Assembly (NCBI GenBank): GCA_001281695.1
Contig: LJIE01000001.1
Coordinates: 316,107 to 380,106, forward strand
Reading direction: 5' to 3'
Length of the DNA: 64,000 nucleotides
Source: a bacterium 336/3
GTDB lineage: Bacteria > Bacteroidota > Bacteroidia > Cytophagales > Thermonemataceae
Made by a program: the position numbers and the translations under genes. Numbering within the stretch: the stretch's first letter is position 1; each line of letters begins with the position of its first letter. A model generated the notes under the pieces. That model saw nothing but the letters and a program-made list of their open reading frames with translations. It had not been told where the DNA came from and did not search any database. Below, one piece after another: positions 1-64,000 of the stretch.

Positions 1-133
1 TTGGGTCGTTTCTATTTTGCTCAGGAATAAAAAAATAACATTTTTCTTCTTGAATGAGATAATCAAAAGCTATTTGAGCCAATTCAGGAGTTTCAAAAGT
101 TAGCTTTCCTTTGAATATATAATACGTACTCAT
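1..133 (-). CDS. Partial hypothetical protein, N-terminal 44 codons
   Basis: An ATG at 133 on the minus strand opens a frame that stays open to the window edge. It begins MSTYYIFKGKL and continues with a hydrophilic, soluble-looking sequence and no signal peptide. It lies 13 bases downstream of the stop of the envelope protein at 147-1355, so it could be the third gene of a leftward unit with that gene and the RDD protein. Too little of it is present to name a family. A short real gene seems likely because of the tight spacing and good start, but a chance open frame of this length is possible. Confidence 0.45.
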   Translation of the reverse strand, partial: MSTYYIFKGKLTFETPELAQIAFDYLIQEEKCYFFIPEQNRNDP

Positions 134-146
134 CACAAAATAAAGA

Positions 147-1355
147 TTAAGATTTTTTAAATCTGTACCCAAGTATAACAGCAATGGTTTGATATTTGGA
201 ATTCCAATTCATGTATCTTGATAATACTTGTCTTTGAAAATGATAGCGAAACTCAATATTGTATCTGTTGTATAAAAAACCTGTTCCTAGAGCAAAGTTA
301 TTACCTGATGTAACCAATAAGTCTTCTCTATAAGATGAAAAATCTACTTTGGATTTTAACTGAAAATCCAATACATAAAGGGCATTTATAAATAATTTCG
401 ATTTTTTATTGAGATGAAAATAGTGTTTTAAGCCAACAGGTACTTCTATAGATTTATAATTTACACTAATATCTATAGGACGAAGAAAACTTTGATCATA
501 GGAGTTTTTTATAATTGAACTAAAGTATTGAAAACTTGGCTCAACAATAATACTCCATTTATTTTTATTAAAAGGCAATACAATTTCACCAGAAAAACCA
601 ATACTACCTGTTAAACTACTTCCAAAATCAAAAAATAGACCTGAAACATCATTTTGGATTAATAACGTAGAATATCTAAGACCAGCTTTTACATCAAACA
701 GAAGTTTTCCTTTCCTTTGTTGAAAATAATTATGAATTTGAGCAGACTTGCAAGTATTATATTTTATAAATAAAGAAATTAAGGCCTGTGTACTATAATT
801 TAGCTTTTTAATATCTTCAATATCTATTAAAGAGCATTGAAAACTAGCCCAAAGTTGTTGTTTGTAAGATTCATTTGTAGCTATTAAATCGTTTGCTGTT
901 CGATAACTTTTATAAACTAATTGTTTGATTGGCTGATGACTAACATTATAAAAAAAACGTCTCAAATTGCCATCCTCATAATAATAAAGATTAGCGTTAC
1001 TTTCTATCAAAACTTTAAGAAATAGTTTCTCCTTTATAAATATAGGGGCTTTATCTAGACTTAACAGATTTACTTGTTCACTAGAACGGTCAATTTCTAC
1101 ATCAAATCTTTTGTATTTCACCGTTTCTTGTATCCCAAACTCCATAACAGAATCAATGGAAGCCGTCTTTACTTCTGATGTATCTGAGAATTTATATTTA
1201 AAAAACTTAGGATTATCCTTCCAATCCAAATTTTTAATTAAACATTTAATGGTATCTAAGTCATTTTTAACAAAATATCCCTGTTCAAATTTAATTTGAG
1301 CAATACTCTGAAAAGAAAAAACAACAAATATGATAGTCCAGAAAAGTATCTTCAT
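147..1355 (-). CDS. Secreted outer-membrane beta-barrel-like protein, uncharacterised
   Basis: About 402 aa. I chose the ATG at 1355 because it gives a clean signal peptide (MKILFWTIIFVVFSFQSIAQ); an upstream ATG at 1391 would add 12 basic residues and overlap the stop of the RDD gene at 1366. After a hydrophilic domain (roughly residues 25-210) the C-terminal half has alternating aromatic and polar residues typical of amphipathic strands and ends in a basic YRFKKS tail, resembling PorT-type Bacteroidota barrel proteins. It follows the RDD gene by 10 bases and is probably co-transcribed with it. No specific function is visible; cargo transport, adhesion or a structural role are all possible. 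Confidence 0.7.
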   Translation of the reverse strand: MKILFWTIIFVVFSFQSIAQIKFEQGYFVKNDLDTIKCLIKNLDWKDNPKFFKYKFSDTSEVKTASIDSVMEFGIQETVKYKRFDVEIDRSSEQVNLLSLDKAPIFIKEKLFLKVLIESNANLYYYEDGNLRRFFYNVSHQPIKQLVYKSYRTANDLIATNESYKQQLWASFQCSLIDIEDIKKLNYSTQALISLFIKYNTCKSAQIHNYFQQRKGKLLFDVKAGLRYSTLLIQNDVSGLFFDFGSSLTGSIGFSGEIVLPFNKNKWSIIVEPSFQYFSSIIKNSYDQSFLRPIDISVNYKSIEVPVGLKHYFHLNKKSKLFINALYVLDFQLKSKVDFSSYREDLLVTSGNNFALGTGFLYNRYNIEFRYHFQRQVLSRYMNWNSKYQTIAVILGYRFKKS

Positions 1356-1365
1356 GTGCTTTAAT

Positions 1366-1872
1366 TTAAAAAGTATCTTCCTCTTCATCATTTTTTTGTG
1401 ATAACACTTTGCTGTAAGAATTTAAAACGACATCATCTACTACAATAGTATCAGAAAAACTATCATGCCAGCCTCTTGGATTATTACTTAAAAATGAAAA
1501 TACATCAAAAGGAATGATTCTAGATAAACTTCGTTTAATAATAGTTGGTAAATCAGGTTTTGAACCATCTGCTCTAATAACTCTTGTCCCTACAAGTATT
1601 TTACCAATGGTTTTTCCACTTGCATATTCTAAAATACCGCAATAAACTACATATACCAAAGCTGTCACTAGAATATCTAAAAGTCGATTGTCTGCTATTT
1701 CTAATAATAAATCAAGCCCAAAACCAGTTGCTCCTGCAACAGCTCCCCAAAAGAAGAATATACCATATAAAATAGCTCTATCAATAATAAAAGTTAAAAG
1801 CCTTTTCCACCAAATAGTTGGTGTTAAGTCTTTAAGAAGATTTGCAAGTTCTTTATTATAAGTGTTTTCCAT
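1366..1872 (-). CDS. RDD family integral membrane protein
   Basis: 168 aa. The sequence carries the RDD-family layout: an Arg in WWKRLLTFIIDRA followed by an Asp at the start of the first membrane segment, a Gly-rich loop, a second hydrophobic segment, the basic GKTIGKILVGTRVI stretch with a following Asp, and a C-terminal RGWHDSFSDTIVV block that is very typical of the family. Two to three membrane helices are predicted by eye. RDD proteins sit in the inner membrane; some act in sodium or cation exchange and salt tolerance, but most are unassigned, and nothing here fixes the role. It heads a leftward unit with the barrel-like gene downstream. Confidence 0.85.
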   Translation of the reverse strand: MENTYNKELANLLKDLTPTIWWKRLLTFIIDRAILYGIFFFWGAVAGATGFGLDLLLEIADNRLLDILVTALVYVVYCGILEYASGKTIGKILVGTRVIRADGSKPDLPTIIKRSLSRIIPFDVFSFLSNNPRGWHDSFSDTIVVDDVVLNSYSKVLSQKNDEEEDTF

Positions 1873-1927
1873 GATTTCTATTAATAATTGTAAAAATAAA
1901 AACTATCTATGATAAAATAAAAGACTT

Positions 1928-1958
1928 TTGTCTTTTTGTATAAGTATGAGTAATATTG
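1928..1958 (+). promoter_or_regulatory. Candidate promoter for the dipeptidyl peptidase gene
   Basis: TTG at 1928-1930, a 20-base spacer, then TAATATTG at 1951-1958, one base away from the Bacteroidota -7 consensus TAnnTTTG. The start codon is at 1999. The match is imperfect. Confidence 0.35.
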
Positions 1959-1998
1959 CTTTTTTAAAAAGCGTTTTTTATCTAAAACATAAACTTAT

Positions 1999-4200
1999 AT
2001 GCAAAAAAGAAATCTGATTTGGGTATTGTTGTTATTTATAGCAATACAAGGCTATGCCCAAGACAAGAAGAAGTTTGCTTCTCTTCAAGAAGGTTTGCAA
2101 GCTGGAGGCAGACTTACAGGAAATTTTGGTCCTCGTGGTGTAAACTGGATTGAGGGTGGAGAAAAATACTCTTACATTGAGGGTGGAGGTGTTATCAAAA
2201 CTTTTTCGCCTAAAGATGGTAAAGAAGAGGTAGTTTTTAAAAGTGAAGGTATGAAGTTTCCTGATTCTGATAAAGCTTTCAATTATAGCTCTTTTCAGTG
2301 GTCTAAGGATAGTAAATATTTGCTTTTTCAAAGCAATTTTCGTCCTGTTTGGCGTAGATCGGGTATTTCAGATTATTATTTTTATGATGTAGCAAGTAAA
2401 ACGCTTCAGTTAGCAGCCAAAGATGCTCAAACAGGAGAACTTTCTCCTGATGGATCTAAAATAGGTTATGAAAAGGGTGGAAATTTATATATCTACGATT
2501 TTGCTTCCAAAAAAGAAACCCAACTGACCAATGATGCCAAAGAAAATGTTTGGAATGGTCGTTTTGGATGGGTGTATGAAGAAGAATTTGGTTTGGCTCA
2601 GGCTTGGGAATGGTCTCCTGATAGCAAATTCATCGGTTTTTGGCAAACAGACGAAAGAGAAGTCCCCATTTTCCAGATGACAGATTATAGTGGATTGGCT
2701 GATACTTATGAAAAATTGCCTTACCCCAAAGTGGGAAACAAAAACCCTCTTGTAAAAATTGGAATCATTGATCTTGCTCAAAATAAAAGAGAATGGGTAA
2801 AAGTAGATTTGGGAGATGGATATATTCCTCGTATCTATTGGACATCTGTTTCGGGACAGCTGGCTGTTATGCATCTCAATCGTAAGCAAAACCAAATGAA
2901 ACTATTCTTCTCAAATGCTCAAAATGGTGATGCAAAACTCATTATGGAAGAAACTTCTAAAGCATGGATAGATGTATTTGATTTCTTTGCAGGTATTATG
3001 CATTATGCCTTTTTTCCAAAAGAAACACAAGAGTTTTTCTGGATTTCTGAAAAAGATGGATTTGCACACATTTATCGCTACGATTACAAAGGAAAACTAC
3101 TTGGACAAGTAACCAAAGGGAACTGGGAAGTAGTTTTTGTACATAGTGTAGATGCTAAAAACAAGAAAATCTATTATACTTCTACAGAAGTCTCTCCTCT
3201 TGAAAGACATTTGTACGAAGTAGGCTTTGATGGTAAGAATAAGAAAAAACTTACACAAGTAGCTGGAAGGCACAATATTGACTTCTCACCTAATGGCAAA
3301 TACTTCTTGGATAGATATTCAAATATAACTACACCCACTCAGATAGAGCTTTGGGAAACAGGCAAGGAGTCTAAAATGCTTAAAAAAATTGTTGATAACG
3401 CTCAAGTTACAGAATATCTAAACCAAAATACTTATTCTCCAAGAGAATTGACAAGTTTTACCAATTCTGATGGTGTAAAAATTGATTTATATGTAGTGAA
3501 ACCAGCAAATTTTAATCCAAGCCAAAAATACCCGTTACTTGTAAATATTTATGGTGGTCCAGGGGCTCAGGGTGTTTATAATGAGTTTGGCAGAGATGGT
3601 TGGGAGCAATATTTAGCTCAGCAAGGCTATGTGATTATCAATGTAAATAACAGAGGTAGTGGAGGTTATGGTTATGCTTTCGAGAAAATTGTTTATGAGC
3701 AATTAGGAAAATATGAAAGTAAAGATTTTGCAGAAGCGGCTCAGTTTATGGTAAAACAAGGTTATGTAGATGCCAATAAAATTGCGATTCGTGGACATAG
3801 CTACGGAGGCTATATGTCCAGTTTTACAGTTTTAAACTATCCTGATATTTTTAAAGTGGCAATTGTAGGAGCTCCTGTAACAGACTGGCGTTTGTACGAT
3901 TCTGCTTATGCAGAACGTTATATGGGTTTATTACCTGAAAATGATGCTAAATATGTAGCTTCTGCAAGTACAACTTATGCTAAAAACATGAAAGGTAAAA
4001 TGTTACTTGTTCACTCAGCTATGGACGAAAACGTACACGTAAAACATACATTCCAGCTTGTAAAAGGCTTGACAGATGCAGGAAAAGACGTAGATTTGCG
4101 TATATATCCCCCTGGTAACCATGGAGTTGCATACAGCCCTCAAAGCCGTCTGCTCCTCTTCCAACAATACACAGATTACTTGAATAAAAATTTGAAATAG
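1999..4200 (+). CDS. Dipeptidyl peptidase IV-type S9 serine peptidase
   Basis: 733 aa with a Sec signal peptide (MQKRNLIWVLLLFIAIQGYAQ). Residues about 50-480 form the DPP4 beta-propeller and include the WVYEEE motif (residues 192-196), the Glu pair that holds the substrate amino terminus in DPP IV. The C-terminal alpha/beta-hydrolase has the nucleophile Ser601 in GHSYGG, Asp676 in the HSAMDEN stretch and His708 in GNHG. All catalytic residues are present and the length matches the family. The enzyme should remove Xaa-Pro or Xaa-Ala dipeptides from peptides in the periplasm or at the surface, supporting growth on protein. It is a single-gene unit with its own candidate promoter and a strong terminator. 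Confidence 0.93.
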   Translation: MQKRNLIWVLLLFIAIQGYAQDKKKFASLQEGLQAGGRLTGNFGPRGVNWIEGGEKYSYIEGGGVIKTFSPKDGKEEVVFKSEGMKFPDSDKAFNYSSFQWSKDSKYLLFQSNFRPVWRRSGISDYYFYDVASKTLQLAAKDAQTGELSPDGSKIGYEKGGNLYIYDFASKKETQLTNDAKENVWNGRFGWVYEEEFGLAQAWEWSPDSKFIGFWQTDEREVPIFQMTDYSGLADTYEKLPYPKVGNKNPLVKIGIIDLAQNKREWVKVDLGDGYIPRIYWTSVSGQLAVMHLNRKQNQMKLFFSNAQNGDAKLIMEETSKAWIDVFDFFAGIMHYAFFPKETQEFFWISEKDGFAHIYRYDYKGKLLGQVTKGNWEVVFVHSVDAKNKKIYYTSTEVSPLERHLYEVGFDGKNKKKLTQVAGRHNIDFSPNGKYFLDRYSNITTPTQIELWETGKESKMLKKIVDNAQVTEYLNQNTYSPRELTSFTNSDGVKIDLYVVKPANFNPSQKYPLLVNIYGGPGAQGVYNEFGRDGWEQYLAQQGYVIINVNNRGSGGYGYAFEKIVYEQLGKYESKDFAEAAQFMVKQGYVDANKIAIRGHSYGGYMSSFTVLNYPDIFKVAIVGAPVTDWRLYDSAYAERYMGLLPENDAKYVASASTTYAKNMKGKMLLVHSAMDENVHVKHTFQLVKGLTDAGKDVDLRIYPPGNHGVAYSPQSRLLLFQQYTDYLNKNLK

Positions 4201-4210
4201 AAATAAGAAA

Positions 4211-4237
4211 GCTTCCTGATTATCAGGAAGCCTTTTT
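4211..4237. terminator. Rho-independent terminator between convergent genes
   Basis: A 9-bp stem GCTTCCTGA/TCAGGAAGC with a TTA loop, followed by CTTTTTATA on the plus strand; the minus strand side is also T-rich. It serves the peptidase gene and probably the convergent secreted protein. Confidence 0.8.
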
Positions 4238-4250
4238 ATATTATAACAGT

Positions 4251-5180
4251 TTAAGGTTTAAGACCATTAATATATAAAAGACCCATTATACTCACTTGAA
4301 ACTTCGAATATATATCAGATGGATAAAAAAGAAGTTCTTCTATTGAAAAAGTCTGTTTAGATTCTTTTAATAAATCAAAATCTTGAAAAAATATTTGCCC
4401 TTTGGTTTCTATCTCTGGTGAATTTGCAGATATTCTTAATAATAGGGAATCTTTATTTTGTTCTAAAGAATAATGTAAAATAATAGGTTTTTTGGAAGAA
4501 ATTGGAGGTAACTTATCTTTTTCTTCTAAAATGTAGAAATTAATGTATTGTTGCTTTCTTAAGCTAAAATTAGATTGGATGGATGACAATGTACTTAAAA
4601 ATAATTTTTTAAGGTGTGTAAAATACCTAACATTATTTGTTTTATTATGTATTCTAATAATGATTTCATTAAAGGTGTCTAAAGAGTCAGTATCAAGAGT
4701 ATTTTTTTGCTGAGGGTTTTTTAGTGGTATTCTACTTATACTTGATGAAGCTATAATTGTATAGATCATGTTAAATATGCTTTTTTGCCTTTCTTTGTTA
4801 TAAGAAAGCATAAAAGAAATAGAACCATATTCATAGGGTGGTATTTTAGGAGAGGAACTCTCAAAAATTCTATACTTGAAACCCATGTGATTTTGGTTAT
4901 ATAAAACAGTATCAAAGATTACTACTTGCCAATGATAATCAGGTTGGGCTACTAATGAATCAATGATAATATCCCCTTTTCTACCTTGATTTGCAGCAAT
5001 AAGATAAATTCGATTGATTAAACTATCACTAATAATTTTTTTGGTATCTTTCTCTGAATAATCTTTAAAAAAAGCACTTTTCTGATGACCCAAAACCTCT
5101 AATTGTATTTTTTGTGAAAAAGATACATTTGATTGTATAAAGAAGAAAAAAAGTAAAAAACAATATGGTCTTAAAATCAT
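4251..5180 (-). CDS. Secreted protein of unknown function
   Basis: 309 aa beginning with an uncharged leader (MILRPYCFLLFFFFIQSNVSFSQ) that ends in a plausible signal peptidase I site. The mature part is hydrophilic, with scattered serines and aromatics, and no motif I recognise; the residues GHQKSAFFKDY and a later stretch around IHNKTNNVRYF stand out only as charged surface-like segments. It starts 15 bases after the stop of hemH and so is likely the last gene of the usp - antiporter - hemH unit. Whether it has anything to do with haem is unknown. It may be a lineage-specific periplasmic or outer-membrane-associated protein. Confidence 0.65.
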   Translation of the reverse strand: MILRPYCFLLFFFFIQSNVSFSQKIQLEVLGHQKSAFFKDYSEKDTKKIISDSLINRIYLIAANQGRKGDIIIDSLVAQPDYHWQVVIFDTVLYNQNHMGFKYRIFESSSPKIPPYEYGSISFMLSYNKERQKSIFNMIYTIIASSSISRIPLKNPQQKNTLDTDSLDTFNEIIIRIHNKTNNVRYFTHLKKLFLSTLSSIQSNFSLRKQQYINFYILEEKDKLPPISSKKPIILHYSLEQNKDSLLLRISANSPEIETKGQIFFQDFDLLKESKQTFSIEELLFYPSDIYSKFQVSIMGLLYINGLKP

Positions 5181-5195
5181 AAATTAATATTATTT

Positions 5196-6305
5196 CTAAA
5201 TCTTCTCTTCAGCAATTACCTGCAACATTTTGTCTAAGCCTACTTGGGGAGTGGTATGCTCTAAAACCATTTTGTGAAGCATTTCTATCCAAATCGGATT
5301 TTTGTTAAGACTTTCTACAAGTTGCCAATGCTCTCCACCTACTTCTTCAAAAAGTTCTTTGTATTCCTCTCCTATTTCTATAGTTGTTTCTAAGCAATCA
5401 GCAACGAAAGAGGGCGAAAATGCTAAAATGCGTTTTTTATTTTTAGCTGGAAATGTCTTGATGACATCATCTGTATAAGGTTTTATCCAAGGGTCTTTGC
5501 CTAATCGAGACTGAAATGTAGTACTACAATCTTCTGCTTTGAGTCCCATTGCTGAAGCAAGTAATCTGGTCGTTTCAAAACATTGAGCTCGATAACAACC
5601 TATATTTTGGATGCCATAAGTGGCACAACAATTGGCTTCATTGGGTGTTTTGGTATTTTTCAGGCAGGTATTGCTACAATCACCTTTACGGATTTGGCGT
5701 TCGGGCAAACCATGATAAGTGAATATATAATGGTCATAAGATTCTTTTTTCAAATACTCTTTGCCAATTTCTGCAAAAGCTTTGATAAACAAAGGATTAT
5801 CGAAAAATTGACGCACCAATACAACCTCTGGAATTATCTGCCAATGGCTGATAATTTCCATTACCTTCTGATGTACCGAACCCGATGAGGCAGAAGCATA
5901 TTGAGGAAACAAAGGAATGACAACAATTTTCTCTAAATTCATTTTTTCAAATTCTTTGAGAATTGAGTCAATGCTAGGATTTTGATAACGCATAGCCAAG
6001 CGAACCACATATTCTTCTGAATTGAGAGATTCTTGAAGCATTTTTTCGGTTTCTATACCATAAATTTTGAGTGGTGAACCATTTTCAGTCCAAACTTTTT
6101 GATATATCTTTGCTGATTTCGGTGCTCTAAAAGGAGCGATAATCATGTTTACGAGCATCCAACGAGGAATCAAAGGGATGTCAATGACTCTACCATCCAT
6201 CAAAAATTCTCTCAAGTATTTTCTGACATCAGGAGTTTTAGGAGAGTTGGGAGTTCCTAAATTTACAATTAGTATACCAAAACGTGTTTTATTAGTGGGA
6301 TTCAT
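5196..6305 (-). CDS. hemH: Ferrochelatase
   Basis: 369 aa. The enzyme inserts Fe2+ into protoporphyrin IX, the last step of protohaem synthesis. The N terminus has the GILIVNLGTPNSP signature, the metal-site His198 lies in YHGLP and the catalytic Glu306 in DCLETTIEIGEEY. Between them a Cys-rich insert (GDCSNTC, NCC, CYRAQC) carries at least six Cys and matches the pattern seen in bacterial ferrochelatases that can hold an iron-sulphur cluster. The start overlaps the end of the antiporter gene by 14 bases, implying translational coupling. No other haem genes are present in the window. Confidence 0.95.
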   Translation of the reverse strand: MNPTNKTRFGILIVNLGTPNSPKTPDVRKYLREFLMDGRVIDIPLIPRWMLVNMIIAPFRAPKSAKIYQKVWTENGSPLKIYGIETEKMLQESLNSEEYVVRLAMRYQNPSIDSILKEFEKMNLEKIVVIPLFPQYASASSGSVHQKVMEIISHWQIIPEVVLVRQFFDNPLFIKAFAEIGKEYLKKESYDHYIFTYHGLPERQIRKGDCSNTCLKNTKTPNEANCCATYGIQNIGCYRAQCFETTRLLASAMGLKAEDCSTTFQSRLGKDPWIKPYTDDVIKTFPAKNKKRILAFSPSFVADCLETTIEIGEEYKELFEEVGGEHWQLVESLNKNPIWIEMLHKMVLEHTTPQVGLDKMLQVIAEEKI

Positions 6306-7557
6306 GGGGTATTCCTTGAGTTTTTTTAGGGTTAAGTTGTAAGAAAAATTTCATCATAGAACCAGCTGTTACACTGGTAACAATAGCCATTACTACCAAT
6401 GCCACAAACATTTTTTCATTAATAAGCTTATTTTGTAAGGCAAGTGTTGCCAAAATAATTTCCATTGCTCCTCTTGCGTTCATGCCAAAACCGATAGCTA
6501 ATGATTGACGCTTAGTAAAACCAGATAAGATAGCACCAAGGGAGCAACCTACAATTTTACCAGTAAATGCCATAACCATAATAACAATTACCAAAATAAG
6601 GTCAAAATTTGTAGCAAAATTCACTTTGAGTCCTATGCTTACAAAGAACAATGGTGCAAAGATATTTGTTACAAAGTGATGTACAATTTCTTTGATTTTT
6701 TCAGTCATGTGAACAGAATCGCCAAGAGCTACACCCACCAAAAACGACCCAAATACAGCATGAATGCCAATATACTCTGTAAAAGCAGCTCCTAAAAAAC
6801 TCAAAACCAGCATAATAGACAAAATGCCACCAGGGAAAGCTAAATGTTCTGTAAACCAGGGTAAAACCCTATCCATCAGCCTTCGGAATACTGTGAGCAT
6901 CAGAAGGGCAAAAATAATAGTAAAAGTTACTGTATAAATAATAGATTGCTCTGCTCCTTCTTCCATCATGGTTAGAATAATAGAAAAAATCATCCAACCC
7001 AAAAAGTCATCAATCATAGCTGCTGCTATAATTAACATACCAATTTGCGACTTGAATATTCCTAAATCTAAGAGTGTTCGTACAATAATAGGTAATGCTG
7101 TAATAGATAAAGCAGTTCCTATAAATAATGAAAAAACCAAGTGCTTTTGTGGTGGAATATGGAAGAAATCCATGTTATAATAACTACCAAAAAAACCTAT
7201 TGCAAAAGGAATGCAAATCCCAAAGAAACTTGTAACAAACGCCTTTTTACCTTGATTGATAACAGTTGGAAGTTCTACTTCCAAACCACCAATAAAAAGT
7301 AAAAGAACAACAGAAACCTGAGTAAATCCATTAAGTGCTACAGGAGAATGTCCTGTTCTTGGGAATAAAGTAGCAGAAAATTCAGGAAAGTAATTACCCA
7401 ATAGTGTTGGGCCTAAAATAATCCCTGCTAAAATTTCTCCAATTACCATAGGCTGATTGAAAAAACGCATAATTTCCCCTACTATTCTGCCTGATAATAA
7501 CATAAGGCTAAGCTGTACCAAAAACAGCACTACTTCATGATGACTTAAACTCTCCAT
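6292..7557 (-). CDS. Cation/proton antiporter, CPA2 family
   Basis: 421 aa, almost entirely hydrophobic with about 11-12 membrane helices. It contains the GRIVGEIMRFFNQPMVIGEI and GIILGPTLLG segments and the paired acidic motif in AAAMIDDFLGW that marks the ion-binding helix of Na+(K+)/H+ exchangers of the Kef/NapA type. There is no C-terminal TrkA-N nucleotide-binding domain, so it is the short membrane-only form. The universal-stress gene ends 1 base upstream, a pairing common for CPA2 exchangers and consistent with nucleotide-dependent control of ion or pH homeostasis. The ion specificity cannot be read from the sequence. Confidence 0.88.
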   Translation of the reverse strand: MESLSHHEVVLFLVQLSLMLLSGRIVGEIMRFFNQPMVIGEILAGIILGPTLLGNYFPEFSATLFPRTGHSPVALNGFTQVSVVLLLFIGGLEVELPTVINQGKKAFVTSFFGICIPFAIGFFGSYYNMDFFHIPPQKHLVFSLFIGTALSITALPIIVRTLLDLGIFKSQIGMLIIAAAMIDDFLGWMIFSIILTMMEEGAEQSIIYTVTFTIIFALLMLTVFRRLMDRVLPWFTEHLAFPGGILSIMLVLSFLGAAFTEYIGIHAVFGSFLVGVALGDSVHMTEKIKEIVHHFVTNIFAPLFFVSIGLKVNFATNFDLILVIVIMVMAFTGKIVGCSLGAILSGFTKRQSLAIGFGMNARGAMEIILATLALQNKLINEKMFVALVVMAIVTSVTAGSMMKFFLQLNPKKTQGIPHESH

Positions 7558-7558
7558 C

Positions 7559-8395
7559 TTAGTAGGTAATTAGTACATTGGTGGGTAAATCAGCTAATAT
7601 GTGCTCTAAATCGTGGGTAAAAATTCTATCCAAAATACCTAAACTTCTTTCTGGGGCTGGTACAATGAGTAAATCAGCTAAAATACGGGAAGAAAATCTT
7701 GCAATCTCATAACCAAATTTACCACTAATAATTTTAATATTGATTTTAGAATCAGGTGAAATAACAGGTTGAATGAGTCTTTCAAGTTCGTCAATGGTAT
7801 TTTTTACGGCATCTCTTTTAAGTGTAACAATCTCATCTTCACTTCTATCTTCTGATGCCATAATACTGAGCCCAAGCATATTAGCTTCTTTTAGAATATG
7901 TACTTGGGTTGCATCTTCTATTTTTTCCCATGCAAGAGCCACTGAAATAGTTTCAAGAGCTTTGGTTGGATCATTTCCATCTACTACTATTTTTCTAAAA
8001 GGTGTAGGTGCTTTAGATGGTTCTGTAAGTATCAGTAATGAGCAATATGCTTTACGAGCCAATGCTCTTGAAACAGAGCCTATTTGCCTTTTCAAAAAAG
8101 TTTCACGAGCAAAAGCTCCAATAATGAGCAAATCTACCGATTCTGATTCACAGGTTTTAATAATATTTTCTGTTACACTGCTTTTATCAATCCATTTAAG
8201 GGGTAAATCTTTCGCTTGGGCATTTTGTAAAAATTCACTCATAAGTTGCTCTCTTTCAGTAGTTTGTTCGCCTACGTGAATTAGTAACAATTCAGCTTGA
8301 AAAGCCTTTTGTATCCTTTTAGCTTCGGAAACCAAAGCCTCAGTTCTGGGATTTAAACCAATGGCTAAAGCTATTTTTTTGTAAAGAGTATCCAT
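7559..8395 (-). CDS. Tandem universal stress protein (two UspA domains)
   Basis: 278 aa with two UspA folds, about residues 5-135 and 140-278. The first keeps an ATP-binding-like glycine loop (GAFARETF...IGSVS); in the second the equivalent region (APERSLGILDRIF) lacks the glycines, so it may be degenerate or have another ligand. USP proteins are cytoplasmic and bind nucleotides or act as regulators. The gene ends one base before the CPA2 antiporter, and the antiporter in turn overlaps hemH, so this is the first gene of the operon. A -7 motif lies about 40 bases upstream. Confidence 0.88.
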   Translation of the reverse strand: MDTLYKKIALAIGLNPRTEALVSEAKRIQKAFQAELLLIHVGEQTTEREQLMSEFLQNAQAKDLPLKWIDKSSVTENIIKTCESESVDLLIIGAFARETFLKRQIGSVSRALARKAYCSLLILTEPSKAPTPFRKIVVDGNDPTKALETISVALAWEKIEDATQVHILKEANMLGLSIMASEDRSEDEIVTLKRDAVKNTIDELERLIQPVISPDSKINIKIISGKFGYEIARFSSRILADLLIVPAPERSLGILDRIFTHDLEHILADLPTNVLITY

Positions 8396-8431
8396 ATTTT
8401 ATGAGGATTTTCTAAGAGAAAAGCACTAAAG

Positions 8432-8439
8432 CAAAGATA
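8432..8439 (-). promoter_or_regulatory. Candidate -7 element for the usp-antiporter-hemH unit
   Basis: Reads TATCTTTG on the minus strand, a full match to TAnnTTTG, 37 bases upstream of the usp start. No TTG is found at the expected distance, so only half the promoter is supported. Confidence 0.4.
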
Positions 8440-8585
8440 AGAATTATCAGAACAAATTAATGAGAGGCTATTAGAAGTTTTTATTATGTTATTTATGTGT
8501 TCTGTATATCAAAGAGTTATAGATTTTTGTTTTTAATTTTAGAATAATTTTTATAGTTTTACAAAGTATTAACAATCAATTAACT

Positions 8586-9146
8586 ATGTCGTATCAATTA
8601 TGCCCCAATGGACACTATTATGAAACTACTCTAAAAGCTTGTCCATATTGCCCTACAGCAAAAGAAACTGATTTTAACAAAACGCAAATTATTCAGAATA
8701 CTGACCAAAAGATAAACTCTATGACTCCTGATGATAAAACAAGCATCCAAAACGATAAAATAGCGAACTTCAATAAGACCTCTATTTTTTCAGGTAATAT
8801 TGTTGAAGAAAAACAAACAGTAACCACCAATGCCAATACATCAGGTAGAAAATTGGTTGGTTGGCTTGTTTCATTTACAATGGATGCTTTGGGTACAGAT
8901 TTTAAACTCAGAGAAGGTAGAAATATTATTGGCTCAGACAACGCTTGTGATATTATAATCCCTGATAGTCAGGTTTCAGGAAAGCATTTGACTATTCTTT
9001 ATAGAATGGGCGATTTTAAATTTAAAGATGAGCTTTCTACGAATGGAACATTTATCAACGAAGAATTCATAGAAGAAGGAAATCTAAAGGATGGTGATAC
9101 CATCCGTATCGGGCAAACAATATTCAAATTTAGAACGGCACATTAA
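8586..9146 (+). CDS. FHA-domain protein with N-terminal zinc-ribbon-like motif
   Basis: 186 aa. The N terminus has CPNGHYY and then CPYCP, spaced as in a small zinc ribbon (residues about 6-24). A low-complexity linker rich in Thr, Asn and Lys follows. Residues about 100-186 form an FHA domain: GRNIIGSDNACDIIIPDSQVSGKH and the STNGTFIN motif with the conserved Ser, His and Asn that contact phosphothreonine. No kinase is next to it, so the partner is unknown. The linker has several TQ/TS sites that could be phosphorylated. Its 3' end converges with the prs-like gene, with only 6 bases between the stop codons. Confidence 0.85.
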   Translation: MSYQLCPNGHYYETTLKACPYCPTAKETDFNKTQIIQNTDQKINSMTPDDKTSIQNDKIANFNKTSIFSGNIVEEKQTVTTNANTSGRKLVGWLVSFTMDALGTDFKLREGRNIIGSDNACDIIIPDSQVSGKHLTILYRMGDFKFKDELSTNGTFINEEFIEEGNLKDGDTIRIGQTIFKFRTAH

Positions 9147-9159
9147 GCCGTTCTAAATT
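9127..9159. terminator. Bidirectional hairpin spanning both stop codons
   Basis: A perfect 13-bp inverted repeat (9127-9139 with 9147-9159) around a 7-base loop. It covers the last codons and stop of the FHA gene and the last codons and stop of the convergent prs-like gene. T tracts on both sides are short, so it may be a weak terminator or a transcript-end stabiliser. Confidence 0.55.
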
Positions 9160-10064
9160 ATTTTAGGGTAAATAATTTTAGCAACAGATTTTACACTCAA
9201 AAACGGATTTTGAGATTCTTTTTGTGTATTTGGATGCGTATCTGTACAATAAACGCCTTCAAACAAACCAGATTTTTCTATTCGTTCTAAAGCATTGTTG
9301 GTAAACAAACCATGTGTGGTGATGGCAAAAATGTGAGTAGCTCCAGCTTCTTTATACGATTTTGCAGCATTGATAAGTGAGCCTCCTGTACGAATCATAT
9401 CATCATAAATAATAACAGTCTTTCCCACCACATCAGCACTGATACCTGTTACGACAGTTTCATTTCCGCTTATACGCCTTTTGAATACAAAAGCTGCATT
9501 TACATTCATATCATTGGCGAGTGATTCTACCCATTTAGCTCTTCCTGCATCTGTACAAGCCAAAATAAAATCATTTCCTGCAATTTCTTTGCATATTTCT
9601 ATAATAATCTCTTTACAATACAGATGAGTAGCTTGAACATCCCCTTCAAAATAATGTGGTAAACCTTCTGTATGCAAATCGAGCAACATAAATGTAATTC
9701 TGCTTCCTGTTTTGGGTATAGATGAAAGCAATCTTGCTCTTGTTTTGGCTGTAACCACTTCTCCAGTTTTCACAGCTCTCTCCATTGTAGAATATCCAAA
9801 ATAAGGAATAACAACAGTGAGTGTTTTAGCACCATATTTGGCGATAGCAGAAGCCAAATCATATACCTCAAGTGTATCAGTATCTGTAGGTGTTCCTCCC
9901 AATAATACTACATTTCGACCTTCAACATCTGATAAAATACGCTGATAACGTTCTCCATCAGGAAAGACTTTTACTTCTACTTCTCCTTTTTCAAAGCCTC
10001 CTAAAGTTAAGATACGTTCCTGAAGATATAAATATGATTGAATTGAGAAAAGTAAAGGTTGCAT
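9153..10064 (-). CDS. prs: Divergent ribose-phosphate pyrophosphokinase
   Basis: 303 aa. The family shows in FPDGERY (residues 34-40), DLHTEG (129-134), and the PRPP-binding loop VIIYDDMIRTGGS (217-229). It should make PRPP from ribose 5-phosphate and ATP for nucleotide, His and Trp synthesis. The catalytic flexible loop, normally ARQDRK in class I enzymes, reads YFGYSTMERA here and is followed by TGEVVTAKTRARLLSSIP, which recalls the plant class II type. The DLH motif also lacks the usual QIQGFF continuation. It may be a specialised paralogue, not the main housekeeping enzyme. Transcribed alone, convergent with the FHA gene. Confidence 0.82.
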   Translation of the reverse strand: MQPLLFSIQSYLYLQERILTLGGFEKGEVEVKVFPDGERYQRILSDVEGRNVVLLGGTPTDTDTLEVYDLASAIAKYGAKTLTVVIPYFGYSTMERAVKTGEVVTAKTRARLLSSIPKTGSRITFMLLDLHTEGLPHYFEGDVQATHLYCKEIIIEICKEIAGNDFILACTDAGRAKWVESLANDMNVNAAFVFKRRISGNETVVTGISADVVGKTVIIYDDMIRTGGSLINAAKSYKEAGATHIFAITTHGLFTNNALERIEKSGLFEGVYCTDTHPNTQKESQNPFLSVKSVAKIIYPKII

Positions 10065-10102
10065 GAAGAATAAACAGTTTAACTTAGATAAAGGTCTTTA
10101 AA

Positions 10103-10138
10103 CGAAAACATTCCAAAATTGTGAGCTTTGGAATGTTT
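10103..10138 (-). terminator. Terminator of the XRE regulator gene
   Basis: Perfect 12-bp stem (10106-10117 with 10127-10138) and a 9-base loop just downstream of the regulator stop at 10150; the minus strand continues with CGTTTAAAGAC, a modest T-rich tail. Confidence 0.6.
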
Positions 10139-10149
10139 GAGGAGGGTTT

Positions 10150-11058
10150 TTAAATATTTTCAATTTTTCCAGCACTAACAAACAACTGAAATTGCCAAAT
10201 TTCGAATAATTCTCTAACAAGTACTTTGTATTCTTGTCCAATTCCTTGTACTCTGATATAACCCTCATTACGCAAACGGTTATCAGCTTTTCCATATATC
10301 AAACCTTGCTTTTGAGTAAGGAAAAGATATGTTTCGCCTGTTTGAACGTTGTACCAATTTTTAAGATAAGAGCCAATACAAATAGATTTTTCCAAAGGAA
10401 AGTTTCTATCCATTTCGAAAGCTCTATATTCCTGATTTTTAGCCAACAAACTAATTTGAAGTTTGGGCAACGTTTCAATAAATGTCTTTTCTGTGTAATT
10501 AGCTAAATAACTAGCCAAATTACTTTGTTTTACAAAAGGAATATCACCTTTATCAATTTCAGAAAAATGCTCCACCTGATTTTCTACTGAAAACAAACCA
10601 TCTTCTAAGGTTGGATAAAATTTTTCCTTTATTTCTTCATGACTTTCTTCTCTTCTTGTTTTTTTTACTTCTGGTGTGGCTTTCTCTTTTTCAAGAGCTT
10701 TCCAATCATTTTTATTTTCTATGTTTTCTTTTAGAGTATCAGTTTTAATTTCTTCTTTTCTAAGAATTTCAAGAAGTTCTTTGTTGTCATTTTCTTCTAA
10801 AATATCATCTCCTTCTATATCTATCAAAATCTTCTTAGGTTCAAGAATAATGGTAGAAATATCAGAAGAAACAATTTGTTCAATAGTCAAGCTAAAGAGT
10901 TTACCCAATTGCATCAAAGTATTGAAGTTAGGAACGGCTCTTCCTTCTTCATAAGCTCCTAAAGAAGAACGCTTTATGCCTAAAAGTTCTGCAAACTCCT
11001 CTTGGGTATAATCATGTAATCTTCTAAGATAACGTATATTTTTGCTTACTTGACTCAT
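10150..11058 (-). CDS. XRE-family regulator with degenerate LexA/S24-like C-terminal domain
   Basis: 302 aa. Residues 5-60 form a Cro/CI helix-turn-helix (YTQEEFAELLGIKRSSLGAYEEGRAVP). A long charged linker rich in Glu and Lys covers about residues 80-175. The C-terminal part follows the layout of the S24/LexA-like domain common in Bacteroidota XRE regulators (YRAFEMD, then SICIGSYLKNW, then TYLFLTQKQGLIYGK). The place where the family has the catalytic Ser (GDSM) reads DRNFPLE, so self-cleavage looks unlikely and the domain probably senses or dimerises. It lies downstream of gyrB but is separated by a terminator. Target genes are not evident. Confidence 0.8.
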   Translation of the reverse strand: MSQVSKNIRYLRRLHDYTQEEFAELLGIKRSSLGAYEEGRAVPNFNTLMQLGKLFSLTIEQIVSSDISTIILEPKKILIDIEGDDILEENDNKELLEILRKEEIKTDTLKENIENKNDWKALEKEKATPEVKKTRREESHEEIKEKFYPTLEDGLFSVENQVEHFSEIDKGDIPFVKQSNLASYLANYTEKTFIETLPKLQISLLAKNQEYRAFEMDRNFPLEKSICIGSYLKNWYNVQTGETYLFLTQKQGLIYGKADNRLRNEGYIRVQGIGQEYKVLVRELFEIWQFQLFVSAGKIENI

Positions 11059-11137
11059 TGTAATAGATGACTTTGAATGCGAAAGTTAGGGTTTTAGAAC
11101 TATATAAAGAAAAGTTAGTTAAAAAAAATCTACAAAC

Positions 11138-11167
11138 AAAAAAGTGTTAGAAATTTATTTCTAACAC
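11138..11167 (-). terminator. Terminator of gyrB
   Basis: An 11-bp stem (GTGTTAGAAAT with ATTTCTAACAC, 11144-11154 and 11157-11167) followed on the minus strand by TTTTTTG. It separates gyrB from the XRE gene downstream. Confidence 0.82.
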
Positions 11168-11193
11168 TTTTTGTTCATTATCAGTATTTTATA

Positions 11194-13197
<2,004 letters not shown>

Positions 13198-13227
13198 TTA
13201 TAGGCTTATGAATATACTTTAACCCAA

Positions 13228-13259
13228 CAAAGATACAAAATGATGTACATATAACCAAA
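13228..13259 (-). promoter_or_regulatory. gyrB promoter
   Basis: On the minus strand: TTTG (13259-13256), 20-base spacer, TATCTTTG (13235-13228), which matches TAnnTTTG exactly. The predicted leader to the ATG at 13176 is about 45 bases. Confidence 0.65.
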
Positions 13260-13450
13260 TAGATTTTGGTAGAGGAATACTTAATTTTTTGAAAGGATTT
13301 AGACAGAAAATAATCATGATAAATTCATAAACTTTTTGTCAGGAAATACACATTCAATTGTCTATTTTTCCAAGAATCTGCCAATAAAGCAGACTTTTTA
13401 TGCTGGCATTTATTTTGACTGAAATAAAAAGAAATTAGCAATCTTATTGT

Positions 13451-13458
13451 TACATTTG
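13451..13458 (+). promoter_or_regulatory. Candidate -7 element for the sigma factor gene
   Basis: TACATTTG, a full match to TAnnTTTG, 29 bases before the start codon. The expected TTG element is not at the right distance; an ECF-type promoter could be used instead if the sigma factor controls itself. Confidence 0.35.
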
Positions 13459-13487
13459 CGTTATATCACTGGTTTCGATTTAGCATT

Positions 13488-14072
13488 ATGATACCTACTA
13501 CATATACAGAAAAAGAAAAAAACATGGTGTTCCAAAGCGAGATGCTTCCACATTTGGATTCTATGTATAATTTTGCTTTTAGACTTACGTTGGATGAGGA
13601 TGATGCCAAGGACTTGGTACAAGATACTTATTTAAAAGCATTTAGATTTATTAATTCCTTCGAGAAAGGAACTAATGCAAAGGCTTGGTTGTTTAGAATA
13701 TTAAAAAACAGCTTCATAAATGACTTTAGAAAGAAAAGCAAAGAACCTTCTAAAGTTGATTATCAGGAAGTTGAGACTTTCTATAATTCTGAAGAATTTG
13801 ATAATGAAATAGAAGCCACCTCAGATTTGCGTAGCGAATCTGTACAAGATTTAATAGGTGATGAAGTGGCTAATGCTATCAATTCGTTGGAAGTAGATTT
13901 CAGAATAGCCATTATTTTGTGTGATATAGAAGGGTTTACTTACGAAGAAATGGCGAAAATTCTTGACATTCCCATTGGAACAGTACGTTCCAGATTGCAT
14001 AGAGCAAGAGGTTTGTTAAAAGAAAAATTGAGTAGTTATGCAAAAAAAATGGGTTATTTGCAAAAATCATAA
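13488..14072 (+). CDS. SigR-like ECF RNA polymerase sigma factor
   Basis: 194 aa. Region 2 runs through LDSMYNFAFRLTLDEDDAKD and TYLKAFRFINSFEKGTNAKA with the promoter-melting segment WLFRILKNSFINDFRKK; region 4 has LCDIEGFTYEEMAKIL and IPIGTVRSRLHRARG. The order, the GTNAKAWL motif and the DIEGF...IPIGTV block match Streptomyces SigR-type thiol-stress sigma factors more closely than typical FecI-type ECFs. Start options are the ATG at 13488 and one at 13524; either keeps all domains. The anti-sigma gene begins 6 bases after the stop, so the two are co-transcribed. The regulon is not visible here. Confidence 0.87.
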   Translation: MIPTTYTEKEKNMVFQSEMLPHLDSMYNFAFRLTLDEDDAKDLVQDTYLKAFRFINSFEKGTNAKAWLFRILKNSFINDFRKKSKEPSKVDYQEVETFYNSEEFDNEIEATSDLRSESVQDLIGDEVANAINSLEVDFRIAIILCDIEGFTYEEMAKILDIPIGTVRSRLHRARGLLKEKLSSYAKKMGYLQKS

Positions 14073-14078
14073 ATTACT

Positions 14079-14369
14079 ATGACCTCAGATAAGAATTTTC
14101 ACGAAAAAAATGATATGAAACAAAGTTCAGACCCATGCAACTGTTGTTGTTTGGACTCTCTTTATACAATATTAGATGGAGAGGCTTCAGAAGAAAATAC
14201 AGAAGAATTGATGGCTCACATAGAAAAATGTTTGCCTTGTTATCAACAATACGATTTGGAGGTCGCTATTCGAGAATTGTTACAAACCCGATTAGCAAAA
14301 AAATGCCCACCACAAGATTTGCTTGATTGCATTCGAGAGAAAATAGCTACTATTACAATTACTCAATAA
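14079..14369 (+). CDS. RsrA-like zinc-containing anti-sigma factor
   Basis: 96 aa. The ZAS motif His47-x3-Cys51-x2-Cys54 lies in HIEKCLPC, and an N-terminal Cys cluster (Cys20, 22, 23, 24) can supply the remaining zinc ligand. The flanking pattern YQQYDLEVAIRELL then KKCPPQDLLDCI follows RsrA, which holds SigR until its thiols are oxidised and zinc is lost. Two more Cys (76, 84) are close to where RsrA has its third reactive Cys. A later ATG at 14115 is possible and would keep all Cys. Six bases separate it from the sigma gene. The role as thiol-redox sensor is inferred from motif and context. Confidence 0.83.
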   Translation: MTSDKNFHEKNDMKQSSDPCNCCCLDSLYTILDGEASEENTEELMAHIEKCLPCYQQYDLEVAIRELLQTRLAKKCPPQDLLDCIREKIATITITQ

Positions 14370-14380
14370 ACTAAAAATAA

Positions 14381-14405
14381 AAAAAGGAGGCAAAAGCCTC
14401 CTTTT
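14381..14405. terminator. Bidirectional terminator between anti-sigma gene and lon
   Basis: GGAGGC/GCCTCC stem (14386-14391, 14396-14401) with an AAAA loop, an A run on the left and a T run on the right. It works in both directions and reaches into the lon stop codon. Confidence 0.85.
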
Positions 14406-16866
14406 ACTTTTCTATAATAACACTTAAATCCATTGGTTCAGCTACTTTTTTAGGCAATAAAGCTATTTTTAAAACTTCTTGAGCTGTATTGACATAATGG
14501 ATTTTTAATCCTTTCAAATAATGTTCAGGAATATCTAAAATGTCTTTTTGATTTTTTTCAGATAAAATAACCTCTTTAATACCAGCCCTGATAGCTGCCA
14601 ATATTTTTTCTCTAATACCTCCAACAGGTAATACCTTACCTCTTAAAGTAATCTCTCCAGTCATAGCTATTTTATCTTTGACCTTTCTTTGAGTATAAAC
14701 GGAAGTCAAAGAGGTAAGTAATGTAATACCAGCTGAAGGACCATCTTTAGGTACAGCTCCTGCTGGTACATGGACATGCAAATCGAAGTGTTCAAAAACT
14801 CGGTAATCAATTTTCAGATTTTCTGCGTGAGCTTTTAGATAAGAAAGTGCTGCTGATGCAGATTCTTTCATAACATCTCCAAGTTGTCCAGAAATCGTTA
14901 ATTTACCTTTTCCTCTGCTCAACGAAGATTCTACAAATAAAATCTCACCTCCAACAGCAGTCCAAGCAAGTCCTGTAACAATACCTGCCACATCATCACT
15001 TTGGTAAAGTTCTTTATCGAAAATAGGTGTTCCCAAAAGTTTTTCCACAATTTCAGGTGTTATTTTCTTCTCGTATTTTTCTTCAAGAGCAACAGATTTG
15101 GCTATTTTACGAACTACATTACCAATTTTTCTCTCCAAATTTCTAACACCCGATTCTCTTGTATAATCTTCTATAATTTTTACCAAAGCTTCATCAGAAA
15201 GTTGAATGTGTGAAGCTTTTAACCCATTCTCTTCTCTTTGTTTTTTAACTAAATGTTCTTTGGCTATCTGAAGTTTTTCTTGAGTTGTATAACCACTAAT
15301 TTCAATAATTTCCATTCTATCCCTTAATGCAGGATGAATAGTATCAAGAGTATTGGCTGTAGCAATAAACAAAACTTTAGATAGATCATATTCTACTTCT
15401 AAATAGTTATCTAAAAATGTGCTATTTTGTTCTGGATCAAGAACTTCTAATAATGCAGAAGCAGGATCACCTTTATAATCAGCTCCAATTTTATCAATTT
15501 CATCTAAGATAATGACTGGATTAGATGTACCAGCTTTTTTAATATTACTGATAAACTTTCCTGGCATAGCTCCAATATACGTTTTTCTATGTCCTCTGAT
15601 TTCAGCTTCATCATGCAATCCACCTAAAGACATTCTTACATACTTTCTGCCCAAAGCTTTTGCAATAGAACGCCCCAACGAGGTTTTCCCTACACCTGGA
15701 GGTCCATATAAACATAAAATAGGACCTTTGATATCTTGGCGTAGTTTAAGAACAGCCAAGTATTCTAAAATGCGTTCTTTTACTTTTTCTAGACCATAAT
15801 GGTCAGCATCTAATATTTTTTGAGCATTTTGTAAATTTAGATTATCTTCAGAGTATTCGCTCCAAGGTAAATCTAAAAGCAATTCGATATAATTAAGAGC
15901 TATGCCATATTCTGGAGAAGCTGGATTAGAACGTTGTAATCGAATTAACTCTCTATCAAAATGTTTGGATACTACTTCGCTCCATTTTTTAGCTTTAGCT
16001 TTGGCTTTTAGTTCATCAATACGAATCCCCCCTACTTCATCACCCAATTCATCTTGTAAAACCTTGAGTTGTTGACGTAAAAAGTAATCACGTTGTTGTT
16101 GCTCCATATCGTTATGAGCTTTACTTTGTATCTCAAATTTAAGCTCCAACATTTGTACCTCTCGAAGCATAAGTTCCAAAAGCTTTGTAGAACGTTGTAT
16201 GCCATTATCTATTTCTAAAATATCTTGTTTTTCTCCTACTTCTGCATTTAAGTTAGAAGCCAAAAAATGAGTTAGGAAGCTTATAGCTTCAATATTATCC
16301 AAAGCAATTTGAGCTTCTTGTGGAATTTCTGGGTTCAAACGTAAAATTTTAAGAGCAGCATCTTTTAAAGAAGACTTAAGAGCTTTTACCTCTTTTGTAT
16401 TTTTTTCAGGAAAATTTTCCTGTAAAGGTTTTATTTTTGCAGTGATATAGGGCTCTTCTTTTAAAAACTCTTCTACTTGAAATCTCGAACGCCCTTGTAT
16501 AATGATAGTTGCATTACCATCAGGCATGGTAATCATTTTCAAAATTTGGGCAATAGTGCCTACATTGTACAGATTAGAGGTTGCAGGCTCTTCTTCTTGG
16601 GAGTTTTGTTGTGCAATTACTCCTAAAATTCTATTTCCTTTATAAACTTTCTTTACCAAACGCATTGCTTTTTTACGGCTTACAGTTACAGGTACAACTA
16701 CCCCTGGAAAAAGAACAGTATTACGCAAAGGTAAAATACCCAATTGTTCTGGAAGTTTTTCTCCATTGCCGTTCACCTTTTCATCAAAAAGTGGAAAAAT
16801 ATCAACACCTCCATTTGTATCAGTATCAGCAAGCAAAAAAGGTGTATAATTTTTGTGAGAACTCAT
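14404..16866 (-). CDS. lon: ATP-dependent protease Lon
   Basis: 820 aa. The N-terminal LON domain begins near LPEQLGILPLRNTVLFPG; the AAA+ domain has Walker A at GPPGVGKTSLG (Gly388 on) and Walker B at VIILDEIDKIG; the C-terminal protease domain has the catalytic Ser711 in KDGPSAG and the Lys about 43 residues later in the GEITLRGKVLPVGGIREK region. All catalytic features are intact and the length is slightly above that of the E. coli enzyme. Lon degrades damaged and specific regulatory proteins in the cytoplasm. It is transcribed alone. No heat-shock operator was recognised in the 262 bases upstream. Confidence 0.95.
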   Translation of the reverse strand: MSSHKNYTPFLLADTDTNGGVDIFPLFDEKVNGNGEKLPEQLGILPLRNTVLFPGVVVPVTVSRKKAMRLVKKVYKGNRILGVIAQQNSQEEEPATSNLYNVGTIAQILKMITMPDGNATIIIQGRSRFQVEEFLKEEPYITAKIKPLQENFPEKNTKEVKALKSSLKDAALKILRLNPEIPQEAQIALDNIEAISFLTHFLASNLNAEVGEKQDILEIDNGIQRSTKLLELMLREVQMLELKFEIQSKAHNDMEQQQRDYFLRQQLKVLQDELGDEVGGIRIDELKAKAKAKKWSEVVSKHFDRELIRLQRSNPASPEYGIALNYIELLLDLPWSEYSEDNLNLQNAQKILDADHYGLEKVKERILEYLAVLKLRQDIKGPILCLYGPPGVGKTSLGRSIAKALGRKYVRMSLGGLHDEAEIRGHRKTYIGAMPGKFISNIKKAGTSNPVIILDEIDKIGADYKGDPASALLEVLDPEQNSTFLDNYLEVEYDLSKVLFIATANTLDTIHPALRDRMEIIEISGYTTQEKLQIAKEHLVKKQREENGLKASHIQLSDEALVKIIEDYTRESGVRNLERKIGNVVRKIAKSVALEEKYEKKITPEIVEKLLGTPIFDKELYQSDDVAGIVTGLAWTAVGGEILFVESSLSRGKGKLTISGQLGDVMKESASAALSYLKAHAENLKIDYRVFEHFDLHVHVPAGAVPKDGPSAGITLLTSLTSVYTQRKVKDKIAMTGEITLRGKVLPVGGIREKILAAIRAGIKEVILSEKNQKDILDIPEHYLKGLKIHYVNTAQEVLKIALLPKKVAEPMDLSVIIEK

Positions 16867-17072
16867 ATATCTTTTATAAAAAAATTACGTATAACAGGAA
16901 AATAATAAAAACTGTCTTTTTGTCAGTGTCAGCTTCAAGTCTATAACAGAGTATATTTTCAAAGAAAATAATGAAATGAATTTTCTTGAAGCAGGTTCTA
17001 TGTTTGTTCAAGTGTTGTGCCAAATTTGAAAACTGTAAAAAAGGCAGTATTATGGGATTTTTGTGTAAGATT

Positions 17073-17102
17073 TTGGCTAAAAATAAATTTTTTGTACCTT
17101 TA
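17073..17102 (+). promoter_or_regulatory. Candidate promoter of the OmpA/PorE-like gene
   Basis: TTG at 17073-17075, 19-base spacer, TACCTTTA at 17095-17102, which matches TAnnTTTG except for the last base. The start codon is 27 bases further on. Confidence 0.45.
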
Positions 17103-17128
17103 CAAATTATAATCTTCTAATCATACGA

Positions 17129-19102
17129 ATGCTATCTATGAGAGCTTATCTGATTATATTTCTTGTTTTAACAATGTATGAGTACTCTTTTGGGCAAATA
17201 GATAAAGTTAAATCCCAAGGTGTTATTCAAGCAAAAGACCCAATTGTAGCTCGTAATAAAGAGAGTGTTTTCCAATTTAATAATATCAATAATACTAAAT
17301 ACTACTTCAATGAATCTGAGTTAAAAACAATTGATAAATATATTAAAAACAGAGATTGGAAAAAAGCTTATCCACTACTTTATAATTATGTGATGAATTT
17401 TGGTGTTGAAAATTTCTATAAAGATGCTGAAAGAATGTGGCAGTTAGCCAAAATGATAGAATTATTAGATGATTTCGAGATTTCAAAAAGTTTGTATAGA
17501 ACCATTTTAAAACATCATAGAGGCTCTGAAGTAAAAGCCATTGAACTTCATTACGATTCCCTGACTGTCAATCAAAGAGATTATTATGTGCCTTTAGAAT
17601 ATTATTATGAATTGGTAGAATATAGAAAACTTGTTGATACTCTTATACCACCCAAAGGAGTATTGTTAGAAATGGATTATGCCATCAATTCTAAAAAAGC
17701 AGACTATGCTCCTACTATCAATATTACAGATAGTATGATGATTTTTAGCTCTAAAAGAAAATATAAAAATGTCATGGCTATTAAAAAAGATACCAAAGCC
17801 AATGAAGATATATTTTATTCTAAAAAAGAAAATGGATATTGGAGTGATGCAAAGGAGTTCAAAGGGTTAAATACTATGTATAATGAAGGTTCTGCTCATA
17901 TTACGAAAGATGGTAGGACAATTTATTTTTCAAGATGTGACTCTCCCAATGATGGTTATGGTAATTGTGATTTGTATGTAGCTCACATGCAGAAAGATAG
18001 TTCGTGGATAGTTAAAAATTTAGGTCCTAATATTAATAGTGTCGCTTGGGATTCGCATCCTTCTCTTTCAAAAAGTGAAGATACTTTGTTTTTTGCATCA
18101 GATAGATTAGGTGGATTTGGACTTTCAGATATTTATTATACCTACAAACAAAAAGATGGAGTTTGGGCAAAACCTAAAAATATGGGACCCACTATCAATA
18201 CTCGTCAAAGTGAAGTAAGCCCTTATATGCATCCCAAATACGATTTATTGTATTTTAGCTCAAATGGCCACTTGGTGAATTTAGGAGGTTTCGATATTTA
18301 CAAGTCTTATAAATTTTTATACAGATGGCAAGAACCTGTAAATTTGGGTCCACTAGTCAATAGTGCTGATGATGAATATTACTTTGCTATTGATAGCAAA
18401 GCTAAAGATTTGTATTATGCAAAAGCCTCTGAAGATGACCCAGAGAACCTGAATTTATATTCCTTTCCTGTACCTATGGAAGCACAACCCACAGCCACCG
18501 TAGTTTTTAAGGGAAGAGTAGTCGATGCTGAAACTGGTAACCCTTTTCAAGGAATTGTGTCTATTATAGATTTAGATAATGGTATAGAGGTAGCTCCCAA
18601 ATATCTTCGTCCAGATGGTTCATATGAATTTGACCTTATCAAAAATAATAATTACCTAGTTATTATTACAGGAGATGATTTTTTCAGGATAGAAAAAAAG
18701 TTTTTCTTGAAAGAAGATACACAATTGGACATCAAAGCTGAATCTATTAAATTTCATAAATGGAAATTTGCTTCCTTAGAGTTTGATGGAGGAAGTGCAA
18801 AAATTCAAACAAATATGGAGGCAGATCTTATGAAAGTGGTTTACTTCATGGCTGACCATCCTAATATCAGAATTAAAATTAGTGGACATACAGATTCAGA
18901 TGGTAATGAAGATGCTAATCTTAAACTTTCACAATCTCGTGCTGATGCAATAAAAGAATTTATTATTCTAAGAGGGAAAATTTCTCCTAGCAGAATAGAT
19001 GCTATAGGTTATGGAAATACAAAGCCTATTGTGCCAGAAGTTTCTCCAGAAGACAAAAAACTTAACAGAAGAGTGGAGTTTGAAATTTTGATAAAGAAAT
19101 AA
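17129..19102 (+). CDS. OmpA-family protein with PorE-like domain order
   Basis: 657 aa with a signal peptide ending FGQ. Residues about 45-165 are helical and TPR-like; about 195-425 carry WD40/PD40-type blades (FSSKRKYKN, IYFSRCDSPN, LFFASDRLGGFGLSDIYY, LYFSSNGHLVNLGGFDIYK); about 455-535 form a CarboxypepD_reg-like domain (FKGRVVDAETGNPF); 545-655 an OmpA peptidoglycan-binding domain (KISGHTDSDGNEDANLKLSQ, SRADAIKEF, IGYGNTKP). This order matches PorE of the type IX secretion system, but PorE is a lipoprotein and this one has no lipobox Cys, and several paralogues usually occur. It should link the outer membrane to peptidoglycan. The start at 17129 or 17138 is equally good. Confidence 0.8.
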   Translation: MLSMRAYLIIFLVLTMYEYSFGQIDKVKSQGVIQAKDPIVARNKESVFQFNNINNTKYYFNESELKTIDKYIKNRDWKKAYPLLYNYVMNFGVENFYKDAERMWQLAKMIELLDDFEISKSLYRTILKHHRGSEVKAIELHYDSLTVNQRDYYVPLEYYYELVEYRKLVDTLIPPKGVLLEMDYAINSKKADYAPTINITDSMMIFSSKRKYKNVMAIKKDTKANEDIFYSKKENGYWSDAKEFKGLNTMYNEGSAHITKDGRTIYFSRCDSPNDGYGNCDLYVAHMQKDSSWIVKNLGPNINSVAWDSHPSLSKSEDTLFFASDRLGGFGLSDIYYTYKQKDGVWAKPKNMGPTINTRQSEVSPYMHPKYDLLYFSSNGHLVNLGGFDIYKSYKFLYRWQEPVNLGPLVNSADDEYYFAIDSKAKDLYYAKASEDDPENLNLYSFPVPMEAQPTATVVFKGRVVDAETGNPFQGIVSIIDLDNGIEVAPKYLRPDGSYEFDLIKNNNYLVIITGDDFFRIEKKFFLKEDTQLDIKAESIKFHKWKFASLEFDGGSAKIQTNMEADLMKVVYFMADHPNIRIKISGHTDSDGNEDANLKLSQSRADAIKEFIILRGKISPSRIDAIGYGNTKPIVPEVSPEDKKLNRRVEFEILIKK

Positions 19103-19108
19103 AACTCA

Positions 19109-19139
19109 TTTGTTTTTTTAGATAGATTTCTTATGTTTG
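19109..19139 (+). promoter_or_regulatory. gcvH promoter
   Basis: TTTG at 19109-19112, a 19-base spacer, and TATGTTTG at 19132-19139, a full consensus match. The ATG at 19173 is 33 bases downstream, which also supports that start. Confidence 0.65.
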
Positions 19140-19172
19140 TGCATCTTCATTAAAACCTAAAATTTGAAAATT

Positions 19173-19553
19173 ATGGATTTTCCTAATGAATTAAAATACT
19201 CTAAAGACCACGAATGGCTACGTTTGGATGGTGATTTTGCATATATTGGTATTAGTGATTTCGCTCAGAAAGAATTAGGTGATATTGTGTATGTGGATAT
19301 CACAACAGTAGGACAAACCATTGCCTCCAATGAAGTTTTTGGAACAGTAGAAGCTGTAAAAACAGTTTCAGATTTATTTATGCCAATAACTGGCGAAATA
19401 GTTGAATTTAACGATAAGCTTTCTGGAAGTCCAGAATTGGTAAATTCAGACCCTTATGGTGATGGTTGGATGGTAAAAGTAAGAGTAATAGATGTTGCAG
19501 AAGCTACTACGCTGATGGATTCAGATGCTTATAAAACACTGATTGGGGTATAA
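19173..19553 (+). CDS. gcvH: Glycine cleavage system H protein
   Basis: 126 aa from the ATG at 19173; a TTG nine bases upstream is in frame but would not give the usual MDFP N terminus of Bacteroidota GcvH. The lipoyl domain has [11 protein letters not shown] with the lipoylated Lys63, and YTDHEWL-like [10 protein letters not shown] at the N terminus. The protein carries the aminomethyl group between GcvP and GcvT in glycine breakdown. No other gcv gene is nearby, so the system is dispersed. It has its own promoter and a terminator shared with the convergent gene. Confidence 0.96.
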
Positions 19554-19572
19554 AAAACTCATATATAAAACG

Positions 19573-19607
19573 AAAAGGGCATTCAATTGAATAGCCCTCT
19601 AGTTTTT
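19573..19607. terminator. Bidirectional terminator after gcvH
   Basis: AGGGC/GCCCT stem (19576-19580, 19594-19598) extended inwards by ATTC/GAAT, with an A run before and GTTTTT after. It lies between convergent genes. Confidence 0.7.
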
Positions 19608-20298
19608 ACTCAGGCTTAAAGGTTGGCATAGGAATATTGGCTGTTCGCTCTGCCTCTTTTTTTCGTATTTCTGCATCTATCTGCTCTTTTGTTTTTTTCC
19701 CTGTTCCATTACATTTTGTACAAGGTAGCCTGCCAGTTCCTTCACACTTAGCACATAAACCAGAACCTCTACATACCCTGCATTTCCCATCTGTACAATC
19801 TGGACAACCTTCTAATCCTACATTTTTCATCATGGTTCCTGCACAATGCACACATTTTTTATAACCCTTACAAGTGGAGCAATGCCCTTGATAACAATGT
19901 AAGTCATCACAAGCCCTATCATGTTTGTAGCCTTTGCATCGTGTACAAGTACTATCTATTTGAATAGGGGGTGGAACGTATTCTTTTTTTACCTTAGGAA
20001 CACTATCATACCTAATTACAGGTTTAGCAACAGCAACTCTTTCATTTTTCTTAACTTTGTTTTTAACAGAATCGTACCTGATAATAGTTTTATAGGCAAC
20101 TCTTTCATCTTTTTTCTTTTTATTCTTTACTGTATCATATTTAATAATTGGTTGAAATTTTACCCTTTCGTCCTTTTTATCTTTATTGAGCTTGGTTTGA
20201 TTCTGAGTTGTCTTGTTTTGTTGATTTTTAACTTGTCCCCATAGCATATTCCAGCTAACTGTAAGCATCAACAAACACAATAAAAATCTCGCTTTCAT
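19606..20298 (-). CDS. Secreted Cys-rich protein with three 20-residue repeats and DnaJ-like zinc motifs
   Basis: 230 aa with a signal peptide ending WGQ. A lysine-rich part holds three imperfect 20-residue repeats (about residues 41-60, 61-80, 81-100) of the type KKDERVxxxxIIxYDSVKNK. Residues 118-196 hold 16 Cys in CxxC pairs, several as CxxCxGxG-like (CRVCRGSG, CAKCEGTG, CTKCNGTG), the zinc-binding pattern of the DnaJ Cys-rich domain. J and C-terminal DnaJ domains are absent. A metal-binding or protein-contact role in the periplasm or at the surface is inferred. It is transcribed alone and is not part of a chaperone operon. Confidence 0.75.
   Translation of the reverse strand: MKARFLLCLLMLTVSWNMLWGQVKNQQNKTTQNQTKLNKDKKDERVKFQPIIKYDTVKNKKKKDERVAYKTIIRYDSVKNKVKKNERVAVAKPVIRYDSVPKVKKEYVPPPIQIDSTCTRCKGYKHDRACDDLHCYQGHCSTCKGYKKCVHCAGTMMKNVGLEGCPDCTDGKCRVCRGSGLCAKCEGTGRLPCTKCNGTGKKTKEQIDAEIRKKEAERTANIPMPTFKPE
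19999..20178 (-). repeat. Three tandem 60-base coding repeats
   Basis: Encodes three copies of a roughly 20-residue unit with the core DERV and the phrase [IV]I[KR]YD[ST]V. The unit differs between copies by several residues, so the expansion is not very recent. Confidence 0.75.
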
Positions 20299-20358
20299 AA
20301 TCTTATGATTCTGTTAGAATATACTAATTTATAAAAAATATCTTGAAAGTACAATACA

Positions 20359-21735
20359 TTAGAGTTTCATTTTTTCTTCCCATTGTTGGGCAAACGTTTT
20401 TTTAGCAATGTGTGGCATTTCTCGTTTTTTACCCCAAGTTTTACTAAAAAACTTCTTAATAAAGTTCGTTTTACTTTTTGCACTGAGCCAATCCATGAGC
20501 TTTCTGCTCAACATCCCCCTTTTCCAAAAATTGAAACCTATTTTTTCACTAAAGGTGCTGTGTCCTTCTTCTACGCTTTGTTTTCTGTTGAGTAACAATA
20601 AATTATGAATATTTATTTTTACTGGACAAACAGAACTACAAGCCCCACACAAAGAACTTGCATAACTTAAATGCTTGTATTCTTTCATACTTGCAAGGTG
20701 TGGAGTAATAACAGAGCCAATAGGACCACTGTAAGTCGTATCGTAGGTGTGTCCTCCAATATTTTTATAAACAGGGCAGGCATTAAGGCAAGCTCCACAA
20801 CGAATACAATTCAAGGCTTCTCTCTTTTCAGGGTCAGCTAAAAGTTTAGTCCTGCCATTGTCTAAAAGAACTACATACATTTCATCAGGTCCATCAATTT
20901 CATCTAATTGTCTAGGACCAAAAAATATGGAATTATAAACAGTCATTTTCTGCCCTGTTCCACTTGTAGCAAGTAAATGCCAAAACATATCTAGTTGCTC
21001 AAGTTTGGGTATAATTTTTTCAATTCCGACAATAGCAATATGTACTTTTGGAAATGTAGTACTCATGCGAGCATTTCCTTCATTTTCTGTGATAGCAATA
21101 GCCCCGGCATCTGCAATAATAAAATTTGCCCCTGTAATACCAATATCAGCAGTTACATATTTTTCTCTTAAAATTCGTCTTGCAGTAAGCGTAAGCTCTT
21201 GGGCATCATCAGTTGGAGAAATACGAAGCTTTTCAACAAAAAGCTCTGCAATATCTTTTTTAGACATATGCATAGCAGGTGTGACAATATGATAAGGCTT
21301 CTGCCCAGCTAATTGGACAATATATTCGCCAAGATCTGTTTCTATGGTTTCAACTACTTTTTTTTCAAGAAATTCATTTAAGTGAATTTCTTCAGTAGTC
21401 ATAGATTTTGATTTAACAGCCATTTTAGCTTTATGGCGTTCAAAAATTTGCCAAATGCTTTTTAAGGCAGATTCACTGTTTTCTGCCCATATTACTTTAC
21501 CACCTCTTTTAGTAAATGTTTCTTCAAAATCTATGAGTAGCTCATCTAAATGAGCAATGGCTTGAGTTTTAAGAAAAGAGGCTCTTTCACGAGCAAGCTC
21601 ATGATTTTCATATTGTTTTAACCCTGATTTTACAGCATTGTCATATTTACCAATATTAAAGTTAATAGTTTGACGATGCTTTAAATCAAAAGCTTTTTGT
21701 TCTGCTTTATCTAAAAATATATCTTGAGTTTTCAT
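20359..21735 (-). CDS. lutB: LutB-type iron-sulphur protein (lactate utilisation)
   Basis: 458 aa. It has an N-terminal LUD domain (up to about residue 290) with GANFIIADAGAIAITENEGNARM, followed by ferredoxin-type Cys motifs CIRCGACLNACPVYK and CGACSSVCPVKINIH that bind two [4Fe-4S] clusters, then a basic C-terminal tail. This is the LutB/YkgF layout: with LutA and LutC it oxidises L-lactate to pyruvate. Neither lutA nor lutC is adjacent, so the partners are elsewhere or the protein works in another dehydrogenase complex. The MazG-like gene upstream is 34 bases away; a -7 element in that gap suggests its own promoter. Confidence 0.85.
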   Translation of the reverse strand: MKTQDIFLDKAEQKAFDLKHRQTINFNIGKYDNAVKSGLKQYENHELARERASFLKTQAIAHLDELLIDFEETFTKRGGKVIWAENSESALKSIWQIFERHKAKMAVKSKSMTTEEIHLNEFLEKKVVETIETDLGEYIVQLAGQKPYHIVTPAMHMSKKDIAELFVEKLRISPTDDAQELTLTARRILREKYVTADIGITGANFIIADAGAIAITENEGNARMSTTFPKVHIAIVGIEKIIPKLEQLDMFWHLLATSGTGQKMTVYNSIFFGPRQLDEIDGPDEMYVVLLDNGRTKLLADPEKREALNCIRCGACLNACPVYKNIGGHTYDTTYSGPIGSVITPHLASMKEYKHLSYASSLCGACSSVCPVKINIHNLLLLNRKQSVEEGHSTFSEKIGFNFWKRGMLSRKLMDWLSAKSKTNFIKKFFSKTWGKKREMPHIAKKTFAQQWEEKMKL

Positions 21736-21753
21736 GGAATGTTAATTAAAAAG

Positions 21754-21761
21754 CAAATATA
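21754..21761 (-). promoter_or_regulatory. Candidate -7 element upstream of lutB
   Basis: TATATTTG on the minus strand, a full TAnnTTTG match, 19 bases before the lutB start. No TTG at the expected distance. Confidence 0.3.
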
Positions 21762-21769
21762 CAAGAAAT

Positions 21770-22096
21770 TTAAGATTTTAACTTTTCATTGTTTTGGTGC
21801 CTGTCTTTATCTCTTTTTGTTTTTTTCTCTAAATTTTTTTGTAATGCATCTGTAAGGTTTACCCCTGTTTGATTTGCTAAACAAATTAAGACAAACATAA
21901 TGTCTGCCATTTCATCTGCTAAATCGTGTTTTTCTCCTTCTTTAAATGATTGCTCCCCATAAGTTCGAGCCATGATACGAGCAAGTTCTCCAACTTCTTC
22001 CATCAGAATAGCAGTATTGGTTAATTCATTATAATATCTTACTCCAATACTATTAATCCATTTATCTATAATTTTTTGAGCTTCTTCGATAGTCAT
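21770..22096 (-). CDS. MazG-like nucleotide pyrophosphohydrolase
   Basis: 108 aa, a single all-alpha NTP-PPase domain. The metal-binding pair is present as EEVGE (residues 33-37) and DEMAD (about 62-66), the EExxE and ExxD-type ligands of MazG and related enzymes. The usual job is to hydrolyse house-cleaning or damaged NTPs to NMP and pyrophosphate. It begins 3 bases after the stop of the DUF58 gene and is probably co-transcribed with it, though no functional tie between the two is established. The C-terminal tail is lysine-rich and probably disordered. Confidence 0.86.
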   Translation of the reverse strand: MTIEEAQKIIDKWINSIGVRYYNELTNTAILMEEVGELARIMARTYGEQSFKEGEKHDLADEMADIMFVLICLANQTGVNLTDALQKNLEKKTKRDKDRHQNNEKLKS

Positions 22097-22099
22097 ATT

Positions 22100-22969
22100 T
22101 TATTTGATTTTTTTGTTTCTTTTTCTAAAAAGGTCTATTAGTTGTGGTACGAAATCTTCTTCAGTATTGATAGATAGATAATTAGCATTACTTTTAAGAG
22201 CTATGTTTTCAAGAAGATTTCGAGTTTTCTCAAAACGTTCTTTTTGCATTAACCTAAATTCTTTAGACGATGTATTGAGCCAAAATGTTTTACGAGTTTC
22301 TTTATCATAAACTGGAATAATACCCAGTCGAGGTAAACTAATCTCTTTTTTATCATAAAGTTGAATGATTACTAAATCATGCTTTTTAGACAATGCTTTC
22401 AAATGCGACTCATAATTTTCATCAATAAAATCAGATAATAAAATAATAATGCTCTTTCTTTTAACAGTTTGTAAAGTATAAAGAATCATCTTAGAAATAT
22501 CTGTTTTCAAAGATTTGGGTTCTAATTTGAATAAGTTTAAAATCATTTCGTACGCATACTTTTGTCCTTTTTGGGGTTTCATATAGCGTTCTTTTTGATC
22601 TGAAAAGCAAATAAGCCCTATATCATTATTTTCTTTGGCTGCCGAAATAGCTAGTACTCCACAAATTTCTTGAGCTGTATGAAGTTTGGTTATACTTGCA
22701 CCTAAATCTTGAGATGCACTAACGTCTATCAAGAAAAATACAGTCTGTTCTTTTTCTTCTTTAAATTCCTTCACAAAAGTGCCTTGCCCTTTTGCACTTA
22801 CGTTCCAGTCTATCCTACGAACATCATCTCCATACAAATAATCTCGAACGTCAGAAAACTCCAAACCTGAACCTTTAAAAATAGAGTGGAAATCTCCCCT
22901 CATCTGAGAGTTAATAACTTTTCTGATTTTTATTTCATATTTTCGGAGTTTGGCTAAAATTTCTTCCAT
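22100..22969 (-). CDS. DUF58 domain protein (MoxR-associated type)
   Basis: 289 aa. The signature is complete: GSGLEFSDVRDYLYGDDVRRIDWNVSA (written here in two parts: GSGLEFSDVRDYLYGDD, then RRIDWNVSAKG) followed by a VWA-like fold starting at VFFLIDVSAS, where DxSxS is the metal-site motif. Members act with MoxR AAA+ ATPases, thought to help assemble or insert metal into partner proteins. No moxR or VWA/BatA gene is in the visible neighbourhood, which is unusual but possible because the window covers only the downstream side, where the divergent lipoprotein gene lies. It is probably cotranscribed with the MazG-like gene. Confidence 0.85.
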   Translation of the reverse strand: MEEILAKLRKYEIKIRKVINSQMRGDFHSIFKGSGLEFSDVRDYLYGDDVRRIDWNVSAKGQGTFVKEFKEEKEQTVFFLIDVSASQDLGASITKLHTAQEICGVLAISAAKENNDIGLICFSDQKERYMKPQKGQKYAYEMILNLFKLEPKSLKTDISKMILYTLQTVKRKSIIILLSDFIDENYESHLKALSKKHDLVIIQLYDKKEISLPRLGIIPVYDKETRKTFWLNTSSKEFRLMQKERFEKTRNLLENIALKSNANYLSINTEEDFVPQLIDLFRKRNKKIK

Positions 22970-23023
22970 AATTTTAACTTAGGTATAAAAATTGTTATTT
23001 TTGAAGAAATTGAAGTATATTCG

Positions 23024-23488
23024 ATGAAGTCTTTCTTTTATATAATTGTTATTGGGATTTTTATGTTTTCTTGTAAGGAACAAACAGAAACTCCCAGAAA
23101 TGTAATCCAACCCAAAAAAATGGTTGCAGTCTTGATAGACATACATTTGTTAGAATCTCAAGTACCACATCTTACTCGAATGCCTGATTCTGCCCATTTT
23201 CTTTATAAAGCTTATGAAAAAAAAATATTTCAAAAGCATCAAATAGACTCCCTAACATATCAGCAAAGTTATAGGTATTACTTGAATAATTTACAAGAGT
23301 TTGAAAAAATCTATGCACAAGTGATAGATAGTTTAGTTGATAGAGAATCTACCTTGAACATAGGAAAACCCATCATCATAGAAAAAAAGAAGGATTCTAG
23401 TATGTTTATAAACAAAGATAGCTTGAAAATTCGCCGTAAGAAAATAAAAGAGATGGTAAAACAAGAAAAGCTAAAGTTAAATTCTTAA
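23024..23488 (+). CDS. DUF4296 lipoprotein
   Basis: 154 aa. A lipoprotein signal peptide ends FMFSC (Cys17 acylated). Residues about 30-115 match the DUF4296 pattern: a leading Pro-Lys, the segment MVAVLIDIHLLESQ, and a later YYLNNLQEFEKIYAQVIDSL helix. The C-terminal third is Lys-rich and helical. DUF4296 proteins are common Bacteroidota outer-membrane lipoproteins with no known job. It is divergent from the DUF58 gene, 54 bases between start codons; a TATTTTTG at 22996-23003 may serve as -7 element but lacks a partner TTG. Transcribed alone. Confidence 0.8.
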   Translation: MKSFFYIIVIGIFMFSCKEQTETPRNVIQPKKMVAVLIDIHLLESQVPHLTRMPDSAHFLYKAYEKKIFQKHQIDSLTYQQSYRYYLNNLQEFEKIYAQVIDSLVDRESTLNIGKPIIIEKKKDSSMFINKDSLKIRRKKIKEMVKQEKLKLNS

Positions 23489-23497
23489 TGAGAAAAT

Positions 23498-23526
23498 TTG
23501 ATATTTATGAAAAAAAATTAAATTTG
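23498..23526 (+). promoter_or_regulatory. Promoter of the LytTR regulator gene
   Basis: TTG at 23498-23500, 18-base spacer, TAAATTTG at 23519-23526 (full match to TAnnTTTG). The predicted leader is about 50 bases. Confidence 0.6.
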
Positions 23527-23582
23527 TAAAAAGAGTAATACTATTTAAAAATACCTAATACCACAAAACTATTAGCAAAAAT

Positions 23583-24296
23583 ATGCAAAATTATACCTGC
23601 ATTGCAGTTGATGACAGCGATGTTCAGCTTGTTATACTGAAGAATTATGTAAAAAAAATCTCTCGGTTAGAATTAAAAGCTACGTTCAATAACCCTGTTG
23701 AGGCCTTTGAGTATTTAGGAAAAAATGAAATAGATATTTTATTGTTAGATATTGATATGCCTGAAATATCAGGTTTAGATTTATTAAAAATGTTGCCTAA
23801 AAAGCCTCAAACAATTCTAATTACATCAAAATTAGAATTTGCATTGGAAGCTTTTGAACTGGATGCTATAGATTACATCATTAAACCACCTGAATACCCA
23901 AGATTCTTAAAAGCTGTTACAAAAGCTATAAGTTTTTTAGAATCTAAAAGTTCTTCTCTTGTCTCAAATGAATCTACAGAGGACGAAATTTACGTAAAAA
24001 TTAATAGTAAATTAGTGAGGCTTGAAGTGAATTTAATTGATTATTTTGAGGCAATGTCCGATTATGTAATTATTCATACTGAAGAAAAAAGGCAATACAT
24101 CGTCTATTCTACACTCAAACAATTTGAGGAAAAAATGCAAGCCTATCAAAAATTCAAGAGAATTCATCGTTCATATCTTATCAATATTTCTAAAATTAAA
24201 AGTATTGAAGACGGACAAGTACTTATCAATGAGAAAACTCTTCCCATAGGCAATACCTACAAAGAAGAGTTTTTGAAAAATCTTAATAAAATGTAG
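23583..24296 (+). CDS. LytTR-family response regulator
   Basis: 237 aa. The receiver domain (1-120) has the acidic pair Asp10-Asp11, phosphoacceptor Asp56 in LLLDIDMPE and the Lys in DYIIKPP. The LytTR DNA-binding domain (about 140-235) has YVKINSKLVRLEV, a FKRIHRSYLINISKI block and LPIGNTYKEEF. This type binds imperfect direct repeats and often controls cell-surface or exopolysaccharide genes, which is family knowledge. No kinase is adjacent, so it is an orphan, probably fed by a 7TM LytS-like or other kinase elsewhere. It converges on the gene at 24305, with 8 bases between. Confidence 0.92.
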   Translation: MQNYTCIAVDDSDVQLVILKNYVKKISRLELKATFNNPVEAFEYLGKNEIDILLLDIDMPEISGLDLLKMLPKKPQTILITSKLEFALEAFELDAIDYIIKPPEYPRFLKAVTKAISFLESKSSSLVSNESTEDEIYVKINSKLVRLEVNLIDYFEAMSDYVIIHTEEKRQYIVYSTLKQFEEKMQAYQKFKRIHRSYLINISKIKSIEDGQVLINEKTLPIGNTYKEEFLKNLNKM

Positions 24297-24304
24297 CTAA
24301 AAAT

Positions 24305-24829
24305 TTATTTTTTAGCATTACCTATTTTTATCAATTCATCAACTGTTTTACAAGAAGGAGATAGTTCTAACTCAGCAAGAGCCTTTTTTACTTCTTCTTC
24401 AGGCATGGTGCTTGTTTTTTTCTGGAAGGTTTCAAAGCAGCCAGTCATACCATTATTCTCTTTACTTGCATCTTCTGCAAATTTTTGAGCGTCAGCAATT
24501 ACTTTTTGTTGTTCTTCTTGAGACAATTTAACAACCTTATCTTGAAATGCTTGAACAGCTTTGTCTTCTCCATGAATAGCCATATCTTCTATAAGATTTT
24601 TGATAAGAGGATGATATTGGCTAAAATAGTTATTGAAACAATTACAAAGTTCTTCAGCGACTTGCTGAGGAGTTTCTCCAGCTTTTGTGGAGCTTCCTGT
24701 ACTGCTGGCTCTCGAATTAGTGTTTGAATTTACTTTAGAGGCTGCTTTCGATTTGATAGGCAATTGCCCTTGAGCAACCACAAAACCTACCACAAAACAT
24801 AGTGCTAATGTTGTCAGTAATTTTTTCAT
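24305..24829 (-). CDS. Secreted paralogue of an uncharacterised small helical family
   Basis: 174 aa with a signal peptide ending VVAQG. A Ser/Thr/Asn-rich linker (about residues 22-55) precedes a mostly helical domain, rich in Glu, Lys and Gln. The domain shares the phrases QYHPLIKNLIEDM, GEDKAVQAFQD and DAQKFAEDA with the protein at 24902-25243, so they are paralogues. Three Cys (CNCF and one later CFETF) could form a disulphide in the periplasm. No known family is recognised. Both genes point left and sit 72 bases apart; the cytoplasmic or secreted localisation differs between the two. Confidence 0.7.
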   Translation of the reverse strand: MKKLLTTLALCFVVGFVVAQGQLPIKSKAASKVNSNTNSRASSTGSSTKAGETPQQVAEELCNCFNNYFSQYHPLIKNLIEDMAIHGEDKAVQAFQDKVVKLSQEEQQKVIADAQKFAEDASKENNGMTGCFETFQKKTSTMPEEEVKKALAELELSPSCKTVDELIKIGNAKK

Positions 24830-24901
24830 AAAATTTTAATTTTGATAAATTTAAAAAAAACTTTAATAAATTCATCAAAAAACGTGCTATTTTTATAAGG
24901 A

Positions 24902-25243
24902 TTAAGATAAAATATTATTTACAAATTTGGCAATAGAGGTTTTTTCTAATAAATCTTTTGTTTCTAAGGCTTGTGCTGGAGATAATATGTTTATCTTTTG
25001 TTTAAATTCTTCTATACAGAAAGACATTGTGTTTGTATCTCTAAACTTTTGAGCATCTGAAAGGGCTTTTTGAGCTTCTTCTGGGCCTAATGCTAATACA
25101 TTTGTAAGTAATAATTGTGAAGCCTTCGCTTCTCCTAAAGTTCCCATATCTTCTATAAAAGTTCTGATAATAGGGTGATATTGTCCAAAAAGACAATCCA
25201 AAAAATCATTTACAATTTGTTGAGGAGTTTGAGTGTTTTCCAT
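24902..25243 (-). CDS. Cytoplasmic paralogue of the 24305-24829 protein
   Basis: 113 aa starting MENTQTPQQIVND. An in-frame upstream start at 25309 would add 22 residues that look like translated upstream sequence and overlap the divergent gene, so I prefer 25243. It shares QYHPIIRTFIEDM, GEAKASQ and ALSDAQKF with the secreted paralogue, but has no signal peptide. Only one shared Cys remains (SFCIEEFKQK). Duplication followed by gain or loss of a leader is likely. Function unknown. A -7 candidate on the minus strand (TAATTTTG, 25295-25288) could drive it. Confidence 0.68.
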   Translation of the reverse strand: MENTQTPQQIVNDFLDCLFGQYHPIIRTFIEDMGTLGEAKASQLLLTNVLALGPEEAQKALSDAQKFRDTNTMSFCIEEFKQKINILSPAQALETKDLLEKTSIAKFVNNILS

Positions 25244-25294
25244 CAGAAATAATTTATTTTTGTAATGAATACAATGATTAAAATAGCCAAAATT

Positions 25295-26008
25295 ATGAAA
25301 CTTATACAAATGATTTTTGTAATATTTCTTACTATATTTCTACTATTCACTTCTGTTTGTTTAGCTCAAAATGAAAACTTACCTAAAAACTACATTGGTT
25401 TTCAAATAACACAACCTATTTTTAAAGAATATCAGTTTAGCTATGAAAGAATACTTACCAAACGAAGTTCAATAGAATTAATAGGAAGCACACAACCCAT
25501 ACGTGATGTTTCCGAAGTTAGAAGCCCAGGTTTTTATGGAAGTCTTAATACAGATGGGATATTTCTTTATGAAACACTGAGATGGGCAAAATTCAATAAA
25601 TCTCGTATGATAGAACTTGCGTATAAATATCATTTTAAAAAAAATATGTATATTTCTGTTTCAGCTTATTATAGAGAATGCAAAGCAGAAAGTAGTAATT
25701 GGCATTATATGACACCCAAAAGCATGGATAATGAATATTGGATACATGCAGATATTAATACATCCATAACAGGACTTAAAGTTATTATGGGTAAACGCTT
25801 TATGTATCAAGCAATCAAAGGAAAATTAGGGTTTTTCTTTGAACCTTATTGGGGAATAGGGGCTCGACGTACAAAAGGAGATATTTTTTACTATAAATTT
25901 GAAAATAAGTTTGAACCTGTAAAAAACAAATATAACTACAAAAAAACAGAAGTATATACGGGAGGTACAATCCATTTGGGAGCAAAAATAGGAATAGCCT
26001 TTTTGTAA
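25295..26008 (+). CDS. Secreted outer-membrane-type protein, uncharacterised
   Basis: 237 aa from the ATG at 25295. Earlier ATGs at 25265 and 25274 are in frame, but a TATTTTTG at 25255-25262 looks like the -7 element and would leave them without a leader, and the signal peptide (MKLIQMIFVIFLTIFLLFTS with VCLAQ) is complete from here. The mature part has the aromatic-rich alternating pattern of a small outer-membrane barrel (FGFQITQ-like start IGFQITQPIFKEYQFSYER; C terminus GGTIHLGAKIGIAF). No motif of a named family. It is followed by the large gene at 26017 after 8 bases, so the two probably form an operon. Confidence 0.7.
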   Translation: MKLIQMIFVIFLTIFLLFTSVCLAQNENLPKNYIGFQITQPIFKEYQFSYERILTKRSSIELIGSTQPIRDVSEVRSPGFYGSLNTDGIFLYETLRWAKFNKSRMIELAYKYHFKKNMYISVSAYYRECKAESSNWHYMTPKSMDNEYWIHADINTSITGLKVIMGKRFMYQAIKGKLGFFFEPYWGIGARRTKGDIFYYKFENKFEPVKNKYNYKKTEVYTGGTIHLGAKIGIAFL

Positions 26009-26016
26009 GTATATAA

Positions 26017-29000
26017 ATGAGTAAACCCTTACATATTGCTTATAGCCAATATTTTACAAGCAGATACTTTTTTTGCTTATGTATTCTAATAGTTTTTCAT
26101 TATGAGTTGCAAGCCCAGCAACAATGCAAAAAAGTAGCTCTCCATCAGAAAATTACAGATACCCTTACTATTGTTCCTAATAGCTTTGTTTTCCAAACAA
26201 AAGACTCCACACTGCGTATTGATTTCAATTTTTCTAAAAATGAAGCTGTCTGGATAAGTAAAAGAGATTATACTAGTACGGATAGCATTTTAGTTTGCTA
26301 CCAGACTTTACCTTTTTCTTTACACAAACAATATCAACGCCGAGAAAGTATTGATACACTTACTTTTTTCATAACACCTTTAATTCCTTTAGATAAGCAA
26401 ACAGAAAAAAGAGAAGAAATTATCAGCACAGATAGCATCCAAAAAACAGGAGCTATTTATAGAGGTATTGCCATTGGAAACCAGCAAAATGCATTTGTAA
26501 ATTCTTCACTCAATCTACAATTAGAAGGGAAGATTACTCCTGATGTTACATTAAAAGCTTTACTTAATGACCAACAAGTGCCTTTTCAGCCTGAAGGAAA
26601 TACCCAACAAGTTCAGCAGTTGGACAGAATACTTATAGAACTACAGAGCAAAAAAACCACTTTACAAGCTGGTGACGTCATTATGCAAAATAAAAATTCA
26701 GAGTTTTTAAGATATTATAAAAATGTACAAGGTATACAGATTGAAACAAAACAAATTTACAAAGATAGCTCAAAATCAACTACTTCTTTTGGAGTTGCTC
26801 TTGCTAAGGGTAGATTTGCCTCTGTTGCTGTAAGCCCTTTGGAAGGAGTACAAGGACCTTATCGTTTACGAGGAGCTAATAATGAACGATTTATTGTAAT
26901 TATCGCAAATACAGAAAAAGTGTATTTGGATGGTAAACTGCTTCGTAGAGGTTTTGATGCTGATTATGTAATAGATTATAATCTTGCAGAAATCACATTT
27001 AACCCTAATATTCTTATTACACAATACACTCGTATCAGGGTAGATTATGAATACACAGAACGTAACTACAGTCGTACTAACTTATATGCTGCTCATTTTC
27101 AGGAGTATACAAAATATACAATTTTTGGACAATATTATGCAGAAACAGATAATCCACGAAATCCATTAGCCATTCAGTTATCAGATAATCAGAAATTACA
27201 ACTATCTCAAATAGGAGATAATGTGAATCAAGCATTTTTGAATACAGCTGATTCTGTTGGATTTTCCAATGAGGCTATTTTATATGAAAAAAAGGATACA
27301 AGTACTATTTCAGGAATTTATCCTATATTTATTTACTCCCAAAATCCTCAAAAAGCTTTTTGGCAAGTGGCTTTTACAGAAATTGGAGCCAATAAAGGGA
27401 ATTATGTTCTCAAACAAACCTTGCAAAATGGCAGAATTTATGAATGGGTAGAGCCTTTGGGAGGCATACCTCAAGGTAATTATGAACCTATTAGCCTTGT
27501 TCCTCTACCTCAAAAAAGACAACTTTTTACACTGGGAAGTATTTGGAAACCAAATCAATATGAAAAAGTGTATTTTGAAATGGCTTTTTCCAAAAGAGAC
27601 TTGAATCGATTCTCTAGCCTAGATGACCAAGATAACAATGGTTTTGCTCTAAAAACAATTGTTGAACATAAAGACAGGTACGAATGGAAAAAATATAAAT
27701 TTGAAAGCAAATTGAGTTATGAATTAAATAATCCAACTTTTTTGCCCATAGACAGATTCAGAAATATTGAATTTAATAGAGATTGGAACTTAAATTTAGA
27801 TACACTTTCTGTTCCTGAACAAAGAGTTGAAAATATTGGCGAAATTCAGTTATCACTTAAAAAAGATATCCAAAATTTTATTTCAACTGCACATATTTAC
27901 CGAAATAGGCAAAATAAATTGTCTGGTTTTCAGAATCGAATAAATTTTTCCCAAACTAAAGATAAATGGTTATTAAGAGGAGAGGCTTTTTTGCTCAATA
28001 GTCAGCAAAATAATCTTGAAAAGCAAAACTCTACTTGGCAAAGGCTCAATGCTGAGGTAGCACATCAAAGTAAAAAAATAACAAAAGGTTATGTGTTTTC
28101 TTTAGATAAAAATGTACTTAAAAATACTCAAAACGATTCTATTACGTTCTCAGCCATGAATTTTGATGAACATAAAGTTTTTGTAAAAACAACAGATAGC
28201 TCTAAAGTTCGTTTTTCTTCTGATTATAGTTACAGAACAGACAACCAGCCAGTTGGTGGCGAATTAAAATTAAGGACAATTGCTCAAACTATACAGAGTT
28301 CTTTGCAAACCAAAGCAAATGCTATTCAATCTCTCAAATTATTAGCAACATATCGTAATATTCAAAATTTCATTATGAGTAATCAGAATGAAGAAAATTT
28401 AATGGGACGATTGGAATGGACAAGACAATTGTGGAAGAAAAATATTCGTTCAGAACTAATTTGGCAGAATACAGCTTCAAGAGAACTGCAAAGAGAATTT
28501 AGCTACATACAAGTACCTACAGGGCAGGGTACACATACTTGGCGAGATGACAACAACAACAATATTGTAGAACTCAATGAGTTTTATTTAGCTATCAACC
28601 CTGATGAACGACAATACGCTAAGATATTTACGCCAACGGATAATTATATCAAAGCTTTTTTTACTGATATTAATTATCGTCTAAATTTACAAACACCTAC
28701 CGAATGGAGTAAAAAGAAAGGCTTAAAATACGCTTTATCTAAATTTTCTTTTAATGGAAGTGCTCTACTTCGTAGAAAAACGACTGAACAAGATTTCTTA
28801 AAAAGAATTTTTCCTTTATCAAATATTGATAATCAGAGTATTTTATCAGTACAAGAAAGTATACGAAGTATATTATTTTTCAATAGAGGAAATCCACAAT
28901 TTGGGGCAGATGTGAATTTTAATAAAAGTAATCAGAAACAACTCTTAACCAATGGTTTTGAAACACGAGAACTTCAGGAAATAGGTTTTACTGGACGCAA

Positions 29001-29493
29001 AAATCTTGGAAAGCACTGGAATGGACAAATACAAATAAAAAACAATCAGATTCAGAATCAGTCAGATTTTTTGGTAAATCGGAATTTTAAAATAAATGCT
29101 TTAAGTTTTCAACCACAAGTAGCATATCAACCCTCCAATAATTGGCGATTGAGCATTGCATTTCTACAAAATGACAAACAAAATGAATTTGGCAATGAAA
29201 AAGTCAATTTACAAGAGTGGAGTAGTGAATTGCGTTGGAGTAAACCTTCTTTTTTTGTTCTATCAGCTCAAATCCGTTTGGTAGATATTCGTTTTACAGG
29301 CGAAACGGCTTCACCAGTAGCTTATGAAATGTTAGAAGCCTTGCAAACAGGTAAAAATTGGGTATGGACAGCTACCTATCAACAACGTTTGGCAAACGGA
29401 CTTCAAATAAATATTCTTTATAATGGTAGAAAAATACCAAGTCAATCTAAAATTATTCACTTTGGACAGGTGCAAGCGGGAGTGTTATTCTAA
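26017..29493 (+). CDS. Large secreted outer-membrane beta-strand-rich protein
   Basis: 1158 aa with a leader ending LQAQ. The N-terminal 130 residues form a strand-rich domain; then comes NSSLNLQLEGKITPDVTLKA, LNDQQVPFQPEGNTQQ and LDRILIEL, phrases I associate with large Bacteroidota surface proteins of the SprA kind, though this is less than half of SprA length. From about residue 330 to the end it is a series of short amphipathic strands with many aromatic and Arg/Asn residues, like a barrel. There is a possible Asp/Asn-rich loop near DDNNNNIVELNEFY. Probably a surface or outer-membrane protein; no enzymatic motif. It follows the gene at 25295 in an operon. Confidence 0.65.
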   Translation: MSKPLHIAYSQYFTSRYFFCLCILIVFHYELQAQQQCKKVALHQKITDTLTIVPNSFVFQTKDSTLRIDFNFSKNEAVWISKRDYTSTDSILVCYQTLPFSLHKQYQRRESIDTLTFFITPLIPLDKQTEKREEIISTDSIQKTGAIYRGIAIGNQQNAFVNSSLNLQLEGKITPDVTLKALLNDQQVPFQPEGNTQQVQQLDRILIELQSKKTTLQAGDVIMQNKNSEFLRYYKNVQGIQIETKQIYKDSSKSTTSFGVALAKGRFASVAVSPLEGVQGPYRLRGANNERFIVIIANTEKVYLDGKLLRRGFDADYVIDYNLAEITFNPNILITQYTRIRVDYEYTERNYSRTNLYAAHFQEYTKYTIFGQYYAETDNPRNPLAIQLSDNQKLQLSQIGDNVNQAFLNTADSVGFSNEAILYEKKDTSTISGIYPIFIYSQNPQKAFWQVAFTEIGANKGNYVLKQTLQNGRIYEWVEPLGGIPQGNYEPISLVPLPQKRQLFTLGSIWKPNQYEKVYFEMAFSKRDLNRFSSLDDQDNNGFALKTIVEHKDRYEWKKYKFESKLSYELNNPTFLPIDRFRNIEFNRDWNLNLDTLSVPEQRVENIGEIQLSLKKDIQNFISTAHIYRNRQNKLSGFQNRINFSQTKDKWLLRGEAFLLNSQQNNLEKQNSTWQRLNAEVAHQSKKITKGYVFSLDKNVLKNTQNDSITFSAMNFDEHKVFVKTTDSSKVRFSSDYSYRTDNQPVGGELKLRTIAQTIQSSLQTKANAIQSLKLLATYRNIQNFIMSNQNEENLMGRLEWTRQLWKKNIRSELIWQNTASRELQREFSYIQVPTGQGTHTWRDDNNNNIVELNEFYLAINPDERQYAKIFTPTDNYIKAFFTDINYRLNLQTPTEWSKKKGLKYALSKFSFNGSALLRRKTTEQDFLKRIFPLSNIDNQSILSVQESIRSILFFNRGNPQFGADVNFNKSNQKQLLTNGFETRELQEIGFTGRKNLGKHWNGQIQIKNNQIQNQSDFLVNRNFKINALSFQPQVAYQPSNNWRLSIAFLQNDKQNEFGNEKVNLQEWSSELRWSKPSFFVLSAQIRLVDIRFTGETASPVAYEMLEALQTGKNWVWTATYQQRLANGLQINILYNGRKIPSQSKIIHFGQVQAGVLF

Positions 29494-29572
29494 AAAAAAA
29501 TAGACTTTTTTATATCTTTTTGCCTTCTTATCCGTTATACTTGCTGTACTAAAAACACATAAACTTAACGCG

Positions 29573-32500
29573 ATGAAAAAAATATTCTTAAGCTTCGCTC
29601 TAACAGCTGGAGTAGCTTTTGGTGCTTTTAGTCAGGCGAAATTAGTAGAAAAAGTTACTAAAAAAGGTAGTGAGGTTGTAATTCCCTACGAAAAGTACGT
29701 TCTACCCAATGGCTTGACCCTAATTGTTCACGAAGACCACTCTGACCCTATTGTACATGTAGATGTAACTTACCATGTGGGCTCAGCTCGTGAAGAAATC
29801 AAAAAGTCTGGATTTGCTCACTTTTTCGAGCATATGATGTTTCAGGGATCTGATAACGTAGCAGATGAAGAACATTTCAAAATTGTTACGGAATCAGGAG
29901 GTACACTTAATGGTACAACCAACAGAGACCGTACAAATTATTTTGAAACATTGCCTTCAAATCAATTAGAAATTGCTTTATGGCTTGAAGCTGACCGTAT
30001 GGGATTTTTATTGGATGCCGTAACTCAGAAAAAATTTGAAGTACAAAGATCAACTGTAAAGAATGAACGTGGACAAAACTACGATAACCGTCCTTATGGT
30101 TTGGTTCAAGAAGTTCTTTCTAAAAATCTTTATCCTTATGGACATCCATATTCTTGGTTAACAATTGGTTATGTAGAAGATTTGGACAGAGTGGGAGCAG
30201 AAGACCTTAAAAATTTCTTCTTACGTTGGTATGGTCCTAACAATGCTGTTGTAACAGTAGGTGGTGATGTAAACCCTAAGGAAGTTATTAAATTGGTTGA
30301 AAAATACTTTGGTTCAATCCCAAAAGGACCTGAAGTAAAAAATATGACACCTATGGTGGCTTCTTTAGACAAAGATCGTTATGTGTCTTTTGAAGATCCC
30401 TATATTCGTTTGCCTTTATTTGCAATGGTTTTTCCTGTACCTCAAGCTCGTTCTAATGATGAATTTGCTTTAGACTGTTTAGCAGAAATTTTGGGACAAG
30501 GCAAAAATTCAATCATGTATCAAAAAATGGTAAAAACACAACAAGCTTTACAAGCGAATGTGTTTAGCTCTACAAGCGAATTATCGGGTGAGTTTTTCTT
30601 GCAAGTAATTCCTAACCCAGGAAAAACGCTTGCTGATATGGAAAAACTTATTCGTGAAAGTATTGCCGAATTTGAAAAACGTGGTGTTACAGATGAAGAT
30701 ATACAGAAATTTGTTGCTCAAAGAGAAGCCAGATATGTAAATCGCTTATCAAGTGTTTCTGGTAAAGTTTCTTCATTAGCTGCTTATCAGACATTTGCAG
30801 GTAACGCAAACTTTATTCAAGAGGAAATGAAGAGATTAAAAGCTCTTAAAAAAGAAGATGTCTTAAAAGTATTCAACCAATATATCAAAGGTAAGCCTTC
30901 TGTAATTTTAAGCTACTATCCTAAAGGGCAAAAAAATATTGCTGCTGAGGATAACTATACAATTAATACAACAGGTTATGTTGCTCCTAATTATGGTTAT
31001 GATGGCTTAAAATATAACAAGGCAAAAGATAATTTTGATAGAAGCAAACGCCCTATTTCTGGTGCAAGCCCTGTTGTAAATGTTCCTGCTGTTTGGAAAA
31101 AAGAATTGGATAATGGTGTAAAAATTATTGGAACAAAAAATTCTGAAACCCCTACTGTAACTTTAGTATTCAATCTTAAGAAAGGTGGGTTCCTTAATAC
31201 AACATCTGAAAAAGCTGGAGTAGCGAGTTTGCTTGGAAGTTTAATGAATGAATCTTCTCAAAACTACACTGCTGAACAAATGTCAGCGGAACTAGAAAAG
31301 CTTGGAAGTAGTATTTCTGTTTCTGTAGATGATGAAGGACTTAGCTTTAGTGTTCTGACATTAAAGAAAAACCTCGATAAAACACTGAAATTATTTGAAG
31401 AAAGATTATATAAGCCTAAATTCGATGCTGCTGAATTCGAAAGAATTAAAAAGCAAAGCATTCAAGGTTTAAAAGTTCAACAATCACAACCAACATTTAT
31501 TGCTTCAGATATTTTTGGCAGACTATTGCATGGTAATAAAGAAATCAGAGCAATTTCTGAATCTGGAACACCTGAAACTTTAGAAAAAATTACTTTGGAT
31601 GATGTAAAGGCTCTTTATGAACTTGGACAAATTACACCCCAAACATTACAAGGTAACTTGATTATAGTAGGGGATATTACAGAAGCTGAAATTTTACCAA
31701 AATTATCTTTCTTAGGTAAAGTAGGTAAAAACAAACCTGTTACAGCAACTGTAACTGAAAAAACAGGTTTCCGTACCGAATACAAACCAGAAGCTATCAA
31801 GCCTATTGAAAAAACACGTATTTATTTAATAGATAAGCCTAAGTCTGCTCAATCAGAAATTAGAATAGGATTTGTAAACCCTAACTTAAAATATGGAGCA
31901 TTAGATGAGTATTATAAAGTAGGTTTGATGAGTTATGTATTAGGTGGAGCATTCAATAGCCGTATCAACTTAAATCTTCGTGAAGATAAAGGTTGGACTT
32001 ATGGTGCAAGAGGTGCATTCTCAGGAGATAATTTCGATACTCGTTATACAGCTTCTGGTGGTATCAAAATCCAAGCTACTGATAGTGCTGTTTACGAATT
32101 CATGAAAGAAATAAGGAATTATGCAGAACAAGGTATTACAGATGCAGAACTAACATTTACAAAAGCATCTATTGGCCAATCTGAAGCTTTACGTTACGAA
32201 ACAGGCTTCCAAAAAGCAGGTTTCCTAAACAGACTTTTGGAGTACAATTTACCTACAAATTATACTCAAACTCAGAACCAAATCTTAAAAAGTATCACAA
32301 AAGAAGAAATCAATGCTTTGGCTAAGAAGCATCTACCTTACAACAACATGCTTATTGTGATAGTAGGTGATAAATCTGTGGTATTGAAAGGTTTAGGTCG
32401 TTTGGGTTACCAAATTACAGAATTGGATGCTACTGGTAAAGTATTGGCTGAGGATGTTATAAAGGCAGAAGCAGAAAAAGCCACAAAAACAGCTAATGAT

Positions 32501-32632
32501 GCCAAAGCAAAGGCTGAAGCCGAAGCGAAAGCGAAAGCAGATGAAGAAGCTAAGAAAAAAGCTGAAGAAGAAGCTGGTAAAAAAGGCAAAAAGAAGAAAA
32601 AGAAAAAATCTAAAGACGAGGAATCTAAATAA
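29573..32632 (+). CDS. M16-family zinc metallopeptidase with a Lys/Glu/Ala-rich tail
   Basis: 1019 aa with a signal peptide ending FSQ. The inverted zinc motif HxxEH is His83-Phe-Phe-Glu-His87 in FAHFFEHMMF, with the third ligand in the following KNERGQNYDNRP region. Four M16 half-domains are present (about 45-250, 260-480, 530-740, 750-960), of which the second pair lacks the zinc motif, as in pitrilysin and insulysin-type enzymes and the BacR-like Bacteroidota pairs. A 59-residue C-terminal tail is made almost only of Lys, Ala and Glu, ending with a run of Lys. The enzyme should degrade peptides in the periplasm. It ends at a strong terminator. Confidence 0.9.
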   Translation: MKKIFLSFALTAGVAFGAFSQAKLVEKVTKKGSEVVIPYEKYVLPNGLTLIVHEDHSDPIVHVDVTYHVGSAREEIKKSGFAHFFEHMMFQGSDNVADEEHFKIVTESGGTLNGTTNRDRTNYFETLPSNQLEIALWLEADRMGFLLDAVTQKKFEVQRSTVKNERGQNYDNRPYGLVQEVLSKNLYPYGHPYSWLTIGYVEDLDRVGAEDLKNFFLRWYGPNNAVVTVGGDVNPKEVIKLVEKYFGSIPKGPEVKNMTPMVASLDKDRYVSFEDPYIRLPLFAMVFPVPQARSNDEFALDCLAEILGQGKNSIMYQKMVKTQQALQANVFSSTSELSGEFFLQVIPNPGKTLADMEKLIRESIAEFEKRGVTDEDIQKFVAQREARYVNRLSSVSGKVSSLAAYQTFAGNANFIQEEMKRLKALKKEDVLKVFNQYIKGKPSVILSYYPKGQKNIAAEDNYTINTTGYVAPNYGYDGLKYNKAKDNFDRSKRPISGASPVVNVPAVWKKELDNGVKIIGTKNSETPTVTLVFNLKKGGFLNTTSEKAGVASLLGSLMNESSQNYTAEQMSAELEKLGSSISVSVDDEGLSFSVLTLKKNLDKTLKLFEERLYKPKFDAAEFERIKKQSIQGLKVQQSQPTFIASDIFGRLLHGNKEIRAISESGTPETLEKITLDDVKALYELGQITPQTLQGNLIIVGDITEAEILPKLSFLGKVGKNKPVTATVTEKTGFRTEYKPEAIKPIEKTRIYLIDKPKSAQSEIRIGFVNPNLKYGALDEYYKVGLMSYVLGGAFNSRINLNLREDKGWTYGARGAFSGDNFDTRYTASGGIKIQATDSAVYEFMKEIRNYAEQGITDAELTFTKASIGQSEALRYETGFQKAGFLNRLLEYNLPTNYTQTQNQILKSITKEEINALAKKHLPYNNMLIVIVGDKSVVLKGLGRLGYQITELDATGKVLAEDVIKAEAEKATKTANDAKAKAEAEAKAKADEEAKKKAEEEAGKKGKKKKKKKSKDEESK

Positions 32633-32636
32633 TTCT

Positions 32637-32670
32637 AAAAGTGGGATAGCAAAACTATCCCACTTTTTTT
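32637..32670 (+). terminator. Terminator of the M16 peptidase gene
   Basis: 9-bp stem GTGGGATAG/CTATCCCAC (32641-32649, 32655-32663), loop CAAAA, then seven T. Confidence 0.87.
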
Positions 32671-32734
32671 ATGGAGTTTTTAAACCTTTCTGTATAAAAG
32701 ATGTCGAAGCTATAAAACAAATAAAATATAAATT

Positions 32735-33532
32735 ATGAAAAATATATTTTTGAGTATGCTGATAATTTCTGGAATAGGCATTTCGCATACATACGCACAA
32801 AAAAACGATAATACAGAAGCTAAAGGTCAAAATTTTAGTCTTGAAGGTGCTTTAGATTTATTCAAAAAATCAAAAAGTCTTGAAGAATTTGAAAAATTAT
32901 TAAATCAAGAAGATAATAATGTCAATAACTTAGACTTAAATAATGATGGGCAAACTGATTATGTGGTTGTGCAAGATATACAAGATAAAGAAACACACGT
33001 AATTGTACTTAGTACTTATATTAATGAAAAAGAAAAGCAGGATATTGCAACTATTGGAATTGAAAAAACAGGTAAAGAAGAAGCTATTTTGCAAATAGAA
33101 GGTGATGAAGATTTATACGCTACTAATACTATTGTTGAACCTTTTGAAGAAGAACAAAAATCAAATAAAAGAGGTCCTAGTGTATCAGACATCCAACTTG
33201 TTCGTGTAAATGTATGGTTTTGGCCTAGCGTACAATTTGTTTATGCTCCTAGTTATAGAGTTTGGGTATCTCCTCACAGATGGGGTTACTATCCTATGTG
33301 GTGGAAACCTTGGAGACCATGGGGACATGCAGTTTTTTATACTAGAACAGCACCTTTTCGAGTATATTACCGTCCAACTCCCATACGTAGAGTAGTTGTA
33401 GCTCGTAGGGTTTATGCTCCTCGTAGATCTACGACTGTAATAATTCATAAACCACATGGAAAAACTGTGGTTCATACTAATAGAAGAGGAAAGACAACAG
33501 TTGTGAAAACAAGAAAAGTACGTAGAAGATAA
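32735..33532 (+). CDS. Secreted protein with Asp-rich calcium-like loop and Trp/Arg-rich C terminus
   Basis: 265 aa with a signal peptide ending TYAQ. Residues about 35-130 include NLDLNNDGQTDYVVVQD, a DxNxDGxxD loop of the sort found in calcium-binding and EF-hand-like folds. Residues about 150-220 are full of Trp, Tyr and Pro (NVWFWPSVQFVYAPSYRVW) and the last 50 are strongly basic (RRVVVARRVYAPRR, ending TRKVRRR). I recognise this layout from other Bacteroidota secreted proteins but know no function. The basic tail suggests binding to polyanions such as LPS or nucleic acid. Monocistronic, with a terminator shared with the convergent gene. Confidence 0.7.
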   Translation: MKNIFLSMLIISGIGISHTYAQKNDNTEAKGQNFSLEGALDLFKKSKSLEEFEKLLNQEDNNVNNLDLNNDGQTDYVVVQDIQDKETHVIVLSTYINEKEKQDIATIGIEKTGKEEAILQIEGDEDLYATNTIVEPFEEEQKSNKRGPSVSDIQLVRVNVWFWPSVQFVYAPSYRVWVSPHRWGYYPMWWKPWRPWGHAVFYTRTAPFRVYYRPTPIRRVVVARRVYAPRRSTTVIIHKPHGKTVVHTNRRGKTTVVKTRKVRRR

Positions 33533-33533
33533 A

Positions 33534-33566
33534 AATAAGGTAGTGAAAACTACCTTATTTTGTTTT
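33534..33566. terminator. Bidirectional terminator between convergent genes
   Basis: 10-bp stem AATAAGGTAG/CTACCTTATT (33534-33543, 33550-33559) with a TGAAAA loop, followed by TTGTTTTT. It overlaps the stop of the leftward gene. Confidence 0.8.
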
Positions 33567-34349
33567 TAAAATACCAATGTTTTGGAGAGCTTCAACACTT
33601 TCTAAAAAATCCTCTTTCTTTTTCACTTCTATAACAATTAAAGGCTTATTCTCTAAACTATTGAGTAAATCAAAAAACTTATCAAAGCTTTGAGTACCTT
33701 TTGTAAAAGCAATATGCTCATCTGTAAAACCATGATTGCTATGCAAATGTATATACATTGCTTTTCCTTGATAACCTGCTAACCATGTATCTGGTGACAT
33801 TTTACTATCTGTAAAACAGTAAGAATGCCCTGTATCATAACAAGCTTTAAAATTTGGATGATTGATTTTTTCTAATACTCTTAAAATTAACTGAGGACTT
33901 TCCTCTCTTGTATTCTCTATAAAAATCTTAATATTTCTTTGTTCAGTTATAGGGATAAATTGTTTCCAAAATTCAGTCTGTTTTTCAATCCAAATTTCTT
34001 CATAGTTTTTTGCTGTGGAAGGAATAAAGTTTGCATGAAAAACGAGTTTATGAATATTTAATTGTGTTGCAATATCTATGGATTGTAAAATTCTAAATTG
34101 ACAAACTTCCATAATTTTAGAATCTCTGGCAACAGGGTTCAAATCATAAAAAGCTCCATGCATAGTAATTTTTTTTGAAAACCCGACTAGCATGTTTTTA
34201 TAACGACCAATGTCCTCTTGAAGAGTTTCTTTATCTAAATTCCAAGGTAAAGAAAAATAAGATAGTTCAACACCCACCCCTAAACTTTCAAATAGATTTA
34301 ATGTTTCAGGAGTGAGATTTTCCACAGAGGCTATAACTTCAAAAGACAT
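33555..34349 (-). CDS. Sugar phosphate isomerase/epimerase-like TIM-barrel protein
   Basis: 264 aa. It fits the xylose isomerase-like/AP endonuclease 2 fold: LGVGVELSYFS, TMHGAFYDLNP, KLVFHANFIP, FIENTREESP, ACYDTGHS, YIHLHSNHGFTDEH and the terminal IVIEVK strand. The metal-site Glu, Asp, His and Glu expected for this fold can be placed in ENT, DTGHS, HLHSN and IEVK. Substrate cannot be read from sequence; candidates are sugar phosphates or inositol-type compounds. It is cytoplasmic, with no leader. It is divergent from icmF and convergent with the Trp-rich gene. Confidence 0.78.
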   Translation of the reverse strand: MSFEVIASVENLTPETLNLFESLGVGVELSYFSLPWNLDKETLQEDIGRYKNMLVGFSKKITMHGAFYDLNPVARDSKIMEVCQFRILQSIDIATQLNIHKLVFHANFIPSTAKNYEEIWIEKQTEFWKQFIPITEQRNIKIFIENTREESPQLILRVLEKINHPNFKACYDTGHSYCFTDSKMSPDTWLAGYQGKAMYIHLHSNHGFTDEHIAFTKGTQSFDKFFDLLNSLENKPLIVIEVKKKEDFLESVEALQNIGILKTK

Positions 34350-34418
34350 TTTAGTAAGAAATTTGATGATATGGTAAAATTAAGAATTCTAACAAAAATA
34401 AAATTGTAAAAATTTTAT

Positions 34419-34426
34419 TATTTTTG
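34419..34426 (+). promoter_or_regulatory. Candidate -7 element for icmF
   Basis: TATTTTTG, a full match to TAnnTTTG, 27 bases before the icmF start; the nearest TTG is too close (12 bases). No cobalamin riboswitch is visible in the 104 bases upstream of icmF. Confidence 0.35.
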
Positions 34427-34453
34427 TAATAAAACCAAGATAAAACATAGAAT

Positions 34454-37400
34454 ATGCAGACAACGCCTTACAAACCTCAAAATCATATTCGTATTGTTAC
34501 GGCTGCTTCGCTATTTGATGGACATGATGCTGCTATCAATATTATGCGAAGAATTATTCAGGCATCAGGAGCCGAAGTAATCCATCTCGGACATAATCGT
34601 TCCGTTGCCGAAATTGTAGATTGTGCAATACAAGAAGATGCCCAAGCCATAGCCATTACAAGCTATCAAGGTGGACATACAGAATATTTTAAATATGCTT
34701 ATGATTTATTGAAGGAAAAAGGAGCAGGGCATATCAAAATATTTGGAGGAGGAGGTGGAACAATTCTTCCTTCAGAAATAGAAGAATTACATACTTATGG
34801 AATAACAAGAATTTATCATCCAGATGATGGCAGAGCCATGGGATTACAAGGAATGATAAATGATTTGCTTGAAAAATGCGATTTTGCAACTTATAATAAT
34901 CAGAAAACTGTAAATCCTGACTCTACTCAAGCAGAGGCTATTTCCGAAATACATTCTTTATTGGCTCAAGCAAAACTAAAAAGTCATTTGGCAATAGGCA
35001 GACTGATTTCTATTGCAGAAAACTTCCCTGAAGTTTATCAAACTATCAAAGATGAAATCGTAGGTATAAAAACTAAAATACCTGTTTTGGGTATTACAGG
35101 AACAGGAGGAGCAGGGAAATCATCCATGATTGATGAAATTGTAAGAAGATTTATTTTAGATTTTGAAGAAAAAAATATAGCTGTTATCTCCGTTGACCCT
35201 TCCAAACGCAAAACAGGTGGAGCTTTGCTGGGTGACCGTATCCGAATGAATGCTATACACAGCAATCGTGTATATATGCGTAGTTTAGCGACTCGTCAAA
35301 GCAACTTGGCTCTGAGCAAATATGTACAAGATGCTATTGATATTTGTAAATTTGCAGGTTTTGATATGTTGATTGTTGAAACTTCTGGTATTGGACAATC
35401 AGATACTGAAATTGTAGAACATTCAGATATATGTATGTATGTGATGACTTCTGAATATGGAGCAGCAACTCAACTTGAAAAAATTGATATGCTCGATTTT
35501 GCAGACATCATTGCAATCAATAAATTTGATAAAAGAGGCTCTTTGGATGCATTGCGTGATGTTCGTAAACAATATAAACGCAACAAAAACCTTTGGGAAA
35601 CACCTGATGAAGAATTACCTATCTTTGGAACAATAGCCAGTCAGTTCAACGACCCCGGCACAAACGTTCTCTATCGAAATATCATGGATAAGATTGTAGC
35701 AAAAACAAATATAAATGCTCTTCAATCCGATTTTGAGATAACAGAAAAAATGTCGGAAAAAATCTACATCATTCCTCCTGAAAGAGTTCGTTATTTGTCC
35801 GAAATCTGTGAAAACAGTGAAAGCTATGATAAATTTGTAAAGGAACAAAGTGCCATTGCTCGCCAAATGTATCAACTCAAAGGTACAATTGACATGCTGA
35901 GAGCAGATATTGGTAAAAAAACTATTGAAATCAAGGAGCAATCTGAAAATTTGGTTCATGCAGTCGAACACGTTCAAGGTGAGCCAGAATATTTATCTGA
36001 TTTGGTAAATAGATACAATCGTTTAGAAAAAAGTTTGGATGTTGAATGTAAAGCAATGCTTAAAGATTGGGACGCCACTAAAAAGCGTTACAAAGCAGAA
36101 AAATACCAATTCCAAGTTCGTGATAAAATTATAGAACAAGACTTGTATTATACATCTCTTTCAGGTACTAAAGTTCCTAAAGTAAGCTTACCTAGATACG
36201 AAGATTGGGGAGATATTTTACAATGGTTGCTTACTGAAAATGCACCAGGTTTCTTTCCTTATGCTTCAGGAGTGTTTCCTCTTAAACGAGAAGGTGAAGA
36301 CCCAACTCGTATGTTCGCAGGTGAGGGTGGACCCGAAAGAACAAACAAACGTTTTCATTATGTATCAAAGGGACTTCCTGCCAAACGTTTATCAACAGCT
36401 TTTGATAGTGTAACACTTTATGGCGAAAATCCAGACCACAGACCTGATATTTATGGTAAAATTGGAAATTCAGGTGTAAATGTTGCTACACTGGATGATG
36501 CAAAAAAACTTTATTCAGGATTTAATCTTTGTGACCCTGCAACTTCTGTTTCCATGACCATCAATGGTCCTGCTCCCATGATTCTTGCATTCTTTATGAA
36601 TGTAGCCATTGACCAACAATGTGAGTTATATATCAAGAAAAATGGTTTGGAGACTGAAATAAATGCTAAAATTGAAGAAATTTATAAGAAGAAAGGTTTA
36701 CCAAGACCTCGCTACAATGCAGATAACTTACCAGAAGGCAATGATGGCTTAGGTTTGATGCTCTTAGGTGTAACAGGTGAGCAAGTATTGCCCAAAGATG
36801 TATATGACCAAATTAAAGCTTATACACTTTCGCAAGTTCGTGGAACAGTACAAGCTGATATTCTCAAAGAAGACCAAGCTCAAAATACTTGTATCTTCTC
36901 TACAGAGTTTGCCTTACGTATGATGGGCGATATTCAGCAGTATTTTATCAACAAAAAAGTAAGAAACTTTTATTCAGTTTCTATTTCTGGTTATCATATT
37001 GCTGAGGCTGGAGCAAATCCTATTACTCAATTAGCTCTGACGCTTTCTAATGGCTTCACATTTGTAGAATATTATTTGAGTAGAGGAATGCATATTGATG
37101 ATTTTGCTCCTAATTTATCTTTCTTTTTCTCTAATGGTATGGACCCAGAATACTCTGTTTTGGGACGTGTTGCAAGACGTATTTGGTCGAAAGCAATGAG
37201 ATACAAATATGGAGGAAATGACAGAAGTCAAAAATTAAAATACCATATTCAAACATCGGGACGTAGTTTGCATGCTCAAGAAATAGCGTTCAACGATATT
37301 AGAACGACACTACAAGCTCTTTATGCAATTTATGATAACTGTAATTCATTGCATACCAATGCTTATGATGAGGCAATTACAACGCCCACTGAAGAAAGTG

Positions 37401-37939
37401 TGAGAAGAGCAATGGCTATCCAACTCATTATCAATCATGAGTTGGGACTTGCTAAAAATGAAAATCCTCTACAAGGAGCATTTATTATCGAAGAGCTGAC
37501 TGATCTGGTAGAACAAGCAGTACTAAATGAGTTCAAATCTATTTCAGAACGTGGTGGTGTATTAGGTGCTATGGAAAGAATGTATCAACGTAGTAAGGTA
37601 CAAGAAGAAAGTATGCACTACGAAATGAAAAAGCATACAGGAGAGTTACCTATTATGGGAGTAAATACATTCTTAGACCCTAAAGGCTCTCCAACAGTTA
37701 TACCCGCTGAAGTAATTAGAAGTACCACTGAAGAAAAAGAATTCCAAATTGCTCAACGAAATGCTTTCCATTCCCGAAATTCTGAAAATTCGGCTGTAAT
37801 GCTTAAATATCTCCAGAAAATAGCCATTGAAAACGGAAATATTTTTGAAGCCTTGATGGAAACAGCTAAATATTGCAGTTTAGGACAAATGTCAAATGCC
37901 TTATACTTGGTAGGGGGACAATATAGAAGAAATATGTAA
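34454..37939 (+). CDS. icmF: Fused isobutyryl-CoA mutase IcmF (B12-dependent)
   Basis: 1161 aa in one frame. Order: B12-binding domain (1-140) with DGHDAA, where His24 is the cobalt ligand, and the GGGGGT loop; MeaB-like GTPase (about 180-420) with the P-loop [10 protein letters not shown] (Lys222); linker; then the substrate barrel (about 560-1161) with [43 protein letters not shown] and GEGGPERTN. This matches IcmF, where Phe and Gln replace the Tyr and Arg of methylmalonyl-CoA mutase. It interconverts isobutyryl- and n-butyryl-CoA, with its own GTPase chaperone. No other acyl-CoA gene is adjacent. It is transcribed alone. Confidence 0.95.
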
Positions 37940-37954
37940 ACTTAATAAACGTGA

Positions 37955-37983
37955 AAAAAGCCGAGCTTAGCTCGGCTTTTTAA
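37955..37983. terminator. Bidirectional terminator after icmF
   Basis: Strong stem AAGCCGAGC/GCTCGGCTT with a TTA loop, an A run before and a T run after. It also suits the leftward phasin-like gene. Confidence 0.87.
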
Positions 37984-38005
37984 TTTCATAACAGTTGAAG
38001 AGGAA

Positions 38006-38428
38006 TTACTTAGCAGGTTGGCAAAGATCAATTACTTTCAATACTGTTTCTTTAGCGAAATCAGCGTTCATGTAGTCAGCAGCTTTCCAATCAGCACCTT
38101 TCTTAGAAGATTTTTTCCAAAATTCTAAGTCCATTGCGGTAGTGATGTTCTTCTGGAAATGTTTCACTTGTGAGTTTAACACTTCGTTTAATTCTTCTAC
38201 AGATTTCACTTGAGCTACACGAATCAAAGAATCGAACCAGTTAGAAGCAAGTGTTTCGTTAGCTTCTACAGCTTCTTTAACAAACTCAGGAGCGTTATCG
38301 AAACCTACAGTCTTCTTTACGTTAGTGAATGCGTCTTTCAAAGTGTTTTTCACTTTTACTAAGCTTTCTTGATTTTGTTCTGCCATTTTGTTTACTGTTT
38401 CAGTAGCAGCGTTTTTTGCAGTTGCCAT
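38006..38428 (-). CDS. Phasin-like helical protein
   Basis: 140 aa, no leader, amphipathic and alpha-helical. It opens with an Ala/Lys-rich segment and has NWFDSLIRVAQVKSVEELNEVLNSQ and a following KHFQKNITTAMDL segment; the phrase about a sequence of 'LA..KS.EEL...QS...K' is the usual phasin pattern. Phasins coat polyhydroxyalkanoate granules, but no PHA synthase gene is in the window, so the assignment is inference. It could also be another cytoplasmic coiled-coil protein. The promoter match is among the best of the window, suggesting strong expression. It is transcribed alone. Confidence 0.55.
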   Translation of the reverse strand: MATAKNAATETVNKMAEQNQESLVKVKNTLKDAFTNVKKTVGFDNAPEFVKEAVEANETLASNWFDSLIRVAQVKSVEELNEVLNSQVKHFQKNITTAMDLEFWKKSSKKGADWKAADYMNADFAKETVLKVIDLCQPAK

Positions 38429-38475
38429 AATAGTATATGTTAAGGGTTATACAATGTTTTTCTAAATTGTTGATA

Positions 38476-38507
38476 CAAAATTACGATTAGCTCTTAAGTC
38501 CTGCAAA
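38476..38507 (-). promoter_or_regulatory. Promoter of the phasin-like gene
   Basis: Minus strand: TTTG (38507-38504), 20-base spacer, TAATTTTG (38483-38476), a full consensus match; leader to the ATG about 40 bases. Confidence 0.65.
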
Positions 38508-38654
38508 CATTCACTAAGAAATTTTGCACTTTTTTCTTTTTTTTTAACAAAAATTGATTTTTTTTGATTTTAAAATATAATTATTTCAAGATATTCCAAA
38601 TTTTATTCTGCATGCATACATATTATTTAAAAGCTGTGTTAAATTATAGATAAA

Positions 38655-38692
38655 AATAAAAGAGTTCCTCTTTAAGAAAGAACTCTTTTATT
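38655..38692 (-). terminator. Terminator after the lipoprotein gene
   Basis: 13-bp stem (38655-38667 with 38680-38692) with a 12-base loop. The right side is A/T-rich; the minus strand continues TTTATCTATAATTT. Confidence 0.6.
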
Positions 38693-38712
38693 AATTTTAA
38701 AATAATACTAAC

Positions 38713-39288
38713 TTATTGAACAGTAGCATTAAATGTAATATTGAAATCTTGTTCGCCACCAATATTAGAGCTATAAACCCAAGGGCTACTAGATACATTC
38801 AAAGTTTTATTAGGTTCATGAGCCAAAATAACTTGTAATGTACCACCACCATTATTATTGATAGTTGTTACACGACTTGAAAGCCCAACAGGCTGATTTT
38901 TAGAATCTTTGTCTAAATACTCAAAAGAAGCAAATAATGTAGTTTGTGAAAAACCAAAATAAATTTGGTGTTCATCCTTTTCTTCAGCTATTTCAGCTGT
39001 AATATCTTCATTACCTTCACCTGTAACAGTTACAGAAACATTGTAAGAAGTATTCTTTTTTAATGTACCATTTGTTACAACAGGAGCATTACCCCCTACG
39101 CCATCAGTATCTTCGTATGTAAACGTAACAACTTCAGAGCTATTAGTGGTATTTGTAAAGTTTACAGTAACTTTTGTAATAACTTCTTGTTCATTTACAG
39201 GTTCTGGATCATCTTTTTTACAAGCTCCTAAAAATAATGTACCTGCTAATAAAAACATGGTTAATCTGTTAAAAGGTTTCATTCTCAT
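38713..39288 (-). CDS. Surface lipoprotein partner of the TonB receptor
   Basis: 191 aa. The lipobox is LFLGAC with Cys23. The mature part looks like an immunoglobulin-type beta-sandwich: TVNFTNTTNSSEVVTFTYEDTDG, TSYNVSVTV and a terminal GGEQDFNITFNATVQ strand. It lies 22 bases after the TonB receptor stop and is likely in the same operon. Such receptor-lipoprotein pairs bind a ligand at the surface and pass it in. There are few His or Cys residues, so a metal or haem site is not obvious. The ligand is unknown; the palindrome upstream of the receptor suggests metal control. Confidence 0.75.
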   Translation of the reverse strand: MRMKPFNRLTMFLLAGTLFLGACKKDDPEPVNEQEVITKVTVNFTNTTNSSEVVTFTYEDTDGVGGNAPVVTNGTLKKNTSYNVSVTVTGEGNEDITAEIAEEKDEHQIYFGFSQTTLFASFEYLDKDSKNQPVGLSSRVTTINNNGGGTLQVILAHEPNKTLNVSSSPWVYSSNIGGEQDFNITFNATVQ

Positions 39289-39310
39289 ACGATTAAAATT
39301 TAATTAAGAT

Positions 39311-41695
39311 TTAAAATTTATAGTTTAATTGAAAAATATAGTTTCTACCTAGATCATTGGCATAGTAACGCCAACGATTCAGATAATCTCGATAGATAAG
39401 ATTTGTAGCATTTTCTACTTTACCAGAAAATGTAAAGTTTTTATAAGAAGCCTGCACTCCTAACCCTAACAAGGTATAGCCCTTAGGAGCTTCCATAAAA
39501 TCAAAATTACCTCCTGCCAAAATAGTAGCTTGTTCTTCGTTAGTAATATTTTCAAAGATCGTTGGAGATATAACTCTTGGAGCATTTGATTGTTTTGAAA
39601 CATGCAACAAAGTTGCAAAAAAATCTATATTTTCTAAACTTTTCCACTTTTTTTGTTCAAAAAATAATTTATTTTCCCAACGTAAAGGGGGCATATTGAT
39701 GAGTCCTTCTTTGGTTTGTTGAATTTGAGCTTGTAAATAAGCGAATTTGCTTTGCCATCCCCATTTGCCTAGTTTATAGATACTTGTTAAATCAATACCT
39801 CGCATACTAATATTATCCTGTATATAATTAAATACAGGAAATGTCCCTCTTATTGTTAATCTAATATCTGTGGGGGTGAGATAAATAAAATTATTGATAA
39901 TATTATAATAAGGCTGGATATCTAGAGTCCAGTTTTTTTGCTTATAAGAAAAAGATGCTACCCATTTATAAGATTGCTCTATGGAGAAATTCTTTTGGGG
40001 ATTTAGAAATCCATTTTCAAATAATAACCCTTCCTGAATATTGCCAATACCCAAATGTAAGCCTTGACTAAACAATTCGGCTGTATGTGGAGGTCTGAAA
40101 GTAGCTCCAATATTAGTTTTAAATGTAAATGAATCATTAGGAAAGTAACTATACCCAATTGTGCCAGTGATAAAATTAAATTGATAATTGGGTTCGATAT
40201 AAGTTCGATTTTGAATAAATGTTCGAACTTGTGTATGACGATAATCGTATCTAAGTCCCCACTCCAAATCGTATTTGGGTTTTATAAAACGTTCAACCCA
40301 AAAAATACCTTGAGTAATGTTTGTAAAATTGGGAAGTAATGGTACAATGCCTGTTTCAGGGATGTTATAATTGGTCTGATACAATGTATTAATACCAAAA
40401 CTACCTCTAAAATCTCGCCAAGCATGATGTTCCAAAACAGCTTCTAAATTATGGCTTTGTAAAGATAAAGACAAAGCTGGCATACTTGAACGCCCAGCTC
40501 TTCGTATATCATATTCCTTACGAGAATTATCCTGAAAAGCATATTGCAAGGAAAGTGTTCCTACATGGTTTAATTTTATTTCAGCATTTATTTTGCCTAA
40601 ATAATGGATAATTCGCTGGCGAGGGTTATTAATATCATAAGTAAAAGGAGCAATATACCAAGGTTGTGGACGACTAATAGATAATGCCAAATCGTTAATA
40701 TTACCAGTATGTGAAGCCCTCAGAATACCTATTTCAGAATCGAAACGACTAAGATAGCCTTGTATATTCCAATTTTCTTTTGTATAACCTATTGTGCCAG
40801 AAAAATTTAACTCTTGTATGCCTGTATTGGAGAGTACATAATTAGGTGTATGGAAATCACCTCCTTTTTTTGCAGAAGTTTGAAAGTTCCATGCCCAACC
40901 TTTACTAAATGCTTTTTGCATCTGAAATGCTATATTTCCCATTCTACTGTTGCTGTGTCCTATTAAGTATGCCTTTCCTGAAAATTTTGAAGAGGTTGTC
41001 AAAGGTTTAGGATTTAATATAACAACACCACCCATTGCATCAGAACCATAACGTACACCAGCAGCTCCTTTGATAACAGCTACTTGTTCTGCTGAAAATG
41101 GGTCTATTTCAGGAGCATGTTCTTCGCCCCATTGTTGCCCTTCTTGCCTTACTCCATTATTTAAAATGAGAACACGCTGACTATGTAAACCATGAATCAT
41201 GGGCTTAGAAATACCAGCTCCTGTGCTGAGCGAATTAACACCAGCAATATTTTTGAGCATATCTCCAAGTGTTTTTCCTCTGGAAGCCTCTAATTCAGCA
41301 TTGCTGAGATATTGTTGTGTCTGAGAGCTAATTGGAGCATCTTTTCTTTGAAGAATCTCAATGCTTTCCAATGTTTCTTTGTGAGTTTCTAAAAAAATAT
41401 CTTGGTGAAAGTGAAGCGATTTTGCTGTAACTTTTGCAGTTATCCAGAGTGTATCAAAATCTTCTCTAAAAACTCTCATTAAATAAGAGCCTTCACAAAT
41501 GCCTTCAAATAAAAATTCGCCTTGTTCATTACTTATGGCTTCTAAACTAACGGAAGGAATCTGGGCTACTACGTTTGTTAAAGATACTTTGCCTTTCTTT
41601 TTATAAACATGCCCATGTATTGAACCTACACACTGTCCTAAAAGGATATTAATATTCATCAATAAAAGCAACCCAACAAAAACTAAATTCTTCAT
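39311..41695 (-). CDS. TonB-dependent outer-membrane receptor
   Basis: 794 aa with a signal peptide ending ILLG. Residues about 24-95 form a CarboxypepD_reg-like domain (GHVYKKKGKVSLTNV); the plug is about 115-225 with SRGKTLGDMLKNIAGV, MIHGLHSQRVLILNNGVR and the AAGVRYGSDAMGGVV stretch; the rest is a barrel ending in LNYKF with terminal Phe. The phrase QQWGEEHAPEIDP is typical of TonB receptors related to ZnuD-type zinc and other metal receptors. It imports a ligand using TonB energy. Gene order: receptor then lipoprotein. A 15-bp palindrome lies 32 bases upstream of the start. Confidence 0.92.
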   Translation of the reverse strand: MKNLVFVGLLLLMNINILLGQCVGSIHGHVYKKKGKVSLTNVVAQIPSVSLEAISNEQGEFLFEGICEGSYLMRVFREDFDTLWITAKVTAKSLHFHQDIFLETHKETLESIEILQRKDAPISSQTQQYLSNAELEASRGKTLGDMLKNIAGVNSLSTGAGISKPMIHGLHSQRVLILNNGVRQEGQQWGEEHAPEIDPFSAEQVAVIKGAAGVRYGSDAMGGVVILNPKPLTTSSKFSGKAYLIGHSNSRMGNIAFQMQKAFSKGWAWNFQTSAKKGGDFHTPNYVLSNTGIQELNFSGTIGYTKENWNIQGYLSRFDSEIGILRASHTGNINDLALSISRPQPWYIAPFTYDINNPRQRIIHYLGKINAEIKLNHVGTLSLQYAFQDNSRKEYDIRRAGRSSMPALSLSLQSHNLEAVLEHHAWRDFRGSFGINTLYQTNYNIPETGIVPLLPNFTNITQGIFWVERFIKPKYDLEWGLRYDYRHTQVRTFIQNRTYIEPNYQFNFITGTIGYSYFPNDSFTFKTNIGATFRPPHTAELFSQGLHLGIGNIQEGLLFENGFLNPQKNFSIEQSYKWVASFSYKQKNWTLDIQPYYNIINNFIYLTPTDIRLTIRGTFPVFNYIQDNISMRGIDLTSIYKLGKWGWQSKFAYLQAQIQQTKEGLINMPPLRWENKLFFEQKKWKSLENIDFFATLLHVSKQSNAPRVISPTIFENITNEEQATILAGGNFDFMEAPKGYTLLGLGVQASYKNFTFSGKVENATNLIYRDYLNRWRYYANDLGRNYIFQLNYKF

Positions 41696-41726
41696 ATTCT
41701 AAAATTAGGTTTGCAATTTACAAAAG

Positions 41727-41741
41727 TGCAACTTTGTTGCA
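41727..41741. promoter_or_regulatory. Inverted-repeat operator upstream of the TonB receptor
   Basis: A 15-bp palindrome TGCAACTTTGTTGCA, with a related half site TTTGCAA at 41710-41716. Its size and the 7-1-7 layout (one mismatch) resemble boxes bound by Fur-family regulators. It is between the divergent receptor and membrane-protein starts, so a single metal-responsive regulator could control both. Inference from pattern only. Confidence 0.5.
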
Positions 41742-41794
41742 AAGTAAAAACGAATAATTTATTCATGAACTATAAGAATCCTAAAAACTTTTTA

Positions 41795-41802
41795 TAGTTT
41801 TG
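41795..41802 (+). promoter_or_regulatory. Candidate -7 element for the four-helix membrane protein gene
   Basis: TAGTTTTG, full match to TAnnTTTG, 41 bases before the ATG at 41844. No TTG at the standard distance. Confidence 0.35.
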
Positions 41803-41843
41803 GGCAGTTTTTACCTAAACATTTAAACTAATTCTTAAAAATT

Positions 41844-42299
41844 ATGTACGATATTCTTTTGATAGTTCATTCGTGGACACGCTGGTTTATATTGATTTTT
41901 GCTGTTTTAGCAATTTTTAAAGCTTTTTCAGGCTGGATGGGGCAAAAACCTTTCACCAAACAAGATAATATTTTGGGTGCTTCATTTGTTGGATTTATAC
42001 ACTTACAGACTCTATTAGGGGGGCTTTTATACTTTGCATTTAGTCCTATGGGTTTACAAGCTATTCAGAGCATGGGAATGAAAGCTGTAATGCAAAGTGC
42101 AGGAACTCGCTATTGGGCTGTTGAACATATAACAGTAATGATATTAGCTGTTATAGTTGCTCAAACAGGAAGAAGTTTATCTAAAAAAGCTACTACTGAT
42201 TTAGCAAAACACAAAAAATCTGCAATTTTTTATACGATTGCCTTGTTATTAATTCTAAGTCGCATTCCTTGGGATAGTGTACGTTTATTCAGATACTAA
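41844..42299 (+). CDS. Four-helix membrane protein, cytochrome b-like layout
   Basis: 151 aa with four hydrophobic segments (residues about 5-30, 45-70, 90-110, 125-145). Three His lie in or next to the helices (His9 in IVHSWTRW, His53 in FIHLQ and His95 in VEHITV), as in small b-type cytochromes or haem carriers, but the pairings are not confirmed. No named family is recognised. It is divergent from the TonB receptor; the 148-base gap holds a palindrome that may control both genes. The SGNH hydrolase follows after 10 bases and may be in the same transcript. Confidence 0.68.
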   Translation: MYDILLIVHSWTRWFILIFAVLAIFKAFSGWMGQKPFTKQDNILGASFVGFIHLQTLLGGLLYFAFSPMGLQAIQSMGMKAVMQSAGTRYWAVEHITVMILAVIVAQTGRSLSKKATTDLAKHKKSAIFYTIALLLILSRIPWDSVRLFRY

Positions 42300-42309
42300 C
42301 AAGCATTTT

Positions 42310-43161
42310 ATGAACGCTTTAATGTTTCTTGTGATATTTTTGGTAGTGCTTACTCTAATAGGAGTAGGCATTTATCTTTATTTATATCAATTTCTTTTCA
42401 AGAAGCCAAAAAATAACCCCAACGCATTTCTTCAACAGTCCAAAACAAAGAAAAGAATAGTTTTTGCAGGTGATAGCTTAACCTGCGGGAATATGAGTGC
42501 TAATTATACCGAAATTGTTGAAAATGCATTAGGGCGTCAATATGAATACATCAATGCTGGTATCAATGCAGATTTGAGTTACAATTTGTTGAGCAGATTG
42601 GAAGAAATCATAGCCTGTAATCCTGATTATATCACCATTTTAATAGGAACCAATGATGCAAATGCTACTCTGAGTAAAAGAAATAAAGAAATTTACCAAA
42701 AGCTTAAAAATTTACCCCATCCACCATCTATTTTTGAGTATGAAGAAAATCTGCAAAACATTGTCTTACAACTCCAACTCCATACTCAAGCTAAAATAGC
42801 TTTTGTTTCCATGCCTGTTTTGGGAGAAGATTTACGAGATAAAAAACATCAACACTTACAAGAATATATCATGGTGTTGAAACGAGTAGCTGAAAAAAAT
42901 CAAATAAATTATTTACCTTTTTATGAACTGCATAAAGAATATTTAGAAAAAAGGACATCAAAGCCTAAAAAAAACAAAGACGAACATAAACTAATTGAAA
43001 TGGCTATGTTACAGCGTTATATATTTGGAAGAAGTTGGAATGCCATTAGCAAAACACATGGTTTTTTAACATTAACAGATTACATTCATCTTAACGATTG
43101 GGGAGCAAATAACATAGCTCAGTTAATAGGAAACTGGATAAAATCTAAACAAAAAGATTAA
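42310..43161 (+). CDS. SGNH/GDSL hydrolase, membrane-anchored
   Basis: 283 aa from the ATG at 42310. A GTG at 42277 in frame would overlap the upstream gene and lies inside its sequence, so I reject it. The N terminus is a membrane anchor (LMFLVIFLVVLTLIGVGIYL). Block I is VFAGDSLT with Ser56, block III is GTNDAN, and block V has DYIHLNDWG with the catalytic Asp and His. It should be an esterase or a lipase acting on the periplasmic side. Substrate unknown. Its stop overlaps the stop of the small convergent gene at 43158. Confidence 0.87.
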   Translation: MNALMFLVIFLVVLTLIGVGIYLYLYQFLFKKPKNNPNAFLQQSKTKKRIVFAGDSLTCGNMSANYTEIVENALGRQYEYINAGINADLSYNLLSRLEEIIACNPDYITILIGTNDANATLSKRNKEIYQKLKNLPHPPSIFEYEENLQNIVLQLQLHTQAKIAFVSMPVLGEDLRDKKHQHLQEYIMVLKRVAEKNQINYLPFYELHKEYLEKRTSKPKKNKDEHKLIEMAMLQRYIFGRSWNAISKTHGFLTLTDYIHLNDWGANNIAQLIGNWIKSKQKD

Positions 43162-43394
43162 TGAATTTTAATTTTATTATTAACATGGTCACCATGCCAT
43201 CTATCAACCAATAAGTCTTCAATTTTGCCACCAGGTGGTAAGTCAATAATAGGAAAATCATTCCCACCTCCAATACCTCCATCATCATCAGAGTCTGGGG
43301 GAAAAGAGTTATTTTTAAAATTACGCAACATGAGGATAGCTACAATTGTGAAAATTGCAGTGAAAAAGAATAAGTAAACAAATAACCCCAACAT
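43158..43394 (-). CDS. Small single-helix membrane protein with acidic Gly/Pro-rich tail
   Basis: 78 aa from the ATG at 43394; a TTG at 43445 is in frame but weak. One membrane helix (LGLFVYLFFFTAIFTIVAIL) is followed by a positively charged boundary and a tail with DSDDDGGIGGGNDFP and PIIDLPPGGK. No family recognised. It is convergent with the hydrolase and their stop codons overlap, so mutual transcriptional interference is possible. It is close to the receiver gene but not obviously linked in function. Confidence 0.55.
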   Translation of the reverse strand: MLGLFVYLFFFTAIFTIVAILMLRNFKNNSFPPDSDDDGGIGGGNDFPIIDLPPGGKIEDLLVDRWHGDHVNNKIKIH

Positions 43395-43473
43395 AGCTTT
43401 CACTCTTTTTTGAATAAAGTTGCAAAAATTTTGCCAAAAAAACAAAAAATAGTAAATTAAAAGCTTAACTATT

Positions 43474-43860
43474 TTATTTAGTTCGATTGGCTTTTCTTAT
43501 ACGCATAGCAACCATTTTGATGTACTGCTCAATCAGTTCAGGATTATAAGGCTTATTTAAAAAGCCTAAGTTTTCAACTTGTGAAGCTCTTTCCATAATC
43601 AGACTATCTTCATTAGCAGAAACAAAAATAATATAAGTATTTGGAGATTTAATCTTAATTTCTTTACCAGCCTGAATACCATCTACATTGGTGAGCAAAT
43701 TGATATCTAAAAATGCAATTTGAGGTTGGTGTTCTTCTGCAAGAGCAATAGCTTGTTCACCTGTTTGAGTAACCATAACATCCTCAAACCCCATATTTTT
43801 AAGATGAAACTTAAAAAGATTTTGCAAAATAATTTCATCATCTACTAATAGAATTTTCAT
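43474..43860 (-). CDS. Single-domain response regulator (CheY-like)
   Basis: 128 aa. A receiver domain alone with acidic residues Asp7, Asp8 and Glu9, phosphoacceptor Asp52 in AFLDINL, and the Lys in LNKPY. There is no output domain, so it works by protein contact or phosphorelay. Its start overlaps the 3' end of the TPR kinase gene by 23 bases, which implies translational coupling and that it is the cognate receiver of that kinase. Confidence 0.9.
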   Translation of the reverse strand: MKILLVDDEIILQNLFKFHLKNMGFEDVMVTQTGEQAIALAEEHQPQIAFLDINLLTNVDGIQAGKEIKIKSPNTYIIFVSANEDSLIMERASQVENLGFLNKPYNPELIEQYIKMVAMRIRKANRTK

Positions 43861-46033
43861 AAGAGTTGTTTGTACTTGAAATTTGCATGTTATTATTTTT
43901 TGTTTGAGATGGTGTAGCTAAAGGTAAAGTGAATTTTGCAATAGTGCCTTTACCCAATGTACTTTCTATATAAAAATTTCCACCACTTTCCTGAATAGAG
44001 TCTCGACACAAGACGAGTCCCAATCCAATGCCTTTTTCTAATTGTGTTCCTTTAGTGGTCAGACTTATTCCATTTTGTATTTTTTTCAAATCTTCAGGAG
44101 AAATACCTACTCCCATGTCTATAACAGAAACCTCACAGAATTTATCCACTCGAACTACTTTTACCCAAATTTTTCCACCAATTTTGGTAAATTTAATAGC
44201 ATTAGTTAATAAGTTTCTTAAAGCTATCTCAAAAACATTTTTATCAGCATTGATAATTAAATTATCTGAAATATCCATCTCAATGGATATTTTTTTGTTA
44301 TTAGAAAACCAACCAACTTCAAAAATAGTTTCAACAACTATTTCTTTTACATAATGATTTTCTATTTTCAACTTTTGTCCTTCAAGTTGTGATTTTGCCC
44401 AAAGTAATAAATTATCCATTAAATCGGATGTGTATTCTGTATTTTTAGATAGTTCTTCAGTAATAGTATCTAAATCCTTTTTATCAAGATTCTGATTTCG
44501 TATTAAATAAACGAAACCCTTTAGGCTACTCATATAGCCTCTTAAGTCATGAGATACCACAGAAAAAACCTTGCTTTTAAAATTATTTACATATTCTAAA
44601 TTTTTAATATATTTTTTTCTAAGATTAAAATAAGTAAACATGTAAATACCTCCTATAATACTGATGAATGCAATCATAGAAGTGGTAAAAATAATAACTC
44701 TTTGGTTAAAAAGCTCTTTTTCTTTGCTTTTTGCTTGTTGCCTAAGCAAGTTATTTTCTACTTCTTGCTCTTTAAATTTATAGAATCCTTCTATTTCAGA
44801 AATTTTACCTCTATTGAAAATAGTATTTAAACTGTCAGTAATTTCTTGATATTTTTTTTGATAGATGAATGCTTTAGGATAATCTTGAATGTTTTCAAAA
44901 GCTTGTACGTATGTATTATAAAGTTTTTTTTGGTATTCTAAATAAGCAATTTGATTGGTTCTATAAATTTTTGTTTCATGTTGTTTTAAGTATGCTTCAC
45001 CCAAACTAAGCATTTTAAGAGCTTCTTGTACTTTTTGTTGTTTATAGTTTACAATAGCCAGTTTTGTATAAGCAGCCACTACAATACCATGTTCTCCAAA
45101 TTTAAAACCAGATTCCAAGTAATTATTAAGATACGTTTTGGCTTGTTCATACTTATTTTGCTCAATAAAAATTTCTGCCATATTGCCTTGTGGAATTCCT
45201 ATCCAAACAGAGTCTTTTATTTCTTTAGCCATATCTATAGCTAAAGAAAAATGTTTTAAAGCATTGTTGTAATCTTTTAAAGCTTTATAGGCTAAACCTA
45301 CATCATTTTTCAGACCTATGACTGTTCTAATTTTGGGTAATAATTTCTCACTTGTATTCAGACCAGCAGACCAATGCTTTAGAGCCATTGCATAATTCTT
45401 AGTTTGGTAAAAAATTAAACCAATATTTTTTTGTAGGTTTATCCAAGCGAATCCATTTAAACGAGAATATTTATTGTATAACTCTTCCGCTTCTAAAATT
45501 TCTTTCAAAGCCAAATCGTTTTTACCTTGTTTCAATAAAATGAGGTGATTAATTTCATGAACTACATAAGCATATTGATAGCAATTTTGTTGCTTGATAA
45601 ATAACTTTGTATCTTCTAAATAATCTATATTAGATTTAAAATTAGCACTATTAAATTTGCCTAATGCCATTCTTGAAGCAATAAATGCCTCAAAACAAGG
45701 CTCTTTTGATGAACGAATCAATTGAAAAGCTTTCTCTCTTAAAGATGCTTGTTGAGAAGCATTTTCATTAGAGCATTCTTTTGCCTTTAATATTAGAATG
45801 ATAGCAGAAGTGATTTTTAAATTTTCGTCTGTGCCTATTAAATTTTCTAATTGTTCTAAATAATCACATTTTTGGGAAGTAAAACCTAAAGATTGCTCTA
45901 TAAGATGATGTTGTAATACGTAATCATTGGTAGATTTTAGATTTTGATATATATTCTCTGCACTATATACTTGAGTATATCCTTTTGCATAAAGTAGCAT
46001 TAAAAATACCAAAGCAATCAAAAATCTTATCAT
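43838..46033 (-). CDS. TPR-containing histidine kinase
   Basis: 731 aa with a signal peptide ending TQV. Residues about 30-425 form several TPR-type helical repeats (NIGLIFYQTKNYAMALKHW, GLAYKALKDYNNALKHF, MAEIFIEQNKYEQAKTY) on the periplasmic side. A coiled coil and a membrane helix (about 445-470) follow. The HisKA has His495 in SVVSHDLRG; HATPase has NADKNVFEIALRNLLTNAIKF, DMGVGISPEDL and GIGLGLVLC. The sensor domain has no ligand motif. It is coupled to the CheY-like receiver and is divergent from the PP2C regulator, 195 bases away. Confidence 0.93.
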   Translation of the reverse strand: MIRFLIALVFLMLLYAKGYTQVYSAENIYQNLKSTNDYVLQHHLIEQSLGFTSQKCDYLEQLENLIGTDENLKITSAIILILKAKECSNENASQQASLREKAFQLIRSSKEPCFEAFIASRMALGKFNSANFKSNIDYLEDTKLFIKQQNCYQYAYVVHEINHLILLKQGKNDLALKEILEAEELYNKYSRLNGFAWINLQKNIGLIFYQTKNYAMALKHWSAGLNTSEKLLPKIRTVIGLKNDVGLAYKALKDYNNALKHFSLAIDMAKEIKDSVWIGIPQGNMAEIFIEQNKYEQAKTYLNNYLESGFKFGEHGIVVAAYTKLAIVNYKQQKVQEALKMLSLGEAYLKQHETKIYRTNQIAYLEYQKKLYNTYVQAFENIQDYPKAFIYQKKYQEITDSLNTIFNRGKISEIEGFYKFKEQEVENNLLRQQAKSKEKELFNQRVIIFTTSMIAFISIIGGIYMFTYFNLRKKYIKNLEYVNNFKSKVFSVVSHDLRGYMSSLKGFVYLIRNQNLDKKDLDTITEELSKNTEYTSDLMDNLLLWAKSQLEGQKLKIENHYVKEIVVETIFEVGWFSNNKKISIEMDISDNLIINADKNVFEIALRNLLTNAIKFTKIGGKIWVKVVRVDKFCEVSVIDMGVGISPEDLKKIQNGISLTTKGTQLEKGIGLGLVLCRDSIQESGGNFYIESTLGKGTIAKFTLPLATPSQTKNNNMQISSTNNSYENSISR

Positions 46034-46161
46034 TTTAATTAAGTTATTTTGTAATAAATATATGCATTAAATAAAAAGTATTAAACTAAACTCAACAAAT
46101 ATTTTCATATTTTAAGTTTGGAAAAATCTTATATTTAATCGAGAAAAACTAATGTTTCACC

Positions 46162-46200
46162 GTCTTTTAAAAGACTATTAAAAATATATATATAAATTTG
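46162..46200 (+). promoter_or_regulatory. Palindrome and -7 element before the PP2C regulator
   Basis: A perfect 14-bp palindrome GTCTTTTAAAAGAC at 46162-46175 is followed by TAAATTTG at 46193-46200 (full -7 match). The start codon is 29 bases further on. No TTG at the expected spacing; the palindrome covers that place, which would suit a regulator binding there. Confidence 0.35.
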
Positions 46201-46228
46201 TGTTAAATAGCAAAAAATAATTAATTCT

Positions 46229-47458
46229 ATGAGCATTGATTTCACTCCCAATATTTTATATATCGATGATGAAGAGTCCAATTTAAGGATATTCAAGATT
46301 AACTTTAAAAGACACTATAATGTTTTTGTTACTACTGAGATTAAGGAAGCAAGAGAAATATTAGAAAAAAATAATATTCACCTGATCATTACAGACCAAA
46401 AAATGCCTGAAATGACAGGCACAGAGTTTTTAAAGTCTGTATTACCATATTATCCAGATGTAATACGGATTGTCTTAACAGGGTTCTCCGATATTCAAGA
46501 TTTAATACAAGCTGTTAATGAATGCTCTATTCATCAGTATATGACAAAACCTTATGATAATGGGGAGATGAAATTGACATTGGATAAAGCTCTTGAATCC
46601 TTTAAATTACAAAACGATAATAAAGATTTAGTAAAGCAACTTCAAAAGGCAAATGAGGAGTTGGAAGCTAAAGTAATAGAAAGAACTAATCAATTAATGC
46701 TGACCAATATACGAATTACAGATAGTATTAGGTATGCTCGTAAGATACAAAGAAGTATTCTTTCAACAGAACAAGATTTCTCTAAATATTTTCAAGATAA
46801 TTTTTCTTTATATCAACCTAAAGATATAGTGGGAGGAGATTTTTACGCATCTTTCGATAAAGATGATAGAATTATTGTTGCAGCAGGAGATTGTACAGGA
46901 CATGGTGTGCCTGGTGCTTTGATGAGTATTTTAGGAAGTTCTTTGTTACATTCTATTATTGATTATAAAGATGAGTATTCAACAGATAATATTTTAAATT
47001 CTTTACGCTCAGGGGTTATAAGAACTCTCAAGCAAGATGATAATGATAACAAAGATGGCATGGAAATAGGAATTATTGCCTATCATCCAAATAGTCAAAT
47101 ATTAGAGTTTACTTCATCAAGGTTAAATCTTCTTTATTTTTATAATGGTGAAATGTTTGAGTTGAAAGGAGATAGAAGAAGCATAGGTGGTGCTGATGAT
47201 ACAGACCATGTTTTTGCAAAGCAAGAGATTAAGGTTGAACCAAATACTTATTTTTATATGTTTTCAGATGGGTTACAAGACCAGTTTGGTGGAGCTGAAA
47301 AAAAGAGACTAGGTTCAAGGAAATTAAAGGAAATACTTTTTCAAATTCATCAAAAACCTTTTCATGAACAAAAAGATTTTTTAGAAAATTTTATCAAAGA
47401 TTGGATAGCTGATGACCATCAAATAGATGATATTATGGTTCTTGGATTTAAAGTATAA
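46229..47458 (+). CDS. Response regulator with SpoIIE-type PP2C phosphatase output
   Basis: 409 aa. The receiver (1-130) has Asp56 in ITDQKMPE and Lys in MTKPYD. A coiled coil (about 135-175) links to a SpoIIE/PP2C domain with DIVGGDFYA, GDCTGHGVPGALMS, MFSDGLQDQFGG and DDHQIDDIMVLG; the metal-binding Asp residues are all present. The protein should dephosphorylate Ser/Thr-phosphorylated partners, classically STAS-type anti-anti-sigma factors. Immediately downstream are two STAS/SEC14-like genes, 73 bases away and beyond a terminator. This suggests a partner-switch-like arrangement, but the STAS-like proteins lack a clear phosphoacceptor Ser. Confidence 0.92.
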   Translation: MSIDFTPNILYIDDEESNLRIFKINFKRHYNVFVTTEIKEAREILEKNNIHLIITDQKMPEMTGTEFLKSVLPYYPDVIRIVLTGFSDIQDLIQAVNECSIHQYMTKPYDNGEMKLTLDKALESFKLQNDNKDLVKQLQKANEELEAKVIERTNQLMLTNIRITDSIRYARKIQRSILSTEQDFSKYFQDNFSLYQPKDIVGGDFYASFDKDDRIIVAAGDCTGHGVPGALMSILGSSLLHSIIDYKDEYSTDNILNSLRSGVIRTLKQDDNDNKDGMEIGIIAYHPNSQILEFTSSRLNLLYFYNGEMFELKGDRRSIGGADDTDHVFAKQEIKVEPNTYFYMFSDGLQDQFGGAEKKRLGSRKLKEILFQIHQKPFHEQKDFLENFIKDWIADDHQIDDIMVLGFKV

Positions 47459-47460
47459 AA

Positions 47461-47490
47461 AAAGGTTTTCAGATGAAAACCTTTTTTTAT
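47461..47490 (+). terminator. Terminator of the PP2C regulator gene
   Basis: 10-bp stem AAAGGTTTTC/GAAAACCTTT (47461-47470, 47475-47484) with an AGAT loop and then TTTTATTTT. Confidence 0.82.
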
Positions 47491-47531
47491 TTTGATAGTT
47501 AAGTATTTATTTACTTTTAACTCCCAAAATT

Positions 47532-47966
47532 ATGAACATTATCGCTCAAAATGAGGTATTATTTGATGATCAATACCTCACACTCTATTATGACCCAGCC
47601 ATTTCTTGTATTGTAAAAGAATGGAAACAAGCTGTCCCAGAAAATAAGTTTAGAGAGTTGATTATTCACCTTTTAATGAAAATAGTTCAGACTCGAACTA
47701 AATACAAAAATCCAGTAAACTTAATAGCTGACTGCAGAAAATTGGGAGGAGATACATTTACCCAAGAAGTGATAGATTGGCTAAATGCTGAAGTCCATAA
47801 GTTATATGCGATGAATAAAATCAGTAAAAAAGCTTTTGTTGCCTCTAAAGATATTACAGCCAATCTTTCTATCGTGAATTATATTAGTTCTAGTAATACC
47901 ATTGAAAACTTCACAATGACTATTTTTGATGATATAGAAGAAGCTAAAAGTTGGGCTAAAGTATAA
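47532..47966 (+). CDS. STAS/SEC14-like protein, copy 1
   Basis: 144 aa. The order of strands and helices and the phrases LTLYYDPAISCIVKEWKQAV, NLIADCRKL, ... AKSWAKV match STAS/SEC14 (SpoIIAA-like) proteins of Bacteroidota, in which a strand-turn-strand core ends in a helix with 'EEAK.W'. The core lacks the DSSG motif of phosphorylated anti-anti-sigma factors. Copy 2 follows 22 bases later and shares 34 identical residues in a row at the C-terminal part. Both lie downstream of a SpoIIE-type phosphatase gene. Binding partner and function are unknown. Confidence 0.75.
   Translation: MNIIAQNEVLFDDQYLTLYYDPAISCIVKEWKQAVPENKFRELIIHLLMKIVQTRTKYKNPVNLIADCRKLGGDTFTQEVIDWLNAEVHKLYAMNKISKKAFVASKDITANLSIVNYISSSNTIENFTMTIFDDIEEAKSWAKV
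47811..47954 (+). repeat. Duplicated coding block shared with 48277-48420
   Basis: The 3' part of copy 1 matches copy 2 at 48277-48420. Two blocks are identical base for base: 47811-47869 with 48277-48335 (59 bases) and 47913-47954 with 48379-48420 (42 bases). In between, most differences are silent. The 5' parts of the genes differ much more. Confidence 0.9.
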
Positions 47967-47988
47967 AATTAGATAAACAATAAAATAT

Positions 47989-48432
47989 ATGGAACAAAAA
48001 CAAGCTATGAGTGAAAGGGAAGTACTGTATGATGATGAATACCTTACACTCTATTATGATTCGTCTATTTCTACTATTGTAAAAGAATGGAAACAAGCCG
48101 TTTCTGAAAATAAGTTTAGAAGTTTAATTATTGAATTGGTTATGAAAATCGTTCAAATAAGAATAAAATATAAGAAACCTATAAACTTAATAGCTGATTG
48201 TAGAAAATTAGATGGCAATACTTTTACACCACAAGTAATAGACTGGCTCAATACAGAAATTCATAAGCTCTATGCCATGAATAAAATCAGTAAAAAAGCT
48301 TTTGTTGCCTCTAAAGATATTACAGCCAATCTTTCCATTGTAAACTATATTAGCTCAAGCAATACCATTGCAGACTTTACAATGACTATTTTTGATGATA
48401 TAGAAGAAGCTAAAAGTTGGATTAAAGCATAA
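47989..48432 (+). CDS. STAS/SEC14-like protein, copy 2
   Basis: 147 aa. It has the same fold as copy 1 with LTLYYDSSISTIVKEWKQAV, NLIADCRKLDGNTF and the C-terminal EEAKSWIKA. Differences from copy 1 are concentrated in residues 1-90 (for example NTFTPQV in place of DTFTQEV). The run LYAMNKISKKAFVASK and the residues that follow are identical in both copies. The start could also be at 48007 (MSERE). It ends with a very strong terminator, so the two copies form a transcript of their own. Confidence 0.75.
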   Translation: MEQKQAMSEREVLYDDEYLTLYYDSSISTIVKEWKQAVSENKFRSLIIELVMKIVQIRIKYKKPINLIADCRKLDGNTFTPQVIDWLNTEIHKLYAMNKISKKAFVASKDITANLSIVNYISSSNTIADFTMTIFDDIEEAKSWIKA

Positions 48433-48435
48433 TAA

Positions 48436-48471
48436 AAAAAGTCTTCTAAAACTATTTTAGAAGACTTTTTT
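48436..48471 (+). terminator. Strong terminator after the STAS-like pair
   Basis: 16-bp stem (48436-48451 with 48455-48470) with a 3-base loop, ending in a T run. Confidence 0.88.
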
Positions 48472-48548
48472 ATCGGCCTACACATCCATTTCATCGAGCA
48501 AAAAAACAATTCTACCGAAAACCAAGCAGAATCTATTTAAAATAAATA

Positions 48549-48556
48549 TATATTTG
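48549..48556 (+). promoter_or_regulatory. Candidate -7 element for the 76-aa gene
   Basis: TATATTTG, full match to TAnnTTTG, 18 to 24 bases before the candidate start codons. No TTG at the expected spacing. Confidence 0.3.
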
Positions 48557-48574
48557 TTTTGTACTTAAATATCT

Positions 48575-48805
48575 ATGCATATGAAAATAGTAGTTATAAA
48601 AAAATGGTGTGATGATAATATTACTCCATTAGCTTGGCAAAGAATAGTAATGAAAAATTTAGATGCCCTCAAAAATACAGGTTTAAACATTACTGAGCTT
48701 TCTAATCCTACTGATGCTATGGAACTTAATGATGTACTTGTTAGCTTGGTAAAAGAATCTATTAAAGAGGTTTATCAAATAGAGATACCTGTACATGCTC
48801 TATAA
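48575..48805 (+). CDS. 76-aa protein, single copy of an unrecognised WNPW domain
   Basis: 76 aa; ATGs at 48575 and 48581 are both possible. Almost the whole protein is one domain: IKKWCDDNITPLAWQRIVMKNL, with Trp11, Asn15, Pro18 and Trp21, then an acidic middle and a helix-like end. The same spacing W-x3-N-x2-P-x2-W occurs twice in the protein at 54814-55350. Length and composition suggest a helical protein-protein contact domain. No family is recognised. It stands between the STAS-like pair and the giant kinase, after a terminator. Confidence 0.62.
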   Translation: MHMKIVVIKKWCDDNITPLAWQRIVMKNLDALKNTGLNITELSNPTDAMELNDVLVSLVKESIKEVYQIEIPVHAL

Positions 48806-49268
48806 AAAATCATAATAATCTATTTTTGTCCAAATTTTGAAAAAATCTTATACAACAATCTTTGCAAAAGGTATTGGTGAAAACTATTATGGGTACTAGT
48901 TTTTATATGGTAAATAGTTTTAATTAATTAAAAAGTGTTGATAACTGAGAAGCTATAAAGCCTAATTCAAAACTATAACAAAAAAACATATCAATTACAG
49001 ATTATCGACAGAACACTTTGCTCATTTTGAGCAGATACTCATTTATATGTTTAAAAACTTTTTAAAGAGTAGTCAGAATACTGAATTAAAAAATGCTTGA
49101 AAAGTTATATATCAAAATGTTTCAGAAGTAATGATAGAAGTTATTTTTATGAAGGACTAAATTATTAGAACTCTATAAAATTATAGGTAAAGACATTTTT
49201 ATATGGCGATTTATTCAAAATATAAAAATGTATTTTGTTTTTTGTCAAAATTTAAAATCAATAGCAGT
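48806..49268. other. 463-base region without a supported gene
   Basis: Very AT-rich. It has an inverted repeat AAAACTATT/AATAGTTTT (48880-48888, 48913-48921) with a 24-base loop, and GCTCATTTTGAGC at 49020-49032. Neither is followed by a T tract. No protein frame with a plausible start is seen apart from an unlikely N-terminal extension of the next gene. It probably holds the promoter for the operon that starts at 49269. Confidence 0.5.
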
Positions 49269-49640
49269 ATGAAGTCAAAATTGTTAACACTTGTATGTAT
49301 TTTTGTAGGGCATTTTATATATGCTCAGGACGCCAAACCCAAAGCTGTAGCTTGGAGTGGCCAATTTGTAGTAGCAACTAATGGAAACTCTTTATTTACA
49401 AATTTTGGAGGACCCAGTATCAAAGCAGAGTTTTCTAAAAAATCATCTCTTTCTCTTGGGATGTTACCTTCGCTCAGAATTAATTTAGAAGAAAAAGATA
49501 GTAATAAGATTGTTTCTCCTATTTTAGGAATAGGTTTGCAATTTCAATATAAAAAATTTATATTGGCAATGCCAGCTTATTACTTGCCAGGTCCTAAAAA
49601 TTACTGGACATTAGCAGGTGGCATAGGAATCAAACTTTAA
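49269..49640 (+). CDS. Small secreted barrel-like protein
   Basis: 123 aa from the ATG at 49269, which gives a full signal peptide (MKSKLLTLVCIFVGHFIYAQ). An ATG at 49203 is in frame but would place 22 unlikely residues in front. The mature part is rich in aromatics and Gly with alternating pattern (SFSLGMLPSLRINL-like, LGIGLQFQYKKFILAMPAYYL, GGIGIKL at the end), fitting a small outer-membrane barrel or a periplasmic strand protein. No named family. It lies 26 bases upstream of the giant kinase and probably shares its transcript, so it may help sensing. Confidence 0.65.
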   Translation: MKSKLLTLVCIFVGHFIYAQDAKPKAVAWSGQFVVATNGNSLFTNFGGPSIKAEFSKKSSLSLGMLPSLRINLEEKDSNKIVSPILGIGLQFQYKKFILAMPAYYLPGPKNYWTLAGGIGIKL

Positions 49641-49666
49641 ATAACATCATATAAAAGCACTAAAAA

Positions 49667-52600
49667 ATGAAACGCTTTAAAACTACATACATTGTTGCTC
49701 TGCTCGTAATTGCAGTTTTCGTAATTATTGGAGAGTTGGCTGTTCAGCTAGGTTTGACAACTTTAGCAGATGATGCTCGTGTAATTAATATCTCTGGTAG
49801 ACAAAGAATGTTGAGTCAAAGGATTACAAAGAGTGCTTTAATTATGGGGCAAACATCTAGTCTAGAGGTATTTCAGACTAGAAAGCGAGAATTAACAGAG
49901 GCCCTCAATAATTGGAAAAAATCTCATGAAGCTTTACAAAAAGGTGATGTAGTTTTGGGAATAAAAACCCCGCCTAATAGTCAAGAAATTCTTGGAAAAT
50001 ATGCTGAAGTACAACCTATATTTGACCAAATGAAGGAAGCAGCATCTAAGATATCTGTACTTGATTTCAATACATTAGATAGCATAGGTCGTGTAGAAAT
50101 GAATGCTAATATTGAAATAATCTTAAATAACGAGGTTAAATTTTTACCTCTTATGGATGGTATTACAAACTTATATACACAAGATTCTAAAGGTAGGTCT
50201 AATACTGTAGGTTTAATTACATGGGGCGTAGGTATTACTATTGTAGGTATAATCGTTTTATTAGCTATCTTCTTTTTTGAGCCTGTAGTGAAGAAAATGA
50301 ATGTATACTTAGAAGAAATTGGAAAACAGACTAAAAAACTAGAACAATCAGAATTAGAAATGCGTGAAATTGCTGAAAAGCAGTTGGAAGCTAATGAGCA
50401 ATTGTTTTTAGCTCAAAGGCAGATGCAACAAAAAAATGTACAGTTGGAAACTTCTGATCAAGAAACAAAACGTCTATTAGAAGAGCAAGAAAAAGCTAAT
50501 CAGAAGCTTGCTGTTGCTCAAAGAGAGCTTCAAAAGAACTTAGTTGAGCAAAATAGAGCTAACCAAAAACTTACAGAAGCTCAAAAAGAAATTGAACAAT
50601 CTGAGAGGCAAATGAGAGCATTGGCAGAAGCTCAATTAGAAGCAAATGAACAATTGTTAGTAGCCCAAAAACAAATTCAAGAACAAACTCAAAAAATGAA
50701 ACAAGCTTTTGTAATTGCTAAATCAGGAGCTTGGAGTATGGAATCGAATATAGATGGTACAGATGCGATGCTTACTTTTTCAGATGAGTATTATGCTCTT
50801 TTGGGTACAACAGCAGAAGAACAAGGTGGTTATAGAATGTCTATTCAGGCTTGGACAGAGAAGTTTTTAGTGCCTGAAGATGCTCCTGATGTTTTAGCTC
50901 AGTTTGTTGATGTCTTGAAAAATGAAGAATTTAACTTGGTAAGTGAGTTTAGGCTTAAAAAAGTGAATGGGGATATTATTAATTATCAAACGAACTTAAA
51001 AACTAAACATTATCCACTACAAGAGAAAATAAGAGGAGAGGGAATAGCTCAAGATATCACAGAACGTAAGCAACTTGAAGAAGAAAGAGAACAAAGAAAT
51101 AAAGAGTTAAAAGAAGCATTTAAAATAGCGAAAATGGCTTCTTGGAGAATTGAGTCAGAAGGAACAGATACACCACTCGATAAAATTGTATGCTACTTCT
51201 CAGATGAATATTATGATCTTTTGGGAACAACAGCAACAGAACAAGGGGGATATAGGACTTCTTTTAAAGACTGGATTGAAAATTATCTACACCCTAAAAG
51301 TGTTCCCAATATTATGATTTCTATTGAACAAATGGCTTTTGTAACTGAAGCAGAGTCAGATATAGAATATCAATTAGTACGTACAAATGACAAGCAAATA
51401 GTTGATATACAAACAAGTATAGCACTCAAGACATTGCCAAATGGTAATAGAGTTATTACAGGTACAGCTCAGGATGTTACTGAACGTAAAAAAGCGGAAT
51501 TAGAAAAACAATCTCGCCAAGAGAAAATACAAAGATATAATCAACTTTTAACAAAGCTTTCAGTAACTCCTTACGAAGAATATGGTTCTTTGGATAATGC
51601 TATGCAAGCTATTACAGAAGCTATTGCCAATGGATTGGAAATAGATAGAGCAAGCATTTGGGATTATACAGGTAGTAGCATTATTAGCCACAATTTATAC
51701 GAAAAAAGTAAAGATAATCACTCTAAAGGTGTAGAATTATTTGATAAAGATTTTCCTGCATATTTTGATGCTGTGAAGAATGGGTTAGTAATTAATGCTT
51801 CAAATGCTCATACACATCCTAATACTGCTGAATTTTCCGATATTTATTTAACACCATTGGGAATTAATTCTATGTTAGATGTTCCTATTAGGGTTGGTGG
51901 TGAACTTGCAGGGGTAATTTGTTGTGAATATGTAGGTTCTGATTACAGAGATTGGACTTCAGAAGATGAAACTTTTGCTCGTGGTATAGCTGATATTGTT
52001 TCATTGACCATAGAAGCTGATAAACGCCAACAAGCACAAAAGGAACTTGCTGAAGCTCTTGATAATCAAAAAATTATTAATGAAAGCTTGACGCTTGCTC
52101 AAAAAGAACTATCTCGTCGTTCAGAAGAGCTGGAACGTTCAGAAAAAGAAATGCGTACTTTGGCTGAAGCTCAAATTGAAGCCAATGAGCAACTTTTATT
52201 TGCTCAGAAACAATTGCAAGCAACAACAGCTCTTCAGAAAGGTATTTTGGAAGGAGCAACAGTAGCAATTATATCTACTACCACAGATGGAATAATTACT
52301 TCTATCAATCCTACAGCACTAAGGTGGCTACAATATACAGAGGATGAGCTAGTTCATAAACAAAGTCCTGCAATTTTTCATGATATAAGTGAGGTGGTAG
52401 AAATGGCAGAAGTACTGAGTAGGAAACACAATGATAATATTGAACCTGGATTTGGGGTATTTATCTATGAAACTCAAAAAGGAATCACGAATTCATACGA
52501 ATATACTTATAACCGTAAAGATGGAACTAAATTTCTTATATCACTTACAGTTTCTGCTATTAAAGACGAAAAAGGTAATATTACAGGATATTTAGGTATA

Positions 52601-54760
52601 GTAGAGGATATTACAGAACGTAAAAAAGCTGAGCAAGAGCTATTAATCTCAACACAACGTTATCAAAATGTAGTTGAAGGTGCAGAAATCATTACTTATT
52701 CTTTGGATAAGAATGGAGTATTTACTTTATCTGAAGGAAAAATTTTAGCAAAATTAGGTTTAAAACCTGGGCAAGTTGTTGGTTTAAATATTCGAGAGCT
52801 TTATAAAGACGCTCCAGAAATTATAGAATTTAATGATAGAGCTCTTGCTGGTGAAGCTGTTCAGTATGAAACAGAAGTGGCAGGTCTTATCTTTTATAAT
52901 CAAGTTACACCTGTAAAAGATGTACAAAATGAAGTGGTAGGTGTTGTAGGTGTTGTTACAGATATTACAGAACGTAAGAAAGCAGAACAGCTCATCCAAG
53001 AGCAAACTCAAAAAATGAAACAAGCCTTTTTAATTGCTAAATCAGGAGTTTGGGGTATAGAGGCTAACTTAGATGGTAGTGATGCAAAACTTATTTTAAC
53101 AGATGAATATTATACACTTTTGGGTACAACAGTAGAACAAGAAGGAGGTTATGTATTGCCATTTGAAATTTGGGCAAATAAATTTGTAGTTTCAGAAGAC
53201 TTACCTTATTTAATGTCTTTATTAGAAGGTGTAATAAAAAATGATGAATATTCTCTTAATGCTGAACTTAAACTGAGAAAAATTAATGGTGAAATTATAA
53301 ATTATTATACAAGTATTAATACTAAAATTGATAAAATAAAGCAAAAAGTTAAAGGAGATGGAATAGCACAAGATATTACAGAACGTAAAAAGGCGGAAGA
53401 AGAAGTAAAACGTTTATCATTAGTAGCATCTAAAACAGATAATGCAGTTATCATTACAAATGGTGATGGTTTGATAGAATGGGTAAATGATGCCTTTGTT
53501 GAACTTACAGAATATACTTTTGATGAGGTAAAAGGTAGAAAACCTGGGTCATTTTTACAAGGACCTGAAACAAATCCTGAGGATATAGAAGGTATTCGCA
53601 AAAAGCTTAATAGTAAGATGCCTTTTTATCATGAAATTTATAATTATTCAAAATCTGGTATTGGCTATTGGTTATCACTCAATGTTACACCAATTTTAAA
53701 TGATAATGGTGGTGTTGAGCAATTCATTGCCATCGAATCGGACATCAGTGATCGTAAAGAAACAGAGAAAGAGTTGCAAAAAACTTTTGAACGTATTAAG
53801 AAATCTGAAGAAGAAATGCGTTTATTGGCAGAAGCTCAATTGGAAGCCAACGAAAGATTGATGATGGCTGAAATGAGCTTGAAGAAAACATTGGAACAAG
53901 AGCAACAGCAAAAATCGGAACTTGATAAACTAGTTGGACAGCTCAAAGAAACACAAACCCAACTCGTACATAATGAAAAAATGGCTTCGTTGGGACAACT
54001 TACAGCAGGTATTGCTCATGAAATTAATAACCCTATCAATTTTGTGTATAATGGTATTGATACACTAAAGATTTCATTGGATGATTTGATGGAGATTGTA
54101 AATAAATACAATGAACTTGATAAAGCTAATGGAAATAAAGAAGAAATAATAGAGGAAGCAAAACAACTAAAAAATAGCTTAGATTTTGAAGAACTCACTC
54201 AAGATATAGAGCATTTGGTTTCTGATATTAAGAAAGGGGCTGTTCGGACTATGGAAATTGTGAAAGGTTTACGAGTATTTAGCCGTTTAGATGAAGAAGA
54301 ACGTAAAATGGCAAATATTAAAGATTGCTTAGACTCCACAATTATCCTTTTGAATAACAAAATAAAAGGTAGAGTAGAACTCAAAAGATATTATGACGAA
54401 TCGATGCCAGATATTTTATGTTACCCAGGACAGTTGAACCAAGTATTTATGAATATCATCAATAATGCTATCCAAGCTGTTCCAGAAGATAGAAAAGATG
54501 GCGTTCTTGAAATTTATACAGAGAATCTACAAGAAAATATTGTAATTCGTATCAAAGACAATGGTTCAGGTATGAGTGAACAAGTGAAACGTAGAATATT
54601 TGAGCCATTTTTTACTACAAAAGCAGTAGGAGTTGGAACAGGTTTGGGTTTATCTATTACATTTGGTATTATTGAAAAACATAATGGAAATATCTTTGTA
54701 AATAGTGAAGAAGGACGAGGAACAGAGTTTGTTATACAATTGCCTAAAGCTTCACTTTAA
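49667..54760 (+). CDS. 1697-aa hybrid-sensor histidine kinase: PilJ-type input, six PAS, GAF
   Basis: Membrane helix near 10-30; PilJ/NarX-like input domain (about 31-175) with VINISGRQRMLSQRITKSAL; second helix about 180-203; coiled coils at about 205-343. PAS1 344-465, PAS2 481-608, GAF 622-787, PAS3 855-987, PAS4 998-1106, PAS5 1116-1243, PAS6 1247-1366. PAS1, PAS2 and PAS5 are close copies, and DNA at 50687 and 53002 is nearly the same. PAS6 is LOV-like but has Pro/Gly where the flavin Cys would be. Heptad phrases like EANEQLLVAQKQ recur four times. HisKA has His1451 in AHEINNP; HATPase covers about 1570-1695 with GLGLSITFGI. There is no receiver domain, so the partner is elsewhere. It sits in the operon with the WNPW and V4R-like genes. 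Confidence 0.92.
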   Translation: MKRFKTTYIVALLVIAVFVIIGELAVQLGLTTLADDARVINISGRQRMLSQRITKSALIMGQTSSLEVFQTRKRELTEALNNWKKSHEALQKGDVVLGIKTPPNSQEILGKYAEVQPIFDQMKEAASKISVLDFNTLDSIGRVEMNANIEIILNNEVKFLPLMDGITNLYTQDSKGRSNTVGLITWGVGITIVGIIVLLAIFFFEPVVKKMNVYLEEIGKQTKKLEQSELEMREIAEKQLEANEQLFLAQRQMQQKNVQLETSDQETKRLLEEQEKANQKLAVAQRELQKNLVEQNRANQKLTEAQKEIEQSERQMRALAEAQLEANEQLLVAQKQIQEQTQKMKQAFVIAKSGAWSMESNIDGTDAMLTFSDEYYALLGTTAEEQGGYRMSIQAWTEKFLVPEDAPDVLAQFVDVLKNEEFNLVSEFRLKKVNGDIINYQTNLKTKHYPLQEKIRGEGIAQDITERKQLEEEREQRNKELKEAFKIAKMASWRIESEGTDTPLDKIVCYFSDEYYDLLGTTATEQGGYRTSFKDWIENYLHPKSVPNIMISIEQMAFVTEAESDIEYQLVRTNDKQIVDIQTSIALKTLPNGNRVITGTAQDVTERKKAELEKQSRQEKIQRYNQLLTKLSVTPYEEYGSLDNAMQAITEAIANGLEIDRASIWDYTGSSIISHNLYEKSKDNHSKGVELFDKDFPAYFDAVKNGLVINASNAHTHPNTAEFSDIYLTPLGINSMLDVPIRVGGELAGVICCEYVGSDYRDWTSEDETFARGIADIVSLTIEADKRQQAQKELAEALDNQKIINESLTLAQKELSRRSEELERSEKEMRTLAEAQIEANEQLLFAQKQLQATTALQKGILEGATVAIISTTTDGIITSINPTALRWLQYTEDELVHKQSPAIFHDISEVVEMAEVLSRKHNDNIEPGFGVFIYETQKGITNSYEYTYNRKDGTKFLISLTVSAIKDEKGNITGYLGIVEDITERKKAEQELLISTQRYQNVVEGAEIITYSLDKNGVFTLSEGKILAKLGLKPGQVVGLNIRELYKDAPEIIEFNDRALAGEAVQYETEVAGLIFYNQVTPVKDVQNEVVGVVGVVTDITERKKAEQLIQEQTQKMKQAFLIAKSGVWGIEANLDGSDAKLILTDEYYTLLGTTVEQEGGYVLPFEIWANKFVVSEDLPYLMSLLEGVIKNDEYSLNAELKLRKINGEIINYYTSINTKIDKIKQKVKGDGIAQDITERKKAEEEVKRLSLVASKTDNAVIITNGDGLIEWVNDAFVELTEYTFDEVKGRKPGSFLQGPETNPEDIEGIRKKLNSKMPFYHEIYNYSKSGIGYWLSLNVTPILNDNGGVEQFIAIESDISDRKETEKELQKTFERIKKSEEEMRLLAEAQLEANERLMMAEMSLKKTLEQEQQQKSELDKLVGQLKETQTQLVHNEKMASLGQLTAGIAHEINNPINFVYNGIDTLKISLDDLMEIVNKYNELDKANGNKEEIIEEAKQLKNSLDFEELTQDIEHLVSDIKKGAVRTMEIVKGLRVFSRLDEEERKMANIKDCLDSTIILLNNKIKGRVELKRYYDESMPDILCYPGQLNQVFMNIINNAIQAVPEDRKDGVLEIYTENLQENIVIRIKDNGSGMSEQVKRRIFEPFFTTKAVGVGTGLGLSITFGIIEKHNGNIFVNSEEGRGTEFVIQLPKASL

Positions 54761-54813
54761 AATTATATAAAAAATTAACAAGAATAGTTTCTTAGATTTG
54801 ATATAAGAAAGTT

Positions 54814-55350
54814 ATGGAAATAGTGTCAGTAAAATCAGTCAAAGATTGGGCTAGGGACAACTGTCCTCCTTTATCGTGGCAGAGAGTAGTCTTTAGAGTG
54901 CTCCCGAAACTTAATCAAAAAGGTGTTTTTTTACATTTCTTTGAAAAAGACGATTATTTAATTCAAGAAGATGTATTGGCCATCATTAATACAGGTTTTG
55001 AAGAAATATTCAAGAAAAAATATGTTTATGTTACAAAAGAGGATTCTTCAACAATCAAAAACTCTTTTGAAACAAAAATAGATGAAACTTCTAAATCTGT
55101 CCAAAATAATACCTCTGATCAAAATTTTGTAGATACTCCTGTTAAAGAAGTGAAAGCTTGGGTTTTAAAAAACTGTTCGCCAACAGCTTGGAATACAGTC
55201 ATTATGAGTATGTTGCCAAAAATGAGAGAATTTAATATGACTTGGAGAAATCTAGAGGATGATACTTTTATTCTTGATAATAAAGTATTACAAGAAATTC
55301 AAAACATTACAGTTAAGATATACAATAAAACTTTAAACATCACGAAATAA
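54814..55350 (+). CDS. Protein with two WNPW domains
   Basis: 178 aa. Copy B is about residues 7-73 (VKDWARDNCPPLSWQRVVF, with Trp12, Asn16, Pro19, Trp22); a Ser/Thr/Asn-rich linker of about 35 residues follows; copy C is about 109-176 (VKAWVLKNCSPTAWNTVIM, with Trp116, Asn120, Pro123, Trp126). Each copy then has an acidic middle and a helix ending near a hydrophobic VYV or LNI. The linker looks flexible. The gene follows the giant kinase by 53 bases, and its stop overlaps the next start (TAATG), so translation is coupled. No catalytic residues visible. Confidence 0.68.
   Translation: MEIVSVKSVKDWARDNCPPLSWQRVVFRVLPKLNQKGVFLHFFEKDDYLIQEDVLAIINTGFEEIFKKKYVYVTKEDSSTIKNSFETKIDETSKSVQNNTSDQNFVDTPVKEVKAWVLKNCSPTAWNTVIMSMLPKMREFNMTWRNLEDDTFILDNKVLQEIQNITVKIYNKTLNITK
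54832..55341 (+). repeat. Two diverged copies of the WNPW domain
   Basis: Copy B is 54832-55032 and copy C 55138-55341. A third copy is in the separate protein at 48587-48787. Each copy is about 67 residues, and all keep W-x3-N-x2-P-x2-W, a Lys or Val-Lys before the first Trp, and a hydrophobic [VI]M or VF after the second Trp. Identity between copies is low, so the duplications are old. Confidence 0.7.
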
Positions 55351-56603
55351 TGAAGTCATTAAGAGGCAATTTTGACACCCAATACAATACATATATTGCA
55401 GCAGGAGAACCTTTGATTTTTCATTGTCATCATTATAATACTTTCTTGCAAGCTACTTTAGAAGATACTAAAGACTATATTGATATTTATCCAATACTCG
55501 TTGACTCTGCCCAAGAAATTGTATATAGCCAAATGTTGGAATATTTTACAGAAAGTAATATTATAGACATTACAGAACGAAAACAAATAGCAGAAGACTT
55601 TTTTATGTTTTGTGGTTATGGTAAATTTTCGTTAGATGAAGTTTCATCTAACGGAGGTAAAGTAATGTCAGAAGCAGATCATTATAGTTATGGTTGGAAA
55701 TCAAAGTTTGGACTACGTTCTGAGAATGAACCCATGGTTTCATTTTTTACACAAGGCTTTTTAGCAGGAGCTACGGAGGCTATTTTTAATTTGCCACTTG
55801 GTTCTATGGATTGCAAACAACTGAGTTGTTATACAAAGAATGATAATTTTGTAAGCTTTGAATTATCCAAAGCTACTAACGCTAAAAATTTATCTCATTC
55901 ACCCAAAAAAGGTAAAACACAAAACTACACCTTAACCAATCCAAGTAGTACAAGCGTAAATTATATAGGTATCCGAGAAGCCCTTACCAATATGCCTATA
56001 GAAGGAACACACTCCTCTAAAGGTATGATAGATGCTTTTGGAGTATTACTGACAAGAATGTATTCAAATTACTATTGCCAAATTTCTTACAGAATGCTCA
56101 AAAAGCTTGAAGAAACAATGGGAACAGATGGTTTGATGCTTGCAGACCAACTTCTTACAGAAGCTGGGCATGTTTGTGCTTTCAATACTTTCGGTGGAAT
56201 TATGGAGTCAGCAGAATGGAATGGACTTATAAAACCGATGTGTCAGACCAGAGAAGATTGGGTGCATGGTATAGTAGCTGTTGTAAATGCTTTTGGATGG
56301 GGATTTTGGGAAGTTTTAGAATTGGAGCCTGCTAAAAAATTGGTGTTAAAAGTTACAAATGGATACGAATCTAATTCATATCTGCAAACTTTTGGTAAAA
56401 GCCCTATACCAGTTTCTTTCTTGGCAAAAGGTGGTACAAAAGGAATTATGAACCTGATTTATAATGGTGATATCATAACTGAGCCAAGCCTTACAGATAG
56501 TTATTATGCAGAAATTTGTAATTCTCCTAAAGCTTTCTCTGTAATACAAACTAAATGTAGAGCAATGGGAGATAATGAAGATATCTTTGAAGTCTATTTA
56601 TAA
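55350..56603 (+). CDS. V4R-like sensor protein with two similar halves
   Basis: 417 aa, soluble, no leader. The first half has GEPLIFHCHHYNTFLQATLED, a Trp/Tyr stretch (SYGWKSKFGL) and TQGFLAGATEAIF followed by a Cys (DCKQLSCY). The second half has IEGTHSSKGMIDAFGVLLTRMY, NAFGWGFWEVLELEP and CRAMGDNEDIFEVYL at the end. The pattern of a hydrophobic 'GFLAG...E..Cxxx' strand and a final 'CRAMGD...F.V' matches the 4-vinyl-reductase (V4R) sensor fold, seen twice. V4R domains bind small aromatic or haem-like ligands. It overlaps the previous gene by one base and is close to the 110-aa gene; it may be the ligand sensor of the kinase. Confidence 0.6.
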   Translation: MKSLRGNFDTQYNTYIAAGEPLIFHCHHYNTFLQATLEDTKDYIDIYPILVDSAQEIVYSQMLEYFTESNIIDITERKQIAEDFFMFCGYGKFSLDEVSSNGGKVMSEADHYSYGWKSKFGLRSENEPMVSFFTQGFLAGATEAIFNLPLGSMDCKQLSCYTKNDNFVSFELSKATNAKNLSHSPKKGKTQNYTLTNPSSTSVNYIGIREALTNMPIEGTHSSKGMIDAFGVLLTRMYSNYYCQISYRMLKKLEETMGTDGLMLADQLLTEAGHVCAFNTFGGIMESAEWNGLIKPMCQTREDWVHGIVAVVNAFGWGFWEVLELEPAKKLVLKVTNGYESNSYLQTFGKSPIPVSFLAKGGTKGIMNLIYNGDIITEPSLTDSYYAEICNSPKAFSVIQTKCRAMGDNEDIFEVYL

Positions 56604-56606
56604 AAA

Positions 56607-56939
56607 ATGGAAGAGTCTTTTTCTCTGAAAATTAATCAAACTTGTCGAAAGTTTATTAAGAGATGTTACTCTCTAAAAGCTCCTACCAATATGACTTTGG
56701 TGGAGCTTTTAGGAAACTTCGGGATTACAGAAATTCAAGACTTTAAAAAATATATTCCTACAGCTAAAAATACTTTTAAAATAGCTTTTGAAGACTATGC
56801 TTACATTTCTGGAGCCATAGATGATGATATTATTTATTTTACAATTCCTAAACAAAATGAGGCTCTTATAAAAGAATTTGAAGAAATCTTGATTTTATGG
56901 TTTGAAAAACAAAAATCACTTAAGGATTGCTTCCAATAG
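56607..56939 (+). CDS. 110-aa protein of unknown function
   Basis: Starts 3 bases after the V4R-like gene, so likely in the same operon. It is soluble, with a Lys/Cys-containing N terminus (INQTCRKFIKRCYSLK) and a helical C terminus (LIKEFEEILILWFEKQKSLK). No recognised motif. Its last 20 bases overlap the opposing PAS kinase gene, so the ends of the operons meet here. Confidence 0.6.
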   Translation: MEESFSLKINQTCRKFIKRCYSLKAPTNMTLVELLGNFGITEIQDFKKYIPTAKNTFKIAFEDYAYISGAIDDDIIYFTIPKQNEALIKEFEEILILWFEKQKSLKDCFQ

Positions 56940-57990
56940 GAGTAAAAAATATGAATTCACTCCCCTTTCCTTCTTCACTTTGAATTTCCATATAACCATT
57001 ATTCATTTTAATGAATTCCAAACACAAAGTTAGTCCTAAACCAGTTCCAATTTCCTTATTTGTACCTATATGACTAATAGCTTCTCCATTCAAAATTTTC
57101 TGAATTTTCTCTTGGTTTAATCCAATACCATTATCTTTCACTTTTACTTTAATTAAATTCTCTTGTTTTTCTACCAAAATACTAATTTTTCCCCCACCAT
57201 GAGTAAACTTGATGGCATTAGAAACTAAATTACGTACAGTCAGTTCCAGCATATCTTTATCTGCATAAACATATACATCTTGAGGAATTGTATAAGAAAA
57301 ATGAATGTTTTTATGCTTAAAATCTTGAATGAATAATTGTTCTATAGAATAAATAATTTCTTGAAGAGATAATGTTTGTGGTCTTGCATTAGTTCTATTT
57401 AGCTGATTCTTAACCCAATTTAATAGATTATCTAGAAGATACCTTACTTGATCTATTTGTTGACTAATGGCTGGTACAAGTTCTTTGAATTGCTTAAGAC
57501 TGATATCATCCGTATGAAGTATATCTAATAGCCCTTGTAACGTGGCAAGTGGATTTCTAATATCATGAGCCATAATAGAAATGAGCCTGTCTTTGAGTTT
57601 GTTGAGCTTTTCCATTTCTACAAAAAGCTCTTTATCTGTAATATCAGTCAGTAAAGAAATTAGAATATTTTCTTTCCAAAGAGTAAATGCTACATGAAAA
57701 AGTCTCTTTTTTCCATCTTTACATCTAACCCAAATTCTTGTTTCTACAGGCTCTTCACCATCTCGAAAAATATGATTCTTGATTTGATTGAAATAATAAT
57801 AATGAGTTTCTTTATGATGCTTTATTTCTTCTGATGTATAGCCTACTAAATCTATAAATTTTTTATTACAATAAATTGTATTGGGCACACCATTTTCTAT
57901 AACATCAATTATTACAGGATTGGGTAATAGATTGATAACTTCATTGAATAAAGAATCATTTGTAGAATGAATGACATTCAATTCTTTCAT
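56920..57990 (-). CDS. PAS-domain histidine kinase, soluble
   Basis: 356 aa, no membrane segment. PAS domain about 10-125 with NPVIIDVIENGVPNTIYCNKKF and the LVGYTSEEI helix; HisKA about 130-200 with His142 in SIMAHDIRNPLA; HATPase about 240-352 with LELTVRNLVSNAIKF, KDNGIGLNQEKI and GTGLGLTLCLEF. The partner regulator is not next to it. It converges with the 110-aa gene and ends the signalling island on the right. Confidence 0.92.
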   Translation of the reverse strand: MKELNVIHSTNDSLFNEVINLLPNPVIIDVIENGVPNTIYCNKKFIDLVGYTSEEIKHHKETHYYYFNQIKNHIFRDGEEPVETRIWVRCKDGKKRLFHVAFTLWKENILISLLTDITDKELFVEMEKLNKLKDRLISIMAHDIRNPLATLQGLLDILHTDDISLKQFKELVPAISQQIDQVRYLLDNLLNWVKNQLNRTNARPQTLSLQEIIYSIEQLFIQDFKHKNIHFSYTIPQDVYVYADKDMLELTVRNLVSNAIKFTHGGGKISILVEKQENLIKVKVKDNGIGLNQEKIQKILNGEAISHIGTNKEIGTGLGLTLCLEFIKMNNGYMEIQSEEGKGSEFIFFTPIGSNP

Positions 57991-58039
57991 AAAAACTAAT
58001 AAAAATTACATAAATAGGTTCAATGATTGTCAAGAAATA

Positions 58040-58057
58040 AGAGCTTTGTATAGCTCT
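58040..58057 (-). terminator. Weak hairpin downstream of comF
   Basis: AGAGCT/AGCTCT stem (58040-58045, 58052-58057) with a 6-base loop. The minus strand continues TATTTCTTG, only a weak T tract. Confidence 0.35.
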
Positions 58058-58108
58058 AATCTAAAAAAAATATATGAAAAAAACTAATGTTTTGTTTTAA
58101 TTATTGGG

Positions 58109-58801
58109 TTATGCAATAGCGATTGTTCCAACACTAATAGATTGAACACCTTTTTCAAGTAATATAATAGCACAGGCTTCTAAAGTGGCTCCAGTAGTAA
58201 TAACATCATCAACTATCAAGACAGATTTGCCTTTTATTTCTAAACTATCTGAAACACCAAATATGGTATTAACATTTTGCCATCGTTCATAACGGCTCTT
58301 TTTAGTTTGAGAAGAGCTATGTGTATTTCTTATAAGAATATCATCATGAAAAGGAACTTGGAGTTGATGACTCAAACCTTTTCCAAAATAATCACTTTGA
58401 TTATATCCTCTTATTTTAAGTTTTTTTGGATGAAGAGGGACAGGCACAATAAGATCAAATTTTTCAGCAAAAGAGTTTTCAAACAATTCTGAGCCATACC
58501 AAATGCCAAGCATTTCTGCTAATTCTGGCTCATTTTTGTATTTAATATGGTGTAGAAGCCTTTGTACTTTTCCATCTTTGGCAAATTGAAGAAAAGATAA
58601 ACCATAAAGAATAGGTATTTTACCAAAAAATTTCTGAGTAACAGAATTGTTCGTTGGGTTGAGTTTATGATAATTGGTAAAAGGAAGATTGCCACGACAG
58701 GCTGTGCATATTTTATGTTCTCCTTGAAGCAAAACTCCCTGACAACTATAACAGTTATCAGGGAATATAAGAGAGAAAAAATCTTTGATTAATTTCTTCA
58801 T
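58109..58801 (-). CDS. comF: ComF-family phosphoribosyltransferase-like protein
   Basis: 230 aa. An N-terminal zinc ribbon (Cys17-x2-Cys20 ... Cys32-x2-Cys35) and a PRTase domain with LIVPVPLHPKKLKIRGYNQSD, the phrase NLIRN-like ILIRNTHSSSQTKKSR and the PRPP-loop VLIVDDVITTGAT (about residues 190-202). ComF is needed for DNA uptake in naturally competent bacteria and in some works with PriA-related ssDNA handling. Its start overlaps the previous gene's stop by 4 bases, so it is coupled to the coiled-coil gene upstream. Confidence 0.9.
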   Translation of the reverse strand: MKKLIKDFFSLIFPDNCYSCQGVLLQGEHKICTACRGNLPFTNYHKLNPTNNSVTQKFFGKIPILYGLSFLQFAKDGKVQRLLHHIKYKNEPELAEMLGIWYGSELFENSFAEKFDLIVPVPLHPKKLKIRGYNQSDYFGKGLSHQLQVPFHDDILIRNTHSSSQTKKSRYERWQNVNTIFGVSDSLEIKGKSVLIVDDVITTGATLEACAIILLEKGVQSISVGTIAIA

Positions 58802-59505
58802 AAATTATTTTGTTGCTGAATTTTACCCAAACGCAATTGTTCAGCAGTTTGTCTGAGAATGCGATAAGTATCAGCTTTATTGGCTTGTGCATTAGCTACT
58901 TCGTCCATTTCGGAACGGAATATATTTGTTATTTTTTCTAATTCTTCAGCTATCTTCTTTTCCATTTTATTTAAACGAGCATAAACTTCTTCTACTACAT
59001 TGCTCAAATGCTCTTGGTCTTGATTGATAGATGAATCAATTAAAGTATAAGCTCCTTCCAATTTATCTTTTAGATCTTTAGAATCTTTGCCTAAGATAAA
59101 TTCTTTAATAGCTCCTAACTTTGTCATTTTGCTTGCCTTAGCAGTGAGATTATTACCAAAAGCATCTTCATCATTGATAGTTACATACTCCTCTTGCTTA
59201 CGCAATTTATCAGCTTCACTCAATAAACGGGGAAGAGCCTTATAAATATCTTGCATTTGCATATGCATTTGCTTTCTATTATCCTCAATTACAGAAGAAA
59301 ATAAACCTTTTACTTCTGTAAGCTGTTTTTCGTAGTCCTTACGATTTTCAGAAATAATAGATGTAAATAAGTCTTTCATTCCCTGAAACTTTACTTCGAG
59401 TTCCTGCTTGTCAGGGTTAATGACAGCTTCTTTATAACTCGAAACATCTTCTGTAGGGAAGTCTTCGGGCTTTTTAAAGCTATCGTTCTTATTGATATCC
59501 TCCAT
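58798..59505 (-). CDS. Coiled-coil protein, uncharacterised
   Basis: 235 aa, no leader, strongly helical. Heptad-like stretches rich in Lys, Glu and Asp appear throughout (for example KGLFSSVIEDNRKQMHMQM and KMEKKIAEELEKITNIFRSE). Two similar segments (MKDLFTSIISENRKDYEKQ and VKGLFSSVIEDNRKQMHMQ) suggest an internal duplication near residues 40-85. No family recognised. It lies between another coiled-coil gene (5-base gap) and comF (4-base overlap), so the three form one operon. Confidence 0.68.
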   Translation of the reverse strand: MEDINKNDSFKKPEDFPTEDVSSYKEAVINPDKQELEVKFQGMKDLFTSIISENRKDYEKQLTEVKGLFSSVIEDNRKQMHMQMQDIYKALPRLLSEADKLRKQEEYVTINDEDAFGNNLTAKASKMTKLGAIKEFILGKDSKDLKDKLEGAYTLIDSSINQDQEHLSNVVEEVYARLNKMEKKIAEELEKITNIFRSEMDEVANAQANKADTYRILRQTAEQLRLGKIQQQNNL

Positions 59506-59510
59506 AATGA

Positions 59511-59843
59511 CTATTGAGCTAAGGTTTTAGAAATATCTTCGAAAATATTACCCAAAGTATTTTTATTGACAGCATTACGGCGATGCTGCTCTAAATCCTG
59601 ACGAAGGACATTTTGGGCTGATAGCACCTTATCTAACAAACGACTCTCTACACTTTCAATAGATTTGAGAAGTTCAATTTTGACTTCGTCAATTTTCACA
59701 GAAATCTCAGTACGATAGCTCTCTATCGTTTTACGTAGATTCTCTATCTCACCATTATAGGTGCGGATTTCCTCACCAAAAATGATTTTCTTGATTTCAT
59801 CGAGTTTGTTTGTACTTGAAGATATGTCGTTGAAGTTATCCAT
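59511..59843 (-). CDS. Small coiled-coil protein
   Basis: 110 aa from the ATG at 59843. An earlier start at 59888 adds 15 residues without obvious support. It is nearly all helical, with heptads (IENLRKTIESYRTEISVKID, LLKSIESVESRLLDKVL). It is the first gene of the comF operon, with the larger coiled-coil gene 5 bases further. Function unknown; the pair could form a heteromeric coiled coil. Confidence 0.6.
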   Translation of the reverse strand: MDNFNDISSSTNKLDEIKKIIFGEEIRTYNGEIENLRKTIESYRTEISVKIDEVKIELLKSIESVESRLLDKVLSAQNVLRQDLEQHRRNAVNKNTLGNIFEDISKTLAQ

Positions 59844-59936
59844 ATAGAAACACTGTTTTCGGATGTGAATATAAGCATCAAATTCCAAATAGCCAAAGAA
59901 TTTGAAAAAATCCGTAATAAAGATAGAAAATTATTA

Positions 59937-59944
59937 TACATTTG
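59937..59944 (+). promoter_or_regulatory. Candidate -7 element of the AhpD-like gene
   Basis: TACATTTG, full match to TAnnTTTG, 43 bases before the ATG at 59987. No TTG at the expected spacing. Confidence 0.35.
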
Positions 59945-59986
59945 GACTTAAAACTAAAAGAAAAAATAAGGAAATAAAAAGTATTT

Positions 59987-60337
59987 ATGACAAATATTGT
60001 TGAAGAATTCAATGCATATCGTAGCCAGATGAATGAGAAAATTTTGTCTGCTGATAATTTAGTATTAAAGAGAATATTTAATTTAGATGCAAACTGTTAT
60101 GCAGAAGGAGCATTAGACATAAAAACCAAAGAAATGATTGGACTTGCTTGTTCTATGGTATTGCGTTGTGATGATTGTATCAAATATCATTTGGGTAAGT
60201 GTAAAGAAGTAGGACTTACTAAAGAACAAGTTTTTGAGGTTTTTGCAATAGCTAATTTAATAGGTGGCACGATTGTTATTCCTCATTTAAGAAGAGCAGT
60301 AGAATTTTGGGAAGCTTTATCAGAGCCGACCAACTAA
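59987..60337 (+). CDS. Carboxymuconolactone decarboxylase/AhpD-like protein
   Basis: 116 aa. The family helix with the redox pair Cys61-x2-Cys64 and His68 lies in RCDDCIKYHLGKC, and the phrase TKEMIGLACSMV precedes it. The protein may act as a small peroxidase reductant like AhpD, or have another role, since many family members are unassigned. An AhpC gene is not nearby. It is followed closely by a secreted CarboxypepD_reg protein, with the start of that gene 47 bases after the stop. Confidence 0.85.
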   Translation: MTNIVEEFNAYRSQMNEKILSADNLVLKRIFNLDANCYAEGALDIKTKEMIGLACSMVLRCDDCIKYHLGKCKEVGLTKEQVFEVFAIANLIGGTIVIPHLRRAVEFWEALSEPTN

Positions 60338-60384
60338 AACCTTTTTTTGAGCGTTTAGTTATAAAACTTAAACGAAAAACTTCT

Positions 60385-61029
60385 ATGAAAAAATTACTTT
60401 ATCTCTGTATGGGCTTGTTTTTAATAACAACCATTACAAAGGCTCAAGATGAAAAACCAGTTTTGCTTTCAGGGCTGATTATTGATAAAAATACGAAAGC
60501 TCCTATTGAATCTGTTCGTGTAATTGTACCACAAGCAGGTAAGGGAACTATTACTAATGATAAAGGTGTTTTTACACTTAAAGTTATGCCTAATGATAGT
60601 TTAGTCATCCGTTCAACAGGACATAGAACATCTTTTTATAAAGTTCCTGCCAATCAGACAGAATCTTATTCTATTACATTACCTTTAGAAGAATCTATTG
60701 AAGTACTTGCTCCAATTCAGGTTTATCCTTATTCTGATGAAAAATCTTTTAAAGATGCTTTTTTGAATATTGAAACTCAAACAGAAGAGGTCAAAGCTAT
60801 GAAAGAAAATTTGGATAAAGGAAAATTGCAAGATGCAGCAAGACAATCAGCTCAAGATAGTCAAAGTGCATCAAAAAATCAACTTCAAAACCAAGCTAAT
60901 CAGCCTATTACAAACAGCTCTTTGCCAACACTTAATCTGTTTAGCCCAACAGCATGGAGAGAATTTGTAAAAGGAGTAAAACAAACTAAGAACGAAAAAG
61001 AACGTAAAGAGAAAAATTATAAGAAATAA
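60385..61029 (+). CDS. Secreted CarboxypepD_reg-like protein
   Basis: 214 aa from the ATG at 60385, which gives a complete signal peptide (MKKLLYLCMGLFLITTITKAQ). An earlier ATG at 60307 overlaps the AhpD-like gene. Residues about 25-110 form the CarboxypepD_reg fold (GLIIDKNTKAPIESVRVIVPQAG). A Gln/Ser/Asn-rich tail follows, ending with many Lys. The domain occurs on Bacteroidota surface proteins and TonB receptors. Function unknown. The GNAT-like gene follows after 3 bases. Confidence 0.78.
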   Translation: MKKLLYLCMGLFLITTITKAQDEKPVLLSGLIIDKNTKAPIESVRVIVPQAGKGTITNDKGVFTLKVMPNDSLVIRSTGHRTSFYKVPANQTESYSITLPLEESIEVLAPIQVYPYSDEKSFKDAFLNIETQTEEVKAMKENLDKGKLQDAARQSAQDSQSASKNQLQNQANQPITNSSLPTLNLFSPTAWREFVKGVKQTKNEKERKEKNYKK

Positions 61030-61032
61030 AAA

Positions 61033-62235
61033 ATGATGTACATAGAGGAAGTAAAATCCCCATCTCAAGAAAAAGATTTTTTTGACCTGCCTAAAAGACT
61101 ATACGCCAATACACCCCAATGGGTAAGACCTATAGACAATGATGTAGAATCTGTTTTTGATAAAAGCAAGAACCCCACTTTTCAACATGGAGAGTGTACA
61201 CGTTTCCTCCTAAAAAATGATAATAAAGAAACAATAGGCAGAGTAGCTGTTTTTGTAAATGAAAAAACCAAACTTAAAAATAATGACCAAGCCACAGGTG
61301 GTATGGGCTTTTTTGAGTGTATTGAAGATGAGAAAGGAGCTTTCATGCTTTTTAATACTTGTAAAGAGTGGCTCGAAAAAAGAGGTTGTGAAGCAATGGA
61401 TGGCTCTATTAATTTTGGCAGCAGAGATAAATTTTGGGGTTTACTGGTAGAAGGTTTTGATAAAGAGGCTAATTACCAACAAAATTATAATTTTTCATAT
61501 TATCAAAGATTTTTTGAAAATTATGGTTTTCAGGTATATTTTAATCAATTGACCTTCTTTAGAAAAGTTTATGGTTTGAGTAGAATTGTTCATGCAAAAG
61601 CCAATCGAATTTTTGCAGACCCTACTTACCATTTCGAAAATATTAAAATCAAGCAAATGGATAAATATGCTGAAGATTTTAGGCAGATTTATAACAAAAG
61701 CTTTGCTTTGGCAGAAGGGCTTACTGAAATGACAAAAGAAGAAGCCAATAAAATTATGAAAAAAATGAAGCCTATTATTGATGAAAGGCTTATTACTTTT
61801 GCATATCATAATGAAGAGCCTGTTGCATTTGGAGTTTTCTTGCCTGAACTAAATCAGGTTTTTAAACATATCAATGGAAAACTCAACCTTGTTGGTAAAT
61901 TAAAATTTTTATACCATCGTTGGAAAGGCTCTTGTACAAGAGTATTGGGAGTGGCGTTTGGTATCGCTAAATCGCATCATAGCAAAGGTTTGGATGCAGC
62001 TCTTTCAGTTTGTCTGGAACGTGAAACCCAAAAAACAGATTTCCCTTATACAGACTTAGAACTCAACTGGATAGGTGATTTTAACCCTCCTATGCTTAAA
62101 CTAATGCAAAATCTTGAATTTACAGTTTGCAAAAAGCATGTTACATATCGCAAATTGTTTGACTCAACAAAGCCATTTAATAGGCATCCTATCAGAACTT
62201 ACGAAGCTAAAACAGAAACACAAAGCGAGTCTTAA
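61033..62235 (+). CDS. GNAT-like acyltransferase-fold protein
   Basis: 400 aa, cytoplasmic. The first half has YIEEVKSPSQEKDFFDLPKRLY and FLLKNDNKETIGRVAVFVN, and the second GVAFGIAKSHHSKGLDAALSV with YTDLELNWIGDFNPPMLKLMQ, the pattern of GNAT-fold proteins in which the acyl-CoA loop and a downstream Asn sit. These large Bacteroidota proteins are not assigned to a substrate. The stop codon lies in the terminator hairpin. Operon with the upstream secreted protein is likely, as the gap is 3 bases. Confidence 0.72.
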   Translation: MMYIEEVKSPSQEKDFFDLPKRLYANTPQWVRPIDNDVESVFDKSKNPTFQHGECTRFLLKNDNKETIGRVAVFVNEKTKLKNNDQATGGMGFFECIEDEKGAFMLFNTCKEWLEKRGCEAMDGSINFGSRDKFWGLLVEGFDKEANYQQNYNFSYYQRFFENYGFQVYFNQLTFFRKVYGLSRIVHAKANRIFADPTYHFENIKIKQMDKYAEDFRQIYNKSFALAEGLTEMTKEEANKIMKKMKPIIDERLITFAYHNEEPVAFGVFLPELNQVFKHINGKLNLVGKLKFLYHRWKGSCTRVLGVAFGIAKSHHSKGLDAALSVCLERETQKTDFPYTDLELNWIGDFNPPMLKLMQNLEFTVCKKHVTYRKLFDSTKPFNRHPIRTYEAKTETQSES

Positions 62236-62255
62236 AAAACTCGCTTTATTTTTTA
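62222..62255 (+). terminator. Terminator overlapping the GNAT gene end
   Basis: 9-bp stem AAAGCGAGT/ACTCGCTTT (62222-62230, 62239-62247) with an 8-base loop holding the stop codon, then ATTTTTT. Confidence 0.83.
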
Positions 62256-62345
62256 GAAAAAATTTTTGTTTTATTTAAACTTTTTTTAATTTTAAATGTT
62301 GTAACATTAAATGATATAACATAAAATATTAAAACTCTACTTTTT

Positions 62346-62882
62346 ATGGCAAACACAGTAAAATGGGCTTTAGACCCAGCACATTCCGAACTTCAGTTTA
62401 AGGTAAAACACCTTGTAATTTCAACAGTTACAGGCTCTTTCAACATTTTTAATGGTGAGCTCCATGGTGGAGAAAACAGTTTTGATGGCGGAGCTGTTAG
62501 TTTTGAAGCTGATGTAAACTCGATCAATACAGGCAATAGTCAAAGAGATGAACATTTGCGTTCTGCTGATTTTTTTGATGCTGCAAATTTCTCAAAAATG
62601 TCTTTTGATGGAACGGAATTTAAGAAAGTAGATGAGGATAACTATACACTTGCTGGAAACCTGACTATTAGAGGTACAACTAAGCCTGTTACACTACAAG
62701 TAGCATTTGGAGGTATCACCAAAGACCCTTGGGGTAATACAAAAGCTGGTTTTGAAGTAACAGGAAAGCTTAATCGTAAAGATTTTGGCTTGGCTTGGAG
62801 TGCTCTTACAGAAGCAGGTGGAGTAGTAGTAAGTGATGAAGTAAAAATTATCGCCAATATTCAATTTGCAAAAACTGCATAA
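62346..62882 (+). CDS. YceI-family lipocalin-like protein
   Basis: 178 aa, no leader peptide, so it may be cytoplasmic, unlike the periplasmic E. coli YceI. The family phrases are WALDPAHSELQFKVKHLVISTVTGSF, FEADVNSINTGNSQRDEHLRSADFF (shown here in part) and the GNLTIRGTTKPVTLQV and GFEVTGKLNRKDFGL strands. It folds as a lipocalin-like barrel that binds polyprenoid or other hydrophobic ligands. It is transcribed alone with a terminator shared with the M20 gene. Confidence 0.93.
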   Translation: MANTVKWALDPAHSELQFKVKHLVISTVTGSFNIFNGELHGGENSFDGGAVSFEADVNSINTGNSQRDEHLRSADFFDAANFSKMSFDGTEFKKVDEDNYTLAGNLTIRGTTKPVTLQVAFGGITKDPWGNTKAGFEVTGKLNRKDFGLAWSALTEAGGVVVSDEVKIIANIQFAKTA

Positions 62883-62890
62883 AAAACAAA

Positions 62891-62918
62891 AAAGGTTAGC
62901 AAATCGCTAACCTTTTTT
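62891..62918. terminator. Bidirectional terminator between YceI and M20 genes
   Basis: 10-bp stem AAAGGTTAGC/GCTAACCTTT (62891-62900, 62906-62915) with an A run before and a T run after. Confidence 0.85.
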
Positions 62919-62919
62919 A

Positions 62920-64000
62920 TTATCCTTTTTGAGCCATTAAATTTGTATAATGCTTGTAAAAAAGAGGAATAGTCTCAATACCTTTCAAAAAATTGAATAT
63001 TCCAAAATGCTCGTTTGGAGAATGGATTGCATCAGAATCTAAGCCAAAACCCATCAAAACAGATTTTATTCCTAATTCCTTCTCAAAAAGAGCTACAATA
63101 GGAATACTGCCACCACCACGAGTAGGAACTGGTTTTTTACCAAAACTCTCTTCTAAAGCCATGCTTGCAGCCTTAAACTCCAAAGAATCTGTAGGCGTTA
63201 CATAAGGGAAACCTCCATGATGAAAACGAACTTCTACTTTTACAGATTTAGGGGCAATAGCCTTAAAATGTTTTTCAAATAATGCATTAATTTCATCTGG
63301 GTGCTGATTAGGCACTAAACGCATACTGATTTTGGCATAAGCCTTAGAGGGCAATACAGTTTTAGCTCCAGGTTGGGTATAACCACCCCAAATACCATTT
63401 ACGTCTAATGTAGGACGTACAGATGTTCTTTCGATAGTAGAAAAACCATCTTCACCAAAAACATCATCAATATTCAAGTCTTTTTTATATTCTTCTAAAC
63501 TAAAAGGTGTTTTTGCCATTTCAGCTCTCTCCTCTGCACTTAGTACAACCACTTTATCATAAAACTCTGGGATTGTTATTCTTCCTTTTTCGTCTTTCAG
63601 AGAGGCTATCATTTGACAAAGTGTATTGATAGGATTAGCAACAGCCCCACCATACACCCCAGAGTGTAAGTCTCTGTTAGGTCCTGTTACTTCTACTTCT
63701 AAATAACACAAACCACGAAGTCCGGTTTCTACTGAAGGAATATCGTTGGCAATAATGCCTGTATCAGAAATAAGAATTACATCAGCTTTTAGACGCTCTT
63801 TATTGGCTTTTACAAAAGGCTCAAGATTATCAGAACCACATTCTTCTTCACCTTCAATCATGAATTTTAGGTTGCAAGGAATATTGTTCATTTTATTCAT
63901 CATTTCTAAGGCCTTTACATGCATATAGACTTGTCCTTTGTCATCACAAGACCCACGAGCAAAAATAGCTCCTTGAGGGTGTAATTCGGTTTTTTTGATG
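62920..64000 (-). CDS. M20-family dipeptidase, C-terminal part (cut by window edge)
   Basis: The frame runs from the stop at 62920 to the window end, about 360 codons; the ATG at 63924 is internal, because GAIFARGSCDDKGQVYMHVK is coded upstream of it and holds the catalytic SCDDKG Asp of the M20 family. Further on are the metal-site EGEEECGS, the dimerisation lid and a C-terminal metal-ligand His in HSPNEHFG. It should be a zinc dipeptidase of the cytosolic non-specific or PepV/carnosinase kind. It is transcribed leftward, convergent with YceI. Confidence 0.9.
   Translation of the reverse strand, partial: IKKTELHPQGAIFARGSCDDKGQVYMHVKALEMMNKMNNIPCNLKFMIEGEEECGSDNLEPFVKANKERLKADVILISDTGIIANDIPSVETGLRGLCYLEVEVTGPNRDLHSGVYGGAVANPINTLCQMIASLKDEKGRITIPEFYDKVVVLSAEERAEMAKTPFSLEEYKKDLNIDDVFGEDGFSTIERTSVRPTLDVNGIWGGYTQPGAKTVLPSKAYAKISMRLVPNQHPDEINALFEKHFKAIAPKSVKVEVRFHHGGFPYVTPTDSLEFKAASMALEESFGKKPVPTRGGGSIPIVALFEKELGIKSVLMGFGLDSDAIHSPNEHFGIFNFLKGIETIPLFYKHYTNLMAQKG

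Follow-up and report, generated by a model that had tools for sequence, protein, structure and literature searches.

A tandem pair of SpoIIAA/STAS-like genes

The window, the whole 64,000-nucleotide stretch of DNA that we analyzed, contains two adjacent genes for small SpoIIAA/STAS-like proteins, arranged head to tail with a gap of 22 bp. As the preliminary description had it, a gene for a SpoIIE-type phosphatase stands just upstream (46229..47458). This gene also encodes a REC domain. The features of the locus are:

46229..47458, + strand: REC and SpoIIE-type (PPM) phosphatase, 409 aa (Pfam PF00072 and PF07228)
47455..47490, + strand: predicted terminator-like hairpin between phosphatase and pair, -16 kcal/mol, z -5.5, with a T run; missed by the consensus scan
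47532..47966, + strand: STAS copy 1, 144 aa, SpoIIAA/STAS-like, assigned through its homology to copy 2 and to relatives
47811..47869, + strand: identical block 1 in copy 1, 59 nt; end of helix 2, strand 4 and start of helix 3
47870..47912, + strand: inter-block stretch; 10 nucleotide differences, with 13 of 15 residues unchanged and silent divergence at saturation
47913..47954, + strand: identical block 2 in copy 1, 42 nt; last strand and last helix
47989..48432, + strand: STAS copy 2, 147 aa, Pfam SpoIIAA-like (PF11964)
48277..48335, + strand: identical block 1 in copy 2, 59 nt, exact
48379..48420, + strand: identical block 2 in copy 2, 42 nt, exact
48435..48471, + strand: predicted terminator-like hairpin 3′ of copy 2, -17.3 kcal/mol, z -7.2; found by the consensus scan on the minus strand only
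48575..48805, + strand: 76-aa ORF with no Pfam family; homologues adjoin the phosphatase orthologue in genome G004
49667..54760, + strand: PilJ/PAS/GAF/HATPase histidine kinase, 1697 aa

The gap-free alignment of the two copies has a constant 466-nt offset. Over the 140 codons in register, their amino-acid identity is 81%, pS is 0.51 and pN is 0.106. The tandem ORFs with exact blocks of 59 and 42 bp in the preliminary description are present just as reported. Its remark that the other changes are mostly silent holds between the blocks (47870..47912), where 8 of the 10 nucleotide differences are silent, while its account of the 5′ halves as diverged is a matter of degree, as protein identity there is still 71%. 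The third-longest identical run of the pair, 24 nt, lies in the 5′ half (47609-47632). Copies 1 and 2 are the only members of their close group in the genome (the third match has an E value of 0.45). With up to three mismatches allowed, the 59-mer has no further copy in the 4.7-Mb genome beyond the two block sites; as it is present only twice, we rejected a dispersed repeat element. The two genes are tandem paralogues that form a mosaic of silent divergence.

Protein fold and gene neighborhood

Copy 2 matched Pfam PF11964 (SpoIIAA-like) with 26.3 bits, 1.3 bits above the gathering cut-off of 25. Copy 1 matched no Pfam family above the cut-off, and PF11964 was not listed up to an E value of 10; being 81% identical to copy 2, copy 1 may be regarded as a borderline case of this family. 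An AlphaFold2 model made from three sequences (mean pLDDT 67.5) has the order bbb-a-b-a-b-a-b-a. VIA-align gave Z 9.7 over 109 residues (rmsd 3.0) to 4xs5, a STAS structure, and Z 8.8 over 114 residues (rmsd 3.4) to 2q3l; STAS and CRAL-TRIO chains scored Z 8-9.7, values that are suggestive only. The best Foldseek matches were to SiaC, weak at an E value of 0.014, with none at E ≤ 0.001, and a sequence search of solved structures returned one chance-level match (E 0.2). From the model, we predict with moderate confidence that the pair's proteins have a SpoIIAA/STAS-like fold. The name STAS/SEC14-like, used before, was a fair one, given the PF11964 match of copy 2 and the modeled SpoIIAA-like order of strands and helices.

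In the modeled fold, strand 4 and its flanks lie in block 1, and block 2 takes in strand 5 and the last helix. With the site assigned by topology, all 7 close members have a Ser or Thr where helix 2 begins, as do 28 of 56 members of the wider family. We take this position to be the one that is phosphorylated in SpoIIAA. Shewanella SpoIIAA-like proteins resemble CRAL-TRIO lipid carriers (PMC2954212). The window's proteins share the strand-helix order of the Shewanella PF11964 proteins 2q3l and 2ook as given there, with copy 2 just above the family cut-off. Unlike those proteins, copy 1 falls below it.

With predicted hairpins both 5′ and 3′ of it, the pair most likely forms a separate transcription unit. 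We judged cotranscription of the phosphatase with the pair to be unlikely, since one of these hairpins is predicted to lie between them; the pair is probably transcribed apart from its upstream neighbor. The C-terminal part of the phosphatase resembles the NCBIfam SiaA-like family, below cut-off. The genome as a whole (G000) has 22 matches to the SpoIIE-type phosphatase at E ≤ 1e-20 and its relatives have 14-28, some of them to the receiver domain only.

An orthologue of the phosphatase is present in all eight genomes of the family. A homologue of the kinase adjoins it in three relatives (G004, G005 and G006) and lies one gene away in a fourth (G007), while the two homologues are apart in G001-G003. 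Counting the window, where the STAS pair lies between them (46229-54760), kinase and phosphatase are neighbors or near-neighbors in 5 of 8 family genomes (L061, L062, L066 and L067). As judged from gene order, the REC-SpoIIE phosphatase and the PilJ/PAS kinase form a recurring module in the family.

In G004, a STAS gene lies directly 5′ of the kinase gene, which extends almost to the end of a contig; at another contig end, a gene like the kinase's C-terminal part is followed by the phosphatase. This order suggests a STAS-kinase-phosphatase cluster across the unjoined contig ends, and given it we dropped the reading that the phosphatase is never adjacent to STAS in relatives. Kinase, phosphatase and STAS gene share a neighborhood in 2 of the 5 STAS-bearing genomes, where the G004 case is taken across the contig break. 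In G001, the STAS gene and the phosphatase are about 18 kb apart, and an intact STAS orthologue is missing from G002, G003 and G006, which do have the phosphatase. The 76-aa protein has two copies by the phosphatase in G004 (L062, 4275-4505 and 4646-4885), one of which is also similar to the final part of a 178-aa protein of the window (54814-55350).

Like the SiaA/SiaB/SiaC/SiaD and SpoIIE/SpoIIAA switches, the locus has a SpoIIE-type phosphatase adjoining a predicted SpoIIAA-fold protein, for which SiaC was the top, though weak, Foldseek match. Unlike SiaC and SpoIIAA, the window's STAS proteins have no family-level sequence match to either. The locus also differs from these partner switches in its phosphatase, which has a receiver domain. 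No small HATPase kinase of the SpoIIAB/RsbW/SiaB type was found among the Pfam-scanned neighbors of the pair, and a PAS/HATPase kinase lies downstream. For a link between the phosphatase and the pair, the clustering of kinase, phosphatase and STAS gene in two genomes is indirect support. A candidate pathway from the kinase through the REC-phosphatase to STAS is plausible. More tentatively, the two STAS-fold proteins probably function as a pair, either as switches or in ligand binding, and they may act downstream of the neighboring kinase and REC-phosphatase.

Silent divergence along the pair and in controls

Since shared amino acids and codon usage both favor identical DNA, we conditioned our tests on the amino acids and codon usage of the window. 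Codons for the same residue in both copies were identical in 81 of 114 cases. In block 1, all 19 were identical, against 10.2 expected if silent sites were saturated, and in block 2, all 14, against 8.5, or 33 of 33 for the blocks combined. Outside the blocks, 48 of 81 were identical, compared to 42.4 expected at saturation, with 5 of 12 (5.5 expected) between the blocks. Comparing silent divergence along the genes, as had been proposed, thus reveals near saturation outside the blocks and complete identity inside them. The identity of the blocks exceeds what amino-acid identity and codon usage give. As silent sites outside the blocks are near saturation, a recent duplication of the whole gene is ruled out and the duplication must be old.

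Under a single level of silent divergence, a longest run of at least 59 nt arose in 0.25-0.4% of simulations, and both runs jointly in 0 of 4000 simulations and in 0.013% of 8000 in a second run; with the shared-ancestry parameter set to its upper 95% limit (0.532), the joint figure was 0.175%. A uniform nucleotide shuffle gave p = 0.0003 and a simpler, weaker codon permutation gave p = 0.016 for the longest stretch of codons free of silent differences, all of these values being somewhat optimistic because the pair was chosen for its pattern. Compared to a one-state model, a two-state model gave 2dLL 27 and recovered strong tracts at 47814-47867 and 47913-47954, together with four further short tracts of low support. 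Within the 144-nt stretch that holds both blocks, all 10 differences fall in the middle 43 nt (p about 6e-5). Even decay after one large, recent conversion would not give this distribution, and we rejected that scenario.

Purifying selection on the protein, combined with local codon choice and a chance clustering of silent changes, might produce such blocks with no exchange between the copies. The blocks do contain structurally important, family-wide residues (F132, A138, W141 and A101 in copy-1 numbering), and at the upper shared-ancestry limit the 59-nt run appeared in 2.9% of simulations. However, both runs jointly appeared in only 0.013-0.175%, and the inter-block stretch keeps 13 of its 15 residues yet is silently saturated. 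Protein constraint accounts for the similar residues; it is insufficient for silent identity that switches sharply on and off along the pair, whereas short conversion tracts fit.

Cross-correction of short reads from both copies could also have made the blocks alike during assembly or consensus calling, and tandem copies 466 nt apart are a setting where this can occur. However, the copies lie inside a 4.1-Mb contig, with clean differences up to the block edges, and such an artefact would need complete correction in two patches and none in the intervening 43 nt. We regard it as very unlikely.

As controls, we cut orthologous genes of related genomes to 140-codon windows and applied the same test to the resulting 39 windows. 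In the 17 with silent divergence like that of the pair (from G007 and G006), the longest run was 32 nt. Three of the 39 windows reached p < 0.01 when their two longest runs were taken together: an open-ended ORF whose alignment spans a poorly matching stretch, a window in which the genes are very similar, and the second of the STAS genes in G118 and G142. Uneven silent divergence among ordinary orthologues is thus uncommon but occurs, a point in favor of an origin without exchange. In the G118/G142 case (L053 2152-2586 and L054 2058-2492), the runs were 83 and 71 nt, and silent divergence was far lower in the 3′ half of these STAS orthologues and not so in the neighboring paralogue.

A comparable mosaic was absent from ten other, non-orthologous tandem pairs of the wider family within the order, which are more diverged than the window's pair (identity 21-74%, longest runs 8-27 nt). 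These pairs are the matches at hand, a non-exhaustive set in which G118 and G142 contribute the same pair in two species. For the tandem pair of G052 (C44), p was 0.0115 for the longest run and the second run was not significant. The ten pairs evolve independently along their length. Most have diverged too far to recombine, and as evidence on conversion in the window's pair they are neutral. Across the order, diverged SpoIIAA-like genes often stand in tandem, as pairs or triplets (L051, L053, L054, L055, L056, L038, L022, L028 and L021).

Orthologues and the origin of the mosaic

A close orthologue is present in 5 of the 8 family genomes, the window's genome included. Two copies are found in the window's genome only; the others have one orthologue or none. 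No relative with an orthologous pair was found among the 8 family genomes and 148 genomes of the order. In a tree of seven proteins, copies 1 and 2 join with support 0.87, although conversion itself draws copies together. In G006, a STAS remnant with three stops (L043, about 4362-4496) has the same neighbors as the intact G007 gene, indicating that the gene is dispensable in that lineage.

We compared the pair with five single-copy orthologues, four from the family (G001, G004, G005 and G007) and one from elsewhere in the order (G065). Codons for Met and Trp were omitted, and the expectation was taken from each genome's codon usage. Within the blocks, 43 of 77 same-residue cases were identical to the window, with 43.3 expected. 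Outside them, the counts were 95 of 212 for copy 1 (90.6 expected) and 97 of 209 for copy 2 (94.6 expected). Aligned with homologues, the block codons are thus no better conserved than codon usage predicts, and deep nucleotide constraint is not supported. The preliminary description had left the choice between gene conversion and strong constraint; conversion is favored, while strong constraint fits poorly with orthologue codons that sit at expectation.

The proteins gave a similar picture. Orthologues matched 16-19 of 32-33 residues in the blocks (48-58%) and 32-52% outside, with 1 of 10 comparisons with the window copies reaching p just < 0.05, whereas the pair itself is identical at 33 of 33 residues in the blocks and at 81 of 104 outside (p 0.001). 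That orthologues are scarcely more conserved inside the blocks than outside also weighs against selection and codon choice with no exchange, an explanation we consider unlikely.

The complete silent identity of both blocks might instead reflect a nucleotide element peculiar to this lineage, such as an RNA structure or a regulatory or recombination site, in both coding sequences. The occurrence of the pair in one lineage only is compatible with this. Yet RNA structure in the blocks did not rise above that of shuffles (z +0.4 to +1.1), no Rfam family was found within 46000-50000, the genome has no extra copy of the 59-mer, and codons are not conserved in the five orthologues. Such an element is most improbable.

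We favor, with a probability of roughly 0.7, an old tandem duplication of a single-copy STAS gene followed by at least two short conversion tracts. A single-copy STAS/SpoIIAA-like gene would have been duplicated in tandem long ago in the lineage. Homologous recombination between the copies would later have replaced sequence in the 3′ part of one copy with that of the other, in no fewer than two short, non-reciprocal exchanges of about 60 and 40 bp. In the rest of the genes, silent sites would have drifted to near saturation while purifying selection kept the proteins similar. We infer the recombination itself, as well as its direction, date and number of events, from the pattern in the sequence. 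The evidence comes from one genome, in which the exchange is seen indirectly. Tracts of 40-60 bp are short for recombination at about 80% identity between copies, which counts against conversion.

A stronger version of the conversion reading, which we hold to be quite unlikely, is that recurrent short-tract conversion preserves the identity of a C-terminal face, made up of strand 4/helix 3 and strand 5/helix 4, in two STAS-fold proteins that otherwise diverge. The reason would be that both proteins need to bind one shared partner in a pathway of histidine kinase, REC-SpoIIE phosphatase and STAS, while their N-terminal halves specialize.

Conversion between tandem duplicates is well known, and the window probably offers an unusually clear example of this ordinary process. 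In methanogens, gene conversion homogenized a whole domain of the tandem mtrA-1/mtrA-2 genes in many species, with orthologous pairs and GENECONV support (PMC4632066). Our pair resembles that one in being adjacent prokaryotic paralogues with one part homogenized and another divergent, and differs in having two patches of 40-60 bp in one genome. Between paralogues of M. tuberculosis, conversion tracts have a median of 101 bp (IQR 33-244), according to a preprint (PMC13061034). Short tracts between paralogues are common to both cases; those of M. tuberculosis were seen directly among 151 isolates, whereas ours would be read from a single genome. Among titles and the openings of abstracts of open-license papers on SpoIIAA-like proteins, conversion and partner switching, we found no description of this locus.

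If the conversion reading is correct, the pair would be a neat, small-scale instance of gene conversion in bacterial tandem duplicates. A single genome would suffice to read it, owing to the sharp contrast between protein constraint and silent drift. For pairs of this kind, gene trees and dN/dS would then be mixed along the genes. The neighborhood of the pair points to the combination of kinase, REC-phosphatase and STAS as a candidate signaling pathway in the family.
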